Positions 1 to 64,000 of a stretch of DNA of 64,000 nucleotides are shown here, in pieces. The stretch covers positions 1 through 64,000 of the forward strand of contig CASDOR010000014.1 in the NCBI GenBank assembly GCA_949282135.1, in the 5' to 3' direction. The DNA comes from an uncultured Christensenella sp. (GTDB lineage: Bacteria > Bacillota > Clostridia > Christensenellales > UBA1242). Below the pieces are notes generated by a model. That model had not been told where the DNA came from. It worked only from the letters and a program-made list of their open reading frames with translations, and searched no databases. Made by a program: the position numbers and the translations under genes. Within the stretch, counting starts at the first letter, position 1. Every line of letters starts with the position of its first letter.

Positions 1-1
1 A

Positions 2-1300
2 GACGGAAAAGCTTTAGAGATTGCTAGATGTTATGTCACATTAAACAATAAAACTTATTCAATAGATGTTACTGGATTTGAGAAAGATAAAAATAACAAC
101 ATAGTTTTTAAAGATGATGCACAACTTAATGAAATAAAAGGAAAGTTAACAAGTTTATATGGTGTTTCTTTTGAAAATGTTAAAAAGGAAGACTTTAAAC
201 TAGGTTATAATCCTGTAGCTGAAGCTCTTATGAATATTCTTGAGGATAGTAGGGAACAGGATTCTAATAAACAGGTAGCAAATGAAGTCGCAAGTGAGGT
301 AGAAACATCTCAGGACAATGTTGAAGTAAGTGCTAGTGAAGATGTTCAGCAGGCTAGCATTCCAATGGATAATTCAATTTTCGTTGGAAGTGAAATTTAT
401 ATGAAGGCTCTTATCGAGGCTAGAAAGAGAGTAAGACAATACATTCTAGAAGGCAAGGTTGAGTTTGTAACTAAAGAGCCATCAAATTCTGAAGCAAATG
501 TTGTTGAATCAAGTGTAAATAGTAGTGAGAATGAGAGCGAAACTAACAAAGAGACGGAAGCAGAAATTGTTGTTGAACCTAATGAGCTTGATGAAAAGTT
601 ATTCCATGATCAAATAAAAAAGCGCTTGGAAAGTCAAAGCGAAAATCAGGAGAGTGAACCTGAAGTAGAAGCTCAAAAAAAATTAGGAGAGGCAAGTAGG
701 TCGGAATTGACAGGGCTTAATCTTGAAGAGTTCAATAATTTAATAAAGCCAAACATAGAAGTTAAGAATGAAAATCAAGAGGAAGAAATCCAAAAAACAG
801 AAGAGGATGTTTTAGTTGATGAAGTAAGCATTGCGGAATCTCCAGAAATGCAACATAAAGAAGTAAAAGATGATGCTTCAGTTACGATTGGTGATGCTTC
901 TATAGATTGGTATAACCAGGAAAGACAAAGGGAAATTCAAAAAAACTCAAATACTTTTGCCACAATTGGTAGTCAATCCTCTACTAGAAAAGTAAATTCA
1001 ACTGTAAAGAATAAAACTGAAAGGGTAACTCCACAAAAACTAGGATTATATTATACAGATGAAAAAGGTAGAGAGATTCCGGTAAAAATAGTAGAAGATG
1101 GTAGGATGGTTGTAGATACTACAAGAAAATATATGGCAGCAAATCATGTTTTCTACTGTGTAAATCGTAAAAATGAAAGAAAATTTAATAAGGCTTTCAA
1201 TGAAATTAAGCAAAAAAATAATATAAACGAATATGATACAACAAAGCAAAATACTGATTTAGATAGACCTAGAGAAGAGGAAGAGGAATTAATAAAATAA
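2..1300 (+). CDS. Acidic hypothetical protein, 5'-truncated by the window edge
   Basis: I do not recognise this gene. The reading frame is open from base 2, so the ATG at 230 is almost certainly internal and the true start lies upstream of the window; 432 residues are visible. The middle (about residues 90-330) is highly acidic and low complexity (Glu, Asn, Ser, Val), as expected for a disordered linker. The visible N-terminal part and the last 90 residues look folded, with a Tyr-rich stretch containing YYTDEKGREIPVKIV. No membrane segment or signal peptide is seen. An 18-base gap with an AAGGAG-type site leads into the next small gene, so the two are probably cotranscribed. Function unknown. 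Confidence 0.75.
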   Translation, partial: DGKALEIARCYVTLNNKTYSIDVTGFEKDKNNNIVFKDDAQLNEIKGKLTSLYGVSFENVKKEDFKLGYNPVAEALMNILEDSREQDSNKQVANEVASEVETSQDNVEVSASEDVQQASIPMDNSIFVGSEIYMKALIEARKRVRQYILEGKVEFVTKEPSNSEANVVESSVNSSENESETNKETEAEIVVEPNELDEKLFHDQIKKRLESQSENQESEPEVEAQKKLGEASRSELTGLNLEEFNNLIKPNIEVKNENQEEEIQKTEEDVLVDEVSIAESPEMQHKEVKDDASVTIGDASIDWYNQERQREIQKNSNTFATIGSQSSTRKVNSTVKNKTERVTPQKLGLYYTDEKGREIPVKIVEDGRMVVDTTRKYMAANHVFYCVNRKNERKFNKAFNEIKQKNNINEYDTTKQNTDLDRPREEEEELIK

Positions 1301-1317
1301 AAGGAGTTAAAGAAAAA

Positions 1318-1554
1318 ATGGAAAGAAAAATTGATTATAGTTTCAAGGTGCTAGAAGAGATGCTAACTTTTAGAGATTACGAGAATAGAGAGCAAGTCAT
1401 GGAAGTTGCTCAAATGATGCTTAATAATGTTGAGAATAAAGATTGCAAGGAAGAATACAAAGAAGTATATAGAGAGGCATATAGAAAGTTAGATTCATTA
1501 AACTTTGATGAAATGAAAGAAATAATTGATATCTTAAATGCTAAAGAAAATTAA
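1318..1554 (+). CDS. Small helical hypothetical protein (78 aa)
   Basis: Unrecognised, mostly helical, charged protein (Lys/Glu-rich) without membrane segments. The ATG at 1318 follows an aaggag site (about 11 bases upstream). It lies directly after the acidic protein and is followed at once by a strong hairpin terminator, so it ends that transcription unit. It may be a partner of the upstream protein; no function can be assigned. Confidence 0.65.
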   Translation: MERKIDYSFKVLEEMLTFRDYENREQVMEVAQMMLNNVENKDCKEEYKEVYREAYRKLDSLNFDEMKEIIDILNAKEN

Positions 1555-1557
1555 TTT

Positions 1558-1588
1558 AAAAAAGTGAACTTTATGAGTTCACTTTTTT
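1558..1588 (+). terminator. Rho-independent terminator, usable in both directions
   Basis: A perfect 12-bp stem (1558-1569 with 1577-1588) with a 7-base loop. The A-run on one arm and T-run on the other mean it can work on either strand. It closes the unit ending at 1554. Confidence 0.85.
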
Positions 1589-1594
1589 AGTTTA

Positions 1595-1623
1595 TTGACT
1601 AAATTTTAATTGTTTGATAAACT
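1595..1623 (+). promoter_or_regulatory. Promoter of the zinc-ribbon/mnmA operon (leaderless)
   Basis: TTGACT (1595-1600), a 17-bp spacer, then TAAACT (1618-1623). The expected transcription start, seven positions past the -10 box, is base 1630, the A of the start codon. No Shine-Dalgarno site is present. Confidence 0.7.
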
Positions 1624-1629
1624 CTTATT

Positions 1630-3406
<1,777 letters not shown>

Positions 3407-3572
3407 ACATTGAAAACTTACATGTGAATATGTAGAACCTACAATTTTATTAGTTTTCCATATTGCTTTATATAGAAAAAATTTTTACATTTAACATCTT
3501 TGATATACATTTCAAGCGGTTTTAGTGTTAAGTTTAATTAATTTAGGTAAAGATAAATAAACTCTTTTTAAT

Positions 3573-3633
3573 GAAGTGAACATTCTTAAGTTGTTTAACT
3601 TTTGGGGCTCACTTCAAAAACGAGAGTTTTTTT
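3573..3633 (+). other. Structured RNA-like segment (terminator or attenuator) upstream of ytaF
   Basis: Outer stem gaagtga/tcacttc (3573-3579 with 3609-3615) encloses a smaller aagtt/aactt hairpin (3588-3592 with 3597-3601). It is followed by aaaaac-gaga-gttttt (3616-3632), which ends in a T-run. This could be the distal terminator of the mnmA unit or an attenuator for ytaF. The rest of 3407-3572 is AT-rich and shows nothing I recognise. Confidence 0.45.
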
Positions 3634-3693
3634 ATGAAGAAAATTTATTTAGTAGACGCAAGCGGAGTACCAAAAGAGTGCTTTTATTCATAA
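3634..3693 (+). CDS. Possible 19-residue leader peptide ahead of ytaF
   Basis: A short frame, MKKIYLVDASGVPKECFYS, starts right after the T-run of the hairpin above and stops 8 bases before the ytaF ATG. It has only a weak GAGAG-like site upstream. Its position suits a coupled leader ORF, but it may be chance. Low confidence. Confidence 0.25.
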   Translation: MKKIYLVDASGVPKECFYS

Positions 3694-3701
3694 TATGGTT
3701 T

Positions 3702-4265
3702 ATGTTACAAACTTTGATTTTTGCTTTTTCAATAAGCATTGATGCATTTGGTTATTCTTTAGGCTTTGGTAGTAGAAGGGTTAAGTTAAGAGTACTTGAT
3801 TTTTTAGCGGTTAATATCTTAAATATTCTCATATTATGCTTATTTTTATCAATTTTTCCATATGTTAAGTTCTTATCTCAGAGTGTTTTTTTAGAAGATA
3901 TAGGGAATTGTTTACTTTTACTTTTTGGTGTGTATTATTTGTTTGTGGCATATAAAGAGCTTTTTTACGAACTAAAATTTGGCATTAAGACTGAGATTAA
4001 TCTTAGAAGTAACAATTTTTTAAATTTTGGTGATATTGCCTTATTGCTTTCAATTTTTCTTATTGAAAATTTATTTTCAACCTTTATTTTTTATGCTACT
4101 CTATCAGGAAAATACATTTTTGTTTTGGCAACTTTTCTTTTCCATTGTTTATTTTTTACATTAGGATTTCAGCTTGGCAACAAACTCATAAGTAAACTTC
4201 CACTTAGAGATTCATTTGTTTCAGGGAGTATTTTTATACTTTTGGCTCTTAGTAATTTAGTATAG
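3702..4265 (+). CDS. YtaF/MntP-like multispanning membrane protein
   Basis: A protein of 187 residues with about six hydrophobic segments. The opening, FAFSISIDAFGYSLGFGSRRVK, matches the start of the YtaF sporulation membrane protein / MntP manganese exporter superfamily: an Asp in the first helix and a Gly-rich turn, repeated more loosely in the second half. The frame is open further upstream to 3576, but those residues would come from a terminator-like hairpin, so I start at 3702. A CATAAT box ending at 3694 sits 8 positions before this ATG, which suggests a leaderless start. Cation export is possible but not proven; in endospore formers YtaF is linked to sporulation. Confidence 0.72.
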   Translation: MLQTLIFAFSISIDAFGYSLGFGSRRVKLRVLDFLAVNILNILILCLFLSIFPYVKFLSQSVFLEDIGNCLLLLFGVYYLFVAYKELFYELKFGIKTEINLRSNNFLNFGDIALLLSIFLIENLFSTFIFYATLSGKYIFVLATFLFHCLFFTLGFQLGNKLISKLPLRDSFVSGSIFILLALSNLV

Positions 4266-4300
4266 ATAGGGGACTTAACTATAAATTTATTATGAAATAC

Positions 4301-4329
4301 TTGCTTTAAATAATTATTTATATTAAAAT
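4301..4329 (+). promoter_or_regulatory. Promoter of the membrane XRE gene (leaderless)
   Basis: TTGCTT (4301-4306), 17-bp spacer, TAAAAT (4324-4329). The start codon at 4336 lies seven positions past the -10 box, and no ribosome binding site is visible. Confidence 0.7.
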
Positions 4330-4335
4330 TTTAGT

Positions 4336-4989
4336 ATGGAAAACTTTTATGATGAGAGTGAGAAGTTAAAACGCATTATTGCAGATAACCTTGTAAAATA
4401 TCGCAAGGCTTCAAGACTAACGCAAATCGAACTTTCTGAAAAAATTAATTATTCTGACAAAAACATATCTAGATGGGAGAGGGGGGAAAGCATTCCTGAA
4501 ATTACCATACTAAAAAAGCTTGCCGATTTATATGGCATAACCGTCAATGATTTCTTGGTGGAAAAGACAGAGGTTAGTGTAGACGTTTCACCTAAGAAAC
4601 AGAAAACTAAGCTTCTAAACAAAAAGCAAACTTTGATTATGCTTCTTTCTGTTTCTATAGTATGGCTTGTTGCAATTGTTACATATTGTGTCTTTCATGC
4701 TTTTGTACCAACTCTTAAAGCTGAAGCATGGAAATTGTTTTTGCTTGCTTTGCCACTGTCAACAATAATTGTTCTTGTATTCACAAGCATTTGGTGTACA
4801 AATCTTATGAACGCAATAGTAGTTACTTTTCTTATTTGGTTTATGGCTGTTGCAATATATTTTTGTGTGCAGTTTGAAAGCAATTGGCTTATATTTATCG
4901 TTGCAATTCCTTTTCAAATCATTGATATTTTATGGTTTACCTTTAAGAAAGTTAAAGTCAATTTTGGCAAAAAAAATCAAAAAAAATAG
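4336..4989 (+). CDS. XRE-family regulator with a membrane domain
   Basis: A helix-turn-helix of the XRE/Cro type occupies residues 12-68 (LTQIELSEKINYSDKNISRW, then a Pro-Glu-Ile-x-x-L loop typical of the family). A short linker follows, then four or five hydrophobic segments (residues 95-205) and a Lys-rich tail. Such fusions bind DNA while held in the membrane and usually respond to an envelope or membrane-borne signal. The ATG coincides with the predicted transcription start. The next gene, yigZ, follows after 26 bases on the same strand. Target genes cannot be told from the sequence. Confidence 0.8.
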   Translation: MENFYDESEKLKRIIADNLVKYRKASRLTQIELSEKINYSDKNISRWERGESIPEITILKKLADLYGITVNDFLVEKTEVSVDVSPKKQKTKLLNKKQTLIMLLSVSIVWLVAIVTYCVFHAFVPTLKAEAWKLFLLALPLSTIIVLVFTSIWCTNLMNAIVVTFLIWFMAVAIYFCVQFESNWLIFIVAIPFQIIDILWFTFKKVKVNFGKKNQKK

Positions 4990-5015
4990 AGTAAAAATTA
5001 GAGTTGTTATAGTTA

Positions 5016-5597
5016 ATGAAGAAAATTATTAAAGAGAGTCAAAGTAAAATTATAATTGAAAGGTCAAAGTTTATATCTTATTCTTTTAATTGTGATGATA
5101 AAACTCAAGTGAATGACATATTGCAAAAAGTAAGAGAAAACCACCATGCAGCAAATCATGTTTGTTTTGCTTGCGTGCTTAAAAATAAACTTGAAACATA
5201 TTTCAGCGATGATGGTGAACCAAGTGGGACAGCTGGAGCACCTATTCTTCAAGTTTTAAAAGAAAATGATTTGATTTGTACTTTAGTTATTGTTGTGAGA
5301 TACTTTGGCGGCATAAAACTTGGAGTTCCAGGACTGTTTAGAGCTTATAAGGAAAGTGCAGAAGAATGTTTAAAAGATAATACAAAAGATGTAATATTAA
5401 AAAAACTTTATACAAGTACAGTTGATTATGCGACATTTAGCAATATAAAAAAGTATTTTGAAAAAAATAGCATAGATATTTTTGATGTAGCGTTTTCAAA
5501 TTATGTAACTTTTTCTGTTTATTTAGAAGAAAATGAATATAGAAATATTAGTTCTAATATAAAATTAGATTACTTTGGAAAAGAAGAATACATGTGA
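5016..5597 (+). CDS. yigZ: YigZ/IMPACT-family protein (UPF0029)
   Basis: A protein of 193 residues with the IMPACT-domain signature: HHAANHVCFACVL near residue 43, DDGEPSGTAGAPIL near 66, and VVRYFGGIKLGVPGLFRAY near 93. A smaller C-terminal domain (residues 125-190) matches the usual two-domain layout. Bacterial YigZ proteins are thought to bind RNA or ribosome-associated factors; the exact role is not settled. It heads a tight run, yigZ-recX-acpS, with gaps of 14 and 2 bases. Confidence 0.9.
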   Translation: MKKIIKESQSKIIIERSKFISYSFNCDDKTQVNDILQKVRENHHAANHVCFACVLKNKLETYFSDDGEPSGTAGAPILQVLKENDLICTLVIVVRYFGGIKLGVPGLFRAYKESAEECLKDNTKDVILKKLYTSTVDYATFSNIKKYFEKNSIDIFDVAFSNYVTFSVYLEENEYRNISSNIKLDYFGKEEYM

Positions 5598-5611
5598 TTT
5601 AGGGAAGAAAA

Positions 5612-6220
5612 ATGAAAATAACAAAGTTAGAGGTCCAAAAAAAGAATAAAAATAGAGTAAATTTATATCTAAACGAAGAATTTTATTGTGGTTTGGCTCT
5701 TGAGGCTGTCGTTAAATATAACCTAAAGGTGGGGCAGGAGATAGAGGAGCAAAAGTTAGAGTTTTTGCAAACTGATAGTGAGAGAGAAATTGCTCAAAAT
5801 AAAGCAATTAGCTATATCTCAAAATACCAAAAGACAGAAAAAGAACTTAAAGACTATTTAATAAAAAAAGGTTTTGATGAAGAAATTGTGTTTGAAGTCA
5901 TTAAAAAGTTAAAAGAATATAGCTTTGTAGATGATGACATTTATGCAAAGAATTTCATTAAATCCAAATCAAAAAGGAGTGGCAAGAGAAAACTGTCTTT
6001 TGAACTTAAAAAACGGGGAATAGATGAAAATCTAATAAATGAAAACATTAAAGAGTATGCGGATGATAGCGAAACTATTCTCCCTTTATGTGAAAAGTAT
6101 TTAAAGAATAAGCCAAGGGATTATAAAACAAAACAAAAAGCATATAGGTTTCTTTCATCTCGTGGTTTTGTAAGTGAAGATATAATAAGTGCTTTAAATA
6201 AATATTTTAAAGAGGAGTAA
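5612..6220 (+). CDS. recX: Regulatory protein RecX
   Basis: RecX restrains RecA filament growth during recombination repair. This 202-residue protein has the expected three-helix repeats: AISYISKYQKTEKELKDYL followed by KKGFDEEIVFEVIKKLKEY, then KNFIKSKSKRSGKRKLSFEL, and a third copy near the C-terminus. An N-terminal beta-rich extension (residues 1-45) is common in Bacillota. The ATG has a good site (agggaag) eight bases upstream. recA itself is not in the window. Confidence 0.88.
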   Translation: MKITKLEVQKKNKNRVNLYLNEEFYCGLALEAVVKYNLKVGQEIEEQKLEFLQTDSEREIAQNKAISYISKYQKTEKELKDYLIKKGFDEEIVFEVIKKLKEYSFVDDDIYAKNFIKSKSKRSGKRKLSFELKKRGIDENLINENIKEYADDSETILPLCEKYLKNKPRDYKTKQKAYRFLSSRGFVSEDIISALNKYFKEE

Positions 6221-6222
6221 AA

Positions 6223-6579
6223 ATGCTTGTTGGAATTGATATAGAAAATATGTCTAGATTTTTAGACTATGAAAAGGCAAAAGATAAAATAGATAAGATT
6301 TTTACCGTAAAAGAACAAGAATATTTTGCCAAATTCAAAAATAGTGCTCCTCATATTGCGGGTGCTTTTTGTGCAAAAGAGGCAGTGAGTAAAGCATTAA
6401 AAGTTGGATTTTACAATGGCTTAACTCCCATTGATATTGAAATTTTGCATGGTATCAAAGGAGAACCTTATGTTAACATAGAAGGTAAAATAGAGAAGCT
6501 TTTAGAGGGCAGAAAAATAGATATCAGCATTTCACATTCAAAGGACAGTGCTATAGCAATTTGTATTATTAATGAGTAG
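6223..6579 (+). CDS. acpS: Holo-[acyl-carrier-protein] synthase AcpS
   Basis: Transfers 4'-phosphopantetheine from CoA to the serine of acyl carrier protein, needed for fatty acid synthesis. At 118 residues it has the normal AcpS size. The Mg-binding residues D6 (GIDIE) and E53 (FCAKEAVSKAL) are in place, and the C-terminal SISHSKDSAIAICI strand is typical. It follows recX with a 2-base gap and a strong gaggag site inside the recX end. Confidence 0.93.
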   Translation: MLVGIDIENMSRFLDYEKAKDKIDKIFTVKEQEYFAKFKNSAPHIAGAFCAKEAVSKALKVGFYNGLTPIDIEILHGIKGEPYVNIEGKIEKLLEGRKIDISISHSKDSAIAICIINE

Positions 6580-6590
6580 TCTTTTTTAAT

Positions 6591-7418
6591 TTGTCTATAA
6601 GAGAGACGATAGTTTTTTTGTCATCGTTATCTAAAGAGTTAAATTTAGATATAAATTCTCTTTCTTGTGTTCAAAATACGGAAACAGGTGGCGAGTATGA
6701 GGGAGATTATATACTTTCTGTAACTGGGTATGATGCTGCTGGAATGAACTATGGGTATACATATCGTAGCTATGTGGATACAACTATAAGTGATTATGTA
6801 AAAAGTGATAAGAGGGGTTTGTATTCTCCGCAATTTTTAGTGCATAAAACAAGTAAGGAAAAGAGAGTTCTAAGAGATGGGTATGTAGGTAGTAATGGCT
6901 ATACTTCTGTGTTTTGTTTAGGCATGGCAAATGCTTGGGGAAATAAATATACTTGGATTTTCGGATTAAATCCTCTGTTAACAGATGGTAATGTTAGGGT
7001 TTTAATTAGTTTTGATGACTTTAATTACAAAGAAAATAATTGGATTTTAGCTCATCCAGATTCTCAAAATTTAAGTCGAGAGCTTTTTTTGAACTTCGGC
7101 TATAAAGAATTGAGTTATTCACTAAAACGAGGAGCAGGAAGAGGGGTGACTTACTTAGACGTAGATAATACATCTGAAGAAAATAAAATGTCGTTAATAG
7201 GTTTACCAGGGACCTCTAGTCGTTACACAAGTGTAACAGAGGGGGTATGTGATTATTACAATTGTGATTGCTCGGCGGAAAATATATTGTATGCGTTTCT
7301 TCGTGGGGATGCAACACATAGTAGTGTTGGTAGTGGAGGAATATTTTACTTTCATATTGTTAATCTAAGTCTTAGTTCTTTTTGGAACCAAGGGCTTCGT
7401 ACAATGCTTATTTTATGA
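6591..7418 (+). pseudogene. C-type-lectin/tail-fibre-like domain fragment without a normal start
   Basis: The frame can only begin at TTG 6591, with no ribosome binding site, 11 bases after acpS. The first ATG in frame is about residue 51, so the 5' end seems to be lost. The protein is rich in Tyr, Gly, Ser and Trp. It carries FCLGMANAWGNKYTWIFGLN (residues about 109-128), which resembles the 'GxxNxxGNxWxW(V)DG' segment of phage tail-fibre and diversity-generating-element target proteins. The C-terminal RGD...GSGGIFYF...WNQGLRTMLIL resembles the end of the C-type-lectin/formylglycine-enzyme-like fold. There is no signal peptide. I read it as a remnant of a phage-like or surface-display protein. 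A strong terminator follows. It could also be a short functional protein using the TTG. Confidence 0.5.
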
Positions 7419-7445
7419 TAAAATAAAAAGGTAGTTATATTTTAA

Positions 7446-7480
7446 AATCTAAGCAGGTTTAATTGCTTAGGTTTTTTATT
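7446..7480 (+). terminator. Rho-independent terminator
   Basis: A 10-bp stem with one G-T pair (7446-7455 with 7464-7473) and a T-rich tail. The rest of 7481-7752 is very AT-rich spacer before the toxin operon; I see no gene in it. Confidence 0.8.
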
Positions 7481-7752
7481 TTTTGTACATAACTTGAGAA
7501 ATAAGGGCTAAAATTTAATAATCTTGTGCCAATTTTATAAAAGCTAATTTTAAGTCAACTTTTATTTTAATAGGTATAAATATAATATTAATTTATAAAA
7601 TATTAGTGAATAACTAATAATTTTTAATATATTTTAATGAAACGGAAACAAGTTAATAATATTGTTATTTGCTTAGTTAGCTTACTCAAAATTGTAGACT
7701 AATAATAGTAAAAAATTTGTTTAAAATATAAAAAGAAGGGGAGAATTTTTAT

Positions 7753-7935
7753 ATGAAACAAGAGAGACTACCTTTGAAGAACAATTATTGCTTGTCGCTT
7801 CATAATATGAGTAAGAGAGAAAATGAGAAAATCTATAACGAATACAAAGACATTTCTTACGCATTAAATTATGAGAGTAGAGTAAGTGAGATAATGGAAA
7901 GGTTTAGTTATCAAAAGTTATTAACTGAGGGGTAA
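7753..7935 (+). CDS. Small protein upstream of MazF, possible antitoxin
   Basis: A 60-residue, charged, probably helical protein ending one base before the MazF start, the usual place for a type II antitoxin. The ribosome site is good (gaaggggag, about 10 bases before the ATG). It does not show an obvious ribbon-helix-helix (CopG/EndoAI) or AbrB-like MazE pattern to my reading. The order and coupling are what support the antitoxin call; the protein family is unrecognised. Confidence 0.5.
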
Positions 7936-7936
7936 A

Positions 7937-8278
7937 ATGGTAAAAAGAGGGGAACTATATTATGCAGATTTAAGTCCGGTCATTGGCAGTGAACAAGGTG
8001 GAGTACGCCCAGTCCTTGTCGTCCAAAATGATATTGGTAATAAATATAGTCCTACCATTATTGCGGCAGCCATAACGAGCAAATTAAACAAGGCAAAAAT
8101 GCCTACGCATATAGAATTATCTAGTAAAGAGTATGGATTAGAAAAGGATTCGGTAGTTTTACTCGAGCAAATTAGAACAATTGATAAATCTAGACTAAAA
8201 GAAAAGATTGGAGAATTAAGTCCATATAAAATGAGCCAAGTAAACAGAGCAATGATGATTAGTCTAGGTGTTATTTAG
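7937..8278 (+). CDS. mazF: MazF/PemK-family endoribonuclease toxin
   Basis: A protein of 113 residues, the typical size of the EndoA/NdoA toxin of Bacillota. It opens with [20 protein letters not shown] and continues [10 protein letters not shown], then [12 protein letters not shown] and [15 protein letters not shown]. These are the conserved strands, with the catalytic Arg in the RPVLV loop and the Thr in AAITS. It cleaves mRNA at short motifs when not held by its antitoxin. The start has a strong gagggg site inside the end of the preceding small gene. Confidence 0.93.
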
Positions 8279-8465
8279 CTAAAAGCAAACACTTTCTTTA
8301 TATAAGATTGGTATACTCTTTGGTTAAAATTATGAGTTTTATTGAGAAAACAATATAATATTTATAGGTTTAATGATAAAAATTCATTTCTACTAGTCGT
8401 AGACAATTCTTGAAAGTTTACCTACTAAGAAAAGAAGAGTTGGGTGAGTTTTTGACAAAAAAAAC

Positions 8466-8486
8466 TTTATCAATTTAGATAAAATT
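8466..8486 (-). terminator. Weak terminator for the XRE gene
   Basis: Short 6-bp stem tttatc/gataaa (8466-8471 with 8478-8483), followed on the minus strand by a T-run (complement of 8457-8464). Weak but well placed after the stop codon at 8507. Confidence 0.4.
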
Positions 8487-8506
8487 TTCTCTTTTTAATA
8501 CAACAA

Positions 8507-8755
8507 TTATTTTTCTTCTATCTCTAGTTTTTCAAAATTAAATAATTCATCATCAAAAAACTCTGTCATTGACATGCCAAGAGCTCTTATAATAAGTGTA
8601 ATATTTCTGAAATTTGGAGTTTTATATTTGCAATTGAGAATATCAGTCAAAGTGCTATGATATAAACCTGTTTCTTGAGCAAGTTTGTATTGCGTCATTT
8701 TCTTTTCTTTTAAAACTGCTCTAACTCTTAATGCAAATGCTTTATTTAATTTCAT
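8507..8755 (-). CDS. XRE-family transcriptional repressor (82 aa)
   Basis: A compact helix-turn-helix protein: residues 20-45 hold KMTQYKLAQETGLYHSTLTDIL, followed by a family-typical segment and a short acidic tail. The start has an agggag site 10 bases upstream. It is transcribed divergently from the SLOG-like gene at 8909. The 153-base gap between them carries three copies of a related motif (near 8795, 8821 and 8874). This layout fits a repressor controlling itself and its divergent neighbour; the regulation is inferred. Confidence 0.82.
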   Translation of the reverse strand: MKLNKAFALRVRAVLKEKKMTQYKLAQETGLYHSTLTDILNCKYKTPNFRNITLIIRALGMSMTEFFDDELFNFEKLEIEEK

Positions 8756-8794
8756 ATCATAACACTCCCTATATGGCTTTTCACTATATATAAA

Positions 8795-8807
8795 GTTTAC
8801 CCTACAT
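8795..8807 (-). promoter_or_regulatory. Operator-like site O1
   Basis: The minus-strand sequence atgtagggtaaac matches the plus-strand copies at 8821-8834 and 8874-8886. It lies near the likely promoter of the XRE gene. Confidence 0.45.
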
Positions 8808-8820
8808 ATATTTTTCTAAT

Positions 8821-8834
8821 ATTTAAGGAAAAAC
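8821..8834 (+). promoter_or_regulatory. Operator-like site O2
   Basis: atttaaggaaaaac, a direct-repeat relative of the site at 8874, located upstream of the -35 box of the SLOG gene. Confidence 0.45.
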
Positions 8835-8844
8835 GGACTTTTTG

Positions 8845-8873
8845 TTGATTTTTAAAGATTTTTATACTATAAT
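8845..8873 (+). promoter_or_regulatory. Promoter of the SLOG-like gene
   Basis: TTGATT (8845-8850), 17-bp spacer, perfect TATAAT (8868-8873). Operator-like site O3 touches the -10 box on its downstream side. Confidence 0.72.
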
Positions 8874-8886
8874 ATTTAGGGAAAAC
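8874..8886 (+). promoter_or_regulatory. Operator-like site O3
   Basis: atttagggaaaac, immediately after the -10 box, where a bound repressor would block transcription start. Its reverse complement resembles site O1 with two mismatches. Confidence 0.5.
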
Positions 8887-8908
8887 CCGAAAAAAAGAGT
8901 GGTAGTAT

Positions 8909-9484
8909 ATGAATTCAACAGAAATTAAACAAAATGTTTGTTCTTTTTTTGGACATAGAAATATTACTATAACAGAAAAATTAAAGCAGAAAGTAAAAGA
9001 GGTTATTGAACATTTGATTGTTAACCATAATGTGTTAACTTTTTTATTTGGTAGTCGTAGTAACTTTGATTATTTGTGTCATTTAGTAGTTACTGAACTA
9101 AAAGAAAAATATCCAGATATTAAGAGGGTGGCTTATACTTGTAGAAGTGAAACCTGCACTCTTGAAAGTGAAAGACAAAAATGGGAAGAAATCTACTCAC
9201 GTTTAAGAAAACGAGAAGTCCACTTGCTTGGGGTAGAAGAGGAATTTGAACACAAAACGAAATACACATCTGGTAGAGCAAGTTATGTAGAAAGAAATAA
9301 AGCCATGATAAATGATAGTAATTATTGTATTATTTATTTTGATGAAAAATATCAACCTGAAATGCGAAAATATTCAAAACGAAATATTGCCTACTACCAA
9401 CCAAAAAGTGGAACTGCGATTGCTTATGCTTATGCAAGGCAGAAAAGAAAAATTTTAATAAATATAACGCAATTATTAGAGTAA
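8909..9484 (+). CDS. SLOG-superfamily (DUF1273/YpsA-like) protein
   Basis: A protein of 191 residues opening with VCSFFGHRNIT, the typical start of the DUF1273/SLOG-like Rossmann family. It continues with LTFLFGSRSNFDYLCHLVVTELKEKYP (residues about 44-70), a glycine-containing nucleotide-binding turn and helix. A later ASYVERNKAMINDSNYCIIYFDE segment (about 128-150) and SGTAIAYAYARQKRKILINI fit the second half of the fold. SLOG proteins bind nucleotides or their derivatives and often occur in signalling or conflict systems. It is divergent from a dedicated XRE gene across operator-like sites and lies next to a mazF toxin. Ligand and role are unknown. Confidence 0.78.
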   Translation: MNSTEIKQNVCSFFGHRNITITEKLKQKVKEVIEHLIVNHNVLTFLFGSRSNFDYLCHLVVTELKEKYPDIKRVAYTCRSETCTLESERQKWEEIYSRLRKREVHLLGVEEEFEHKTKYTSGRASYVERNKAMINDSNYCIIYFDEKYQPEMRKYSKRNIAYYQPKSGTAIAYAYARQKRKILINITQLLE

Positions 9485-9575
9485 TAAACATTTTCTTATC
9501 AAAATTTAAATGATTTATTTAGGTAGCATATAAATAGTTTAAACATAACTTTTTCTTTTTTTTATTTTGTAAGTA

Positions 9576-9584
9576 TGCTAATAT
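9576..9584 (+). promoter_or_regulatory. Extended -10 promoter of the RNA methyltransferase (leaderless)
   Basis: TGC-TAATAT: an extended -10 with a hexamer at 9579-9584. The start codon at 9591 is seven positions further on. The -35 region is only T-rich. Confidence 0.55.
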
Positions 9585-9590
9585 GTACAT

Positions 9591-10853
9591 ATGGAAAAGG
9601 TTATAATTGATAGTTTAAATATTAATGGAGAGGGTGTTTCTTTTGTTTTAGGAAAGAAAGTTTGTGTCAAAAAAGTTTTAAAAGGCGAAGAGGTAGAGAT
9701 AGAACGCGTTTTTGAAAAGAAGAATTTTATATATGCACGTCCTGTTTTTATTACTAAAAAGTCTCCTATGAGAATAGAAGAAAGATGTAAATTTTGTGAA
9801 AAATGTGGCGGATGTGATTTTATGTTTGTAAGTTCAAAAGACTTGCTTAATATAAAAAAGGAAATAATTCGTGATTATTTTAAAGACTTATATTCTGGTG
9901 ATATTATAGAAAATGCAAGTGATAGTGAATTTAATTACAGAAATAAAGTTTCTTTTATTGTTAAAGATGGGGCGGTTGGCTTGCAGGAAAGGGGTAGCAA
10001 AAACTGTGTTAAAATAGATAGCTGTATTGTAGCAAAAAAAGAAATAAATGAAGTTTTGACATATTTACAAATGTACATAGATAGAGTAAAGGACAAAAAT
10101 ATTCATCATTTTGTTGTAAGAAGTATTAAAGATGAAGTGTCTGTAGTATGTGTTGCGACAAAAAGACCAAAAGAAATTGATTTTTTAAACGAAATGCTAA
10201 GAAAACGATTTAAAAATAAATATGGACTTTTTATAAACTACAACAAAAAAGATGCAAAAGAGATTTTAAGTGATAAATTTTTAAAAGTAGATGGAGAGGA
10301 TTTTATAAAATCCAAAATTTTTGACCTAGAATTTTACGTCAAACCATATTCTTTTATGCAAGTAAATGATGACGTTCGAGATAAACTTTATAATAGGGTT
10401 GCAAAAGAAACTATAGGCGAGGTCGTAATTGAGGGCTATAGTGGAGCGGGATTACTAAGTTGTCTCATAGCAAAAAAAGCAAAAAGAGTAATTTCAATTG
10501 AAAAAAATAAAACCGCAACAAGTGATGCAAATTTAACGAAAGAGGCAAATAATATTACAAATTTGACAAATATAAATGGAGATTGTGCAAATTTACTTCC
10601 AAAACTTATAAAAGAAAATAAAAACGCAACTTTTGTTATTGATCCGCCAAGAAAAGGTTGTAGTCAGGAAATTTTAAGTATATTAAAAGAAGAAAAAGTA
10701 AAAAAGATTGTGTATGTTTCTTGTAATCCATATACTTTAAGGCAAAATTTAGTCTATTTAAAAGATAGTTACAAAATTGTAAACTTCGAAATTTTTGATA
10801 TGTTTCCAAAAACGAGTGACATAGAATGTCTTGTTGTGTTGGAGAGTAGATAA
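9591..10853 (+). CDS. 23S rRNA (uracil-5-)-methyltransferase, RlmD/RumA family
   Basis: An SAM-dependent m5U methyltransferase of the TrmA/RlmC/RlmD family, 420 residues. A TRAM-like N-terminal part (residues 1-58) precedes an iron-sulfur cysteine set, C66, C69, C72 and C75. The SAM-binding segment is VIEGYSGAGLLSCLIA. The catalytic region has FVIDPPRKGCSQEIL and VYVSCNPYTLRQNL, the latter with the nucleophilic cysteine. Substrate position (U747, U1939 or another) cannot be told from sequence. It is a single-gene unit whose promoter places the transcription start on the ATG. Confidence 0.9.
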   Translation: MEKVIIDSLNINGEGVSFVLGKKVCVKKVLKGEEVEIERVFEKKNFIYARPVFITKKSPMRIEERCKFCEKCGGCDFMFVSSKDLLNIKKEIIRDYFKDLYSGDIIENASDSEFNYRNKVSFIVKDGAVGLQERGSKNCVKIDSCIVAKKEINEVLTYLQMYIDRVKDKNIHHFVVRSIKDEVSVVCVATKRPKEIDFLNEMLRKRFKNKYGLFINYNKKDAKEILSDKFLKVDGEDFIKSKIFDLEFYVKPYSFMQVNDDVRDKLYNRVAKETIGEVVIEGYSGAGLLSCLIAKKAKRVISIEKNKTATSDANLTKEANNITNLTNINGDCANLLPKLIKENKNATFVIDPPRKGCSQEILSILKEEKVKKIVYVSCNPYTLRQNLVYLKDSYKIVNFEIFDMFPKTSDIECLVVLESR

Positions 10854-10910
10854 AAAGTGACCTTCATGTAAAAAATAAGAATTATTTATTATAAAAGTAT
10901 ATAAAAAATA

Positions 10911-10939
10911 TTGGTAATTTTAATTATTTATAGTATAAT
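10911..10939 (+). promoter_or_regulatory. Promoter of the lgt-divIVA operon (leaderless)
   Basis: TTGGTA (10911-10916), 17-bp spacer, TATAAT (10934-10939). ATG 10946 begins seven positions after the -10 box. A GTG at 10940, also in frame, would overlap the start of transcription and is rejected. Confidence 0.75.
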
Positions 10940-10945
10940 GTGTCT

Positions 10946-11752
10946 ATGAGACATTTAATTCTTGAAAGTAAGACATTTAATTTGTTTGGTATTGAAATTG
11001 CATGGTATGGTGTAATAGTTGCATTTGGTATGCTTATGGGTGTTATTTGTGCAATAATTATTTGTAAGAAAAAGAAATACGATTTTAGTATTCCTATTAA
11101 TCTCGCACTTTGGGCACTTCCACTTGCAATTATTGGCGCACGTATTTATTATTGTGTGCTTCATGGGGTAAGTGATTTTTGGCAAATATTTAGAATTTGG
11201 GACGGAGGAATGGCTATATATGGCGGTGTTATAGGCGGCTTCCTTGGAGTTGTTATATGTTGTAAAATACATAAATATTCCTTACTAGAGGCTTGCGACC
11301 TTGCCGCGCCATGTTTATTACTCGGTCAGGCAATTGGTAGAATAGGATGCTATTTTGGCGGTTGTTGTTATGGTATTGAGACTACAAATGAGGCACTTAT
11401 GAAGTTTCCATTTAGTGTTCAGATTATGACGGAAAATGGGCTTGAGTGGCATCTTGCAACTTTTTTCTATGAGGCATTTTTCAATTTAATTGGCTTTGTT
11501 ATTCTTATGATTTTGACCTTTAAAGTTAAGAAAAGAGGGATTGTTACTGCAAGTTATCTTATAATTTATGGCATTGTTAGGGCGGTACTTGAATATTTTA
11601 GAGATCCAGCAGAAAGTTTGATGCTTGGTAACACAGGAATAAAAGCCTCAATGCTTTTAAGCATTATTCTAGCAATAGCTGGAATTGTTATATTATCTTT
11701 AGTGTTATATTTTGACAAGAAAAGAAGGCAAGAGGCAAATGGGGAACTTTAA
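10946..11752 (+). CDS. lgt: Prolipoprotein diacylglyceryl transferase Lgt
   Basis: Transfers a diacylglyceryl group from phosphatidylglycerol to the lipobox cysteine of prelipoproteins at the outer face of the membrane. The protein has 268 residues and about seven transmembrane segments. The signature is recognisable as GARIYYC...WDGGMAIYGGVIGG and GQAIGRIGCYFGGCCYG; the latter is a variant of the canonical Lgt motif, with Cys where many enzymes have Asn-Phe. The lipobox proteins at 17065, 22480 and 27039 are natural substrates. The start is chosen from the promoter position. The 3' end overlaps the next gene by 14 bases. Confidence 0.9.
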   Translation: MRHLILESKTFNLFGIEIAWYGVIVAFGMLMGVICAIIICKKKKYDFSIPINLALWALPLAIIGARIYYCVLHGVSDFWQIFRIWDGGMAIYGGVIGGFLGVVICCKIHKYSLLEACDLAAPCLLLGQAIGRIGCYFGGCCYGIETTNEALMKFPFSVQIMTENGLEWHLATFFYEAFFNLIGFVILMILTFKVKKRGIVTASYLIIYGIVRAVLEYFRDPAESLMLGNTGIKASMLLSIILAIAGIVILSLVLYFDKKRRQEANGEL

Positions 11753-12536
11753 AATTGTTAAAAAAGGGTATAGTCAACTAGAAGTTGATAGTTTTATTGA
11801 AAGACTAAAAACTGATTATGAGGGAAGACTAGCAGAACAAAAAGATAGAATATTTTATCTAAAGGACCAAGTTGAAAAACTAACTAGTAGTAGTGATAAC
11901 GAGCTTATGGCATCTCTTTTAACAGCGGTTGAAAAGGCAAAAATGATAGAAAATAGTTCAAAAAACATTTATGAATTAGAAACGAAGAAACTTAATTTGC
12001 TTTATAATAAGATGGAAAATTTGCTCAAGGAAGAGAATGTAGCCAATTCTAGAAGTGTTAAAAATGAATTACTATCACTTATACAAGATTGCAGGAATTC
12101 ACTTCAACATAATATTGAAAAACAAAGTAAAAATATAAAAGAGAGCTCTAGTGGGGATCCAGTTAAAAGGTTGCTTTCAAAAATGATGGGCATAAATACC
12201 TTTCCTCAAAATTTTGATACTCGCGAGAAAGAGAACTATGTCGAAGAAAAAACAGTTGCTCCGCCTATAAAGCAAGAAAAAGAATCTCAAATAAAAGTTG
12301 TACAAATAAAACGTCAAGAGCAAAAGCGTCCTGAGCCTAAAGAGTTTAATAAATTTTTATCTAATAAAAATACACTTGATGGGTCAAATTTTGAACATAT
12401 AATGTTTACGAATAAAAATGGTTTTGATTCTGACGATTCAGGTTTTGACTTAAAGGAAGCTGTTAATCCTAAAGAAGACCTAGAAGAAATTATGAAAGCT
12501 TTTGATTTTTATAATGACGCAAAAAAAGATGAATAA
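11739..12536 (+). CDS. DivIVA-like coiled-coil protein
   Basis: A protein of 265 residues. The N-terminus, FKIVKKGYSQLEVDSFIERL, matches the DivIVA/GpsB N-terminal domain (GYxxxEVDxFI), which binds curved membrane in DivIVA. A coiled coil follows (residues 25-60), then another helical stretch to about 140, then a charged, disordered tail with an acidic C-terminus. The ATG at 11739 has an agagg site just upstream and overlaps lgt by 14 bases; an upstream in-frame TTG at 11712 is less likely. In Bacillota DivIVA organises the poles and septum; here it may work with MinD, encoded at 51.8 kb. That link is inferred. Confidence 0.8.
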   Translation: MGNFKIVKKGYSQLEVDSFIERLKTDYEGRLAEQKDRIFYLKDQVEKLTSSSDNELMASLLTAVEKAKMIENSSKNIYELETKKLNLLYNKMENLLKEENVANSRSVKNELLSLIQDCRNSLQHNIEKQSKNIKESSSGDPVKRLLSKMMGINTFPQNFDTREKENYVEEKTVAPPIKQEKESQIKVVQIKRQEQKRPEPKEFNKFLSNKNTLDGSNFEHIMFTNKNGFDSDDSGFDLKEAVNPKEDLEEIMKAFDFYNDAKKDE

Positions 12537-12538
12537 AA

Positions 12539-12560
12539 AATATGCACATTTGTGCATATT
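12539..12560 (-). terminator. Terminator of the leftward 12619 gene; hairpin after divIVA
   Basis: Stem of about 10 bp (12539-12548 with 12551-12560). On the minus strand it is followed by a T-run (complement of 12535-12540). On the plus strand it lacks a T-run. Confidence 0.65.
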
Positions 12561-12618
12561 CAAACTGTAGTTTGTTTACAGTCTGACTACCAGCTTAGCC
12601 GGCAGTTTTAATTAAGAA

Positions 12619-13668
12619 CTAATTAAATATGTACAGATATGCGAAAAATATATTTGAATATTTTTCACCCTTTTTTCTATTGTAATCTTCTAGTAAGTCG
12701 TTATATATATTTTGTAAGAAAAAATAATCCTCTTTTTCTTCTTCAGTTATGTCTTGACTTTCCTCTATAAAAATCGAAAAATAGTTATATAAGTCCTGTT
12801 CAAATTTATCTATAACCTTTTTATGTTTTTGTTCAACCAAAAGAGCATTGATAATCATAAGTAAAATTTTGCTTAAAAAGTCAATTTGTAAGGACGCTTT
12901 ATTAAGCCTATTTAGTATTTTTGCAATAATTTTAACAGTTTCATATTGCATGTATGCAAGGTCTTTCTCGTAATTATTTGTAAATTTAACACTTCTTATA
13001 AAAGTTCCTAGTTCGTCAAATAACTTTATTTTATAAAATGAGGTATTGTTATGCACATATGGGAATATGTCGGTTTTCACAAAACTTGAAAAATCTCGTT
13101 TAATCTTTTTTTTGTATTCAATAAGTCTCCTATTTGTGTCTTCTGTGTCAATTGTGTTTGCGGCTTGATTAGAATTTTTATTTATAAAATCAAAGTTTTT
13201 TAATTTCTCGTAATATTCCCAGTACTCATCGTCTAAAAGATTTTTTAAAGCATTTGTGTACTTGTCAAATTGCTCTTTTTTTAGTTTTAGAGAAGTTGTT
13301 CTTAGAGCAATAGATAAAGTATCAAGAGAACTTTTTATTGTTTCTTGTTTTTCAATATGATAAGCGTATTTTTCACTTGAATTGACATTATTAGGTGTAC
13401 TATTGTCTAGTTGTAGAGAATTAATAACTTTTACATCTCCCTGATTGTTAATACAAATTGCACCTATAGGCTTTGAGATTTCCAGTGGCAAATTTACATT
13501 AAATTTTGATAGCATTTTTACAACAGGGAAGCAAAGAAAATATCTTAATTTTCCTCTCTTAAAAATTGGAGGTAAAACAAATATTTCTTTAGTAAATAAA
13601 GAAAATTCATCATTATATTTTTTTTGAAGTTCTAATATAAAACTGAGTTTTAAATAATCACTAAACAT
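12619..13668 (-). CDS. Hypothetical cytoplasmic protein (349 aa)
   Basis: Unrecognised. The protein is rich in Lys, Asn, Phe and Tyr, mostly helical after residue 90, with no clear membrane segment or signal. I start at the ATG at 13668 rather than the in-frame ATG at 13689. Between the two lies an extended -10 (TGC-TATAAT on the minus strand) with a TTTACA about 18 bp upstream, so the earlier ATG would sit within the promoter. The 5' UTR would be only about three bases. It is divergent from the permease at 13761. No function assigned. Confidence 0.6.
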   Translation of the reverse strand: MFSDYLKLSFILELQKKYNDEFSLFTKEIFVLPPIFKRGKLRYFLCFPVVKMLSKFNVNLPLEISKPIGAICINNQGDVKVINSLQLDNSTPNNVNSSEKYAYHIEKQETIKSSLDTLSIALRTTSLKLKKEQFDKYTNALKNLLDDEYWEYYEKLKNFDFINKNSNQAANTIDTEDTNRRLIEYKKKIKRDFSSFVKTDIFPYVHNNTSFYKIKLFDELGTFIRSVKFTNNYEKDLAYMQYETVKIIAKILNRLNKASLQIDFLSKILLMIINALLVEQKHKKVIDKFEQDLYNYFSIFIEESQDITEEEKEDYFFLQNIYNDLLEDYNRKKGEKYSNIFFAYLYIFN

Positions 13669-13725
13669 AACATGAAAATTATAGCACATTAAGGTAAAAT
13701 TTGTAAAGAGAGGAAAAAATTTTTC

Positions 13726-13754
13726 TTTACTAATTTACATAAAAGGTTTATTAT
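13726..13754 (+). promoter_or_regulatory. Promoter of the permease gene (leaderless)
   Basis: TTTACT (13726-13731), 17-bp spacer, TATTAT (13749-13754). ATG 13761 is seven positions after the -10 box. Confidence 0.6.
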
Positions 13755-13760
13755 GTTTTT

Positions 13761-14777
13761 ATGTTTGAAACAATTTTACATGTAATATGGCACGCGTTTT
13801 TAGAGTCTATTATTACTTTACCAGTAATATTTGTATGCTATCTTGTTATTGAGTTGTTAGAAGAAAGAATTCTTACAAAATATAAAACAAGTAAATTATT
13901 AAAGAGTAAAATGGCCCCAGTTGTTAGTGCGAGTTTTGGAATTATTCCCCAATGTGGTTTTTCAGTTGTAGCTACAGACCTTTACAGCAAGAGACTTATA
14001 ACACTAGGTTCTCTTATGGCAATATATATTGCAACGAGTGATGAGGCTTTACCAATTCTACTTTCAAACTCGAGTAACTATTTGAATCTGCTTTTAATTA
14101 TTGGAATAAAATTTGTATACGCAATTGTTATAGGTCTTTTAATTGATGCAATATTTAGAAAAAAAGAAAATCTAAATTCTTCTACTTCTCTAAAAGAAAA
14201 TAATTTTTCAGCTTCGATTGCAGGTACAGAAGTAGATAAACCTAAAAATATAACAGAAAATAATTTAGATTATGTTAAGGATGTAGCGACTAAAGAAGAA
14301 GATAGTTTGGCACAAGATAAACATCATCACAATGAAGAGGTTATTGAGGGGTGTTGTCATCACGATCTAAAGCATACTCATGAAAGTAATTTATCACATA
14401 TTTTTATCCACCCTCTTTTACATTCTTTGAAAATATTTGCATTTATTCTAATAATTAATATCGTTTTTGGGCTTTTAGTTGAATTTGTTGGGGAAAATGT
14501 TATTTCTAATTTTATGATGTCAACTGGTTTTTTCCAACCTTTTATTGTGGCTATTGTTGGGCTTATTCCAAATTGTGCAGCATCGGTTATTATAACTGAG
14601 CTTTTTATGGTTGGCGGTATAACACTTGGTTCTTGTATTGCGGGACTTTGTGTTAATTCAGGTATTGCTCTCATATTACTTTTTAGGTTAAATAAAAACA
14701 TTAAGGAAAATATACTAATACTGGTTTCACTTTATTTGCTCGGAGTCTTACTTGGAGTTGTAATTAATTTTTTTTAG
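13761..14777 (+). CDS. Putative manganese/metal permease with a His-rich loop
   Basis: A protein of 338 residues with about ten membrane segments in two related halves. Each half contains the same pattern: SASFGIIPQCGFSVVATDLY near residue 54 and AIVGLIPNCAASVIITELF near 262. The central cytoplasmic loop carries a histidine/cysteine cluster (HHHNEE...CCHHDLKHTHE, residues about 195-215), a likely metal-binding site. This fits the 'putative manganese transporter' family related to arsenic-efflux permeases. Substrate is inferred. It precedes pepF by 21 bases, so they probably form one unit. Confidence 0.75.
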   Translation: MFETILHVIWHAFLESIITLPVIFVCYLVIELLEERILTKYKTSKLLKSKMAPVVSASFGIIPQCGFSVVATDLYSKRLITLGSLMAIYIATSDEALPILLSNSSNYLNLLLIIGIKFVYAIVIGLLIDAIFRKKENLNSSTSLKENNFSASIAGTEVDKPKNITENNLDYVKDVATKEEDSLAQDKHHHNEEVIEGCCHHDLKHTHESNLSHIFIHPLLHSLKIFAFILIINIVFGLLVEFVGENVISNFMMSTGFFQPFIVAIVGLIPNCAASVIITELFMVGGITLGSCIAGLCVNSGIALILLFRLNKNIKENILILVSLYLLGVLLGVVINFF

Positions 14778-14798
14778 ATTTTAATTTTGGAGGTTAAA

Positions 14799-16577
14799 AT
14801 GAAAAAAAGAGAAAATATCGAAGAAAAGTATAAATGGGATTTTAGTGATTATTTTAAAGATGATGAGGCTTGGGAAAAAGAGTACGCCGACTATTCAAAC
14901 GAGATAAAAGGGATTACTTACTTTGATGGTAAACTAGATAATAAGAAAAACATTTTAGAAATGTTTAAAATGCTAGAGAATTTATCAATTAAACTTGAAG
15001 CATTGTACATTTATGCAAATTGTGTTAGAGACACCGATGTAACTAATACAAAATCTATGGCGAGGCTTAATAAGGTTACTGCAAAATTGACTGAACAAAG
15101 TGTTTTGACTTCGTTTATAGAGCCACAGTTAAGCTTGCTTGATAATGAGTTTTTAAATGGTCTTATAAAAGACCCTGATTTTCAAGACTATTCAAAGATG
15201 CTAAAAGACGTAGTACGTGAAAAAGAGCACATATTGTCAAGAGAATGCGAGGAGATTTTGTCGCAAAGTTCTTCTTATCAAGATACCTTTAAGGAAAATC
15301 ATACTAACTTTGAAGGTGGGGATTTAAAGTTTAATAAAGTAAAAAATGCTAAGGGAAAACTCCTTCCAATGGGTCAAAGTTTAGCAAGCCTTTATCTTAG
15401 AGATAAGGACGAAGTCTTGCGCGAAAACGCATATAAGGAGCTTCAAGGTGCTTATGGAAGATATAATAATTTTTTATCTACAAACTATCTTGGGAGTGTA
15501 AAAAAAGATGTTTTTTATGCACGTGCAAGGAAGTTTGATTCAGTTTTAGATTCAGCACTTTTTTATGAAGAGGTAGACAAGGTTGTTTATGAGATGCTAC
15601 TAGAGAATACCCTAAAAAACTTAGGTCTAAATCAGAAGTTTTTTGAGGTGAAGAGAAAATTACTCGGACTCAAAAAATTTAAACTAAGTGACATTTACTA
15701 TAATCCTTTTGTAAGTAACAAAAAGTATACTTTTGAGTCGGCCATAAATGTTGTTTGTGATGCGTTGTCGGTTTTAGGCAAGGATTACACAGACTACATT
15801 AGGTATATGGCAGAAAAAAGAATGATTGATGTCTATCCAAACGAGGGTAAGGTTAGTGGAGCATATGAGACTATGGCGACTAAAAAAACGCCTCGAGTAT
15901 TTACTAATTTTATGGGGACATCAAATGACGTGTCAACACTTGCACATGAACTCGGACATGCTATGCATAGCGTTTTATCTGATAAGTCACAAAGTAGTTT
16001 TAATGCAGGCTATACAATTTTTCTTGCAGAAATTGCAAGTACAGTTAATGAAACAATATTAAATGACCATATGCTAAATTGCACAGATGATAAGAAGGAA
16101 AAAATTTTTTACTTAAATGAATTTTTGTCAAACTTTTACGCAACTGTTTTTAGACAAACAATGTTTGCAGACTTTGAAGATAAAATCCATAAAAAAGTTG
16201 AAAAAAATGAAGAAGTCTCCGCAAAAGTTTTAAATGATACTTACTTTGAGCTTGTTAAAAAGTTCTTTGGTAAAAAAGTTAAAATTTTTGATGAAGTAAA
16301 GTTTGAATGGAGTAGGATTCCACATTTTTATAGGGCATATTACGTGTATAAATACGCAACAGGACTAATTAGTGCTATTAATATTGTTGAAAATTTAAGG
16401 ACAGGGAAAATAAAAGTTGATAATTATAAGAAGTTTTTAAGTTCTGGTTGTAGCGACACTCCATTAAATTTACTTAAGATTGTAAAAGTAGATTTGACAA
16501 CTGAAGAGCCTTTTAATGTTGCGTTTAAATATTTTAGTGAAAGACTATCTTTATTAGAAAAGTTATCAAAACAATAA
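14799..16577 (+). CDS. pepF: Oligoendopeptidase F (M3B metallopeptidase)
   Basis: A cytoplasmic zinc peptidase that trims short peptides. It has 592 residues, normal for PepF. The zinc motif HELGH is at residues 383-387, and FLAEIASTVNETILND (about 408) supplies the third ligand in this family. The start follows a strong ggagg site seven bases upstream; an in-frame TTG at 14787 overlaps that site and is rejected. No obvious terminator follows; 16578-16753 is AT-rich. Confidence 0.95.
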   Translation: MKKRENIEEKYKWDFSDYFKDDEAWEKEYADYSNEIKGITYFDGKLDNKKNILEMFKMLENLSIKLEALYIYANCVRDTDVTNTKSMARLNKVTAKLTEQSVLTSFIEPQLSLLDNEFLNGLIKDPDFQDYSKMLKDVVREKEHILSRECEEILSQSSSYQDTFKENHTNFEGGDLKFNKVKNAKGKLLPMGQSLASLYLRDKDEVLRENAYKELQGAYGRYNNFLSTNYLGSVKKDVFYARARKFDSVLDSALFYEEVDKVVYEMLLENTLKNLGLNQKFFEVKRKLLGLKKFKLSDIYYNPFVSNKKYTFESAINVVCDALSVLGKDYTDYIRYMAEKRMIDVYPNEGKVSGAYETMATKKTPRVFTNFMGTSNDVSTLAHELGHAMHSVLSDKSQSSFNAGYTIFLAEIASTVNETILNDHMLNCTDDKKEKIFYLNEFLSNFYATVFRQTMFADFEDKIHKKVEKNEEVSAKVLNDTYFELVKKFFGKKVKIFDEVKFEWSRIPHFYRAYYVYKYATGLISAINIVENLRTGKIKVDNYKKFLSSGCSDTPLNLLKIVKVDLTTEEPFNVAFKYFSERLSLLEKLSKQ

Positions 16578-16753
16578 AAAAGACAAATTGATACATTAAA
16601 TTTTTTGTAGTTTTAATAATGGAATATTTGAGGAAAATAATTATTGGTTATTATTTTTAGTTAAATACAGTTATCTGTATCAAGTATAGAAAAAATTTTT
16701 TAAAGGTTTTAACAAAAAAATAAAAAAAATTATAAAATATTTTATAAAATTTA

Positions 16754-16782
16754 TTGACTTATTAAAATCAATTTGTTAATAT
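16754..16782 (+). promoter_or_regulatory. Promoter of tRNA-Asn
   Basis: TTGACT (16754-16759), 17-bp spacer, TAATAT (16777-16782) with an upstream TG. A second TATAAT overlaps at 16780-16785. Confidence 0.6.
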
Positions 16783-16815
16783 AATAAGGCATTGTGAAAG
16801 ATGCTTTATAAATAA

Positions 16816-16890
16816 TCCTCGATAGCTCAACGGTAGAGCACTCGGCTGTTAACCGATAGGTTGTTGGTTCGAATCCGACTCGGGGAGCCA
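16816..16890 (+). tRNA. tRNA-Asn (anticodon GTT)
   Basis: A complete 75-base cloverleaf. The 7-bp acceptor stem (16816-16822 with the bases before the discriminator) has one G-T pair. The anticodon loop reads ctGTTaa, the T arm is GGTTCGAATCC, and the 3' CCA is encoded. It is a lone tRNA with its own promoter and a terminator about 55 bases downstream. Confidence 0.97.
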
Positions 16891-16946
16891 AAACAAAAAC
16901 TATGTGAACCTATATTTTTGCAGGTGTGGTGTAGTTTTATTGGTAA

Positions 16947-16984
16947 AAAAAGTAGTTAAGATATAGTTTTCTTAACTACTTTTT
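16947..16984 (+). terminator. Terminator, probably bidirectional
   Basis: A 14-bp perfect stem (16947-16960 with 16971-16984), 10-base loop, A-run before and T-run at the end. It serves the tRNA on the plus strand and the lipoprotein gene on the minus strand. Confidence 0.88.
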
Positions 16985-17064
16985 CGTACTTTAAGTATGA
17001 AAGATTGGTTTGTATTTATACAAGGCAATAGGTTATATATAAATTTTGTAGTTTTAAATTTTTT

Positions 17065-17988
17065 TTATTCTTGTGTTTGGGCTTGTTCTGCAAGATAATC
17101 AGTTACCCATTGTGGTTCGGTGATTTCGCCGGTATATTTCGAAATTGTGAGACTTGCTGTCATTGGAAGGTATGAATTTGTTTCCGGATCTAACGTCAAA
17201 TCTGTTAAAATAATCTTTAAACCTGTAATTTGGTTATTAAAATCAAACATAAGGGTTAATTTTGGAATTATTAGATCTTTTATTTCCTGTGGGGCAGGAG
17301 AAATGGTGGAAGTATAGAATCTGTCCCAAAAATCTTCAAAGTTTTCATATCCTACATAACTAAATCTAGCAGTTTCTTTAAGATTTAGTTGAAACGCAAG
17401 TTCATATCCAGCATCAGTTGTTGTTTTTATTGTATTTTCTTTATAAAATTTTGAAAAATTATCATCAGTAAATAAGGAGCCAATAACTGTTAAATTTACT
17501 CCAAATGCACCACTAATAATTTTTCCTATGTCACTATTATTTGATATAGTATCTACACCTACACCTTTATCAGTTTCAAGTACATCACTCTCATTTTGAT
17601 AGAAAACAATTTCTCCATTTGGAGAATAGATTTGAGAATCAATATAACCTTCAACTTGCGTAGAATATAAATCGAAAATTAGTTTTGTGCAAATGTTATT
17701 TGAGTATTCAAATTGACCTTGAAGTGTTGCGGTAGACAATGTTTCGCTAGTGTTATAGTTGCTTGCTATGCCAGAACCCTCTACTTGTGTTTTCCCAAAC
17801 TTTGCGAAAATACTTCTGTTGTCTGGGTTGTCATCAGTTGCGAGAGCACTAACGATTAGGGTCTTTGCTTCAGTTAGGCTAATTGTTTCGCCGCTTGTCT
17901 TTGAATCGCCACATCCAACAAGGACAAAGGCAAAAGTAAATACAATGGCGAGCATACTTAAAATACTAACTTTAAATTTTGTTCTCAT
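17065..17988 (-). CDS. Lipoprotein of unknown function (module A)
   Basis: A protein of 307 residues with a lipoprotein signal peptide: Lys-rich start, hydrophobic core and lipobox LVGC with the cysteine near residue 26. The mature part has no membrane segment and is rich in Ser, Thr and Asp; I do not recognise a domain. The start has an aaggag site 10 bases upstream. A good promoter lies upstream on the minus strand. The gene is divergent from an XRE gene at 18310, an arrangement repeated at 22480/23387. Possible role: sensing or binding at the cell surface. Confidence 0.8.
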   Translation of the reverse strand: MRTKFKVSILSMLAIVFTFAFVLVGCGDSKTSGETISLTEAKTLIVSALATDDNPDNRSIFAKFGKTQVEGSGIASNYNTSETLSTATLQGQFEYSNNICTKLIFDLYSTQVEGYIDSQIYSPNGEIVFYQNESDVLETDKGVGVDTISNNSDIGKIISGAFGVNLTVIGSLFTDDNFSKFYKENTIKTTTDAGYELAFQLNLKETARFSYVGYENFEDFWDRFYTSTISPAPQEIKDLIIPKLTLMFDFNNQITGLKIILTDLTLDPETNSYLPMTASLTISKYTGEITEPQWVTDYLAEQAQTQE

Positions 17989-18021
17989 ATTTTTTATCTC
18001 CTTTTTCTTAAGAACTACCTA

Positions 18022-18050
18022 ATAATAGCATGTTACTTAGTAAAAATCAA
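18022..18050 (-). promoter_or_regulatory. Promoter of lipoprotein A with an operator-like palindrome
   Basis: On the minus strand: TTGATT (18045-18050), 17-bp spacer, extended -10 TGC-TATTAT (18022-18027). The spacer contains the palindrome TTACT-t-AGTAA (18033-18043), related to the inverted repeat at 18104-18142. Confidence 0.68.
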
Positions 18051-18103
18051 ATAAAATCTCATACAATGTAGCAAATTAAAAATTTTTAATATGTTTAGTG
18101 AGT

Positions 18104-18142
18104 ATAGTTACTACAAAAAATGATTATACTTTTAGTAACTAT
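18104..18142. promoter_or_regulatory. Inverted repeat, likely XRE operator (module A)
   Basis: Perfect 9-bp arms atagttact (18104-18112) and agtaactat (18134-18142), with centres 30 bp apart, close to three helical turns. The half-site TTACT recurs in the promoter of the lipoprotein. The rest of 17989-18309 is AT-rich and holds nothing else I can identify. Confidence 0.5.
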
Positions 18143-18309
18143 CTAAGTTAAAAAATAAAAATATGGTTATTTAATAATAAAATTATTTAAATTTTATGTG
18201 TGTTTATGTTGAGATTTTGCAAGATTATTTATGCTTTTATTTAAAATATAAAAAGGTTTAAGTTTATGTAATTAGTTTTTAACTTAGGAATAGTAAGGTT
18301 GAGGTAATT

Positions 18310-18621
18310 ATGCTAAGTAGGGAAGAAATAATAGAGAGAATAGGAATTGCAAGGCACAATGCAGGGCTTTCGGCAAAAGCACTTTCCGAACTTGCTGGAC
18401 TAAATAAAGGCTATATCAATAGACTTGAAAACGGAAAGGACTTTTTACCTAGTCTTGAAGCACTTTTAAATATTATTGACGCTTGTGGAATAAGTGAAGA
18501 GCAATTCTTTTATCATGACATAAATACCTATAAGCAAGATATGGAACTTATAAAATCTATGAAAAATATCTCAAATGAAAAGAAGCTTGCTATAGCGACT
18601 TTGCTTAGGAAAGAAATCTAG
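18310..18621 (+). CDS. XRE-family regulator (module A)
   Basis: A protein of 103 residues: a helix-turn-helix (residues 8-60, with LSAKALSELAGLNKGYINRLENG) and a short C-terminal helical region with FFYHDINTYKQDMELIKSM. The ribosome site gagg is in place. It is clearly paralogous to the XRE protein at 23387: both share the SYIxxM/LE...KDFLPs/txEtL layout and the E-x-FFY-x-DI-x-x-YK tail. Each is divergent from a lipoprotein gene. Autoregulation and control of the lipoprotein are inferred from the inverted repeats between them. Confidence 0.82.
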   Translation: MLSREEIIERIGIARHNAGLSAKALSELAGLNKGYINRLENGKDFLPSLEALLNIIDACGISEEQFFYHDINTYKQDMELIKSMKNISNEKKLAIATLLRKEI

Positions 18622-18755
18622 TTAGATTTTTGTAAGCTGATGTTTTTATAATGCTGATTTTAATGTTCTTTTATAAACGTTATTGAGATTGTCAGTAATT
18701 CTATGTGTTATTTTAGATTATTTAATAAATGATTGAAATAATGTTGTTACTTGTT

Positions 18756-18783
18756 TTGAAATGACATGAAAATTTGATATAAT
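18756..18783 (+). promoter_or_regulatory. Promoter of the SDR gene (leaderless)
   Basis: TTGAAA (18756-18761), 16-bp spacer, TATAAT (18778-18783). ATG 18790 is seven positions after the -10 box. Confidence 0.7.
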
Positions 18784-18789
18784 AATTAT

Positions 18790-19683
18790 ATGAGCATAAA
18801 AAAATGGTTAGAAAAAAATACGCATGATTTAAAGGGAAATGTTATTGCAATTACAGGCGGTACTGGTGGGCTAGGAGTCCAAATTGCGAAAATACTAGTA
18901 AGTCTTAATGCAAGCATAATTTTGCTTGATAGGAATATAGATAAAGGGAATAGGCTTATAGAAGAGCTAAAAAAGATTCGTGAGGATGTAGAGGTTAGTC
19001 AAATACCAATTGACTTAAGCAATTATAAAAGTGTAAGGGAAGGTGTAGAGAGGTTAAAAGAAGTAGACAAAATTGATGCATTAATACTTAATGCTGGTGT
19101 ATATCACGTAAAAAGGAACGAGACAGATAAAAATTATTTAGAAGAGTTTAGGACAAACTTTATTTCGCCATTTTATATTGCATTAAACTTAGTTGATAAA
19201 ATAAAGACGTCAAATTTAAAAAAAGTGGTTGATGTAGGTAGTATATCTTATAAACTTGCAAAATTAAATGAGGAAGATATTGACTATTCAAAGGAAACTA
19301 AGCAAATGAAAATATATGGCAATTCTAAAAGAATGCTCATGTGTGCATTAATAGAACTTTTTAAAAACAATTCTGACATAAGCTTTAGTTTGACACATCC
19401 TGGGGTCACACCGACAAACATTACAAGAAACTTTCCAAAGATTGTGAGGGGCATAATAAAATTGCCTATGAAAATTGTTTTTAATTCGCCAAAACGTGCA
19501 AGTTTATCTATCATAAAGGGCTTGTTTGATGAAACAAAATTAGGAGAAGAGTGGATAGGACCAAAACATTTTGACATTTGGGGAATGCCTCAAAAAAAGA
19601 AATTAAGTGAAATAAATAGAGAAGAATGCCAAAAAGCATACAACTTAGGTATAAAATTAAGTGAACTTATTGATAAATCTTAA
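18790..19683 (+). CDS. Short-chain dehydrogenase/reductase
   Basis: A 297-residue NAD(P)-dependent oxidoreductase. The cofactor motif is TGGTGGLG (residues about 22-29), a variant of TGxxxGxG; LILNAGVYH (about 98-106) is the NAG motif. The active site shows DVGSISY (Ser about 155) and YGNSK (about 177). Overall similarity is to the retinol dehydrogenase/WW-oxidoreductase type of SDR. Substrate unknown; a lipid or glycolipid role is possible given the glycosyltransferases that follow convergently, but that is speculation. Single-gene unit with a leaderless-type start and its own terminator. Confidence 0.88.
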   Translation: MSIKKWLEKNTHDLKGNVIAITGGTGGLGVQIAKILVSLNASIILLDRNIDKGNRLIEELKKIREDVEVSQIPIDLSNYKSVREGVERLKEVDKIDALILNAGVYHVKRNETDKNYLEEFRTNFISPFYIALNLVDKIKTSNLKKVVDVGSISYKLAKLNEEDIDYSKETKQMKIYGNSKRMLMCALIELFKNNSDISFSLTHPGVTPTNITRNFPKIVRGIIKLPMKIVFNSPKRASLSIIKGLFDETKLGEEWIGPKHFDIWGMPQKKKLSEINREECQKAYNLGIKLSELIDKS

Positions 19684-19773
19684 CTAATTAATCTAAAATC
19701 ATATTTTTTAAGAAATTTATTGATAAGACTCAAATATAAGAAACTGGATTTTATTACACTTGTTTAAGTGATA

Positions 19774-19809
19774 AAAAAATAAAAGGGAAGTTCTCCCTTT
19801 TTATTTTTT
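19774..19809 (+). terminator. Rho-independent terminator
   Basis: aaaaggga/tccctttt stem with A/T extensions on both sides and a long T-run to 19809. It lies between convergent genes. The rest of 19684-19979 is AT-rich without features I can support. Confidence 0.82.
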
Positions 19810-19979
19810 GATTAATAAAGGCTTAGTTTTAAGATTTAGTTTGTTTAAATTTCAAATATTAGGTTAAATGAAGTTAGTATAAGTAATATAAAATACAACT
19901 TAGGATTTATTAAAGCCTTATTTATATAATATAAAAAAAGATTGTTTTAATATATAGTGTCTATAAAAATATTAATAGA

Positions 19980-21158
19980 TTACTTATTTTGCTTTTTGTT
20001 ATTAAATTCGTCTAGAACCTTTTCATAAAAAGCCTCATATTCTAGACTAACTTCGTCCCAGCTTTTAGGGATGGTCTTGTAAGCCTCAAGTGAAACTTTT
20101 TCTAAGTTATCTTTATCATTTATAATGCTTAACAAACGATTTGCAACATCCGAACTATTATTTTTTTCAATAAAGCCGTTAATATTATTTGTAATTCTTT
20201 CACAACTTGCCATTTTTTCAAGCACAAGACTAGGTGTTTTGTTTAGTGCTGCTTCTACAACAACAAGTCCGTCACTATCACTAATAGAAGCGAAGAAGAA
20301 TAAATCAGAAGCATAGTACAATGAATATAATTCTTTTTGGTTAGACACATAACCAGTAAAAATTACATTAGCTTCTAGGTTATTGTTTTTTACGTATTTT
20401 TGTAACTCTTCTTTTTGCGAACCTTCGCCAACAAGAACGAATGTAAAATTGTCATATTTTTCTTTTAACAGTTTTAGACATTCAAGCTGAAACATGATGT
20501 TTTTTCTTTGTTCTAGATATCCTGCAAAAATTATTACAAAGGAATCTTCGCGTATATTGTATTTTTGTCTTACTTGTTTTTTTGTGTCCTTGCTAAAATT
20601 GTAATCCTTTATTTCTATACCATTTTTTATAACTTTAATTGGATTTTTAACACCATTACTTTCAAGAATCTCTTTTGCAAACTTTGATACAGCAACGACT
20701 CCGTCACACTTATCAAGTATTTTTAGTACTCGTTTTATTGCAAAGTTAATAAGAGGTTTAAATTTTAATTCCTGATAAATTATAGGGTAAATAGTGTGGA
20801 CTGACGTTACAACAGGGATGTTATGCTTTTTCCCATATTTTAAAGCATAGTTCATTAGTCCATACTTTGTTTGACAGTGAATAATATCTGGTTTGAAGTT
20901 TTTTACCTCTTTTTTAAACTTTGGATTAGGAATTGACAAATATTCAAGTTTACCCACCTTAAGACTATTACATCTATAGACAGGGTAGGGGAGATCTTTA
21001 TCTTCGTATCCTTCAATTTTTCCCTTAATTTTTGGGCAAAAAAGACGTGCGTCATGTCTTTTTATATGGCAAGACATGCATTCATGTATAACTCTTTCTC
21101 GACCACCCCAGACAGGGAAGAAACTGTCTGTAAACATTGCTATTTTTAATTTTTTCAT
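19980..21158 (-). CDS. GT4 glycosyltransferase, probable diglucosyl-lipid synthase type
   Basis: A protein of 392 residues with the GT-B fold of family 4. It has TDSFFPVWGGRERVIHE at the N-terminus, KPDIIHCQTKYGLMNYA (about 88), VAVSKFAKEIL (about 155) and FAGYLEQRKN (about 220). The C-terminal E-x7-E type donor site is in ASISDSDGLVVVEAALN. Relatives in Bacillota add glucose or galactose to diacylglycerol or monoglycosyl-diacylglycerol. It overlaps the upstream GT28 gene by 4 bases, so it likely extends that enzyme's glycolipid product in the membrane. Confidence 0.85.
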   Translation of the reverse strand: MKKLKIAMFTDSFFPVWGGRERVIHECMSCHIKRHDARLFCPKIKGKIEGYEDKDLPYPVYRCNSLKVGKLEYLSIPNPKFKKEVKNFKPDIIHCQTKYGLMNYALKYGKKHNIPVVTSVHTIYPIIYQELKFKPLINFAIKRVLKILDKCDGVVAVSKFAKEILESNGVKNPIKVIKNGIEIKDYNFSKDTKKQVRQKYNIREDSFVIIFAGYLEQRKNIMFQLECLKLLKEKYDNFTFVLVGEGSQKEELQKYVKNNNLEANVIFTGYVSNQKELYSLYYASDLFFFASISDSDGLVVVEAALNKTPSLVLEKMASCERITNNINGFIEKNNSSDVANRLLSIINDKDNLEKVSLEAYKTIPKSWDEVSLEYEAFYEKVLDEFNNKKQNK

Positions 21159-22312
21159 TCTTCTTTACCTTTATATAATAAGTCTCCTATATCTTTTGTA
21201 GCATTTGGTTTGCGTATAGCTTTAATTTGTTCTTGCATTAAATTGTATTTTTCTGTATTTGAAAATAAGTCATCAACAATTTCATAAGCTTTGCTTTCAT
21301 TGGCTATGTATTCACAAACACGTTTTTTTCTTAGATATATCATATTGTCGTATTCTTGAAAAGGAAGTTTTTTGTTTGCTATGATAGGCAAGAATTTATT
21401 AAATGCTTCAGTAGAAGAGAGCCCACCTACTTTTCCAATAAGGACGTCAGAGGCACTCATTATTTCATCAACATTATTCACAAAGCCTAGAATAAATATG
21501 TCTTTTTTGATTTTGCCTTTTTTCTTTAAATTTTCTAACTCCTTTTTAAGCTTTTCATTTCTACCGCAAACGCAAACAATTTGGAAGTCAGTTTTGCATT
21601 TGTTTAAATTAAGTACTAATTTTGCAATATTTCCAAATCCGACCCCACCATTCATCATCATGACGGTTTTTTTATTTAAATCAAGCCCAAGTTTATTCTT
21701 TGCTTCGTTTTTATCAATAAATTTTGAAAATTTTGTTTGAACGGGAATACCAAGAGCCAATCTTTTTGATAAATCAAACCCTTTTTTTAATAAATCATTA
21801 TCAAAATCCTCGCTTGGTGTAACTATGTAGTCAACTTTAGTGAGCAACTCCGTATAAGGGGCAATGTCATAATCTGATACTATGGTAACAACTTTTGCTT
21901 TTAAAGCGTTTTCATTGCCTTTGTTTCTTAAATCAGTCATGATAATACCGGCGAAAGTATGTGCACAAAACACTGCATCTGGTTGGTATTCGTTGATGAC
22001 TTTTTCAACATATGGAGTGGCGGGAGTTATAAAATTCTTTCTAAGAGTTGTTGCTGGGCGAGTTATATCCCTGTTTTTTAGCTTTTCAAATTGGCTATTT
22101 GCAAGTTTTATAGCAACCTTAACTAGTGTAAAGTAGCCGTCGTTAACCATCCAACTGGCTTGTTTCTTTCTTTTTGTTTTATCTCCATCTTTAAATAGGT
22201 CTATTTGCATAATTTCCGTGTCTGGGTAAGTATCTTTTATATAATTTGAAATTGCCCTACTCATGGAATTGTGACCTTCACCGGCAGACACAGTAAGAAT
22301 TAACAATTTCAT
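21155..22312 (-). CDS. GT28 monoglycosyl-diacylglycerol synthase-like glycosyltransferase
   Basis: A protein of 385 residues beginning LLILTVSAGEGHNSMSRAI, the hallmark start of the MGDG synthase/UgtP family, with the Gly-Glu-Gly-His loop. Further signs are PDAVFCAHTFAG (about 109), an MMMNGGVGFGNI phosphate loop (about 223), and the UDP-sugar site IGKVGGLSSTEAF (about 296). It transfers a hexose from UDP-sugar to diacylglycerol at the cytoplasmic membrane face. The start has an aaggag site. It is the first gene of a two-gene operon. The product may feed lipoteichoic-acid-type anchors, which is inferred. Confidence 0.9.
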   Translation of the reverse strand: MKLLILTVSAGEGHNSMSRAISNYIKDTYPDTEIMQIDLFKDGDKTKRKKQASWMVNDGYFTLVKVAIKLANSQFEKLKNRDITRPATTLRKNFITPATPYVEKVINEYQPDAVFCAHTFAGIIMTDLRNKGNENALKAKVVTIVSDYDIAPYTELLTKVDYIVTPSEDFDNDLLKKGFDLSKRLALGIPVQTKFSKFIDKNEAKNKLGLDLNKKTVMMMNGGVGFGNIAKLVLNLNKCKTDFQIVCVCGRNEKLKKELENLKKKGKIKKDIFILGFVNNVDEIMSASDVLIGKVGGLSSTEAFNKFLPIIANKKLPFQEYDNMIYLRKKRVCEYIANESKAYEIVDDLFSNTEKYNLMQEQIKAIRKPNATKDIGDLLYKGKEE

Positions 22313-22430
22313 AGTGTATCTCCTTTTACTAACTATACAATTTTTGTTTTTTTATGTCAATTTTATTAAAAGGAAAATAAGATTAAAAAATTTTTTATTA
22401 TGAAAGATATGATTAGGAAACGAGTAAATC

Positions 22431-22463
22431 AAAAAAAACTCCAAGCTTTAAACTTGGAGTTTT
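22431..22463 (-). terminator. Terminator of lipoprotein B
   Basis: An 11-bp stem (22435-22445 with 22453-22463). On the minus strand it runs into a T-run (complement of 22431-22438). Confidence 0.85.
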
Positions 22464-22479
22464 AAATGATTATTTTTAG

Positions 22480-23208
22480 TTATTCTGCACTAGTTGTTGG
22501 CACATCGTAAGTAAGATTACTAAACACGACTCCGTCACAATTTGTCCTTGCGTTCCAAAGATATCTAAAGCCTACGACTGGATTTGGAAGTGGTTTTTCA
22601 GCAGGGGAAATTGTTGCTTCGTTAAGTAAGAAGGTGTAATTTGTAGTCAATTGTTGTTCGTTATTTTCATAAAAAGAAACTTTAATTGTAACATTAACCT
22701 TATTGTCACTTCCGACATTAACATTAATTCCTCCAGTAGTAATTGAAGCAAGGTTTTCTTCGCCAGTAGTATCATTATGATTAATTCCAACTAGGCTATT
22801 TGCTACAAACCCACCACTTGTTTTTGCAATGCCAAAACGAATTTCTTCTCCACCATGTGAATACGTCCCATCTCCATTGTCTTTGCTAAATCCAAGTACC
22901 CACATAGTAAAATCATTTTCTTCCATGCTTGACACGTCTAGAACGAAATTAAATGTAGCGTTTTCGCCATTCCATTCTAAATTCTTGTCTTCTTGACCAA
23001 AATAGGTTGTTCCAGAGCTAGTAATTTCGGTGTCATCTTGTCTATTCATGATTACACCTGCTTCTGTCACTAAAACTTTAGCATTGTATGGTGAAATTGA
23101 AGCATCAAAGCCATAGTTGTTAAGTTGTGGGTCATTACACCCCACAAGACCTATCCCTACAAAAACAAGTAAGCATAAGCAACTGAGTGTCGTCAAAAAC
23201 TTTTTCAT
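22480..23208 (-). CDS. Lipoprotein of unknown function (module B)
   Basis: A protein of 242 residues with a signal peptide and lipobox (VGIGLVGC, Cys about residue 24). The mature part is beta-rich by composition, with repeated Asn, Thr and Gly; it may be an Ig- or lectin-like domain, but none is recognised. The start has a strong aaggagg site. The promoter is near consensus. It lies divergent from a second XRE gene, mirroring the 17065/18310 pair. It is not obviously homologous in sequence to lipoprotein A beyond the signal peptide. Confidence 0.8.
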   Translation of the reverse strand: MKKFLTTLSCLCLLVFVGIGLVGCNDPQLNNYGFDASISPYNAKVLVTEAGVIMNRQDDTEITSSGTTYFGQEDKNLEWNGENATFNFVLDVSSMEENDFTMWVLGFSKDNGDGTYSHGGEEIRFGIAKTSGGFVANSLVGINHNDTTGEENLASITTGGINVNVGSDNKVNVTIKVSFYENNEQQLTTNYTFLLNEATISPAEKPLPNPVVGFRYLWNARTNCDGVVFSNLTYDVPTTSAE

Positions 23209-23242
23209 CTACTTTCCTCCTTTTAATTTAAATTCTATGCAC

Positions 23243-23271
23243 ATTGTAATATTTTGTAAGTTTATTGTCAA
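23243..23271 (-). promoter_or_regulatory. Near-consensus promoter of lipoprotein B
   Basis: On the minus strand: TTGACA (23266-23271), 17-bp spacer, TACAAT (23243-23248). One arm of a 12-bp inverted repeat covers the -10 box. Confidence 0.78.
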
Positions 23272-23304
23272 TAATATTTTATGTTTTTCTATAAAATATT
23301 ACAA
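23244..23304. promoter_or_regulatory. 12-bp inverted repeat, likely XRE operator (module B)
   Basis: Perfect arms TTGTAATATTTT (23244-23255) and AAAATATTACAA (23293-23304). The left arm overlaps the -10 box of the lipoprotein promoter. A hairpin role is possible, but the spacing (37 bases) and position favour paired protein-binding sites. Confidence 0.55.
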
Positions 23305-23386
23305 ATTGCACCATTTTAACAAGTTATACTCACATATTTTTTTGAAACTTTGACTATTCTAATTATATTAAAGGAGTGTGGGAAAA

Positions 23387-23695
23387 ATGAATAAAGGCGA
23401 CATAGTAGATAGAATAAGTAAACTTAGGACAAGGGCAAACTTATCTGCGAGGGCTTTGTCAGTAAGAATAGGGAAGAATGAATCTTATATAAACAGAATG
23501 GAGGCTAAAAAAGATTTTTTACCTACAATTGAAACACTAATGGATATCGTAGAGGAATGTAATAGTTCGCTAGAAGAATTTTTTTACAGAGATATTGATG
23601 ATTATAAATCAGATAAAAAGATAATAGATTTGTTAGAAGGTATAAATGAAGAACAAAAAGATGCAATAGTAACAATTTTGAAAGGGTTGAAATAA
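23387..23695 (+). CDS. XRE-family regulator (module B)
   Basis: A protein of 102 residues: helix-turn-helix (residues 8-60, LSARALSVRIGKNESYINRM) and a C-terminal tail with EEFFYRDIDDYKSDKKIIDLL. It is a paralogue of the XRE protein at 18310. The ATG at 23387 has an aaggag site 10 bases upstream; an in-frame GTG at 23378 lies almost on that site and is rejected. It is divergent from lipoprotein B across a perfect 12-bp inverted repeat. Confidence 0.82.
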   Translation: MNKGDIVDRISKLRTRANLSARALSVRIGKNESYINRMEAKKDFLPTIETLMDIVEECNSSLEEFFYRDIDDYKSDKKIIDLLEGINEEQKDAIVTILKGLK

Positions 23696-23789
23696 GAGTA
23701 TAACTTTTATTTACATGTAAGATAAGGCATAGGGTAATATTGTTATATTCCACTCTTTTATTTAGAATTTTTAAAAGAAGTTGTATATA

Positions 23790-23818
23790 TTGCTTAAATT
23801 TTTAGATTGTAGTATAAT
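23790..23818 (+). promoter_or_regulatory. Promoter of the Smr gene (leaderless GTG)
   Basis: TTGCTT (23790-23795), 17-bp spacer, TATAAT (23813-23818). The start codon is a GTG at 23825, seven positions after the -10 box. Confidence 0.7.
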
Positions 23819-23824
23819 TATCTT

Positions 23825-24163
23825 GTGAAATATAGAACTATAAACATAAAAGATGATCATCCAAGTGTTGATCTTGCACTTGCAATTCTTGAAATTGAAA
23901 TAGAGACAGCACATTTTGAAGGGGTAAGAGCACTAAAAGTAATTCATGGTTATGGCTCTCACGGGGTGGGTGGTGAGATAAAAAGAAACTTAATACCATG
24001 GTTAAAAAGGGCAAAAAGGAGAGGAATTATTGCGGATTTTATAAGAGGGGAAGAATGCTTTGTAAGTGATAGTTTGAAAAAAATTGAAAAGTTTTGTCCT
24101 GAAATTTTAGGAGATACTGACCTTTATCATATAAATTCCGGTGTAACGATAATACTTTTGTAA
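23825..24163 (+). CDS. Smr-domain protein
   Basis: A 112-residue stand-alone Smr domain, related to the C-terminal nuclease domain of MutS2. It opens with TINIKDDHPSVDLALAILEIEI, where the D-h-H/D-x-x-x-A-h pattern is seen. The catalytic-type loop is LKVIHGYGSHGVGGEIKRNL, the counterpart of the HGxGxG motif. Such domains cut or bind branched DNA or, in other lineages, RNA. The start codon is GTG with no ribosome site but a promoter exactly placed for leaderless translation. Confidence 0.85.
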   Translation: MKYRTINIKDDHPSVDLALAILEIEIETAHFEGVRALKVIHGYGSHGVGGEIKRNLIPWLKRAKRRGIIADFIRGEECFVSDSLKKIEKFCPEILGDTDLYHINSGVTIILL

Positions 24164-24277
24164 AAAAAGTGAACTATTTTATGTAATGTTTAAATAGTTG
24201 TTTAGATGCAATCTAGCATTTTGCTATTGACTAAAACTCAAAAGAATGAGGAAATAAAAAGTTTATCTTAGTAAAAC

Positions 24278-24314
24278 AAAAAATAGCCTAAAACATTAAC
24301 TTAGACTATTTTTT
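24278..24314 (-). terminator. Terminator of the acyltransferase gene
   Basis: Stem of 9 bp plus 4 bp with one mismatch between (24278-24291 with 24301-24314). It runs into a T-run on the minus strand. Confidence 0.7.
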
Positions 24315-24328
24315 TTATTAACAACAAA

Positions 24329-25237
24329 TTAAGAATTATTATCTTTTTCTCTACAAATTTCAGGAATTTTAGTCTGGTCTAAAGTTGTGTAGACGAGTTT
24401 AGTATTATATGTTTTTTCATAAACTTCTTTCCACATTTCAAAATTCTTTTCCATAAGTATTTTTGCATTATCTGATACAGGTTTTTCTTTGTCAGGATAA
24501 ATAGGGGGGAGAATGTGAAGTGTATGTCTTTGTGTGTGTTCACCATCACTACCAATAGTATCACTATCTTTCATCGTAATAAACATAGGGAGGACTGGAA
24601 CAAGGGCTTTTGCTGCAAATTTAAACGCACCTATCTTAAGAGGTCTAGGTTTTCTATAATTGTCCCACATTGCCTGTTCTGGATAGATGAGTATCTTGTC
24701 TTTATTTTTCAAAATCTCGTCAACTGCCTTTAAAAATTTTTGCATGGTTTTTATGTTGCTACTAAGAGGAAGTGTATTGCAATTTTTAAAAAGCATGCCG
24801 TAAAATCCAGGGAAGTTGGTGTAATTTCCTTCACGAATTACTTTATATAATGTCTGTTTGCCTAGTTTTTTGTTTATAGCCCTATGCACGATGTAGTTAT
24901 CATATACACTAAAATGATTACATGTAATGATAGCCCCAGAATCTTTAACTTTGTCAAAATTTTCAAGACCTAAGACGTCATCTATGATTAATTTTCCTTT
25001 TTTTATTTCGCTTTCATAGTATTTTATTGCAAGTTTCAAAGAAATTGCTGTTTTTAGTCTTGCAAATAGCCCTTTTTTTATATATTCAATTTGGTCTGGT
25101 TCTAAGACTTTTGTCTCTGGATTATCGGCAACGTCCTCGTCAAATCTACCTTCAAGCTCAAATGTTTTAATTTTTTCATTTATTTTTTTTCTATAAACTA
25201 CTTGATTCTCGTCTATTAAAAATTCTTTTTTAGACAT
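24329..25237 (-). CDS. PlsC-like 1-acylglycerol-3-phosphate acyltransferase
   Basis: A membrane-associated lysophospholipid acyltransferase of 302 residues. The catalytic HX4D motif is in CNHFSVYDNY; the acceptor-binding block is LIYPEQAMWDNYRKPRPLKIGAFKFA, the form common in Bacillota PlsC relatives. It acylates the sn-2 position in phosphatidic acid synthesis or remodels lipids. The start at 25237 has an agagg site; a longer frame to 25270 lacks one. It is divergent from hisS. Confidence 0.87.
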   Translation of the reverse strand: MSKKEFLIDENQVVYRKKINEKIKTFELEGRFDEDVADNPETKVLEPDQIEYIKKGLFARLKTAISLKLAIKYYESEIKKGKLIIDDVLGLENFDKVKDSGAIITCNHFSVYDNYIVHRAINKKLGKQTLYKVIREGNYTNFPGFYGMLFKNCNTLPLSSNIKTMQKFLKAVDEILKNKDKILIYPEQAMWDNYRKPRPLKIGAFKFAAKALVPVLPMFITMKDSDTIGSDGEHTQRHTLHILPPIYPDKEKPVSDNAKILMEKNFEMWKEVYEKTYNTKLVYTTLDQTKIPEICREKDNNS

Positions 25238-25276
25238 ATTGACCTCTCGTCTTTGAAAAGATAATATCACAATTAG

Positions 25277-25304
25277 TTGACAAAAGCAAGCAAAGTGGTA
25301 TATA
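25277..25304 (+). promoter_or_regulatory. Promoter of hisS-rpiB
   Basis: Perfect -35 TTGACA (25277-25282), 16-bp spacer, extended -10 TGG-TATATA (25299-25304). The ATG at 25313 is nine positions beyond the -10, so the 5' leader would be only zero to three bases. Confidence 0.72.
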
Positions 25305-25312
25305 TAAAATCT

Positions 25313-26554
25313 ATGAAATTACAAACAGTTAAGGGAATGAATGATTATCTGCCAAAAGATGCAGAACTTCGTGATTATTTAGAAGCTAAAATTTTAGAGG
25401 TTTACACTAAGCAAGGGTTTCGTAGAATTTATACACCTATTGTTGAAGATATTGAAAACTTGGAAAAGAGTGACGGAGGGGAAAATTTAAATTTAATTTT
25501 CAAGATACTTAAAAGAGGTGAAAAGTTAGAAAAAGCTCTTGAAAATAAAAATTTTAGTGAACTATCTGACATGGGGCTTAGGTACGATTTGACTTTGCCT
25601 TTAAGTCGTTTTTTTGCCTGCCACAAAAATGACATTACACTTCCTTTTAAAACAATTCAAATTGGTAGTGTCTATAGGGCAGAGCGTCCTCAAAAAGGTA
25701 GAGATAGAGAGTTTAAACAGTGCGATATTGACGTGCTAGGTTCAAGTAGTAATAAATGTGAAATTGAATTAATTGATACAACTGCCAGGGCTCTCATAGG
25801 AATAGGCATTGATGATTTTGTTATAAAGATTAATGATAGAAGATTACTAAAAAACATGTTAAAGTCTTTTGGATTTAAAGACGAGGAACTAGATAGTATT
25901 TGTATTACATTTGACAAACTGGACAAAATAGGGGTCGAGGGAGTAGAAAAAGAATTACGAGATAAGGGCTTTGATATTAATAAAGTCAACAAGTTTTGTG
26001 AGAATTTAACTAAGTTGCCGAGAGACCTAGAAGAATATGTTTTGCTTTTTGGTGAGACTGAGGAGACTAAAAATCTAAAAGAAATTATTGATGCTATAGG
26101 TGTTTTGAGTAAAGATAAGTATCAAATTAAATTTGATTTGACACTTGTTCGTGGGCAAGGTTACTATACAGGTACTGTCTTTGAAATTGAAAGTAAAAGT
26201 TTTTCTTGTTCTATAGGTGGCGGTGGAAGATATGACAATTTGATAGGCAAGTTTACAGGAGAAAGTGTGTCTGCAGTTGGATTTTCTATTGGATTTGAAA
26301 GGATTTTTTCTATTTTAAGAGACAAAAATATTAAGACTGATAAAAAAAAGGTTGCAGTAATCTATAATGACACCAATTTTATAGAGAGTTTAGAGTATCA
26401 AAAAGTTCTTCAAAATGAATATATTACAGGTCTTTTTGAGAAGCCAAAGAAATTAGGGAAGCTACTTTTTAAACTTGAAAATGAAGGCTACTTCGGTTTT
26501 GTCTTGTTAGAAAATGGAAAGGAAATTAAAAAACTTAAAGGTCAAGATGAATAA
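25313..26554 (+). CDS. hisS: Histidyl-tRNA synthetase
   Basis: A class II aminoacyl-tRNA synthetase of 413 residues. It has motif 1 around GMNDYLPKD, motif 2 QIGSVYRAERPQKGRDREFKQCDIDVLG (about 110-140), the histidine-binding segments LVRGQGYYTGTVFE and CSIGGGGRYDNLIGKF, and motif 3 at GFSIGFERI. The C-terminal anticodon-binding domain (from about 345) is only about 70 residues, shorter than usual. HisZ is an alternative but is less likely because the histidine site and motifs are intact and no his operon is near. An apparent TTG start at 25277 is the -35 box. Confidence 0.9.
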   Translation: MKLQTVKGMNDYLPKDAELRDYLEAKILEVYTKQGFRRIYTPIVEDIENLEKSDGGENLNLIFKILKRGEKLEKALENKNFSELSDMGLRYDLTLPLSRFFACHKNDITLPFKTIQIGSVYRAERPQKGRDREFKQCDIDVLGSSSNKCEIELIDTTARALIGIGIDDFVIKINDRRLLKNMLKSFGFKDEELDSICITFDKLDKIGVEGVEKELRDKGFDINKVNKFCENLTKLPRDLEEYVLLFGETEETKNLKEIIDAIGVLSKDKYQIKFDLTLVRGQGYYTGTVFEIESKSFSCSIGGGGRYDNLIGKFTGESVSAVGFSIGFERIFSILRDKNIKTDKKKVAVIYNDTNFIESLEYQKVLQNEYITGLFEKPKKLGKLLFKLENEGYFGFVLLENGKEIKKLKGQDE

Positions 26555-26568
26555 AAAGGGGTAATTTT

Positions 26569-27003
26569 ATGATTATTTTAGGTTGTGACCATGGTGGCTT
26601 TAAACTAAAAGAACAAATTAAAACTTTTTTAACAAAAGAGGGAGAAAGCATAGTTGATGTAGGGGCTTTTAAGTTTGATAAGGAGGACGATTTTTCAAAA
26701 TTTGTATTACTTATGAGAAGTGCCTTTAGTAAAGATAATTCTTCAAAAATTATTGCTGTATGTCATAGCGGTATTGGTATGAGTATAGGCTTAAATAAGT
26801 ATAAGGGGATTAGATGTGCACTTGGGGTAAATGAAGAAGAAATCAAGCTTGCCCGCGAGCACAATGATATTAATGCTATTGCCTTTGGTGAAAAAGACAT
26901 GAGTATAAGAAAGGCAAAGAAAATTATTCGTGCTTTTTTAGAAACGGAAAGTTTTGGCGGAAAATACAAAAGGCGAATGGATGAAATAGAGCTAAAAAAT
27001 TAA
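26569..27003 (+). CDS. rpiB: RpiB/LacAB-family sugar-phosphate isomerase
   Basis: Interconverts ribose-5-phosphate and ribulose-5-phosphate in the pentose phosphate pathway. It has 144 residues and opens with GCDHGGFKLKEQI, containing the catalytic DHGG. The active-site Cys/Gly loop reads AVCHSGIGMSIGLNKYKGIRCAL, where most enzymes have C-G-T/S-G-I-G; the Cys is retained. The helix EIKLAREHNDINAIAFG is typical. The start has an aagggg site. It follows hisS by 14 bases. Confidence 0.9.
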   Translation: MIILGCDHGGFKLKEQIKTFLTKEGESIVDVGAFKFDKEDDFSKFVLLMRSAFSKDNSSKIIAVCHSGIGMSIGLNKYKGIRCALGVNEEEIKLAREHNDINAIAFGEKDMSIRKAKKIIRAFLETESFGGKYKRRMDEIELKN

Positions 27004-27038
27004 TTCTAAATGGACTAGCATAAGCATATGTTTAAAAC

Positions 27039-27710
27039 ATGAAGAAAGTTATTAAATTTTTTTGTTTAAGCATATGCTTAATTTTTGTTGGAACAATGTT
27101 TGCTGGCTGCGATGGAAAAAGTTTGCAAGAGGGCATTAGCGAAAAAGTTAGTGAGTTTAGAGAAGATTTTTTTTATGGTTCGCTTGATAATGTAAGTGCA
27201 AGCTTTACGGACGGCAGACGTGAAAGTAATTTTAGGGCGGATGGTAAAAGTACAGAACTACAAGACTTTGGTGTTTTGCTTGTTAGCGCTAATGAAAGTG
27301 AAGGCGCTCTTGACTTTGTACTTAAAATTAACGACTTAGAGTACGAGGGAACTCTCCAAAAAAATCCTTTTGATAAGTCATATGTTATAGATTTAAATAG
27401 ACGTGTAGAAAGTACGGACAAGATAACATTATCTCTTCCAAGTCTAAATTTGAGTTTTGATCTTGAGTGTTTATCGAAGGACTGGGCTGTAGATTCAAAT
27501 AAAGCACTTAATATATTTACCCACAACAACAAAGCAAATCTAAACGAGTATTTTGTAGATGGCAATTTTAATGGCGAGGTGTTTATTAAAATTGTTGCGG
27601 ACAAGGGAAATATTGCAAACATATATTGGTATGTTTTGTGTGTTTGTGAGGATGGTAACATTTTTGCAAATTTAATAAGTGTAGATAATGGGGAAATATT
27701 ACAAAATTAG
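27039..27710 (+). CDS. Lipoprotein of unknown function
   Basis: A protein of 223 residues with a signal peptide and lipobox (GTMFAGC, Cys about residue 24). The mature protein is charged and soluble, with no domain I recognise; it probably sits on the outer face of the membrane. No ribosome site is seen; a weak TATGTT ends seven positions before the ATG, so a leaderless start is possible. It ends one base before the -35 box of hflX. Confidence 0.75.
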   Translation: MKKVIKFFCLSICLIFVGTMFAGCDGKSLQEGISEKVSEFREDFFYGSLDNVSASFTDGRRESNFRADGKSTELQDFGVLLVSANESEGALDFVLKINDLEYEGTLQKNPFDKSYVIDLNRRVESTDKITLSLPSLNLSFDLECLSKDWAVDSNKALNIFTHNNKANLNEYFVDGNFNGEVFIKIVADKGNIANIYWYVLCVCEDGNIFANLISVDNGEILQN

Positions 27711-27739
27711 TTGCAGGCAAATGCTAAACTTGCTAAAAT
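27711..27739 (+). promoter_or_regulatory. Promoter of hflX (leaderless)
   Basis: TTGCAG (27711-27716), 17-bp spacer, extended -10 TGC-TAAAAT (27734-27739). ATG 27746 is seven positions later. Confidence 0.75.
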
Positions 27740-27745
27740 GTTAGC

Positions 27746-28840
27746 ATGGCTTTAAAAGAGAAATTGTATAATTTAGAAAGTAAAAAAGAAAATGCACTTA
27801 TTGTTGGTGTTGCATTTAATGATAGTAAGGCAGATTTTGATAGAGAACTTGAAGAACTTGAAAGTTTATGTTTTACCGCGGGGCTTAAGGTTAAGGGTAG
27901 CATATGCCAAAATGTCAAAGAAGAAAATCCTCGTACTCTTATTGGTAGTGGTAAAGTAGAGGAGATAAAAAATTTAGTAGAAGAATTAGATATTGACGTT
28001 GTTGTAATTGACTGCGAACTCAGTGGCTCACAACTTGGTAATATTTCTGAAATAGTTAATGCAAAAGTTATTGACAGGTCTATGCTTATACTTGATATTT
28101 TTGCGTGTCGAGCTCAAACAAGTGAGGGTAGGCTTCAAGTTAAGCTTGCTCAACTTAAGTATTCTCTTCCAAGACTGGGACTTTTTAGTACAAGTTCTAA
28201 TAGGTATGGTGGCGGTGTAGGTATGAGAGGGCCGGGAGAAACAAAACTTGAACTAAACAAAAGAAAAGTTAGGGATGAAATATTAAAACTTGAAAAAGAA
28301 ATCGAAAAAATAAAAAATCAAAGAAATATTAAAGCAGGAGAAAGAAAAAAGAATAGATTAAAGCAAGTTGCCATTGTTGGGTATACTAACGCAGGCAAGT
28401 CAACGCTTATGAATTTGATTACAAAAGCAGGCACATATGCTGACGACCTTTTGTTTGCTACGCTTGATACAACTTCAAGGAAACTTTGGCTTGGAGAAAG
28501 CAAATCTGTCATAATTATTGATACGGTAGGTTTTATTGATAAACTGCCGCATGCTTTTATTGATGCTTTTAATGCGACCCTTAAGGAAACTGTGGACGCA
28601 GACTTATTACTCCACGTGATTGATGCGTCCGATAAAAACTATTTAGAAAAAGTAAAAGTGGTAGAAAAGGTTTTAAATGAAATTGGTGCGACTAATAAGA
28701 AAATAATCAAAGTCTATAATAAATGCGATAAAATAATTGATACCTCAAAGCTAACTGACGGGGTACTTATAAGTGCTAAAGAGAATAAGGGCATTGATTT
28801 ACTGAAAGAAAAAATTGTGGAAGAATTATTTGAAGAATAA
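27746..28840 (+). CDS. hflX: GTPase HflX
   Basis: A ribosome-associated GTPase that splits stalled or stress-damaged 70S ribosomes. It has 364 residues. The N-terminal domain contains GSGKVEEIKNLV and VIDCELSGSQLGNI; the linker has the glycine-rich RYGGGVGMRGPGETKLE; a coiled coil follows. The G domain has GYTNAGKST (G1), DTVGFIDKLPH (G3), NKCD (G4) and the SAKENKG loop (G5). The C-terminal extension is short. Confidence 0.95.
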   Translation: MALKEKLYNLESKKENALIVGVAFNDSKADFDRELEELESLCFTAGLKVKGSICQNVKEENPRTLIGSGKVEEIKNLVEELDIDVVVIDCELSGSQLGNISEIVNAKVIDRSMLILDIFACRAQTSEGRLQVKLAQLKYSLPRLGLFSTSSNRYGGGVGMRGPGETKLELNKRKVRDEILKLEKEIEKIKNQRNIKAGERKKNRLKQVAIVGYTNAGKSTLMNLITKAGTYADDLLFATLDTTSRKLWLGESKSVIIIDTVGFIDKLPHAFIDAFNATLKETVDADLLLHVIDASDKNYLEKVKVVEKVLNEIGATNKKIIKVYNKCDKIIDTSKLTDGVLISAKENKGIDLLKEKIVEELFEE

Positions 28841-29001
28841 AAAGTTATTCACATTTTTTTAAAAAGTACAATATTATGTTTTAGAAACAAAAGATAAAAT
28901 AAAGTAGAGTGTGCAAAAGATGAAATACATAACTTCTAGCAAGGCTTTGCTACTTAGACAAAATGTACTTTTAAGAAAAATAAGAACAAGGAGAAATACT
29001 T

Positions 29002-29196
29002 ATGAACTTTTTTGGAAATAATTCTTGCGGCTCAAACAGCTTCGGTTGCGGAAATTGCTCTTGTCTATTACTTTTAATTTTAGTTCTTTGTAACAGCTGT
29101 GGTGGTATGGGGCAAAACATTGATTGTTGCACATTGATTTTAATAATCTTACTTCTTACAAGTGGCAACTGTGGCTGCGGTTCACCAAACTGCTAA
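29002..29196 (+). CDS. Cysteine-rich hydrophobic micropeptide (64 aa)
   Basis: Eleven cysteines in 64 residues. Two Leu/Ile-rich hydrophobic stretches (residues about 21-29 and 44-52) alternate with Cys/Gly/Asn/Ser-rich segments (SCGSNSFGCGNCSC at the start, NCGCGSPNC at the end). A good aaggag site lies 10 bases before the ATG, and a terminator follows at once, so it is a genuine single-gene unit. There is no classical cleavable signal or leader-peptide cleavage motif. It could be a spore-coat or inner-membrane peptide, or a metal-binding peptide. Function unknown. Confidence 0.72.
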   Translation: MNFFGNNSCGSNSFGCGNCSCLLLLILVLCNSCGGMGQNIDCCTLILIILLLTSGNCGCGSPNC

Positions 29197-29226
29197 TAAA
29201 AAGTTTAAATACAAAAATTAGACAAA

Positions 29227-29259
29227 AAAGAGGGCTCTTTAGTCCTCTTTAATTTTTTT
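29227..29259 (+). terminator. Rho-independent terminator
   Basis: An 8-bp stem (29227-29234 with 29243-29250, one G-T pair) and a T-run at 29253-29259. From 29260 to 29567 the sequence is very AT-rich with no feature I can support. Confidence 0.82.
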
Positions 29260-29567
29260 AACAAACCACTTAAATGACTTGATATAAATACATTGAGTAA
29301 TAAGTATAAGATAAAATTATTATTTAATGATATACACAATAAGGAATATACATATTTACATATGTGCGTTTGTTCATTTGATAGCTACCTATGAAAAAAA
29401 AAGATAAAAAAACTATAAGAATTTTGTCTAATTTTAAAATTTTAAAAAATTTTTACATAAATTGGAATTTTTAACTTAAAATAAATTTGATTTTAAAACA
29501 TTTTTGTTGAGCTATAAAAAAAATGAATAAAATTTAAAAATTTGGTAAGAGAAATTGCTAATTATTG

Positions 29568-29596
29568 TTGACAAGAAAAATGCTATGTTGTAAAAT
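29568..29596 (+). promoter_or_regulatory. Distal promoter of the large surface protein
   Basis: Perfect -35 TTGACA (29568-29573), 17-bp spacer, TAAAAT (29591-29596). Confidence 0.72.
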
Positions 29597-29637
29597 TAAC
29601 TCGCTTTACAATGTAAGTAGTTTTTATAGTAAAATCT

Positions 29638-29665
29638 TTGACTTTTCCTTAAAAATACTTATAAT
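29638..29665 (+). promoter_or_regulatory. Proximal promoter of the large surface protein
   Basis: TTGACT (29638-29643), 16-bp spacer, TATAAT (29660-29665). The leader of about 60 bases contains an aggggag ribosome site before ATG 29734. Confidence 0.72.
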
Positions 29666-29733
29666 AAGCGTCAAATCAACAAAATTTTTAAAATCATTGA
29701 TTGACTATAAAACAAACAGGGGAGAATTTTTGT

Positions 29734-32700
29734 ATGACTAGAATTAAAAAATTTCTTGTAAGTGGACTTTTGGTGCTAGTGTCATGTTGCACCTTTCTTG
29801 GAAGTGCGATAACTAATTTTGCACAGTCCATTTTTTCTTTTGGTTCTGCTAGTGCTAGCAGTTTTAACGGAGGGAATACTAACACTGGCGGCAGCTTAAG
29901 TCAGGGCAATATTTTGACTGTAAAAAATGTTCCTACTTCTGTAAAAAGAGATGGGACAGAAATCGAACTTCCATTCATTAGTAGTGGAGTTAGTGTCTCA
30001 AATACTACTGGCGGTGCTGTAGGCGATTATGTATTATATGTTGAGGTCACAGATCCATATGGTAGAACTCTTACAACATATAATAATGCAGAGAATAGTA
30101 CAGGAGCTATTAATGGGACAGCTATTGTAGGAAATATGGGCGGACAAGTTAGGTTTGATGATGAGGAAAGTCCAGCTACGTTATATTTAAACCCATCTAT
30201 GTCTGGTATGTATTCTGTTAAATATCACATTAAGTCAACTAGTGGTGTTTGGACAAGCTCTAGAGAGTATAGTATATATGTATCAAGCGATTCATATGAT
30301 TTACAACTAATCAGTAATGATTCTATTGTTATGCCAAGTACTGTTAGAATTGATGGTACGCATGAAAATGAGTCTTGGGCAGATACTACAATTAAGGTTG
30401 CTCTTCCACTTCTTTATGATAATGAAGGGAATTTGATAGAAGAAGAGGTTATCTTAGGGGATATGGTTACAGATGCTACTAATGGTAATTATTATTATGT
30501 AATAAAATATGATAACTTGGCTTCAAAAACTTTAAGTGAAGTTAGCCCAGTTGATTCTAGTGTTAACACATACGAGTCATACAAAACATATACAATAAGA
30601 AGAGTTCTTGAGTCAGAAATAGAGAGCTTAAACATTAAGCACACTCTAAAAATTGATGTTAATACTCTTCAGGATGGTTCTCTTACAGCTCCAAATGGTG
30701 TTTTAAGTGATACAGCTGTTGTTTATGAGAAAAATCCATTCACTTTTGAAGCTGTTGCTGGGGACAATGTTATTGACTATACTCTTTATGGTGAGGATGA
30801 AACCAAAGTTTTAGATTATCTAACATATACAATTGTTGGTGATGCATCTTATAATAGTGAAGAAATTGACTTAATGGCAACCCCTCAAAGTACAGTAAGT
30901 GAAAGTTCTGCAAGTTTTGAGCAAAAAATCTATTTGCCAAGTGTTACCGCAACTAATGCAACAGATAGCAATAACACGGTGAACGCATTCTATTATTACA
31001 CAGTTAGAGCTGTTGATAATTCAGGGAATTATCATTCTGATGCTGAATATGTCACTATGGGTAAAGATGAGGGAGGCTTCTACTTTATTCCTCATGGAAC
31101 TCCAGGTACAAGATATGAGATTTTCTATAATGTTGTTGACTTCTATGGTAATACTGTTGAGGTTGCAGATAATCATGCTTATACAATAAGAATTAGAGAT
31201 AGAAAGACTCCAGAGTTTGTTTATACAAATAGTTTTGATGTAGATAATACTTCTTCATCTGCTGGACTTGAAGATATTTCTTATGTTATTCCAAATAAAA
31301 TTTACGTTGATACTAAGGCAAAAGAGTATCCTACTATAACTATTCCTGCTATTTGGGCAGACGATGAAAGCGGTATTGATCTTGTTACAAGGACAATTAC
31401 TTCTTCAAATGCAACCTTTAAAGATAACGAAGGTAAGAATCGTACAGGTAGCATTTATATCACAGACAACTATGGTGAATTAAATGTTGCAGGTAATACT
31501 GGTATTGTAAGTAGTAACTTTACTTTGCCTACTGGCTATAGTTTACTACCAAGTAAATATACTACTGATGGCGAAGAAGAAACTGATACAACAAGTATTT
31601 TAAGCTTTGATGCTTTAGACGAAAATAGTAACTATTATTATGACGAAGAAGATAGAGTATATAAAGTAAAAACTGATGGTGCAGTAACAGATAGTGATGG
31701 AGTACTTAAAGATGATGATCTTCGTGATCTTCTCAATTCACGTACTGCTAAAATAACTCTTGATCCAGCAGTTTTTGGAGAGGGAACATATACTTTAAGA
31801 CTTCAAGTAAGAGATAGTGAAAATAACTCTAATACAAGTTCAAGGACATTTACTTTTGAAATTGCACACTCAAAATTTGAAGAATCAACTCCTACTGTTA
31901 AGTTTGGCAATATTAGTGTTGGTAATGTTACAAGTGAGCAGTCCGTTTCAATTCCTGTTCCAACTGCAACTGACACTATTGATACAAGACTTCGTGTAGA
32001 TTATTACCTTGTTGTAGGATCAACTTATATTAAAGTTGATACAGACGAAGAGGGTGACAACATAGTCTTTAATATGGACGATAAAGTTGTAGATGGTAGT
32101 GATGGCTTTGCAACACTTGTACCAAATAGTAGTGATGGCGAACATCAAACACTTTACACTCTTGCAACAACAGAGGGTGGTAATAATAAGCTTGACCTTG
32201 TAGTGTTTGCTTATAATGATTATTCAAATTATGATGCAGATATTAAGAATTATGATGCAAAAAGTGAGGACTATAAAGGAATCACAAAGGCAACATATTC
32301 TATAAGTGTAAGGTATGTAGACGATAAAGTTGCTCCTAAGTTTGAGACAGAAGATGTCGACGGTGGTAACAAAATTTATTCTATTAGCGAGATTAAAGTT
32401 AATGACGGTGGGGCTATTAATCAATATGAATGGGTCAATGTAGATGGTGTAACTTTCTATGATGATACAAATAGTGCTAGAATTTATGCTACTGTAACAG
32501 ATACTCAAGGTAATGAATATGCTTACGAAGATTTAAGTGGTTTAATGAAAATTGAACAAGTTTCAGACGCGGGCGAAGGCTATAACTATAGATATACCTT
32601 TGATGGTATTAGATTTAGAGCAAACAATGCAGATGCAGGAAATTACTATACAGTAACTTATACCTTAGTTGATGACGGAAATAATGTTGTTTCTTACTCA

Positions 32701-34053
32701 TTTGTTCTTATTGCAACAACTGATAAGACTCCACCAGTCATTAGTGGGATTGATGGTAGCGAGAGGACGTTAGAACTTGGTAGAACTCTTTACCTTAATG
32801 ATTTTGAGGTGACAGACAATAACACTACTGATACTTCAGAAATAAGTTTTGAGTTGTCAGTAAAAAATAGTGATGGTAGATATTTCTCAAATATTTGTAG
32901 ATACGATGGTTCACAAATAATATTCTATCCAACTGAAACAGGCACTTATACAATTTCAATTGTTGCAGTGGACGAAGGTGGCAATAGATCTGACGAGAGG
33001 ACTTTAAAAGTTAAAGTTCAAGATAGCATTAAGCCTGTTATTAAAATGCAAGGTGATACAAGTAGTACTATTTCAATTCTTGAAAGTCAACTAGGTGAGG
33101 ATGATGATGGAGATATAATTTATCCATCAGTCGATCTTCCAGGATTTACAGTAGAAGATTCTTGGCCAGATAAGTCAACAACAAACACAAATCCTCCAAT
33201 GGATATTACTTTTGTTGCTACTGGTTCAATTACAGTTGATTTCCCAAGATCTGTTGACGGAGTAGATTCCTTAACATTTAATATGAATGGAGAACTTACA
33301 ACTGAAGGAGTAACTAATTCAATTAACTTTACTCGTAATGCAAATGGCACATATTCATTTACTCCACAAAATAGAGGTAAGTATACTGTAACTTATAATG
33401 CAGTTGATGATAGAGGAAATGAGGCAGATGCTGTTGTAAAAACTGTTAGTGTTGGCGATACAGAAAATCCAGTAATTAGTTTATCTGCTGCACTTGATAA
33501 ATTACTTGAAGATGGATTTACGCTTGGTCAAAACAACACTCTTACAATCAATCCAAAAGCAAGAATTCAAGGGGATGAGGGCTATAACACTGACGACTTG
33601 TTCGTTTCAGATAATGTTGGTTTTGATACGCTTAATGATGCTGAGGATGGTGATGGTAACATTTCTGACCCTGATGCAGAAAATAATTATGAATATGTAA
33701 ACGTTACAATTTCTATTAGTGGCGGTGACTTTGATAGAGAACAAACAGAAGATGGTTATTATGTTTATACCTTTAATGAGGCAGGGACATATACAATATC
33801 TCTTACTGTTGAGGATGGTGCTGGTAATGACGGCAGAATTTCGAGAACTTTTGAGGTTAAAGCTCAGCCTACAAACGCAATTGATACAACAACAATTTTA
33901 GGTACAGTTTTAATTGTGGTATCAGCAGTCATTCTAGCTGGTGTTGTGATTTACTTTGTTAGAGGAACAAAAATGCTTCCAAAGAAAGCAAAGGCAGGAA
34001 AAGATAAGAAAAAAGACAAAGATAATGACACAAAAGACGAGCCAAAAGCATAA
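29734..34053 (+). CDS. Giant membrane-anchored surface protein with Ig-like repeats
   Basis: A protein of 1439 residues. A signal peptide (residues 1 to about 40, ending GSASA) is followed by a long Ser/Thr/Asp/Asn-rich exposed region. Recurrent beta-sandwich modules are visible: D-x(1-3)-x-P-x-(I/F/V) linkers occur near residues 488, 863, 997, 1097 and 1242. They are followed by patterns such as 'YTISIVAVDEGGNRSDERTLKVKVQD' and 'YTVTYNAVDDRGNEADAV', typical of Ig-like/bacterial cadherin-like (DUF5011-type) domains. A single transmembrane helix (about 1386-1411) and a Lys-rich tail anchor it; there is no LPXTG motif. The ATG has an aggggag site; an upstream in-frame TTG at 29701 lies before it. 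Likely role: adhesion or surface layer. Confidence 0.85.
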   Translation: MTRIKKFLVSGLLVLVSCCTFLGSAITNFAQSIFSFGSASASSFNGGNTNTGGSLSQGNILTVKNVPTSVKRDGTEIELPFISSGVSVSNTTGGAVGDYVLYVEVTDPYGRTLTTYNNAENSTGAINGTAIVGNMGGQVRFDDEESPATLYLNPSMSGMYSVKYHIKSTSGVWTSSREYSIYVSSDSYDLQLISNDSIVMPSTVRIDGTHENESWADTTIKVALPLLYDNEGNLIEEEVILGDMVTDATNGNYYYVIKYDNLASKTLSEVSPVDSSVNTYESYKTYTIRRVLESEIESLNIKHTLKIDVNTLQDGSLTAPNGVLSDTAVVYEKNPFTFEAVAGDNVIDYTLYGEDETKVLDYLTYTIVGDASYNSEEIDLMATPQSTVSESSASFEQKIYLPSVTATNATDSNNTVNAFYYYTVRAVDNSGNYHSDAEYVTMGKDEGGFYFIPHGTPGTRYEIFYNVVDFYGNTVEVADNHAYTIRIRDRKTPEFVYTNSFDVDNTSSSAGLEDISYVIPNKIYVDTKAKEYPTITIPAIWADDESGIDLVTRTITSSNATFKDNEGKNRTGSIYITDNYGELNVAGNTGIVSSNFTLPTGYSLLPSKYTTDGEEETDTTSILSFDALDENSNYYYDEEDRVYKVKTDGAVTDSDGVLKDDDLRDLLNSRTAKITLDPAVFGEGTYTLRLQVRDSENNSNTSSRTFTFEIAHSKFEESTPTVKFGNISVGNVTSEQSVSIPVPTATDTIDTRLRVDYYLVVGSTYIKVDTDEEGDNIVFNMDDKVVDGSDGFATLVPNSSDGEHQTLYTLATTEGGNNKLDLVVFAYNDYSNYDADIKNYDAKSEDYKGITKATYSISVRYVDDKVAPKFETEDVDGGNKIYSISEIKVNDGGAINQYEWVNVDGVTFYDDTNSARIYATVTDTQGNEYAYEDLSGLMKIEQVSDAGEGYNYRYTFDGIRFRANNADAGNYYTVTYTLVDDGNNVVSYSFVLIATTDKTPPVISGIDGSERTLELGRTLYLNDFEVTDNNTTDTSEISFELSVKNSDGRYFSNICRYDGSQIIFYPTETGTYTISIVAVDEGGNRSDERTLKVKVQDSIKPVIKMQGDTSSTISILESQLGEDDDGDIIYPSVDLPGFTVEDSWPDKSTTNTNPPMDITFVATGSITVDFPRSVDGVDSLTFNMNGELTTEGVTNSINFTRNANGTYSFTPQNRGKYTVTYNAVDDRGNEADAVVKTVSVGDTENPVISLSAALDKLLEDGFTLGQNNTLTINPKARIQGDEGYNTDDLFVSDNVGFDTLNDAEDGDGNISDPDAENNYEYVNVTISISGGDFDREQTEDGYYVYTFNEAGTYTISLTVEDGAGNDGRISRTFEVKAQPTNAIDTTTILGTVLIVVSAVILAGVVIYFVRGTKMLPKKAKAGKDKKKDKDNDTKDEPKA

Positions 34054-34073
34054 TAGAATAAAATAAAAAGTCT

Positions 34074-34135
34074 AAAAGAAAAACACTTAGTTGATTTGAG
34101 ATTTTCTTCAATTTCAATTAAGTGTTTTCTTTTTC
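34074..34135 (+). terminator. Long-stem terminator
   Basis: A 15-bp stem with one G-T pair (34080-34094 with 34114-34128), followed by ctttttct. From 34136 to 34525 the sequence is AT-rich; a small tctaaact/agtttaga hairpin near 34218 is the only structure noticed. Confidence 0.78.
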
Positions 34136-34525
34136 TAATATTTAGACAAAGATCATATTTTAACCTTAAAGAAGAGCTTATCAATTTACTTAGGTGTTAT
34201 CATCACTGTAGAATTTGTCTAAACTAAGTTTAGATTTTGATTGTAATAAGTCCTTATGAATAAATTTTAAAAAATAAGTCACAAAGAAATATATTTTTAT
34301 AAATTAAACTTTGATTAGCAAAAGAAATTTTTTATTTCTTGTTAAAATTAAAAAGACCATTAGTGTTGTTTTTTTGAAGATTTAACTATAGCTAAAATTG
34401 GTTTTAAAAGTAAACTAGATGGTTTAAGTAAGTCTATAAAAGGAGAAATAATTTAAAAATTTTTATGATATAAGAAAATGTAATTGTGATTAGTTTGTTT
34501 TATTTTAAAATTGCAAATAAATATA

Positions 34526-34554
34526 TTGTAGTTTAAACATAAAAGTGTTATAAT
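34526..34554 (+). promoter_or_regulatory. Promoter of uvrB-uvrA
   Basis: TTGTAG (34526-34531), 17-bp spacer, TATAAT (34549-34554). The spacer holds the palindrome GTTTAAAC. No Gram-positive type LexA box was seen. Confidence 0.68.
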
Positions 34555-34584
34555 TCTTTGGAAATTTTATAAAGAGGAGTAAAA

Positions 34585-36549
34585 ATGGGCTTTGACTTAC
34601 ATTCTAATTATTCACTTTGTGGTGACCAGCCAGAAGCGGTTGATAGTATAGTGAAAGGCATAAATGAGGGACTTAGAGAACAGGTTTTACAGGGTGTAAC
34701 TGGTAGTGGAAAAACTTTTACAATGGCAAATATTATTAAGCGAGTAAATAAACCTACTTTAGTTCTTGCCCATAATAAAACCCTCGCTGGACAACTTTGT
34801 AATGAGTTCCGTGAATTTTTTCCAAACAACAGAGTAGAGTATTTTGTTTCTTATTATGATTATTATCAACCTGAAGCTTACATTGTCAAAAGTGATACTT
34901 ATATTGAAAAAGACGCATCAATTAATGACGAAATAGACAAACTTAGGCACTCTGCAACAAGTTCGCTTCTTGAAACCGACAATGTGATTGTTGTAGCTTC
35001 AGTTTCATGTATTTATGCCCTTGGGGCACCACAAGCATATTATGACATGTCAATTTCGCTAAGAGTAGGTGAAGATTATGATAGAAATGAGATAATTCGT
35101 AAACTTATTGAAATACAGTATGAAAGAAATGACATTGATTTTAAACGTTCTACTTTTAGAGTTAAGGGAGACACAATTGATATTATTCCTTCAAGTTATA
35201 ATGATAGGGCAGTTAGAATTGAATTTTTTGACACGACAATAGAAAGAATTTACGAATTTGACCTAGTTACAAACAAGCCTATTTGTGATTTAAAGCATAT
35301 TGCAATTTTTCCTGCGACACACTATGCGGTAAAAAGTGAAAATTTGCTTAAAGCACTCGAAAGTATTAGAGAGGATAGAGATGTTGAAGTGCAAGAGTTT
35401 TTAGACAAGGGCAAATATGTTGAAGCTCAAAGACTTAAGGAACGTGTTAGTTATGATATGGAAATGATGAGAGAGGTCGGGTATTGTAGTGGTATAGAGA
35501 ACTATTCAAGGTATTTTGACGGAAGAAAACCTGGTGAAGCACCATTTACTTTACTTGATTATTTCAAAAAGGATTTCTTGCTTTTTGTTGATGAAAGTCA
35601 TATTACTCTTCCGCAAGTTAGAGGCATGTATAATGGTGATAGGCAGAGAAAAAAGGCTCTTATAGACTATGGCTTTAGGCTTAAGTCAGCATTTGACAAT
35701 AGGCCACTTAATTTTGAGGAATTTAATGAGAGAATTAATCAGGTGGTGTATGTTTCTGCTACTCCATCAAAATATGAAATGGAGAGAGCGGAAAACGTGG
35801 CAATTCAGCTAATTCGTCCAACTGGACTTCTTGACCCTGTGGTTGAGGTCAGACCTTCTAAGTATCAAATAGACGATTTGATTGAAGAAATTAATAAGGT
35901 TATAGAAAAGAAGGGCAGAGTTCTTATAACAACTCTTACAAAGAAAATGGCAGAGAGTTTAACATCTTATCTAACCGATTACAAGATTAAAGTTAGATAT
36001 ATGCACTCTGATATTGACACACTCGAGAGACTTGAAATAATTAATGGACTTAGGAGAGGTAGCTTTGATGTGCTTGTAGGCATAAATCTTTTGCGTGAGG
36101 GTCTTGATATACCTGAAGTTATGCTTGTCGCAATTTTAGATGCAGATAAAGAGGGCTTTTTAAGGAGTGAAACTAGTCTTATTCAAACAATTGGTAGAGC
36201 TGCTAGAAATAGTGAATCAAAAGTTATTATGTATGCAGATACAATAACTGAGTCAATGAGAAATGCTATTGATATTACGAACAAAAGACGTGAAATTCAG
36301 CAAAAGTATAACAAAGAGCATGGCATTACTCCAAAGACGATTATTAAAAGTTTACCTCAGGCTCTTGAAATTTCATCAAAACTTGAAGGTAAGAAAGAAA
36401 GTAAAGAAAAATTAACAAGAAAAGATATAATGAATGAAATTGAAAGACTTAAAAATCTCATGGAAGCGTCAGTCCGTACTCTTGACTTTGAAAGTGCTAT
36501 TAAACTTCGAGATAGGATTGGAGAACTTAGAATACAACTTAACAACTAG
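34585..36549 (+). CDS. uvrB: Excinuclease ABC subunit B
   Basis: The damage-verifying DNA helicase-like subunit of nucleotide excision repair, 654 residues. The Walker A is [13 protein letters not shown] (about 37); the beta-hairpin region has [13 protein letters not shown] (about 89). Later motifs include [21 protein letters not shown] (DESH box), [27 protein letters not shown] and TIGRAARN. The C-terminal UvrB/UvrC-binding helix pair is present ([14 protein letters not shown]...[13 protein letters not shown]). The start has aaagaggag. Confidence 0.98.
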
Positions 36550-36558
36550 GAGATAAAA

Positions 36559-39375
36559 ATGGAAGAAAATATTGTAATTAGAGGAGCAAAAGAAAACAAT
36601 TTAAAAAACATTAATCTGCAACTACCAAGAAACAAAATGATTGTTTTTAGTGGTGTTAGTGGTAGTGGTAAATCAACTCTTGCTTTTGATACAATTTTTG
36701 CTGAGGGGCAAAGAAGGTTTGTAGAGTCCCTTTCGTCTTACGCACGTCAATTTCTAGGTCAAATGGGGAAGCCTAATGTTGAAAGCATTGATGGGTTATC
36801 TCCTGCAATTTCTATTGACCAAAAAACAACGTCACACAATCCTAGGTCAACCGTTGGTACAGTGACTGAAATTTATGATTATTTGAGACTTCTCTTTGCT
36901 AGACTAGGCACTCCTTATTGTCCAAATTGCAAAAAGCCAATTTCAACCATGACAATAGACAATATTGTAGATACAATCTTAGGTTTTGAAGAAAATAGCA
37001 AATTAATACTTATAGCTCCGCTTGTGAGACAAGAAAAGGGTAGCTTTCAAAAACTTTTTGAGGATTTAGCAAAAGATGGCTTTGTAAGGGTAGAGGTTGA
37101 CGGAGAGATTCGAGAGTTAAATGAAGAAATAAAGCTTGATAAAACTTACAAGCATGATATAAGTGTTGTTGTCGATAGGCTTAAGATTAGAGAAGAGAAT
37201 AGGAGTAGACTTACTCAAAGCATTGAAACAGTACTCAAAATGTCAAAAGGTCTTGTCAAAGCAAATATTAATGGAGAGGATTATATTTATAATAATTCCT
37301 ATGCTTGTAGTGAATGTGGATTTTCTTTTGAGGAAATTTCACCAAGACTTTTTAGTTTTAATAGCCCTTTTGGTGCTTGTAGTGAGTGTGCGGGGCTAGG
37401 ATTTGTTTCTGATATTGATGAAAGCCTAGTCATTAGGCATCCAGAAAGGACCTTAAGACAAGGCGGAATGAGAATTGCAAATTGGACAATGGAAGTGTCT
37501 AGTATTAGCGATATGTATTTAAAAGCATTGTCAAAAAAGTACGATTTTAGCTTAGACGTCCCTATTTGTGAATTGCCAAAAAGAGTAATGGATATTCTTT
37601 TGTATGGTAATCATGGGGAAGAACTTGACCTTGAATATAGTAATTCAAAATTTTCCGGTAGTTATAAGGGAAGCTGGGAAGGTATAATACCAAATTTACA
37701 ACGTCGTTTTAAAGAGTCAAAAAGCGAATACGCAAAACAAGAAATTGCAAAGTTAATGCGTGAAAAAGAGTGCAGGCATTGCCATGGCAAGAGACTAAAC
37801 ACTCAGGCACTTTCTGTGCTCATAGACAAAAAAAATATTTGGGAACTCACTTGTATGAGTGCTTATGATTTGAAAACTTTTTGCGAAAATTTAAAATTCA
37901 AAGACAGTGATAAAGTAATTGCAGAACCAATTTTAAAAGAAATAATAAATAGACTTAATTTTCTTTGTGACGTTGGACTTGAATATTTAACATTAAATAG
38001 GTTATCTCGAACTTTAAGCGGTGGAGAAGCGCAGAGAATAAGGCTTGCGACTCAAATAGGAAGTGGGCTTGTAGGAGTCTTGTATATTCTTGACGAGCCA
38101 AGTATCGGACTTCACCAGTATGATAATGAGAAACTTTTAAATTCATTAAAGAAATTAAGAGATCTGGGAAACACACTTATTATTGTAGAACACGACGAAG
38201 ATACCATAAGAGCGGCGGATTATATAGTTGATATTGGTCCATATGCCGGAGTAAAGGGCGGTGAGGTCGTAGCAGAAGGTAGAGTAGAAGATATTATAAA
38301 AAGTGAGAAGTCTGTTACAGGTAAGTTTTTATCTGGTGAAATGAAGATAGAAGTGCCAGAGACTCGACTAAAACCAAAAGATTTTATTAGTTTAAGTGGT
38401 GTTAAACAAAACAATTTAAAAAATATAAAGGTTGATATTCCACTTAATGTTTTGACTGTAGTAACTGGACTTTCTGGAAGTGGAAAATCTAGTCTAGTTA
38501 ATGAAGTTTTATATCCAGCAGTATCAAATCGGGTTATGAAAACACTTCTTCCAGAAGGAAAGTACAAGAAAATTCAAGGCGAGGAGAATATTGATAAAGT
38601 TATAAATATTGACCAATCACCTATTGGTAGAACTCCTAGAAGTAATCCTGCAACATATATTGGACTTTTTACTCACATTAGAGACCTATTTGCAAGTACC
38701 AAAGATGCAAAAGAAAGAGGATATACAAGCGGTAGGTTTAGCTTTAACATTAAAGGTGGAAGATGCGAAACTTGTGAGGGAGATGGTGAGAAAAAGATTG
38801 AGATGTATTTTTTGCCAGACATCTACGTGCCTTGTCCAGACTGTAAAGGTAAAAGATATAATAAGGAGACTTTGCAGGTTAAATATAAAGGTAAAAGCAT
38901 AAGTGATGTACTAAATATGACGGTTAGTGAGGCTCTAGAATTTTTTGATAGTATTCCTTCAATAAAAAACAAAGTACAATGCTTATATGATGTAGGACTT
39001 TCGTATATTAAACTTGGTCAAAGTGCAACAACGCTTAGTGGAGGTGAGGCGCAAAGAGTAAAACTTGCTAGTGAATTATGCAAGAGAGATACGGGAAGAA
39101 CCTTGTATATTTTAGATGAGCCTACAACAGGACTTCACTCTTATGATATAAATAACCTTGTAAAAATTTTGAAAAAACTTGTTAGCAAAAATAATACTGT
39201 AGTTGTAATTGAGCACAACCTTGATGTTATTAAGGTCGCCGACTATATTATAGATTTAGGGCCAAATGGTGGTGATAGGGGCGGAGAAGTTGTTGCAAAG
39301 GGAACACCTGAACAGATTGCTAAGGTTAAAGAAAGTAAAACAGGAATGTTTTTAAAAAAGATGCTGAATTTATAG
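36559..39375 (+). CDS. uvrA: Excinuclease ABC subunit A
   Basis: The damage-recognition ATPase of nucleotide excision repair, 938 residues. Two ABC ATPase halves each have a P-loop (GVSGSGKST near residue 34; GLSGSGKSS near 633) and an ABC signature (LSGGEAQR). Zinc modules are visible: CPNC (about 121), CSEC...CSEC (about 253-280), CRHC (about 401) and CETC...CPDC (about 738-765). It follows uvrB by 9 bases with an aggag site, so the two form an operon; uvrC is not in this window. Confidence 0.98.
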   Translation: MEENIVIRGAKENNLKNINLQLPRNKMIVFSGVSGSGKSTLAFDTIFAEGQRRFVESLSSYARQFLGQMGKPNVESIDGLSPAISIDQKTTSHNPRSTVGTVTEIYDYLRLLFARLGTPYCPNCKKPISTMTIDNIVDTILGFEENSKLILIAPLVRQEKGSFQKLFEDLAKDGFVRVEVDGEIRELNEEIKLDKTYKHDISVVVDRLKIREENRSRLTQSIETVLKMSKGLVKANINGEDYIYNNSYACSECGFSFEEISPRLFSFNSPFGACSECAGLGFVSDIDESLVIRHPERTLRQGGMRIANWTMEVSSISDMYLKALSKKYDFSLDVPICELPKRVMDILLYGNHGEELDLEYSNSKFSGSYKGSWEGIIPNLQRRFKESKSEYAKQEIAKLMREKECRHCHGKRLNTQALSVLIDKKNIWELTCMSAYDLKTFCENLKFKDSDKVIAEPILKEIINRLNFLCDVGLEYLTLNRLSRTLSGGEAQRIRLATQIGSGLVGVLYILDEPSIGLHQYDNEKLLNSLKKLRDLGNTLIIVEHDEDTIRAADYIVDIGPYAGVKGGEVVAEGRVEDIIKSEKSVTGKFLSGEMKIEVPETRLKPKDFISLSGVKQNNLKNIKVDIPLNVLTVVTGLSGSGKSSLVNEVLYPAVSNRVMKTLLPEGKYKKIQGEENIDKVINIDQSPIGRTPRSNPATYIGLFTHIRDLFASTKDAKERGYTSGRFSFNIKGGRCETCEGDGEKKIEMYFLPDIYVPCPDCKGKRYNKETLQVKYKGKSISDVLNMTVSEALEFFDSIPSIKNKVQCLYDVGLSYIKLGQSATTLSGGEAQRVKLASELCKRDTGRTLYILDEPTTGLHSYDINNLVKILKKLVSKNNTVVVIEHNLDVIKVADYIIDLGPNGGDRGGEVVAKGTPEQIAKVKESKTGMFLKKMLNL

Positions 39376-39426
39376 ATTTTAAAGAAAATAGCTAAAACAA
39401 AATTTACTTATTGTTTTCTTTAAAAT
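39376..39426 (+). terminator. Hairpin after uvrA
   Basis: A 13-bp stem (39376-39388 with 39414-39426). The T-run is interrupted, so termination may be weak. Confidence 0.55.
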
Positions 39427-39559
39427 CTTTAAAATAGGCATTATATGTTTAAAAGTTTATTGTAATGTTATTTAAATATTAATTGTGGGTTTTATGTTTT
39501 AAAGGTTAAAAAGAAGCATAATAAACCTTATAAGAATTGTATGTTTATTAACTAAATAA

Positions 39560-39588
39560 TTGCTATTTTACTAGAAATTTGTTATAAT
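39560..39588 (+). promoter_or_regulatory. Promoter of the J-domain gene
   Basis: TTGCTA (39560-39565), 17-bp spacer, TATAAT (39583-39588). ATG 39597 is nine positions after the -10 box, so the 5' leader is about two bases at most. Confidence 0.7.
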
Positions 39589-39596
39589 TAAAAAAG

Positions 39597-40058
39597 ATGA
39601 AAAATTATTATGACATTTTAAGAGTTCGTCCCAATGCATCACAAGAACAAATAAAGGACGCGTATATTGAGCTTATATCTAAATATCACCCTGATATATA
39701 TTCGGGTGATAAGAAATATGCTGAGGATTACACAGCAATGCTAACTGAAGCTTATAGTGTTTTAAAAGATCCAGTTAAGAGACAAGATTACGATGTATCG
39801 CAAGGGATTGTTGTTAATTATACTAGTACAAGTTATTCAAACGATAATTTAAAAAGCTATAAAAATAATAACGAAAAGTTTTATAGGAAATCTAATTTAG
39901 AACAAGAAGAATCTAGAAAACATTTCAAAAGTGCTAAGATTAATAAATCTAGGCAAAATATTTTTAAAAGAATATTTAAGTCAAAACTTTTTTATGCACT
40001 ACTTTTTGTATTTGGAATAGAGATGCTTATTATTATTTTTATATATTTAAGAAGCTAG
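39597..40058 (+). CDS. Membrane-anchored J-domain (DnaJ-like) protein
   Basis: A protein of 153 residues. The J domain spans residues 1-65, with NYYDILRVRPNASQEQIKDAY, the HPD tripeptide at 31-33 and the helix AYSVLKDPVKRQDYD. A charged Ser/Asn/Lys-rich linker follows, then a single C-terminal transmembrane helix (about 130-150). It lacks the Gly/Phe and zinc domains of classical DnaJ, so it is a type III J protein that would recruit DnaK to the membrane. Partner and client are unknown. The stop codon lies inside the terminator stem. Confidence 0.88.
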   Translation: MKNYYDILRVRPNASQEQIKDAYIELISKYHPDIYSGDKKYAEDYTAMLTEAYSVLKDPVKRQDYDVSQGIVVNYTSTSYSNDNLKSYKNNNEKFYRKSNLEQEESRKHFKSAKINKSRQNIFKRIFKSKLFYALLFVFGIEMLIIIFIYLRS

Positions 40059-40087
40059 TTACACTCAAAAAAAGACTAGCTTTTTTA
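40052..40087 (+). terminator. Rho-independent terminator overlapping the stop codon
   Basis: An 8-bp stem aagctagt/actagctt (40052-40059 with 40075-40082) followed by a T-run. The TAG stop at 40056-40058 is part of the stem. Confidence 0.8.
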
Positions 40088-40135
40088 TTTTTTTTAGGAT
40101 TTGTTCCTTTTAAATAAAGCTAACATATGTGTTTG

Positions 40136-40528
40136 TTAGAATAAATTATTAATATTAAAGCCCATAAAGTAATAGGTAAATTCACTAAAAACTTCGACGA
40201 TTGCAAGATTTTCAATTGTGAGAGATTCATCATTATTTTTTATTGAAGCACCAAGTTTAATTATACTTTCGTCCATAATTCGGATTTTCTCATAATTTGT
40301 CAAATAGCATAGTTTTCGTTTCGCATCTTTCCAAAAACCACTTAGATCATTATATTTTTCTTCTACTTCAAAAGTTGATAGGTTGTCAGAGTTCTTTGTA
40401 ATTGAAGTTGATAATTCCTCTGTGTAATGGGCAAGATTAGAATTTATGTTAGATAGAACAATTTCTTCAATAGCACATACTGCTACTATTAATAAAACTA
40501 TTAAGACTATAATGAGATTTCTTTTCAT
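40136..40528 (-). CDS. DUF4363-like membrane-anchored protein
   Basis: A protein of 130 residues with an N-terminal membrane helix (residues 4-22) and a helical extracytoplasmic part, matching the DUF4363 pattern (FWKDAKRKLCYLTNYEKIRIMDESI, then a Glu/Ala-rich helix ending in a hydrophobic tail). It overlaps the DUF421 gene by 4 bases. This pairing is recurrent in Clostridia. Function unknown; possibly an accessory subunit of the DUF421 protein. Confidence 0.78.
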   Translation of the reverse strand: MKRNLIIVLIVLLIVAVCAIEEIVLSNINSNLAHYTEELSTSITKNSDNLSTFEVEEKYNDLSGFWKDAKRKLCYLTNYEKIRIMDESIIKLGASIKNNDESLTIENLAIVEVFSEFTYYFMGFNINNLF

Positions 40529-41232
40529 ATGTTCACCTTTTCTTGTAATATTTTAGCCTTTTTATTTTTTTCTTGATAGTAAACTTCACCTTTTTCATTA
40601 ATTGTTAAAATTAGAACATCACTAAGGTTTTTTGTGTTTTGTTCTGTTAAAATTTTATCAATAAATTCATTATTAATATTTAGGTTTGCTAAGTTATCTT
40701 TAACTAGCTTGCCATCATTTACAAGGATTATGTTAAGACTTGCGTCTTCAGTTTTTATTTTCATATCTTGTGTAGTTACTGGTGAAACTTCTGATTTAAG
40801 TAAAACGCTGATATTTCCGTTGGTTTCTACAATTGCATATGCGACGTCTTGTATATTAAAGCATTGTGAAGCTCTTAACCCCTCAGTTAGATCATTAAGA
40901 GTCATATTAAGTTTCTTAAGAGCTTTGTAGTTAATTCCTTCCTTATCTATAACAATAATAGGTTTGCCATTTAAAATCTTTCTAAATATTATACTTTTTC
41001 TATTTAAAAGCGATAACAGGTGATGTAAAACTACAAGTGTTAGTAAAGGAATTATGCCAAATACAATAGGAATTGACACATCAGACATTGGTATGCACGC
41101 TAGGTCTGCAATAATAAAAGTAACAACGAGCTCAAATGGTTGCATGTCTCCAATTTGTCTTTTCCCCATAAGCCTGACCGCAACTAAAACAATTAAATAT
41201 ATTATAATAGAACGTAAAACTAAGGTCATCAT
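40525..41232 (-). CDS. YetF/DUF421-family membrane protein
   Basis: A protein of 235 residues. Three N-terminal hydrophobic segments (residues 2-85) include RLMGKRQIGDMQPFELVVTFIIADLACIPM, the signature of the DUF421/YetF family. A soluble part follows with LTEGLRASQCFNIQDVAYAIVETNGNISVLLKS, the conserved YetF-type module. In spore formers relatives are found in the spore membrane or linked to germination. No clear ribosome site precedes the ATG. It is downstream of the SpoVB-type flippase gene by 38 bases and likely in one operon. Confidence 0.86.
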   Translation of the reverse strand: MMTLVLRSIIIYLIVLVAVRLMGKRQIGDMQPFELVVTFIIADLACIPMSDVSIPIVFGIIPLLTLVVLHHLLSLLNRKSIIFRKILNGKPIIVIDKEGINYKALKKLNMTLNDLTEGLRASQCFNIQDVAYAIVETNGNISVLLKSEVSPVTTQDMKIKTEDASLNIILVNDGKLVKDNLANLNINNEFIDKILTEQNTKNLSDVLILTINEKGEVYYQEKNKKAKILQEKVNI

Positions 41233-41270
41233 ATTACTAGTTTTTGTTTAAACTATTACATTATACATGT

Positions 41271-42800
41271 TTATTTTTCTTTTTTCTGTAGAGTAGTATT
41301 TTTTTTGTGAAATATTTTTTTAAAGTCAAAAAATGAAAAATTGTAAAGGTTAAATATTAAACCAAATACTAAATAAACTATTGTGCCAATTATACATGAT
41401 AGTGCTAAGCTAAAGAATAATGGTAAAAAGTTTGAAAATATGTTAAAAGTCCACCTTGACATAAGTGCGGAGGGAATAGCACAAATAAGAGCAAAAATTA
41501 GGTATTTAAAGTTAAAGAAATTGTCTTTTAATTTTTTATTAAGCATAAGTAGATTTAAAAAGCTTGCTCCGCCTAAACACATTATCATACCATAAACAAG
41601 AGAGAGTACTCCAAGATAGTTTGTTAAGAATAAAATGGAGAATAAAAGTAAAATGGCTCCAATTAGGTAATTTATAAAGCCTTTAACTTCTAAATTTAAA
41701 GCATTTAGGCATGAAGTTGTTATTCCACTTACGCAGATAGGTATTATAAGAAAACAACTGCTTGATAAATAATACCCACTTTGTGCATTATTATAAAAGA
41801 ATTGCCCTATAGGTGTTCCAAGTGAAAAATAAAGGGGAATAAAAATAAAAGCTACAAAGATTGCAAATTTAATAGAAAAGTGGATGCGTTTCTTTATTTC
41901 ATCGAATTTTTGTGTATAGACTGCGGAAGACAAGTCAGGAATTATAGTCATAGACAGGGCACTAATAAGTGTAGATGGGACATAGAGAAGAGGGAATGTC
42001 ATGCCAAGTGCAATACCAAGCAGACTTAGTGCCTGCTCATTTGTATAGCCGAGACTTACCAATTTTATAGGTATAATTACAGAAATTATAGGCATAAGAA
42101 GGCTTGAGACAACGCGAACTATGGTAATTGGCAAAGCAGTCTTTATGACAGGTTTAAAAAATGGCTTTGGATTAGAAAACTTTCCTCCAAGTTTTAGATA
42201 AATAATTAGGACTATTATGCTGGAAACTATACAAGAGATTACATATGCAATGCTTGCGAGGAATACTTTTTCAAGAGTAAAGGACAAAACACCAAGGAAG
42301 AGAATAGTAAGAAAAGTTCGTATAATTTGTTCGGTAAATTCTGTTGCGGATACTAGAAAATATTTTTTGTGCCCCCATAAATTGCCTCTTATAACAGAAT
42401 AAACGCTAGAGAATACAAGTGTTGGAAGTAAAATAGATAGTATTAGTAAACACCTTTCGTCTGTAAAAAGTAAAGAAAATACATTTTTAAATAAGAAAAC
42501 AATAAGACAAATTAAAATTGAGGTAAAAATTCCAATCAGGAGGGCAGATGTTACTGTTCCAAACTCATTTTTTTTGCTATTATTTGTGTTAAAAATTGAA
42601 GTTTGCTTGCTTACAACTAAAGGTAATCCACTAGAAATAAATGTTTCTAGTACCATGAAAACAGAAAAAGAAATTTGGTAAACACCAAGCCCTTCAGGTC
42701 CAATTAGACGAGATAGGAAAATTCTAAAAATAAAACCAAGTAGCCTTGTAAGAATGGAAAATGAAGCAAGAACTGCTAATGCTTTAAATAATTTTTTCAA
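41271..42800 (-). CDS. SpoVB/MurJ-type polysaccharide flippase (MATE-like)
   Basis: A protein of 509 residues with about 14 transmembrane segments. It starts with SILTRLLGFIFRIFLSRLIGPEGLGVYQI, diagnostic of the oligosaccharide flippase family that contains SpoVB, YtgP and MurJ-like proteins. It probably moves a lipid-linked glycan precursor (cell wall or spore cortex) across the membrane. The start is a TTG at 42800, chosen because a taggag site lies eight bases upstream. The frame is open further upstream to 42860, but with no ribosome site. SpoVB specifically is likely but not certain. Confidence 0.87.
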   Translation of the reverse strand: MKKLFKALAVLASFSILTRLLGFIFRIFLSRLIGPEGLGVYQISFSVFMVLETFISSGLPLVVSKQTSIFNTNNSKKNEFGTVTSALLIGIFTSILICLIVFLFKNVFSLLFTDERCLLILSILLPTLVFSSVYSVIRGNLWGHKKYFLVSATEFTEQIIRTFLTILFLGVLSFTLEKVFLASIAYVISCIVSSIIVLIIYLKLGGKFSNPKPFFKPVIKTALPITIVRVVSSLLMPIISVIIPIKLVSLGYTNEQALSLLGIALGMTFPLLYVPSTLISALSMTIIPDLSSAVYTQKFDEIKKRIHFSIKFAIFVAFIFIPLYFSLGTPIGQFFYNNAQSGYYLSSSCFLIIPICVSGITTSCLNALNLEVKGFINYLIGAILLLFSILFLTNYLGVLSLVYGMIMCLGGASFLNLLMLNKKLKDNFFNFKYLIFALICAIPSALMSRWTFNIFSNFLPLFFSLALSCIIGTIVYLVFGLIFNLYNFSFFDFKKIFHKKNTTLQKKEK

Positions 42801-42874
42801 GTGTTTTTCTCCTAACAAAATTAATATATATTTATTGACGTGTATGTACAACAATTCCAAAAAAGGAGAATTTT

Positions 42875-43177
42875 ATGAAAAAAATCCAAAAATTAGATAA
42901 ATTTTTCTCATATGAGATGGTTGTTATAAAAGAAAAAATTACACTGGAGGATTTTGCAAAAAAATATAATCTACGCAAAGAACAAATTATTTATGAAAGT
43001 GAGTTATTAGAAAAAGGTGATATAGTAATACTTACTGAAATCAATAAAACATTACATATTGTGCTTCCGCTTGAAACACTTAGCTCTATTGCAAAAAAAT
43101 ATGGGGTGGATGAAGAATATATAAAAGAATCTAATAAAATAGATAAAATTTTTATAGGGCAACAATTGTATATATAG
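42875..43177 (+). CDS. Small LysM-like protein
   Basis: A protein of 100 residues without a signal peptide. The C-terminal half (residues about 56-100) is a clear LysM repeat: LHIVLPLETLSSIAKKYGVDEEYIKESNKI...IGQQLYI. The N-terminal half looks like a second, weaker copy (ITLEDFAKKYNLRKEQIIYES). LysM domains bind N-acetylglucosamine-containing glycans; without a signal it may act during sporulation or be cytoplasmic. The start has an aaggag site. It is divergent from the flippase. Confidence 0.75.
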   Translation: MKKIQKLDKFFSYEMVVIKEKITLEDFAKKYNLRKEQIIYESELLEKGDIVILTEINKTLHIVLPLETLSSIAKKYGVDEEYIKESNKIDKIFIGQQLYI

Positions 43178-43206
43178 TTGCAATTTTGTTAAAAAAAAGA
43201 TATACT
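43178..43206 (+). promoter_or_regulatory. Promoter of the GNAT gene
   Basis: TTGCAA (43178-43183, overlapping the end of the LysM gene region), 17-bp spacer, TATACT (43201-43206). Expected transcription start near 43213, giving an 18-base leader with ggag. Confidence 0.6.
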
Positions 43207-43230
43207 TACCTTGGAGTGTGTCATAATAGC

Positions 43231-44370
43231 ATGATTGAGATAAAAGAAGTAATTAGTAAAAATGATATTAAGAAATTTGTAGACTTTCCACATAAGTTAT
43301 ATAAGGGTAATCCTCATTTTGTGCCATTCTTAAATGTGGATGAAATAAATAAATTTGATTCTAAAAAAAATGAGTCTTTTGATGATTGTCTTGTCAAGTG
43401 TTTCCTTGCGTACAAAGATGGGGAATTAGTAGGTAGAATTGCTGGAATTATTCAAAAAGCTTATAATGAAAAGTCAAATCAAAAAAGGGTAAGATTTTCA
43501 AGATTTGACTCTATTAATGATACTGATGTTTCATCAGCATTATTTAGTGCAGTTGAAAACTGGGCAAGAAAAGAGGGTATGGAAGTTATTCATGGACCTA
43601 TGGGGTATAATGACCTTGATAGAGAGGGACTTCTTATTGAAGGCTTTGACCAAATGTCTACCTTCGAAGAACAGTATAATTTCCCATATTATGCTGATTT
43701 GATAGAGAATTATGGATTTAAAAAAGAAGTAGATTGGGTAGAGTTTAGGTTATTTGCCCCAAAAGAGACAAACGAGAGAATAGAACGTATAGCTGATGCG
43801 GTTGCAAAAAGATATAACCTTAAACTCGTAGTGCCAACAAGTCTTAAAAGTTTTATTAAAAAATACAAAGAAGATTTTTTTGAAACTCTTGATGCAGCAT
43901 ATTCTGATTTGTATGGGGTTGTACCTTTTAATGATAAGATGAAAGAAGCGGTTATTTCCCAGTTCAGTCTAATTTTAAATAAAAATTTTATTGTAGGTGT
44001 TACAAATGAAGAAGGGAAGCTAATTGCTTTTGGACTTGCATTTCCTTCTTTGTCAGAGTCGGTGAATAAAAGTAAAGGCAAGCTTTTGCCATTCGGGATT
44101 TTTAGAATTTTAAAGCAAATTAAAACACCTAATAGTATAGACCTTGGGCTTATTGCAATTAGGCCAGAGTACCAAAATAGAGGTGTAAATACAATGATTT
44201 TGTCATACTTGATTAAGGGTATGATTGATCATGGGATTGAATACGCAGAAACTAATCTAATGTTAGAATATAATACAAGAATACAAAACCAGTGGGATAT
44301 TTTTGATTACATTCAGCATAAGCGTAGAAGAAGTTATTATAAACTTATTAATGACGAAAAGAAGGCTTAA
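43231..44370 (+). CDS. GNAT-superfamily protein (two-domain)
   Basis: A protein of 379 residues. The N-terminal part has IKKFVDFPHKLYKGNPHFVPFL, then AYKDGELVGRIAGII and VIHGPMGYNDLDREGLLIEGFD. The C-terminal part has LIAFGLAFPSL, then IDLGLIAIRPEYQNRGVNTMILSYLIKGMIDHG, the acetyl-CoA binding loop of the GNAT fold (Q/R-x-x-G). This is a family widespread in Bacteroidota and Clostridia with unknown substrate. I use ATG 43231; earlier in-frame TTG codons at 43186 lie in the promoter. Confidence 0.82.
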   Translation: MIEIKEVISKNDIKKFVDFPHKLYKGNPHFVPFLNVDEINKFDSKKNESFDDCLVKCFLAYKDGELVGRIAGIIQKAYNEKSNQKRVRFSRFDSINDTDVSSALFSAVENWARKEGMEVIHGPMGYNDLDREGLLIEGFDQMSTFEEQYNFPYYADLIENYGFKKEVDWVEFRLFAPKETNERIERIADAVAKRYNLKLVVPTSLKSFIKKYKEDFFETLDAAYSDLYGVVPFNDKMKEAVISQFSLILNKNFIVGVTNEEGKLIAFGLAFPSLSESVNKSKGKLLPFGIFRILKQIKTPNSIDLGLIAIRPEYQNRGVNTMILSYLIKGMIDHGIEYAETNLMLEYNTRIQNQWDIFDYIQHKRRRSYYKLINDEKKA

Positions 44371-44511
44371 CAAATCTAGTTTATAATTTCTAATTAGTAG
44401 TGGTAAATACTATTGAATTTTAAGCTTTATACATATCGTAAATTTTTTGTTCTATTTAGACCTTTTTGTGTTATAGTATTTCTTATAAAGTATAAATAAA
44501 AATTAAAGCAT

Positions 44512-44543
44512 AAAAAATACGAAGAATTTTCTTCGTATTTTTT
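44512..44543. terminator. Bidirectional terminator
   Basis: A perfect 13-bp stem (44512-44524 with 44531-44543), 6-base loop, A-run and T-run. It separates the convergent GNAT gene and the large surface protein gene. Confidence 0.9.
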
Positions 44544-44548
44544 AAACT

Positions 44549-47500
44549 TTATTTATTAGTTTTTGTTGTTTCATTATTATTTTCTTGTAGCTCTATCTCG
44601 TTGAGTTTTTTACTCTTTTCCTTTACAAGCTGTCTTTCTTTATTAATTTCACGTCTTTCTTCAGCCTTTATATTTTCTTCGTCTTGAAGATAAACCACCG
44701 CTGAATTCAAATAATCAATTCTTTCAATTAATTTATTTGCTTTTTTAGTGTATTCTTTATAAAGATTTTTATCTACATCATCATCTGCTGAAAGTTTTTT
44801 ATCGTATTCAGCTTTGAGTTCATCATACTCTTTTTGTAAATTGTCAAGTTCTTTTTTGAGTTCACTTAAATTCTTTTCGCGTTGTAGCTTTAATCTAGTT
44901 TTAACCCCACTCTCGTCAATGTCATTTGCTGACTTACTATACTCGGTAGGAGTTGTTTTTGTAACAGTTCTATTTTTAGGTATTCTTCTAATTAAGAATC
45001 CTGCAATTGCAAGTAGTAACGCAACCACAAGAAGAATTGAAGAAACAAGTATCCAAACATTAATTGGTTGTTGAGTTGTGTCCCCGTTTCCTTCCTCAGG
45101 ATCATCTTCTGTAATCTCAATTACATCAGAAACAATTGTTGTAGCATTTGCTTTTTGTTCCGCATAAGTTTCTTCTGAAATTTCTTGAACAGTTAAATCG
45201 TCAAAATATGCTTTTCCAAAAGTAGGATTGTCAATTGTCCCAAGACCTAAGAGAACCTTTACATTGACATCGTCATGAGCGAGAATATACATTGAATATT
45301 TTACCCAGCCATTATCTACACTGTTTGACTCTTGAACTATATTGATAAACTTATTTTTGTTTTCTTCGTCTTCATTTATAACAACATTTCCGTCTTCGTC
45401 AACATTTACAAGTTCAAAGTAAGCTCCTCCATCGCTTGTAGTAAGATTCCAATCAATGCTAGACTTAATCCATACAGAAATCTCATAATAATTATCTGCG
45501 GTTAGGGAATAGGTGTAGTTTGATAAAATAGTTTGATATTCGTCAACATTCTCAATTTGTAAAACATAGTTATCACGCGCGTCACTTCGAGCTTTAACAG
45601 TATTTGTCGACCTAAAATTGAAGTTGTTATCAGATGACTCATATCCACTAAAGTTTGTTGAAGAAGTAAAGGTATTATTTAAGAAGTCTACATATAATGA
45701 GTTTGGACCAGTCATGTCACTAATGGTTATGTCTTCTTCTGCATTTTCCATTGAGATTGTGTCAAAGAAAGCATAATTGCTATTTGAGTTAGTCTCGCCA
45801 TGTACACCAACTACAACAGAGAAGTTAAGAGCACTAACACCATTATTAATATAAATGTATCTCATTTCCCATTTATTATTGGTATTTATATCTTCAAAGC
45901 TTGCAATAGTTTTACCGTCTTCATCAACAATTCTTATGAAAGCAGACGCATTATTAAGAGTTTTAACACCGACAAAAACTTTTGAAATAGTATTTGTACT
46001 ATCAAGAGTTACTGCACTAAGGGAAGTGGTGCTTTCTGTTGTGAAATAAGAGTCGTTTGCGCCAGTAGTTCTCACCATAAGAACGTTTTCATTTGGAGCA
46101 CCATTAACATAGTAAGCATCGTTGTAACCAGGATTATCTGGGTTGCCAAAATTATTTGAATCTGATATGAAATACTTATCTTCAACTCTAATAATTCCAC
46201 CTTGGTCACCAGTATTATTTGATGTAAAAGTCCAATCATCAGGTTTTAAAGGATAGGTTATATTATAGCTTTCGTTGTCGCTTAAGTTAAAGTCTCCATT
46301 TGAGATATTAGAAGTGTTTGTATAAGTACTTGAAAAGTCTAGAGCAGAGGAGGTTGAGTATTCACTTGCAGAAATAGGGAGCAAGGTAATATCGTCAATT
46401 ATTGCCCAACCTGAACCTTCACCAAGAGATAACCTTATACCAAATTTATTTTCACTATCAATTCCGCCTTTAATATAGAAAGTGACTTTAGTAAAGCCGT
46501 TATAACTATCAAGTCCAGATGAAGAAGTTTGGTTTGTTAAGCTTACTTCATCAACGTACATTGGATCGTCCTCTTCAAGTTCACCATTGTCTGGAGTGAG
46601 AGCAATAGTTACACCACTATCAGACAAGTTTCCAGTTTTAAGAAGAAGTGTTAATTTATAGTATGAATGTTGAGGAACAGTGATAAGGTTGTCCTCAGTA
46701 CTTTCAATAGATGATGTAGCTGATTCGTCTTTGTTTACTAAAAGAAGGGAATAATGATTGCCATTTACAAAGGTACTAGCAAAATTGGATTCTTCAGCAT
46801 CACTAAAATTAGAAAGAATTCTGCTGTTTATTTCCTCTGTACTGTAGACTCCTATACTATCAACAGAAGTTGTTGTAAAACCAGTAAGGTCGCCATTTTC
46901 AAAATCCGAGTTTATAAAACTTTGACTTGGTTTTCTTTCCTCACTTAAATCTACCTTGAGTAAATTATTACTTGCAGAGGTTTCATAAAAATCTGCGTTT
47001 GAGATTTCGTTAATTTCAACATTGTCAAAAAATACTGCATTCATGCTGTCAGTTGTGCTGCCAGTAAACCCTAGTGTAACTTTTAATGGGGCAGAACTAA
47101 TATCATCAGTTGCAATAAGTACATGATATTTTCTCCACCCTTGATAGGAAATATCGTTAAAAGTTGCATTTTCATTTCCAACTTGTACACTTATTGTCCC
47201 AAGCCCTGAGCCTAAAGCCTTTGCATATAAAGACACATCATAGTAGGTTGCGCCAGATAATGTAACTTCTTCACTCTCTGCACGGGCAGTGGAACGAATT
47301 TTTGACCCAAACATTAAAACATAATAGTCAGTTTTGCTATCTATTTCACTTGACCTACTAGGATTTTCACTTAGTCCATAGTTATTGTTTTCTCTAAAGT
47401 CATTTTCCTCGACATTAATTACACCTTTTACAACACTTGCATCTGCAGAAACAGTCCAGCCGTCATCTTCACCTAGAATAAAAGGAGTGCCGGTTTCATT

Positions 47501-47683
47501 TCCCCTAGTGTAGGAGGTAAAATCTCCGTTGTCGATAGACAAAGAACTTTCTTCATGAAAGTAATATGCTGCACTAGCGGTAAACAAATTAGCAAAACTA
47601 GCAATATTGCCAAACATAGCAATAGAAACAATAAGCATAAGTGCAACAATTATTTTTTTAGTAGAATTCGATAATGTTTTCAT
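44549..47683 (-). CDS. Giant membrane-anchored surface protein with CBM-like modules
   Basis: A protein of 1044 residues. The signal peptide covers residues 1 to about 39 (ending ASA). Four modules of about 200 residues start with a shared NGDF/NSDF/NNTF motif near 51, 256, 461 and 664. Each contains a later 'Y-x-L/V-S-V/L-W-I/A-K' strand and a 'A-x-F-D-D/N-V/I' ending (FFDNVEI, IIDDITL, FFDTISM, YFDDLTV), as in family 4/9-type carbohydrate-binding modules. A transmembrane helix follows (about 875-900), then a cytoplasmic coiled coil (about 925-1020). No LPXTG. An aaagga site fits ATG 47683. Likely role: glycan binding at the cell surface. Confidence 0.85.
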   Translation of the reverse strand: MKTLSNSTKKIIVALMLIVSIAMFGNIASFANLFTASAAYYFHEESSLSIDNGDFTSYTRGNETGTPFILGEDDGWTVSADASVVKGVINVEENDFRENNNYGLSENPSRSSEIDSKTDYYVLMFGSKIRSTARAESEEVTLSGATYYDVSLYAKALGSGLGTISVQVGNENATFNDISYQGWRKYHVLIATDDISSAPLKVTLGFTGSTTDSMNAVFFDNVEINEISNADFYETSASNNLLKVDLSEERKPSQSFINSDFENGDLTGFTTTSVDSIGVYSTEEINSRILSNFSDAEESNFASTFVNGNHYSLLLVNKDESATSSIESTEDNLITVPQHSYYKLTLLLKTGNLSDSGVTIALTPDNGELEEDDPMYVDEVSLTNQTSSSGLDSYNGFTKVTFYIKGGIDSENKFGIRLSLGEGSGWAIIDDITLLPISASEYSTSSALDFSSTYTNTSNISNGDFNLSDNESYNITYPLKPDDWTFTSNNTGDQGGIIRVEDKYFISDSNNFGNPDNPGYNDAYYVNGAPNENVLMVRTTGANDSYFTTESTTSLSAVTLDSTNTISKVFVGVKTLNNASAFIRIVDEDGKTIASFEDINTNNKWEMRYIYINNGVSALNFSVVVGVHGETNSNSNYAFFDTISMENAEEDITISDMTGPNSLYVDFLNNTFTSSTNFSGYESSDNNFNFRSTNTVKARSDARDNYVLQIENVDEYQTILSNYTYSLTADNYYEISVWIKSSIDWNLTTSDGGAYFELVNVDEDGNVVINEDEENKNKFINIVQESNSVDNGWVKYSMYILAHDDVNVKVLLGLGTIDNPTFGKAYFDDLTVQEISEETYAEQKANATTIVSDVIEITEDDPEEGNGDTTQQPINVWILVSSILLVVALLLAIAGFLIRRIPKNRTVTKTTPTEYSKSANDIDESGVKTRLKLQREKNLSELKKELDNLQKEYDELKAEYDKKLSADDDVDKNLYKEYTKKANKLIERIDYLNSAVVYLQDEENIKAEERREINKERQLVKEKSKKLNEIELQENNNETTKTNK

Positions 47684-47908
47684 ATTCAATCCTTTAAGCA
47701 ATTATTTTTACCAAGAAAAATGTGGTAAATCGTAACTACTGCATTATATAATAAAAGCAATTAAATTGCAATTAATTTTTGCCTTAATTTGCACTATTTA
47801 TTCTTTTTAATCCTTAAAAATAACAACGAGACACAAAACTTTGTATTAGTTCTTAAAAAACTACAAATTAATTAAATAGTTATGTATTGAAACGAGCATA
47901 ATAAAGTT

Positions 47909-48271
47909 ATGAAAGAAAAGCATAAATACATAATTTTTTTTATTCTATCAGGTTTTATAGGTCTAATTAATGGACTTTTTGGCGGAGGTGGCGGAATATT
48001 ATGCATACCTGTCTTAAAAAAATTACTTAAAATGGAAGATAGAGAAGCTCATGCAACTGCGGTTCTTGTTATGGCTATAGTTAGTATTCCAACTCTTATT
48101 ATTTATCTTTCCACTATTCAGTTTGACTTTAGTGAAGTGATTTTTGTGACTCTTGGCTCTCTAATTGGTGGACTCATAGGGATTTTGCTATTAAAGAAGT
48201 TTAGTAATAAGGTTATAAATATATTGTATATTATAGTCTTGTTTGCGTGTGCTATAAAGTGTTTTTTTTAA
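47909..48271 (+). CDS. TSUP (TauE/SafE) permease, first half-size subunit
   Basis: A protein of 120 residues with about four membrane segments. It has GLINGLFGGGGGILCIPVLKKLL near the start, the repeat signature of the TauE/SafE sulfite/anion exporter family. A full family member has two such halves (about 250 residues); the second is the next gene, 33 bases on. The two are likely to assemble together. A CATAAT box ends seven positions before the ATG, so the start may be leaderless, though no clear -35 is present. Substrate unknown. Confidence 0.85.
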   Translation: MKEKHKYIIFFILSGFIGLINGLFGGGGGILCIPVLKKLLKMEDREAHATAVLVMAIVSIPTLIIYLSTIQFDFSEVIFVTLGSLIGGLIGILLLKKFSNKVINILYIIVLFACAIKCFF

Positions 48272-48304
48272 GGTTTATAAAAAGAAAGAATATGAGGTGA
48301 GTTT

Positions 48305-48673
48305 ATGTTTTTAACTTTAGTTATAATAGGACTTTTGTCAGGAATACTTGGAAGTATGGGACTTGGGGGCGGAACTGTTCTTATTCCGCTACTAAGTTTC
48401 GTTGGAATTTCGCAAAAGAATGCACAACTTATAAATATTTTTTCTTTTGTTGTAATGGCTTTTTTTATTTTATATTTTAATATAAAAAGTGGGCTTATAA
48501 AACTTTTTCCCGCTCTTGCCTTATCATCAATTGGTCTTGTTACTTCAATTATATCATCACTATTTGTGCGTGAGATAGATAATAATATTCTTAAAATTAT
48601 TTTTGGTATTTTTTTGCTCGTGGTAGGTATTGTAGAATTAGTAGGCTTTATCATAAAAAACAAAAGCAAATAA
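48305..48673 (+). CDS. TSUP (TauE/SafE) permease, second half-size subunit
   Basis: A protein of 122 residues with about four membrane segments and its own copy of the signature (GILGSMGLGGGTVLIPLLSF). A gaggtga site precedes the ATG. It probably forms a heterodimer with the preceding protein, together equal to one full TSUP permease. Confidence 0.85.
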   Translation: MFLTLVIIGLLSGILGSMGLGGGTVLIPLLSFVGISQKNAQLINIFSFVVMAFFILYFNIKSGLIKLFPALALSSIGLVTSIISSLFVREIDNNILKIIFGIFLLVVGIVELVGFIIKNKSK

Positions 48674-48736
48674 AAAATTCTTTACATTTATCAAAAAATC
48701 GTGTAGTATAATTCATGTATTTTAGGAGGCAATATC

Positions 48737-48904
48737 ATGGTTGATAAAGAAAAATGTATTGGATGTGGTGCTTGCGAAGGTGTTTGTCCAGTAGGGGCAA
48801 TAACAATTGTTGATGGAAAATCGCAAATTGATCCAGAAAAATGTATTAAATGTCATACTTGTGAAGGGATTTGTCCAGTCGAGGCAATTAAGATAGAAGA
48901 GTAA
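48737..48904 (+). CDS. Two-cluster [4Fe-4S] ferredoxin (55 aa)
   Basis: A clostridial-type ferredoxin with two CxxCxxCxxxCP motifs: C7, C10, C13, C17 followed by Pro, and C36, C39, C42, C46 followed by Pro. Each cluster binds one [4Fe-4S] centre; the protein carries low-potential electrons in the cytoplasm. A strong aggagg site precedes the ATG and a TATAAT lies about 25 bases upstream. The size and internal repeat are normal for the family. Confidence 0.96.
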   Translation: MVDKEKCIGCGACEGVCPVGAITIVDGKSQIDPEKCIKCHTCEGICPVEAIKIEE

Positions 48905-48940
48905 CAAGTTTTGTAACGTGAATTTTAGAGGGAGAATAGT

Positions 48941-50455
48941 TTGGAAAATTTAGCAATTATAGATATAAGTAGCAATAAAATAGATTTGGTTATCGCAGCT
49001 TTCACCAACTCGGGCAATTTTACCGTGACTTATTCTACGAGTGAGCAGGTAAGGCTAATTGAAGATTTTGACGGTGAAGGGATGCTAAAGTCTAGTAAAA
49101 GTAACGAGGCAATTTCAATTCTTAAGACCTACAAAGTGATTTGTCAAATGAAAAAAGCATCAAACATTATTGTTTACACTACAGAGAGAATAAAGAGTTT
49201 GAAAAACTATCGTAGTTTTATAGATGAAGTTTATAATAGTGTTGGTTTTAAAGTAAATATCTTAGATGAGGATACCGAAATTACATCTCTATATTCTGGA
49301 GTTGTGAATTCTTTAGATTTGCCAAAAGGTATTATTGTAAATATCACTGGTGATAGTGTTAGATTTGTTGAGTATAATAGAAGAAATATCTTAAATCAGG
49401 CTATTTTGCCATTAGGCACTTATGAAATTGCAAAAGTTATGGATGAGGAGAAAAATACAGAAAAAGCACTTGTACTTATGAAAGATAGGTTTAGTAAAGC
49501 TTTAGAAAGTATACCTTGGTTAAAAGAGGTAGATGAGGAATATGCTTTTATTGGTACTGGAAATGCGTTTTTTAATGTAGGTGCGCTTTCTAGGAAAATA
49601 AGAAAATATCCTGTTGATTTACCTCACAATTATGAACTAAGTTTTGAAGATTATGAAAAAGTTTACGACCTTATTAAGACTACTGAAATTGATAAAACTA
49701 AAAAAATTAAGGGCATATCAAATGACCGTGCGGACATTTTTGCAAGTGGTCTTAGCATGATTAAGGCTCTTTATGAATGTTTAGGACTTAGGACTTGTGT
49801 GCTGTCCTCACGAGGTATGAAGGAAGGTTTTATTTATTCTAACATAGTTGCATCTAGTGGAGATAAGCCAATTTCAGATATTTTAGGTTTTAGTCTTGAT
49901 AATATTGAGGCGTACTATGATGAGGAAAATAGTAATAATGCAAAACAAGTGGGAAATTTAGCATTAATTCTATTTAGACAGTTAAAAGTACTTCATAAGC
50001 TTCCAAGAAATTATATAAAAGTGCTTAGAATTGCATCAGTTTTATATGATTGTGGCAAGAGGATTAGTTTCTATAATCATGAAAAGAATAGTTTTAGCAT
50101 AATACTAAATTCTGATATTTTAGGTGCAACACACAGGGAAATCGTACTTGCGTCCTTCGTTGCATCAAGTCAAAATCTAAATGATTTTAGTTTAGCGGAA
50201 TGGATAAAATATAAAGATTTGCTTCTTGATGAAGACCTTGAAGCAATGAGAAAACTTGCAGTAATTGTTAGACTTGCTAAAGCATTTGATAAAACAGAAC
50301 GCGGAGTTGTTCAAGACGTTAGTTGTGATATTTTAGGTGATTCAGTTATTATGAAGACAATTATTACAATGGAAGCAGATATTGAAATTAAAGAGGCATT
50401 AAAGACTGCTCAAGATTTTAAAAAAGTATATAAAAAGTCTCTTGAGGTTTTGTAA
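48941..50455 (+). CDS. Ppx/GppA-family protein with degenerate catalytic motifs
   Basis: A protein of 504 residues with the exopolyphosphatase/guanosine pentaphosphatase layout: two ASKHA-type domains (residues 1-300) and an HD-like C-terminal domain. Key motifs have diverged. The first phosphate loop is DISSNKIDL (canonical DxGSNSxRL); the second is NITGDSVRF (canonical DIGGGSxE); the HD pair in the C-terminal domain reads LYDCG instead of LHDIG. The glutamate in EDTEITSLYSGV is kept. Catalysis is therefore doubtful; a regulatory or polyphosphate/ppGpp-binding role is possible. The start is TTG 48941 with an agaggga site. Confidence 0.8.
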   Translation: MENLAIIDISSNKIDLVIAAFTNSGNFTVTYSTSEQVRLIEDFDGEGMLKSSKSNEAISILKTYKVICQMKKASNIIVYTTERIKSLKNYRSFIDEVYNSVGFKVNILDEDTEITSLYSGVVNSLDLPKGIIVNITGDSVRFVEYNRRNILNQAILPLGTYEIAKVMDEEKNTEKALVLMKDRFSKALESIPWLKEVDEEYAFIGTGNAFFNVGALSRKIRKYPVDLPHNYELSFEDYEKVYDLIKTTEIDKTKKIKGISNDRADIFASGLSMIKALYECLGLRTCVLSSRGMKEGFIYSNIVASSGDKPISDILGFSLDNIEAYYDEENSNNAKQVGNLALILFRQLKVLHKLPRNYIKVLRIASVLYDCGKRISFYNHEKNSFSIILNSDILGATHREIVLASFVASSQNLNDFSLAEWIKYKDLLLDEDLEAMRKLAVIVRLAKAFDKTERGVVQDVSCDILGDSVIMKTIITMEADIEIKEALKTAQDFKKVYKKSLEVL

Positions 50456-50476
50456 TTTTAGTTTCAATTTTTACAC

Positions 50477-50508
50477 AAAAAACTTACTTTTCAAAAAGTA
50501 GGTTTTTT
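50477..50508 (+). terminator. Rho-independent terminator
   Basis: A 13-bp stem with one G-T pair (50477-50489 with 50496-50508) ending in a T-run. Confidence 0.87.
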
Positions 50509-50693
50509 CTTTTGTTGGGGTGTTTTTATCAAGTTTTTAGTTTTCTTATTATTTTTTGAGCAATAAAGTTATACGTTTACCTTATAAAATGTGAAAAGTT
50601 ATGGTAAAAATATATAAATAAATATAAATTGCTTTATTTTGCTTTTTTTATGTAGGAATTTTTGATATACTCATTACAAGTAGAGGTTAAAAT

Positions 50694-51704
50694 ATGTCTT
50701 TTTATGAACTTTGTATTGATTTAGGCAGTAATTATACAACAATTTATAAAAAAAATGTTGGCATTGTGCTTAGGGAACCAACACTTGCTCTCATTGAAAC
50801 TGGCACAAAAACTTCAAAAGTGACAAAGATGGGTTTAGAAGCTGAACGTATGATAGGTAAGACAGCGGAAGATGAGGTTGTTGTAAGATCTGTTGTCGAG
50901 GGGGTTATTAAAAATATTGATATAACTAAAAAAATATTGACCTATTTTTTATCAAAAGTAGCTCCTTATAAACTCGTGAAACCTGCAATAAAAGTTATTG
51001 TTTGTTTACCTGTAGGGCTACAGGAAAATGAATACGAAGACTATAAAAAGCTATTTTATTCAATAGGCTTTGCAAAAATAAATTTTGTTTATAATGAGGT
51101 TTGCACAAGTCTTGTTGACTCCCCATATTTTAGTTTTAATAAAGTTTGTATGCTTGTTAATATTGGTGCCGGGAAGACTGAAATTGCTTCTGTTGTTAAT
51201 GGCAAAATTTTATCTGCTTGTTCTTTAAATGTTGGGGGTAATTTAATAGATAATTCTATAATTGACCATTTACAAAAAACTAAAGGCTATACATTGAGTC
51301 CTTTTTCGACACAGAAATTAAAAAGAGAAATTGGGAGCTTGTATGAGACAGACAAAAGTAGTATGGAAGTTTTTGTACAAGACGCAACTGTTAATTCTCA
51401 GATTCCAGTGGTTATTACTGCTAAAGATATATTACAGCCTATTTATGAAAACTATTTTAAAATAGTACAAGCAATTCAAGCTTTTTTTAACGAGTGTAGC
51501 AGTGAGACTGCAGAAGATATAAAAAATGAGGGGATTATTCTTTATGGAGGTGCTTCTCAAATTACTGGATTAGAAAAATTTTTTAAAAAGATTTTGAATA
51601 TGTCTGTTTTTGTGTTAGATAATCCAGAAGTTTGTGCGGTGCTTGGAGGAGAAAAGCTTTTTAGCAACTATAATCTACTTGAACAAATTATTGAAGAAAA
51701 TTAA
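50694..51704 (+). CDS. MreB-like actin-family protein
   Basis: A protein of 336 residues with the actin-ATPase motifs: phosphate 1 IDLGSNYTTIYKK (residues 8-20), GIVLREPTLALI as in MreB, phosphate 2 LVNIGAGKTEIASV (about 157, canonical DIGGGTT), and the adenosine loop GIILYGGASQITGLE (about 281). It stands where mreB does in the Bacillus mreBCD-minCD-spoIVFAB cluster, but the sequence is divergent and mreC/mreD are missing. It probably forms membrane-associated filaments for shape or polarity. The start has an agagg site. Confidence 0.82.
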   Translation: MSFYELCIDLGSNYTTIYKKNVGIVLREPTLALIETGTKTSKVTKMGLEAERMIGKTAEDEVVVRSVVEGVIKNIDITKKILTYFLSKVAPYKLVKPAIKVIVCLPVGLQENEYEDYKKLFYSIGFAKINFVYNEVCTSLVDSPYFSFNKVCMLVNIGAGKTEIASVVNGKILSACSLNVGGNLIDNSIIDHLQKTKGYTLSPFSTQKLKREIGSLYETDKSSMEVFVQDATVNSQIPVVITAKDILQPIYENYFKIVQAIQAFFNECSSETAEDIKNEGIILYGGASQITGLEKFFKKILNMSVFVLDNPEVCAVLGGEKLFSNYNLLEQIIEEN

Positions 51705-51803
51705 ATAATAAGACTAATTTTGTCAAAAGGGGAAAAGTAAGATGTTTTTACATTTTACTTTTTTTTGATTTTAGGTAGCATTATTATAGTTTAGAGGGGA
51801 GAT

Positions 51804-52598
51804 ATGGCAAGAAAAATTGTTCTTACAAGTGGAAAAGGTGGGGTTGGTAAAACGACTATTTGTGCTAATCTTGGTGTTGCTCTTGCAAGGTTAAATAAAA
51901 GAGTAGTATTAGTAGATGTGGATATTGGACTAAATAACCTTGATGTGGTGACTGGGATTGAAAACAAGATAGTTTACGATATAGTAGATGCTATTGAAGG
52001 TAAGTGCAGGGTAAAACAAGCTTTAGTACAAGATGTTAATTATCCGAATTTATATGTTATGCCATCTGCCCATTCCTACAATAAGTCACAGGTAACTAAG
52101 GAAAATGTAAAAAAGGTTATTGATACATTAAATGATTATTTTGACTTTATTTTAATTGATTGTCCAGCTGGGATAGATGAGCCTTTTAAACGAGCTGTTT
52201 ATGGGGCAGAGGAAGCTTTGGTTGTTGTAACTCCTCATGTGTCTAGCCTAAGAGATGCGGACAAAGTTTTAATGTTACTTAATAGTTTTAATATTCAAGA
52301 TTACTCGCTTGTTGTTAATAGAGTTAGGGGAGATATGATTCTTGATAAGGAAATGATTGATAGCAAAAAAATTTCCGAAATACTAGACACTAGACTATCT
52401 GGCATTATTCCAGAGGATGACAATATCACCACATTTTTATCTATAGGTAGAACTGTAAATAAGGGATGTGAATCTTATCTTGCCTTTAACATGCTAGCAA
52501 AAAACTTGCTGGGGGAAAGTAGTAAAATTTATGATTGCACTGAAAAATACAAGGGAATTTTTGGTTTTATAAAAAGAGCAATAAGGAGAAAAGTATGA
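51804..52598 (+). CDS. minD: Septum site-determining ATPase MinD
   Basis: A protein of 264 residues. The deviant Walker A motif GKGGVGKTT is at residues 10-18, DVDIGLNNLDVVTG is switch I, and FILIDCPAGID is the Walker B/switch II. The C-terminal amphipathic membrane-targeting helix is present (GIFGFIKRAIRRKV). MinD cycles on the membrane to keep the division site at midcell, normally with MinC as the FtsZ inhibitor. The ATG follows a gagggga site. minE overlaps its stop codon by 4 bases. No minC is in the neighbourhood. Confidence 0.96.
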   Translation: MARKIVLTSGKGGVGKTTICANLGVALARLNKRVVLVDVDIGLNNLDVVTGIENKIVYDIVDAIEGKCRVKQALVQDVNYPNLYVMPSAHSYNKSQVTKENVKKVIDTLNDYFDFILIDCPAGIDEPFKRAVYGAEEALVVVTPHVSSLRDADKVLMLLNSFNIQDYSLVVNRVRGDMILDKEMIDSKKISEILDTRLSGIIPEDDNITTFLSIGRTVNKGCESYLAFNMLAKNLLGESSKIYDCTEKYKGIFGFIKRAIRRKV

Positions 52599-52837
52599 AA
52601 CTTGACAAAAAAACCATTATAAGATTAAAAGATATTTTAAAGCAAGATAAAGAAAATGTTTCTCGTCCACTTTTATCTTTAATAAAAAGTGATGTTTATT
52701 CGGTTTTTTCTAATTATTTTGAGACAAAGTTAGAAGATGTTGAAATTATCTACTATGTTGGAGATGATAACAAATACCATTTTGACGTTCGTGTTTTGGC
52801 ACAAAGACCAAAAAAAATGAATTTTTTGAGTGTTTAA
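52595..52837 (+). CDS. minE: MinE-like topological specificity factor
   Basis: A protein of 80 residues. Residues 1-20 are a basic N-terminal segment. Residues 25-73 (LSLIKSDVYSVFSNYFETKLEDVEIIYY...FDVRVLAQRP) align by pattern with the MinE dimer domain 'DILxVIxKYVxIDxExVxVxLE...LELNVxLP'. MinE stimulates MinD ATPase and drives its oscillation. The ATGA overlap with minD and an aaggag site support co-translation. The fit is by position and pattern; identity to classical MinE is low. Confidence 0.8.
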   Translation: MKLDKKTIIRLKDILKQDKENVSRPLLSLIKSDVYSVFSNYFETKLEDVEIIYYVGDDNKYHFDVRVLAQRPKKMNFLSV

Positions 52838-52873
52838 CTCATTTTTTTAAAACACCAAACATACATTTTTAAT

Positions 52874-53452
52874 ATGAAAAGTTTCTTTAGGAAAGTTGGG
52901 TTTTTTTTTAAAAAATATCTCACTATAGTTATTATAGCCTTTATTTTTTTGTTTCTTTTTATATGTGATAAAATACCTACTAATACAGGCAACAAGATTA
53001 TGGATAATTTAAAATCTATTGCGACAAGCTTTACTCCAACAACTGATCTATTTGACGATGGTAGTGAAGTATCTTTTGTATCTTATTTTTTTGGTATGCA
53101 CCTAGCAAAAAGCGAAGAAAAGGCAGAATTTTATCATCCGACCACTCAAGAAAACATGTCAAGTAGTGATGATTTCCTAGCTTATAATTATGATGGCGTG
53201 ATTTTGGCTTTGTCTCCTGGGGTGGTTAGAGCTGTAGGTTACACGACAAATAATGAAAAATATATTGAAATTGAACATTTTGAAGGGTATGTGTCAAGGT
53301 ATGTTGGTCTAAATACTGTTGGGGTAACAACTGGAGATAAGGTCAATGCTAAAAATCCAATTGGCATAGTTTCAAGTGGTAAGACCGTTAGAATTTATTT
53401 ACACAAAAATAACGATATTGTTAAAACTAGCGAAATAGAATGGAAAGATTAA
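52874..53452 (+). CDS. SpoIVFA-like membrane protein with a degenerate M23/LytM domain
   Basis: A protein of 192 residues. A basic start and one transmembrane helix (residues about 15-32) are followed by an extracytoplasmic region. The C-terminal part (from about residue 98) has the LytM/M23 strand pattern: AYNYDGVILALSPGVVRAVGYT, IEIEHFEGYVSRYVGLNTVGV and GDKVNAKNPIGIVSS, but it lacks the zinc-binding HxH set. Its position directly before spoIVFB fits SpoIVFA, which holds the SpoIVFB protease inactive until engulfment is complete. It overlaps the next gene by 13 bases. Confidence 0.8.
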   Translation: MKSFFRKVGFFFKKYLTIVIIAFIFLFLFICDKIPTNTGNKIMDNLKSIATSFTPTTDLFDDGSEVSFVSYFFGMHLAKSEEKAEFYHPTTQENMSSSDDFLAYNYDGVILALSPGVVRAVGYTTNNEKYIEIEHFEGYVSRYVGLNTVGVTTGDKVNAKNPIGIVSSGKTVRIYLHKNNDIVKTSEIEWKD

Positions 53453-54297
53453 AAATAAAAGTTCATATAACCTTTATTATTTTTGCTTGTTTACTTATTT
53501 ACTTTGGTCAAGGTTTCTTATTTATAAATTATGTTTTGGTGATTTTCTTACATGAACTTTCACATGCTCTTGTTGCAAGAAAACTAGGCTATAACATAAA
53601 AAGTATTAAACTTATTCCGTTTGGAATTAGTCTTAACTTAGCTTCTTGTAAAATGGAAGCAGGGGATGAAATAAAAATAGCAATTGCAGGTCCTCTTTGT
53701 AATCTTATTTTATGTCTTTTTTGTTTTGCTCTTTGGTGGCTGATACCTGAAAGTTATAATTTTACATATTTATTTGGTTATGCAAATTTTATTACTTGCG
53801 TTTTTAATCTTTTACCAGCATTTCCTCTAGATGGGGGAAGAGTCTTTAGAGGGTTTATTAAGCTAAAGTCAAATGAAAGTGATGCTATAAAATATTGTAA
53901 AATTGTAAACGTTATTCTTGCTATTTTACTACTCATTATGTTTATTATGTCTCTTTTTATTAAACCAAATCTTACATATTTATTTGTAATATTTTGTGTT
54001 CTTTCTGGTCTTAGTACAAAAAATATAGAGGACAAGTACACTTTTATAAATTTTTCTAGTGTCAAAAAACATAAAAAAGTTGTTAAAATAAAAAATCTAA
54101 GGGTGGATGATAACGAAAGACTTTATAAAATATGTAGATATCTAGACAATTTTTCATATCTTAATTTATATGTTTATAGTAGCACAGAAAATTTAGTAAA
54201 AATAATTAGCGAAAATGAGTACCTTTTTATGCTTGAAAAATATCCAGCTTCAATCACTTTTAGAGAGATCTTAAAACTAAATAAGGGCACTTTTTAG
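53440..54297 (+). CDS. spoIVFB: SpoIVFB-like intramembrane metalloprotease (site-2 protease family)
   Basis: A protein of 285 residues with about six transmembrane segments. The zinc motif HELSH is at residues 38-42, within a hydrophobic helix; the third ligand motif NLLPAFPLDGGR (Asp131) is present. A C-terminal cytoplasmic part (from about 205) corresponds to the CBS-like domain of SpoIVFB. In Bacillus it cleaves pro-sigma-K in the mother cell. The neighbouring SpoIVFA-like gene and cluster order support the name. The substrate in this organism is inferred. Confidence 0.88.
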   Translation: MERLKIKVHITFIIFACLLIYFGQGFLFINYVLVIFLHELSHALVARKLGYNIKSIKLIPFGISLNLASCKMEAGDEIKIAIAGPLCNLILCLFCFALWWLIPESYNFTYLFGYANFITCVFNLLPAFPLDGGRVFRGFIKLKSNESDAIKYCKIVNVILAILLLIMFIMSLFIKPNLTYLFVIFCVLSGLSTKNIEDKYTFINFSSVKKHKKVVKIKNLRVDDNERLYKICRYLDNFSYLNLYVYSSTENLVKIISENEYLFMLEKYPASITFREILKLNKGTF

Positions 54298-54399
54298 TAT
54301 AAAATTGCGGAAAAATTAAAAACAACGTTAATTTTGCTTAACAAAAAATAATTTATCTTGTACAATATTTCTAGCATATAAAATTAAGGAAAAAATATT

Positions 54400-56772
54400 A
54401 TGAAATATGTTAGAAATTATACCGATTTTAAGAAATACACCTTTGAGTTTTTTGATAGTTTTTTACCTCCAGATTTATCTGAAAAAATGGTAAATAGTTT
54501 TTTACTAGGACTTGGAGATAAAGAAAGTCTAGAAAGACAAACTCTTTCTTATATTAAATTTCAACCTTTAGACTACTTAGAGGTCGCAGACTATGGCGAG
54601 GCAATCTTACAACTCAATGACTATAAGGATTTATTAAAAAAGTTTGTAGAACTTCTTCTTAAGTCCAATTCATATGAGGCACTTTGTACTTTTATTAGTA
54701 GAATTTTTGTGCCAGAAATAGGAGACGTTAAATACCATAGTCACAAAAAAGACTATACAATTTTTGAAAGGTACTTTGATAGATTTGTTGAAATATCAAT
54801 TTATTGCAATATTGATAGGTCTCTTTGTACCCCTTTTTATCTTGCGTTACTAAATAGTGATACAAATAGCCGAATGTTTGTATATAAAGAGCCACTAAAG
54901 GAATATCTTGAAATTTATTTAAAAGATGGAGACGAGGATGATGAATTTATTTCAGCTCTTTTATCAAATGCAAATAATGTAAGTATTGACGCATTGTCAA
55001 GTGCTGGAAATGTTAAAACGATAAAAATGCTCCTTACCGAATACGCAAATGGTGAGTTTACAAATTCCATGATTATAAAAAAGATTTTACTAAAAAATAA
55101 GCAAGATGGCTTTAATGTAATTGAAGAGTTACTGAGTAGTGAAGATGAAAATGTGCGGTTTAAAGCTATGCAAATGCTAGTTTTGATTAAGGAAGATAGG
55201 AGAGTTTTTGATAGATTAAAATTCTTATATCAAAATTCAAGTGATTCTAAGACTAGAACATATCTTGAAAAAGAATGTGGCTTTACTTCTCTTGTACCTT
55301 TTGATTCAAAAGAAGCCTTTATGAGGTACGTTGATAACAATGTTAAAACTATTCAAGAAAGGCTTTTTGGGGCAAGACTAAGGAGATATTATGACGAGCA
55401 AGGGCTAAAAAATGAGGGAATAGAGGGTAAAATACTTACCTTTGTCATGGACTTTTTTAAAAATAAAGATATTGACAATCAACTTGGCTTTGCAAAAGAT
55501 TATTTTAGATATGTGGATGAAGAAGTGCTTAGTAAACTTGCAAACGTAGTTTGTCAAGTGGCAATCCATAGAAATAGACTACAAGGTAGCAAGTGGTCAC
55601 TTAGACTTATTGCTGTTTTTGGTGATAGAAAACTTATTATAGACATGATAGAAATTTTAAAGGATTGGAGTGTCAATAATGTAAAAGACGTTTATACTAA
55701 GTATTTTGTGTCACTTCTTGCCGAGGCAAAAAGGCAGGAGATTATTGAGGTTGTAAGAGAACTTGAAAAACTTGAGCTTAATAAAAAACAAAGAAAATTC
55801 CTAGATGAAATATTAACTCAATTTTCAGTTAGCACAAATCAAAATATTGAGCAACTTAATGATAAACTTGTGGATGATTATGGTTTTGATAAAGACGGAA
55901 AAATGGAAATAAAACTTGCTAGTAAAACCTTAATTTTACAAATAGAAAGTGACTGCAGTATAAGTATTTTCAACAAAAAAACTGGCAAAAGAGCAAGAAT
56001 TAGGGAAGCGGATGAGATTAATGGAGAAAGTTTAAGGTTTTTTATAAAAAGGATGATAAAGGAAATTAAGACACAGAAAAAGAGACTTTTTGCATCCTTT
56101 CTTGAGTTTAGGCAATATTCTTGTGATACTTTTAAGGAGTGTATTTTAGATAATAATCTACTTAATTTCTTGTCAAAAAATTTATTTTGGGGCAGATATA
56201 AAGGAGATAAATTGGTTGAGGTGTGTGTGCTTAAAGACGACACTCTCACACATGCTGCCGGCAATCTAATTATTGAAAATTTTGAAGAATATCAAATAGC
56301 ATTAGTTCAAACAATGGACATAGAGGAGTACGAAAATAGCTTAAAAGGAAGAATAACTCCACTGTTTGACCAATTTGATTTTCCTGTATTTAGACCTAGT
56401 GATTTGAAATTAAATGCTAGTTATGTTGCTAACTTAAGTGGGACATTTTGCAATGCCAAACTCTTTGTAACTCGTCTCCAAAAATTAAAGTACAAAATAA
56501 ATGATATGGACGAAACTTTGTCATTTGGTACATTGGTTAAAACAAATAAAAATTTAGATTTATTAACTTCGGTAGAATTTGATAAGGTAAATAGCAAAAA
56601 TCTCGACTGTAGTACGACTTTGTCTCGAGTCACTTTTTATAGACTTAGTAAGCTGACAAAAAGTCAAAAACACTATAATATCGACCAAAAAGAAGCTTTA
56701 GTTTTGTCAGACATAAACTCTAGAGTGCTCAGTAACGAGTTAGCACTTATTAGTCTTGCTTGTAGAAATTAA
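54400..56772 (+). CDS. HEAT-like/DUF4132-like large protein
   Basis: A protein of 790 residues. The first two thirds are helical, with repeat-like segments (SIDALSSAGNVKTIKMLL, EELLSSEDENVRFKAMQMLV, KLANVVCQVAIHRNRLQGSKWSLRLIAVFG), resembling HEAT-type repeats. Residues 540-660 resemble the core of DUF4132: KKRLFASFLEFRQYSCDTFKE, then NFLSKNLFWGRYKGDKLVEVC. Next comes an acidic turn before YQIALVQTMDIEEY and PLFDQFDFPVFRPS. The start has an aagga site. It sits between spoIVFB and rplU, a place where other Bacillota have no gene. Function unknown; DUF4132 proteins include MolR-like regulators. Confidence 0.7.
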   Translation: MKYVRNYTDFKKYTFEFFDSFLPPDLSEKMVNSFLLGLGDKESLERQTLSYIKFQPLDYLEVADYGEAILQLNDYKDLLKKFVELLLKSNSYEALCTFISRIFVPEIGDVKYHSHKKDYTIFERYFDRFVEISIYCNIDRSLCTPFYLALLNSDTNSRMFVYKEPLKEYLEIYLKDGDEDDEFISALLSNANNVSIDALSSAGNVKTIKMLLTEYANGEFTNSMIIKKILLKNKQDGFNVIEELLSSEDENVRFKAMQMLVLIKEDRRVFDRLKFLYQNSSDSKTRTYLEKECGFTSLVPFDSKEAFMRYVDNNVKTIQERLFGARLRRYYDEQGLKNEGIEGKILTFVMDFFKNKDIDNQLGFAKDYFRYVDEEVLSKLANVVCQVAIHRNRLQGSKWSLRLIAVFGDRKLIIDMIEILKDWSVNNVKDVYTKYFVSLLAEAKRQEIIEVVRELEKLELNKKQRKFLDEILTQFSVSTNQNIEQLNDKLVDDYGFDKDGKMEIKLASKTLILQIESDCSISIFNKKTGKRARIREADEINGESLRFFIKRMIKEIKTQKKRLFASFLEFRQYSCDTFKECILDNNLLNFLSKNLFWGRYKGDKLVEVCVLKDDTLTHAAGNLIIENFEEYQIALVQTMDIEEYENSLKGRITPLFDQFDFPVFRPSDLKLNASYVANLSGTFCNAKLFVTRLQKLKYKINDMDETLSFGTLVKTNKNLDLLTSVEFDKVNSKNLDCSTTLSRVTFYRLSKLTKSQKHYNIDQKEALVLSDINSRVLSNELALISLACRN

Positions 56773-56774
56773 AA

Positions 56775-56807
56775 AATCATAACTAAACTTATAGTCTAGT
56801 TATGATT
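56775..56807 (-). terminator. Hairpin terminator between convergent genes
   Basis: An 11-bp stem (56775-56785 with 56797-56807). On the minus strand it is followed by a T-run (complement of 56771-56776), so it terminates the 56974 gene; on the plus strand it lacks a T-run. Confidence 0.65.
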
Positions 56808-56973
56808 ACTTGATTAAATTAACACATTAATTATCTATTAATTTAATCTTCTAATTATTTGTTTGTTTTGTACCGGATAAGAACTTATTATTTACCCAGT
56901 AAGTACAATTCAATTCGAACTAAGTTTTAAGTTAAAAGTGGTTATTTAAAATTACCTTAAAAAATTAGTTTTT

Positions 56974-57561
56974 TTAGATTTCACCACTATTTAGTTCTTT
57001 GTTTTCTTCGGTTTTTGTTTTACTTGACTGTTTTGTTTGAGACTTTTTATTAGTTTCTAAAGCACCAGTTTCTTTTGCTTGTTCGGCAACTTCAGAGTTT
57101 GGTTTATTGTTTTCAACTAGAATATATGGCTTTAGTTTTTCAATATTGCTTTCTTCTAGTTGAAGTATGCGTTTGCCAAAAATTTGTAGCTCTTTCTTTG
57201 CTTTTTTGCTGTCAGATAATACAGACATAAGGTCAATAACTCCCATTGTCGAGCCTACTATATTTAGGCTTGCAATTTTTCTATTTGACTTGTCCATCAT
57301 AGTAGACAAGTTTATGTTAATCCACATTTTTGCTTTCTTAAAAAAATTGTTGTCAACTAGTTCTATATCATAAACTTTTGCAAGGTCTTCACAAGATTCG
57401 CTAAAATTGTCATAGTCCTTAAATTGCTTTTTAAGTTCTTTTTTTAACTTGCTATCCTTTATTTTTTCTATGACATTATTGATAGATTGTTTTGCGGTTT
57501 GTAAATTTTGATATATTGCTACTAGTAGATTTGTGTTAATTTCTTTTTGACTTTTTGGCAT
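56974..57561 (-). CDS. Helical protein of unknown function (195 aa)
   Basis: Unrecognised. Residues 1-150 are a helical bundle by pattern (NLLVAIYQNLQTAKQSINNVIEKI..., then LKKELKKQFKDYDNFSESCEDLAK). The middle (KMWININLSTMMDKSNRKIASLNIVGSTMGVIDLM) resembles the third helix of a ferritin-like/DUF2383-type four-helix bundle, but metal ligands are not evident. A polar, disordered tail with a run of Lys/Ser/Thr/Glu follows. The start has a taggag site. It is convergent with the DUF4132-like gene and divergent from rplU. Confidence 0.65.
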   Translation of the reverse strand: MPKSQKEINTNLLVAIYQNLQTAKQSINNVIEKIKDSKLKKELKKQFKDYDNFSESCEDLAKVYDIELVDNNFFKKAKMWININLSTMMDKSNRKIASLNIVGSTMGVIDLMSVLSDSKKAKKELQIFGKRILQLEESNIEKLKPYILVENNKPNSEVAEQAKETGALETNKKSQTKQSSKTKTEENKELNSGEI

Positions 57562-57618
57562 GTTTCTTTCTCCTAAAATTATTTTGTGTTGTAATTTTAT
57601 AATTATTCAAAATAATTA

Positions 57619-57647
57619 TTGACTTTTTTTTCTCATTATGATAAATT
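57619..57647 (+). promoter_or_regulatory. Promoter of rplU-prp-rpmA
   Basis: TTGACT (57619-57624), 17-bp spacer, extended -10 TGA-TAAATT (57642-57647). Confidence 0.6.
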
Positions 57648-57654
57648 TTTCATA

Positions 57655-57725
57655 ACCGCATAAATAGGGTTTCAAATGTTTTTAACTACCTATATTTAGC
57701 GAGTCTGGAGGATAAGGAGGAAAGT
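57655..57725 (+). promoter_or_regulatory. Probable ribosomal protein L21 leader
   Basis: The 70-base leader contains an imperfect hairpin (ataggGTT near 57665 pairing with AACtacctat near 57685) and ends in a tandem ribosome site (ggaggataaggagg). Structured L21 leaders that autoregulate the operon are common in Bacillota. I cannot verify the fold here. Confidence 0.4.
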
Positions 57726-58034
57726 ATGTACGCAGTAATTTCAAGTGGCGGTAAGCAGTATAAGGTTAGTGAAGGGCAAACTATTGATGTTGAAAAACTT
57801 AACAAAGAGATTGGCGAAAAGGTAACTTTTGATGTCTTACTTTTAAGTGATGATGGAAAAGTCAAAATGGGAAAACCTGTACTTAAAGATGTTACTTGTG
57901 AGGCACAAGTTGTTGCACAAGGGAAAGAAAGCAAGATTATTGTTTTTAAGTACAAGCCTAAAAAGAATGAAAGAAAAAAACAAGGACACAGACAACCTTT
58001 TACTAGAGTTAAAATTTTAACAATTAAAAAGTAG
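57726..58034 (+). CDS. rplU: 50S ribosomal protein L21
   Basis: A protein of 102 residues with the L21 opening MYAVISSGGKQYKVSEGQ and the conserved KYKPKKNERKKQGHRQPFT segment near the C-terminus, which contacts 23S rRNA. It is the first gene of the usual rplU-prp-rpmA operon. A double aaggagg-type site precedes it. Confidence 0.98.
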   Translation: MYAVISSGGKQYKVSEGQTIDVEKLNKEIGEKVTFDVLLLSDDGKVKMGKPVLKDVTCEAQVVAQGKESKIIVFKYKPKKNERKKQGHRQPFTRVKILTIKK

Positions 58035-58044
58035 AGTTAAGATT

Positions 58045-58374
58045 ATGACAAATGTCACAGTAACAAGAAAAAATAATAGAGTTGTAAAAGTTGTGTGTGA
58101 TGGGCATACGAACTATGGCGTTAGTGGAGAAGATATAGTTTGTAGTGCATTGTCAAGCATTGTGCAGACTGCACTTCTTGGACTACTTACGGTATCACAA
58201 GTTAATGTTAAATTTGAAAGGGATGAAGAGAGAGGATTTTTGTCTCTTGAACTTCCAAAAGAAATGACAGAACAAGAAATGCATGATGCGAGTATTATAC
58301 TAGACACAATGCTTTGTGGTATTAGTGATTTGAGGGAAGGTTTTTCTGATTTTATAGAATTGGAGGTGAAGTAA
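58045..58374 (+). CDS. prp: Ribosomal-processing cysteine protease Prp
   Basis: A protein of 109 residues. The catalytic pair is H21 (in [16 protein letters not shown]) and C33. Prp removes the N-terminal extension of ribosomal protein L27, encoded next. It lies between rplU and rpmA as in other Bacillota (YsxB). The gap to rpmA is one base. Confidence 0.95.
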
Positions 58375-58375
58375 G

Positions 58376-58681
58376 ATGTTTATTTTATTGCAATTGTTCG
58401 CTCACAAGAAAGGTGGCGGATCGACAAAAAATGGTCGTGATAGTCAAGCAAAAAGACTTGGTGTCAAAAAAAGTGATGGCGAAAGTGTGCTTGCAGGAAA
58501 TATTATTATTAGACAACGTGGTACAAAGTTTTACCCAGGCGACAATGTAGGCATGGGTAAAGATTATACACTATTTGCTTTAAGTGAAGGTAAAGTAAAA
58601 TTTGGTGTAAAAAACAATAGAAAGACTGTTAGTGTTGTCGAAATTAAAGAGACAAAAAAAACTAAAAAAGTCGCAAAGTAA
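58376..58681 (+). CDS. rpmA: 50S ribosomal protein L27 with a Prp-cleavable extension
   Basis: A protein of 101 residues. The start [23 protein letters not shown] carries the extension typical of Bacillota L27. The LQLF-A stretch matches the Prp cleavage site (LQFF-A in Staphylococcus). The mature N-terminus reaches the peptidyl transferase centre. A ggaggtgaag site lies in the end of prp. Confidence 0.97.
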
Positions 58682-58700
58682 TATGTTTTTTAGTTTATAG

Positions 58701-58724
58701 GTCAGTAGTAATACTGACTTTTTT
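58701..58724 (+). terminator. Terminator of the rplU operon
   Basis: A 7-bp stem gtcagta/tactgac (58701-58707 with 58712-58718) and a T-run. Confidence 0.8.
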
Positions 58725-58858
58725 ATTGCTTTTTTTAGTCAAAAATAACTTAAGTATCAACAAAAATTCTTACAGAGGAATTTAAGGATGTCTTGTTCCT
58801 TACATATTCTAAAAAAAGAATAAAAAACATATACATTTTATAAGTTAGAGGGGTGTAT

Positions 58859-59122
58859 ATGTTTGGTTTTTTAGAAGAGATTTCAACATTATCTGGACTA
58901 CCACTTGATATTGTAAATAAGGGCTTTAGAGTCATAAATCTTAGTAATAGAGCAGTGTATGTTGAGGGTTTTACAGGACTTATTGATGTAGAAAGGCATG
59001 AAATTGGCATAAAACTTAAGAAAGGCATAATAAAATTAAATGGTGAAAATTTAAGCATTAAAAATATGAATTTAGATACTCTTCTAGTCGTTGGAGACAT
59101 AAGGTCCATTGAAATGAGTTAA
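58859..59122 (+). CDS. yqfC: Sporulation protein YqfC
   Basis: An 87-residue beta-rich protein matching YqfC: GLPLDIVNKGFRVINLSNRAVYVEGFTGLIDVERHEIGIKLKKGIIKLNGENLSI. It is made in the mother cell in Bacillus and its exact role is not settled. The ATG at 58859 is five bases after an agagggg site; a GTG at 58853 lies on that site. It is the first gene of the yqfC-yqfD-ybeY-era block. Confidence 0.88.
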   Translation: MFGFLEEISTLSGLPLDIVNKGFRVINLSNRAVYVEGFTGLIDVERHEIGIKLKKGIIKLNGENLSIKNMNLDTLLVVGDIRSIEMS

Positions 59123-59132
59123 GGGGAGGAGT

Positions 59133-60065
59133 ATGAAGGCAAATAATTCAATTACTGTTTACAAATTAAAAGGCTTAAATTTAAAGAAGTTTTTGAAAGA
59201 ACTATCAAAAAATAAGATTGATATTGCAAAATTTGATAGGCTAGATTATAACCTGTTTTTAATAGGTATAAAAAAGAAAGACGAAAAGTTGTTTTTAAAA
59301 CTTGTAAAGCTTTACCATTATGAGATTATAAGTGAAAAATTGCCACTTTCTAAAAGTATTTTTAAGTTTATAAAGACAAATGTAGCATTGTTTATTGTGG
59401 GCATTATTGCTTGTTTTTTTGTTTTAGGTTGTTCTAATTTTGTGTTTAGAATAGAAATTTATGGCACGAGTAGCTTAAGTAAAGAAGAGGTTTTAAACGT
59501 TCTTAATAATAATGGTTATAAGGTAGGTAGACTAAAAAGTAAGTATGACTTAGATTCGGTTGAGAAAGTTCTAACTCAAAATTTGGAGCTTGTAAGCTTT
59601 GCATCTTGCGTTATTAAAGGAAACACACTTATAGTTAATATCAATGAAAAAATAGACAATAGTGACTATATCTATGATTACCCGCCTATTGTTTCACCTT
59701 TTAATGCAATTGTAGAGAAAATTGAACTTTTGTCAGGCACGGTTTTAATAAGTGAAGGTAAAACAGCAAGAGCGGGAGATGTGATTATAGCTCCTTGTGT
59801 AATGCTAGGAGATAGAGTTGTGTCAACACCTGCACGAGCAAAAGTAACTTTATATGTTGAGGTAACTAGTGTTGTAGAACTTGAAAAAAAAGTAAATGAG
59901 GATGAAAAGCAAAAAGTTATTGAAGAAAATAAAAAAGAGTTGTATAATGATTTATCTTGTTATGAACAAGTGGGGAATTTTAGTGAAACTGTCCACGAGG
60001 TAGAAGATGAAAACACACTTACACTTGTAGTTACTCTAAGTGGGCAAATAATAATTGAAAATTAA
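59133..60065 (+). CDS. yqfD: Sporulation protein YqfD (short form)
   Basis: A protein of 310 residues, about 90 shorter than Bacillus YqfD. The N-terminal cytoplasmic domain (residues 1-82) precedes a transmembrane helix (about 86-106). A POTRA/FtsQ-like domain follows (FVFRIEIYGTSSLSKEEVLNVLNNNGY) and then a beta-rich region with a barrel-sandwich feature (VSPFNAIVEKIELLSGTVLISEGKTARAGDVII). It is needed for spore formation in Bacillus; the exact mechanism is unknown. It starts 10 bases after yqfC with a ggggagg site. Confidence 0.88.
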   Translation: MKANNSITVYKLKGLNLKKFLKELSKNKIDIAKFDRLDYNLFLIGIKKKDEKLFLKLVKLYHYEIISEKLPLSKSIFKFIKTNVALFIVGIIACFFVLGCSNFVFRIEIYGTSSLSKEEVLNVLNNNGYKVGRLKSKYDLDSVEKVLTQNLELVSFASCVIKGNTLIVNINEKIDNSDYIYDYPPIVSPFNAIVEKIELLSGTVLISEGKTARAGDVIIAPCVMLGDRVVSTPARAKVTLYVEVTSVVELEKKVNEDEKQKVIEENKKELYNDLSCYEQVGNFSETVHEVEDENTLTLVVTLSGQIIIEN

Positions 60066-60083
60066 TACAAAGGACGAAGAAGT

Positions 60084-60584
60084 ATGAAAGTTGAAATTAA
60101 TGATTATGCATTGTCAAAAAACTTTATAAAATTAATAAACAAATTACTTAAAACTGCTAACAAGTATTCTAAATTTAACCAACGAAAAATTAAGGTTGAT
60201 ATTAGCTTTGTGTCAAGAGAGCAAATTAGATTACTCAATAAAGAACAAAGAAATGTTGACAAGGAAACAGATGTTTTGTCTTTTCCAACTATAAATTTGA
60301 AACCTTTAGTAAAAATAAATATTAAAGATTATAAAGACGACATAGATATGGAGACACATTGTTTAATGCTTGGCGACATAATAATATGCGAAGACGTGGC
60401 AAGAAAAAATGCCGAAGAATACGGACATTCTTATGAAAGAGAGTTGTGTTATCTTATTGTTCATGGTTTTTTACATTTACTTGGCTATGACCATGAAAAC
60501 GAAGAAGACAAAAAGATTATGCGTGCACTTGAAGAAGCTGTGCTTAGAAAATATAAAATAACAAGGGAAAATAATGAAAATTAA
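60084..60584 (+). CDS. ybeY: Endoribonuclease YbeY
   Basis: A zinc-dependent endoribonuclease for 16S rRNA 3'-end processing and ribosome quality control, 166 residues. The zinc histidines are H127, H131 and H137 (VHGFLHLLGYDH). The conserved ETDVLSFP (residues 61-68) and LGDIIIC (about 96) are present. phoH and the PgpH gene, which usually lie just upstream, are absent. It overlaps era by 11 bases. Confidence 0.96.
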   Translation: MKVEINDYALSKNFIKLINKLLKTANKYSKFNQRKIKVDISFVSREQIRLLNKEQRNVDKETDVLSFPTINLKPLVKINIKDYKDDIDMETHCLMLGDIIICEDVARKNAEEYGHSYERELCYLIVHGFLHLLGYDHENEEDKKIMRALEEAVLRKYKITRENNEN

Positions 60585-61476
60585 ATGTGGAATTGTAGCG
60601 CTTGTCGGTAGGCCTAATGCTGGTAAAAGCAGCTTAATTAATGCAATAATAGAAGAAAAAGTATCAATTGTATCTCCAAAACCTCAGACGACTAGGAATA
60701 ATATTCTTGGTATATATAACTCTTCAAATTCGCAAATAGTATTTGTAGACACTCCAGGAATAAATAAGACAGATTCTAGACTAGGAGATTACATGCAAAA
60801 AAGTGTAAAAGGGGCAATAAGTGATATAAATGTTCTTTGTCTTGTGCATGATATAACGCAAATGCTTGATAAAAAGGAAAGAGCTTTAATCCAAGAATTT
60901 TCATCAAAAAACATTCCTGTTATTTTGGTTTTAACTAAAGCAGATTTGATTACAAAGGAACAAATTGCAAATAAAATATTTGAACTTTCTGACCTTTCAA
61001 AGACATGCGAAATAATTCCACTTTCAAGTCTTAAACATAAAAATATAGAGGAATTAGTTAAACTTATTGAAGCATTTCTACCAGAAGTAGAGGAAGAAAA
61101 TAGATTATTTGATGATGAGTCTTATACAGATAAGCCTTTGAAATTTATTGTTTCTGAAATTATTAGAGAGAAGGCTTTGTATTTACTAAGAGATGAAATT
61201 CCTCATGGAATCGCTGTCATAGTAGAAAATTACAAAGAGGAAGAAAATATTGTAAACATTGATGCTGTTATCATTTGCGAAAAGCAAAACCATAAAGGTA
61301 TTATTTTAGGTAAAAATGGCGAAATGCTAAAAAAAATAGGGCATAATGCGAGAGTCACCATTCAAAAGGTTGTTCAAAAGAAGGTTGTGCTAAATATTTT
61401 TGTAAAAGTTAAAACAAATTGGAAAAATAACTTGGACATTTTGTCTAGTCTAGGTTATAATATAAACGAGGTGTAA
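60574..61476 (+). CDS. era: GTPase Era
   Basis: A ribosome assembly GTPase that binds the 3' end of 16S rRNA, 300 residues. G motifs: GRPNAGKSS (G1), DTPG (G3), TKAD (G4). The C-terminal KH domain contains IICEKQNHKGIILGKNGEMLKKIG. It is co-translated with ybeY through an 11-base overlap, coupling two 16S maturation factors. Confidence 0.97.
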   Translation: MKIKCGIVALVGRPNAGKSSLINAIIEEKVSIVSPKPQTTRNNILGIYNSSNSQIVFVDTPGINKTDSRLGDYMQKSVKGAISDINVLCLVHDITQMLDKKERALIQEFSSKNIPVILVLTKADLITKEQIANKIFELSDLSKTCEIIPLSSLKHKNIEELVKLIEAFLPEVEEENRLFDDESYTDKPLKFIVSEIIREKALYLLRDEIPHGIAVIVENYKEEENIVNIDAVIICEKQNHKGIILGKNGEMLKKIGHNARVTIQKVVQKKVVLNIFVKVKTNWKNNLDILSSLGYNINEV

Positions 61477-61537
61477 AAAGAGTATAATTTTTTTCTTAAA
61501 ATCCACACTACCTATGTACATAAGGAGGTTGACCAAG

Positions 61538-61750
61538 ATGGAAGAAGAAAGACCAAATAAGAGTTTAGAAAAGGTTTGCGAGGCTTTGTTTTATAAAGGT
61601 GGAAAAGAGTTTAAGGGGAAAATTGGCCTAAGAGTGTTTGGACGCATTGTTGGAGCGGACCAACAAAAGGTTGAAGATTATTTTATGGATTTAGAAAATT
61701 TAACTAAAAAAGATAAAGATTACACGGAAGATACGGAAAGAGAGTTTTAA
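61538..61750 (+). CDS. Small conserved-looking protein between era and recO (70 aa)
   Basis: Unrecognised 70-residue acidic protein, MEEERPNKSLEKVCEALFYK..., with a central KIGLRVFGRIVGADQQKVEDYF. It has a strong aaggagg site nine bases before ATG 61538; an in-frame ATG at 61514 would include this site and is rejected. Bacillus has yqzL at this place, but I see no similarity. Confidence 0.68.
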   Translation: MEEERPNKSLEKVCEALFYKGGKEFKGKIGLRVFGRIVGADQQKVEDYFMDLENLTKKDKDYTEDTEREF

Positions 61751-61839
61751 ATAGGGTTTACTATAGATAAAAATAGAAAAAATAATATGTTTTTAAATTT
61801 TAATAAAGAGTTTTTAAACAATAAGTAAAAGTACGAAAA

Positions 61840-62577
61840 ATGGACGAAAGAGTAAAAGGAATAGTTTTAAAAACAAGAGATTATAAAGAGTCTGACAAAA
61901 TTTTGACATTGCTTACACTAGAGCAAGGTAAAATCTCGGTTAAGGCTAGAGGGGTAAAGAAACCTAAGTCTAAACTTAAAGCATTTTGTCAGCCTTTTTG
62001 TTTTGCTGATTTTGAGCTAATTGATAGCAAAATTATGTACATTTTATCGGGTGCTAGTAGTATTGACATGTACTTTGATTTGGTTTTAGATTATGACAAA
62101 TATATTCTTGCGTCAAGTGTGCTAGAAATTTGTGACAAGGTTTGTGTAGAGGGACAAGACTATTCCTCACTTCTTCTTAGTGCTATAAAATGCATTAATG
62201 AGATAACTTATACCTCTATTTCTTCAAAACTTTTAATTTCTAAGTTTATTATTGAAGTTTTAAGAGAAGAAGGTGTAATTTTTAACCTTGACTCATGTCA
62301 AAATTGTGGAAAGGAACTAAGTAAAAACGAAAGTTTATTTATGAACTTAAGTACAGGCGAAATTGTGTGTAAGGGCTGCAAAAATCTAAATAATGAAGAA
62401 CTAAAAATGCAAGAGGTGGAAATTCTAAAGACTCTAATAAGTAATGATTTTGATAGTTTAAGTGGATATGATTTTTCAGATAAGGAAATAAGTATTTTAC
62501 TTGACATTTTGCATAAAAATTTGTCTTATAGATGCGATATAAAAATAAATTCGCTTGATAAGAAAAAAATTAAATAA
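61840..62577 (+). CDS. recO: DNA repair protein RecO
   Basis: A protein of 245 residues. The N-terminal OB-fold contains GIVLKTRDYKESDKILTLLTLEQGKISVKARGVKKPKSKL. A helical middle follows. A zinc finger near residue 150 has CQNCG...CKGC (four Cys). RecO helps load RecA onto SSB-coated single-stranded DNA. It lies in the common era-recO order. No clear ribosome site precedes the ATG. Confidence 0.95.
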   Translation: MDERVKGIVLKTRDYKESDKILTLLTLEQGKISVKARGVKKPKSKLKAFCQPFCFADFELIDSKIMYILSGASSIDMYFDLVLDYDKYILASSVLEICDKVCVEGQDYSSLLLSAIKCINEITYTSISSKLLISKFIIEVLREEGVIFNLDSCQNCGKELSKNESLFMNLSTGEIVCKGCKNLNNEELKMQEVEILKTLISNDFDSLSGYDFSDKEISILLDILHKNLSYRCDIKINSLDKKKIK

Positions 62578-62603
62578 AAAGAGCTAAAAGTGCTTTAATT
62601 TTC

Positions 62604-62632
62604 TTGATTTTATTTTCACAATGTTATACAAT
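62604..62632 (+). promoter_or_regulatory. Promoter of ppdK, inside the recO terminator hairpin
   Basis: TTGATT (62604-62609), 17-bp spacer, TACAAT (62627-62632). The -10 lies in the loop of the recO terminator, and its left arm lies in the spacer. Confidence 0.65.
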
Positions 62633-62653
62633 CTTCATTGTGAAAATTTTTTA
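62612..62653 (+). terminator. Terminator of recO
   Basis: A perfect 12-bp stem (62612-62623 with 62636-62647), 12-base loop, followed by a T-run. Confidence 0.85.
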
Positions 62654-62668
62654 TTAGGAGAAAAGTAA

Positions 62669-64000
62669 ATGGCAAAAAAATATGTTTATTTGTTTAGCGA
62701 AGGCAATGCCAAAATGAGAGAAATCTTGGGCGGAAAAGGTGCAAATTTGGCAGAAATGACAAATCTTGGTCTTCCTGTTCCACAAGGTTTTACAATTTCA
62801 ACAGAGGCTTGTACTCAGTACTATGAAGACGGGAAGAAAATTAATAGCGAGATAGAGTCTCAGATTATGGAATACATAGGCAAGATGGAGAAAATTACCG
62901 GAAAGAAATTCGGTGATAAGGAAAATCCTCTTTTAGTGTCAGTTAGAAGTGGTGCTAGGGCTTCTATGCCTGGTATGATGGATACCATCTTAAACCTAGG
63001 ACTTAATGAGGAAGTTGTTGACGTAATTGCAAAAAAATCAAATAATCCTAGATGGGCTTGGGACTGCTATCGTAGATTTATTCAAATGTATAGCGATGTT
63101 GTTATGGAAGTTGGTAAGAAATATTTTGAAGAACTTATCGACAAAATGAAAGAGAAAAAGGGGGTTACTCTTGACGTTGAACTTTCTGCAGATGATTTAA
63201 AAGAGCTTGCAAGAGAGTTTAAAGAGGAATATAAGGCAAAAATAGGTAAAGAATTCCCAACTGATCCTAAAGAACAACTTATGGGTGCTATAATGGCTGT
63301 TTTCCGTAGTTGGGACAATCCAAGAGCAAACTACTACAGAATGCAAAATGATATTCCTTATAGTTGGGGTACAGCAGTTAATGTACAAATGATGGTCTTT
63401 GGTAATATGGGAGACACGTCAGGTACAGGTGTTGCATTTACTCGTGACCCAGCAACAGGGGAAAAGAAGCTTATGGGCGAATTCTTAATGAATGCACAAG
63501 GTGAGGACGTTGTTGCAGGTGTTAGAACTCCTATGCCTATTGCTAAAATGCAAGAGGTTATGCCTGAAGTTTATGCACAATTTAATGATATTTGTAAGAC
63601 CCTTGAAAATCATTACAAAGATATGCAAGATATGGAGTTTACTATTGAAGATAGAAAACTTTATATGCTTCAAACAAGAAATGGTAAGAGAACAGCACGT
63701 GCGGCAATAAAAATAGCTTGTGATTTAATTGATGAGGGGATGATTACTGAAAAGGAAGCTTTAATGCAAATTGATCCAAAGAGTCTTGATTCTCTTTTGC
63801 ACCCTCAATTTGACGCAAAAGCATTAAAGAGTGCTACTCCAATAGGGCAAGGACTTGCGGCTTCTCCAGGGGCAGCGTGTGGTGCTATTGTGTTTACAGC
63901 AGATGATGCTATTGAAAAAGGTAAAAATGGCGAGAAGGTTGTTCTTGTTAGACTTGAGACTTCTCCAGAAGACATTGAAGGAATGCACTATGCACAAGGT
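62669..64000 (+). CDS. ppdK: Pyruvate, phosphate dikinase, 3'-truncated by the window edge
   Basis: Interconverts PEP and pyruvate using AMP/PPi or ATP/Pi, central in clostridial glycolysis. The first 444 residues are visible. The ATP-grasp domain starts YVYLFSEGNAKMREILGGKGANLAEM and has SVRSGARASMPGMMDTILNLGLN (about 92-115) and SGTGVAFTRDPATGEKKLMGEFLMNAQGEDVV (about 252). The swivelling domain begins with GLAASPGAACGAIVF (about 396), but the catalytic histidine and the PEP domain lie beyond the window. An aggag site is eight bases before the ATG. Confidence 0.96.
   Translation, partial: MAKKYVYLFSEGNAKMREILGGKGANLAEMTNLGLPVPQGFTISTEACTQYYEDGKKINSEIESQIMEYIGKMEKITGKKFGDKENPLLVSVRSGARASMPGMMDTILNLGLNEEVVDVIAKKSNNPRWAWDCYRRFIQMYSDVVMEVGKKYFEELIDKMKEKKGVTLDVELSADDLKELAREFKEEYKAKIGKEFPTDPKEQLMGAIMAVFRSWDNPRANYYRMQNDIPYSWGTAVNVQMMVFGNMGDTSGTGVAFTRDPATGEKKLMGEFLMNAQGEDVVAGVRTPMPIAKMQEVMPEVYAQFNDICKTLENHYKDMQDMEFTIEDRKLYMLQTRNGKRTARAAIKIACDLIDEGMITEKEALMQIDPKSLDSLLHPQFDAKALKSATPIGQGLAASPGAACGAIVFTADDAIEKGKNGEKVVLVRLETSPEDIEGMHYAQG

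Follow-up and report, generated by a model that had tools for sequence, protein, structure and literature searches.

MinD and MinE kept without MinC in a clostridial lineage that has lost the Rod elongasome

The 64,000-nucleotide stretch of DNA analyzed here (the window) encodes MinD and MinE in a lineage whose genomes yield no MinC, and this loss of MinC is a lineage-wide state, not a quirk of a single genome. Because MinC, MreC and RodA are all missing, MinDE must act without MinC; and the reading that we favor, to which we would give about an even chance, is that MinDE is a maintained, MinC-free membrane-patterning module of a clostridial lineage without the Rod elongasome, acting on the division ring either by exclusion or through a further partner. 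We infer both the oscillation of MinDE in these cells and its output. A sequence-only reading of this DNA had argued that MinDE must now position something else; that the pair acts without MinC stands, but a change of target was overstated, since FtsZ and FtsA are both present and the Z-ring could still be the positioned object, reached by a MinC-free route.

The absence of MinC, which had been raised from gene order, holds across the whole genome by two profiles and recurs in all 71 genomes of the family. In the host genome (29 contigs totaling 1.25 Mb; completeness 97.5%) the Pfam MinC_C model returned no matches, as in the 71 family genomes, while it picked out six genes in other parts of the order. 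The same six were recovered strongly by a full-length profile made from 30 MinC sequences, which gave nothing in the host genome and, within the family, no more than sub-threshold fragments of matches (E 0.03-0.1) in three genomes. With both profiles silent in the host, we reject a divergent MinC elsewhere in its genome, and a MinC beyond the reach of both, or an unrelated FtsZ inhibitor, might still be encoded. Among 119 relatives, MinD was detected in 94 and MinE in 80. In a sample of 391 genomes from the class Clostridia, MinC_C occurred in 189 and MinD in 269; comparing the class lists by eye, 72 genomes outside the order have MinD without MinC, 14 of which have a Pfam-detectable MinE. MinD without MinC thus recurs across Clostridia, and MinDE without MinC is the common state in the order. 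Outside the order, about 58 clostridial genomes match MinD but neither MinC nor MinE by Pfam, and lone MinD-like proteins may be common. A literature search, whose coverage stopped short of subscription journals and preprints, returned no account of this bacterial MinC-free MinDE case.

The three genes that the sequence-only reading had named (mreB-like, minD and minE) are present as open reading frames at the positions it gave, all on the forward strand. MinD (264 aa; 51804-52598) scores 293.7 bits against a TIGR01968 cut-off of 212.9, carries the deviant Walker A motif GKGGVGKT, in which K11, like D40, is invariant across genera, and has a C-terminal amphipathic basic tail (...GIFGFIKRAIRRKV). 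Several of its residues set it apart from the MinD proteins that are linked to MinC. In E. coli numbering, position 44 is Asn in all 35 MinDs linked to the MreB-like gene (MreBL) and Arg in all 65 linked to MinC; position 146 is His in 30/35 vs. Glu in 65/65, and position 155 is Lys in 33/35 vs. Arg in 64/65, with the window's protein having N44, H146 and K155. G158 is mostly lost in the MreBL-linked proteins, and a literature search on R44 and G158 found nothing relevant. Position 44 adjoins the switch-I residue N45, and positions 146-158 flank the S148/D154/I159 site that is common to MinC and MinE (PMC6803595). That the changes at R44 and E146 are a generic result of losing MinC we reject for most other MinC-less lineages, as both residues are kept in nearly all of the MinC-less MinDs read from outside the lineage. 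N44 and H146 are probably a single ancestral change that has been kept since, such that their correlation with MreBL amounts to one event and not to independent evidence.

The 80-residue product of the next gene (52595-52837), whose start overlaps the end of minD by four bases, is a real but divergent MinE. It scores 28.0 against the Pfam MinE gathering score of 25, vs. 17.8 against the stricter TIGR01215 cut-off of 49.3, and a profile made from 33 such sequences picks up the E. coli MinE structure 3r9j (E 2.5e-6), the alignment spanning the topological-specificity domain as well as the MinD-contact helix, which bears out the earlier assignment of this protein as MinE-like. The RLKxxL...DK contact motif is present with its conserved Arg; a fold search gave a non-significant match to 1ev0 and, for so short a protein, was uninformative. 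The contact Arg is typically preceded by nine residues, where MinC-linked MinEs have about 21, and a start so near the Arg means that the N-terminal membrane-targeting helix is missing; the four-base overlap with minD supports the start called in the window. In vitro, patterns still form with a MinE that lacks this helix, on an altered length scale, but in E. coli functional oscillation in vivo depends on the helix (PMC6803595), so the pattern formed by a helix-less MinE may have ceased to oscillate.

Around these genes, the locus has shrunk. Other members of the order keep an mreC-mreD-pbp2-minC-minD-minE-rodA cluster (read from the sequences in the order relative G100), vs. (maf or ppx)-mreBL-minD-minE here. 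The conserved upstream neighbor in the window is a Ppx/GppA-family gene (48941-50455), followed by a terminator-like hairpin (50477-50508; -11.5 kcal/mol, z -3.9), both on the forward strand, and in three relatives (G072, G075 and G078) a Maf-family gene lies directly 5' of MreBL. In the Bacillota cluster the slot after the Maf-family gene is that of mreB, and MreBL occupies this ancestral mreB slot. Downstream of minE lie an M23-domain protein in the SpoIVFA position (52874-53452) and an SpoIVFB-like M50 metalloprotease (53440-54297), both on the forward strand. The cluster order originally described continues to rplU-prp-rpmA, which are indeed found at 57.7-58.7 kb, but a 790-aa gene and a minus-strand open reading frame intervene between the spoIVFB-like gene and rplU. 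The 790-aa protein (54400-56772) has weak HEAT and DUF4132 matches and its relatives occur at 16 loci among those read, chiefly 3' of the M50 protease.

The lineage has also lost the Rod elongasome, as seen in the absence of MreC and RodA. The missing mreC is borne out over the entire host genome, and across the family MreC exceeds its cut-off in only one genome, G037. In that genome an isolated MreC gene (contig C22:5884-6342; E 5e-34) accompanies one SEDS protein and no canonical MreB, and may represent a transfer or contamination. Family genomes contain essentially one SEDS protein each, vs. two or three in the MreC-bearing relatives within the order; the host's single copy is FtsW (362.6 against a cut-off of 337.5, with the RodA model at 296.7 against 336.7), and RodA was not found in the host genome. 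The division ring itself persists: FtsZ occurs in 117/119 genomes, and in the host FtsA adjoins FtsZ, followed by spoIIGA and sigE/sigG-type sporulation sigma genes. Among the genomes whose ftsZ neighborhoods were compared, an FtsA match beside ftsZ is missing from 6 of 10 MinDE-negative vs. none of 11 MinDE-positive ones, and although these six may share ancestry, the pattern points back to the divisome. Six genomes without MinDE (G014, G017, G025, G054, G056 and G067; loci L259, L260, L261, L265, L266 and L267) have neither FtsA nor spoIIGA/sigE/sigG matches beside ftsZ, the ftsZ stretch of G014 reaching a contig end.

Preceding minD in the window is the MreB-like gene (336 aa; 50694-51704), whose product reaches 200 bits to PF06723 (MreB_Mbl) and falls below the NCBIfam mreB cut-offs. 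By its predicted structure (pLDDT 94.6; TM about 0.9 to the MreBs of C. crescentus, T. maritima and Spiroplasma), MreBL keeps the MreB fold. The MreBLs form one clade (SH-aLRT 99) with long branches. The catalytic Glu (Caulobacter E140) is found in none of 44 MreBLs vs. 54/55 canonical MreBs, and the full E...T-x-[D/E] motif in none of 44 vs. 52/55, with the acidic 169 position usually retained; the hydrophobic pair of the membrane-insertion loop falls where the alignment is offset. The altered second phosphate loop that had been singled out, NIGAGKT, is there, and it is the same site as the catalytic motif, with Lys where T167 would stand. In MreB filaments E140 and T167 hold the attacking water (PMC4051119), and Spiroplasma MreB3, which has Asp and Lys at these sites, releases phosphate very slowly and still forms filaments (PMC9597168); MreBL is predicted to bind ATP and to hydrolyze it slowly. 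The host has one MreB-like gene, and a check for a second MreB turned up, in these genomes, a second PF06723 match at the level of HSP70 (open frames near 600 aa, with E around 1e-22 in the matches listed).

Could MreBL be the new output of MinDE? An effector role, with MreBL filaments recruited or repelled at the membrane by MinD and thereby directing septal wall synthesis or blocking the Z-ring in place of MinC, we regard as unlikely, and a yet more specific version, in which a MinD with a rewritten MinC face recruits or clears a slow-hydrolyzing MreBL filament that took over the septum-placing role of MinC in the absence of an elongasome, as somewhat less likely again. The case for it begins with linkage: of 41 neighborhoods, 24 have mreBL next to minD in the same orientation, and two more (G049 and G066) have it adjacent but inverted. 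Among the 71 family genomes, 59 have both MreBL and MinD, four MreBL only, one MinD only and seven neither (Fisher p = 2e-6), and at a completeness of at least 90% the counts are 53/3/1/3 (p = 0.002), p values that are inflated by the kinship of genomes and by assembly gaps that take adjacent genes. (Two genomes, G042 and G066, were scored as MinD-positive from a MinE match and, in G066, a divergent MinD beside MreBL.) The uniform loss of the catalytic Glu within a single clade, as in the slow but polymerizing MreB3, is also what an effector filament might show. Several observations, however, weaken the suggestion that the MreB-like filament is the target of MinDE. A terminator-like hairpin with a T-run separates the two genes at 21 of the 24 same-strand loci, vs. 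about three in shuffled sequences, including the window (51729-51768, forward strand; -14.6 kcal/mol, z -5.9), so a single mreBL-minDE operon is rejected for most loci and minDE is most likely transcribed on its own. Moreover, each gene is lost without the other (MreBL occurs without MinD in G017, G032, G041 and G055, and MinDE without MreBL in G012), in G046/G070 and G021 the two lie apart, and where they do adjoin, the arrangement goes back to the ancestral mreB...minCD cluster, such that joint loss of the neighbors can be one deletion or an assembly gap. At one locus (L136, in G077), MreBL and minD have a 2454-aa open frame between them. The other partner that had been put forward, a DivIVA-like protein at 11.7 kb (11712-12536), fares no better, its 22.4 bits being under the Pfam cut-off of 28. 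Nor are the three genes likely to be decaying remnants of the ancestral min cluster. The long branches of MreBL and the fast divergence of MinE would fit such erosion, but mreB-like, minD and minE are all under purifying selection, with dN/dS of 0.03-0.09 between the window and its nearest relative and 0.07-0.22 for most other pairs (one MinE pair reaches 0.42), figures that are rough since dS is near saturation. Together with intact frames, MinD Walker A and Asp residues that are invariant over many genera, and a conserved MinE contact helix, this mostly refutes decay and makes it a very improbable account.

A replacement for MinC might instead have come from elsewhere in the genome. In chloroplasts, ARC3 is thought to have replaced MinC; and an unrelated FtsZ inhibitor of this kind, with the MreBL neighborhood being an inherited position only, is a tentative possibility, though a doubtful one. 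It would match the retention of MinD and MinE in chloroplasts, in which no MinC was found (PMC2691406), and the strong conservation of the MinD face is as expected for a partner-binding surface. The host also encodes a second, short FtsZ-like protein (244 aa; L257:799-1530, on contig C23 of the host genome, G000), which has the GTPase domain and no match to the FtsZ C-terminal domain; its gene adjoins one of the uracil-DNA-glycosylase superfamily, and PADLOC matched neither the short FtsZ-like protein nor its neighbors. But no candidate has a matching phyletic pattern, and because the short FtsZ-like protein is sporadic in the family and occurs in a genome without MinDE (G006), we reject it as an ARC3-like substitute. 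Since an unnamed partner belongs to our general reading as well, the confidences that we attach to these rivals overlap. Alternatively, MinDE might now serve sporulation or origin positioning in place of septum selection, under the control of Spo0A, which we consider improbable. Spo0A recognizes TGTCGAA in Bacillus and C. difficile, with boxes at -75 and -78 of C. difficile spo0A and sigH (PMC3485338), and the exact core TGTCGA is enriched on the sense strand upstream of minD, occurring at 7 of 34 loci (L107, L108, L109, L118, L119, L129 and L137), where 0.25 are expected, vs. 1 of 212 other upstream regions. The window has TTTGTCAAAA in the same gap (51719-51728, forward strand), starting some 85 bases ahead of the minD ATG and with one mismatch to the 0A-box core, a copy that alone is not beyond chance. 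From these motifs, Spo0A control of minDE is possible. Sporulation genes lie beside ftsZ in the host, and trapping of the origin in the B. subtilis prespore requires MinD and not MinC (PMC4949633). Against this, the exact core is confined to those seven loci, and MinDE does not track the ftsZ-linked spoIIGA-sigE-sigG genes, which are kept without MinDE in three genomes (G006, G032 and G044) and are missing beside ftsZ in four that keep MinDE (G021, G029, G031 and G046), leaving a sporulation-only reason for retaining MinDE unsupported.

Under the favored reading of a maintained MinC-free module, ATP-bound MinD dimers would attach to the membrane by their conserved basic helix at the C-terminus, and MinE, lacking a membrane helix of its own, would stimulate the MinD ATPase through its contact helix; the result would be a MinDE pattern or gradient whose dynamics are altered. 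This pattern might then act, with no MinC involved, on a membrane-bound target, by the non-specific exclusion that MinDE alone displays in vitro or through another protein that docks on the N44/H146/K155 face. The FtsZ/FtsA ring would be the likeliest target and the MreB-like filament a possible co-target, with sporulation or origin positioning as the main alternative output. The remodeled MinD face and the missing MinE membrane helix, both read from sequence, fit such a changed role. In vitro, MinDE alone patterns MreB-helix and FtsA-helix cargo, and such work has led to the proposal that MinDE can place membrane proteins with no help from MinC (PMC6158289). With MinC uniformly absent and MinDE mostly kept under purifying selection, this family makes MinC-free positioning directly testable in a natural system; it is also a clear evolutionary case, in that MreC, RodA and MinC are all missing and an MreB relative stayed after losing its catalytic Glu.

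Among known systems, the nearest precedent is that of plant chloroplasts, which share the retention of MinD and MinE without MinC. However, the MinD of Arabidopsis retains binding to E. coli MinC (PMC2691406), whereas here the MinC/MinE-facing region of MinD is substituted, and we found no replacement of the ARC3 type. In common with the MinCDE systems of other Clostridia and E. coli are the deviant Walker A and C-terminal membrane helix of MinD, the contact helix and topological-specificity domain of MinE, and the minD-minE order; the differences are the lack of MinC, a MinE without its membrane helix, the change of MinD R44/E146/R155 to N/H/K, and the departure of the Rod genes from the cluster. 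Spiroplasma MreB3 resembles MreBL in its MreB fold and broken E...T-x-[D/E] motif, including the Lys at the T167 position as in the window (PMC9597168), but Spiroplasma is wall-less and has five MreBs, whereas here there is a single MreBL beside minDE, peptidoglycan-synthesis genes are present and the acidic 169 is usually kept. The MinCD-DivIVA-MinJ system of B. subtilis likewise belongs to a member of the Bacillota with sporulation genes, and its MinD acts in origin trapping independently of MinC (PMC4949633); there, MinC is present and MinE absent, and here the reverse is the case.
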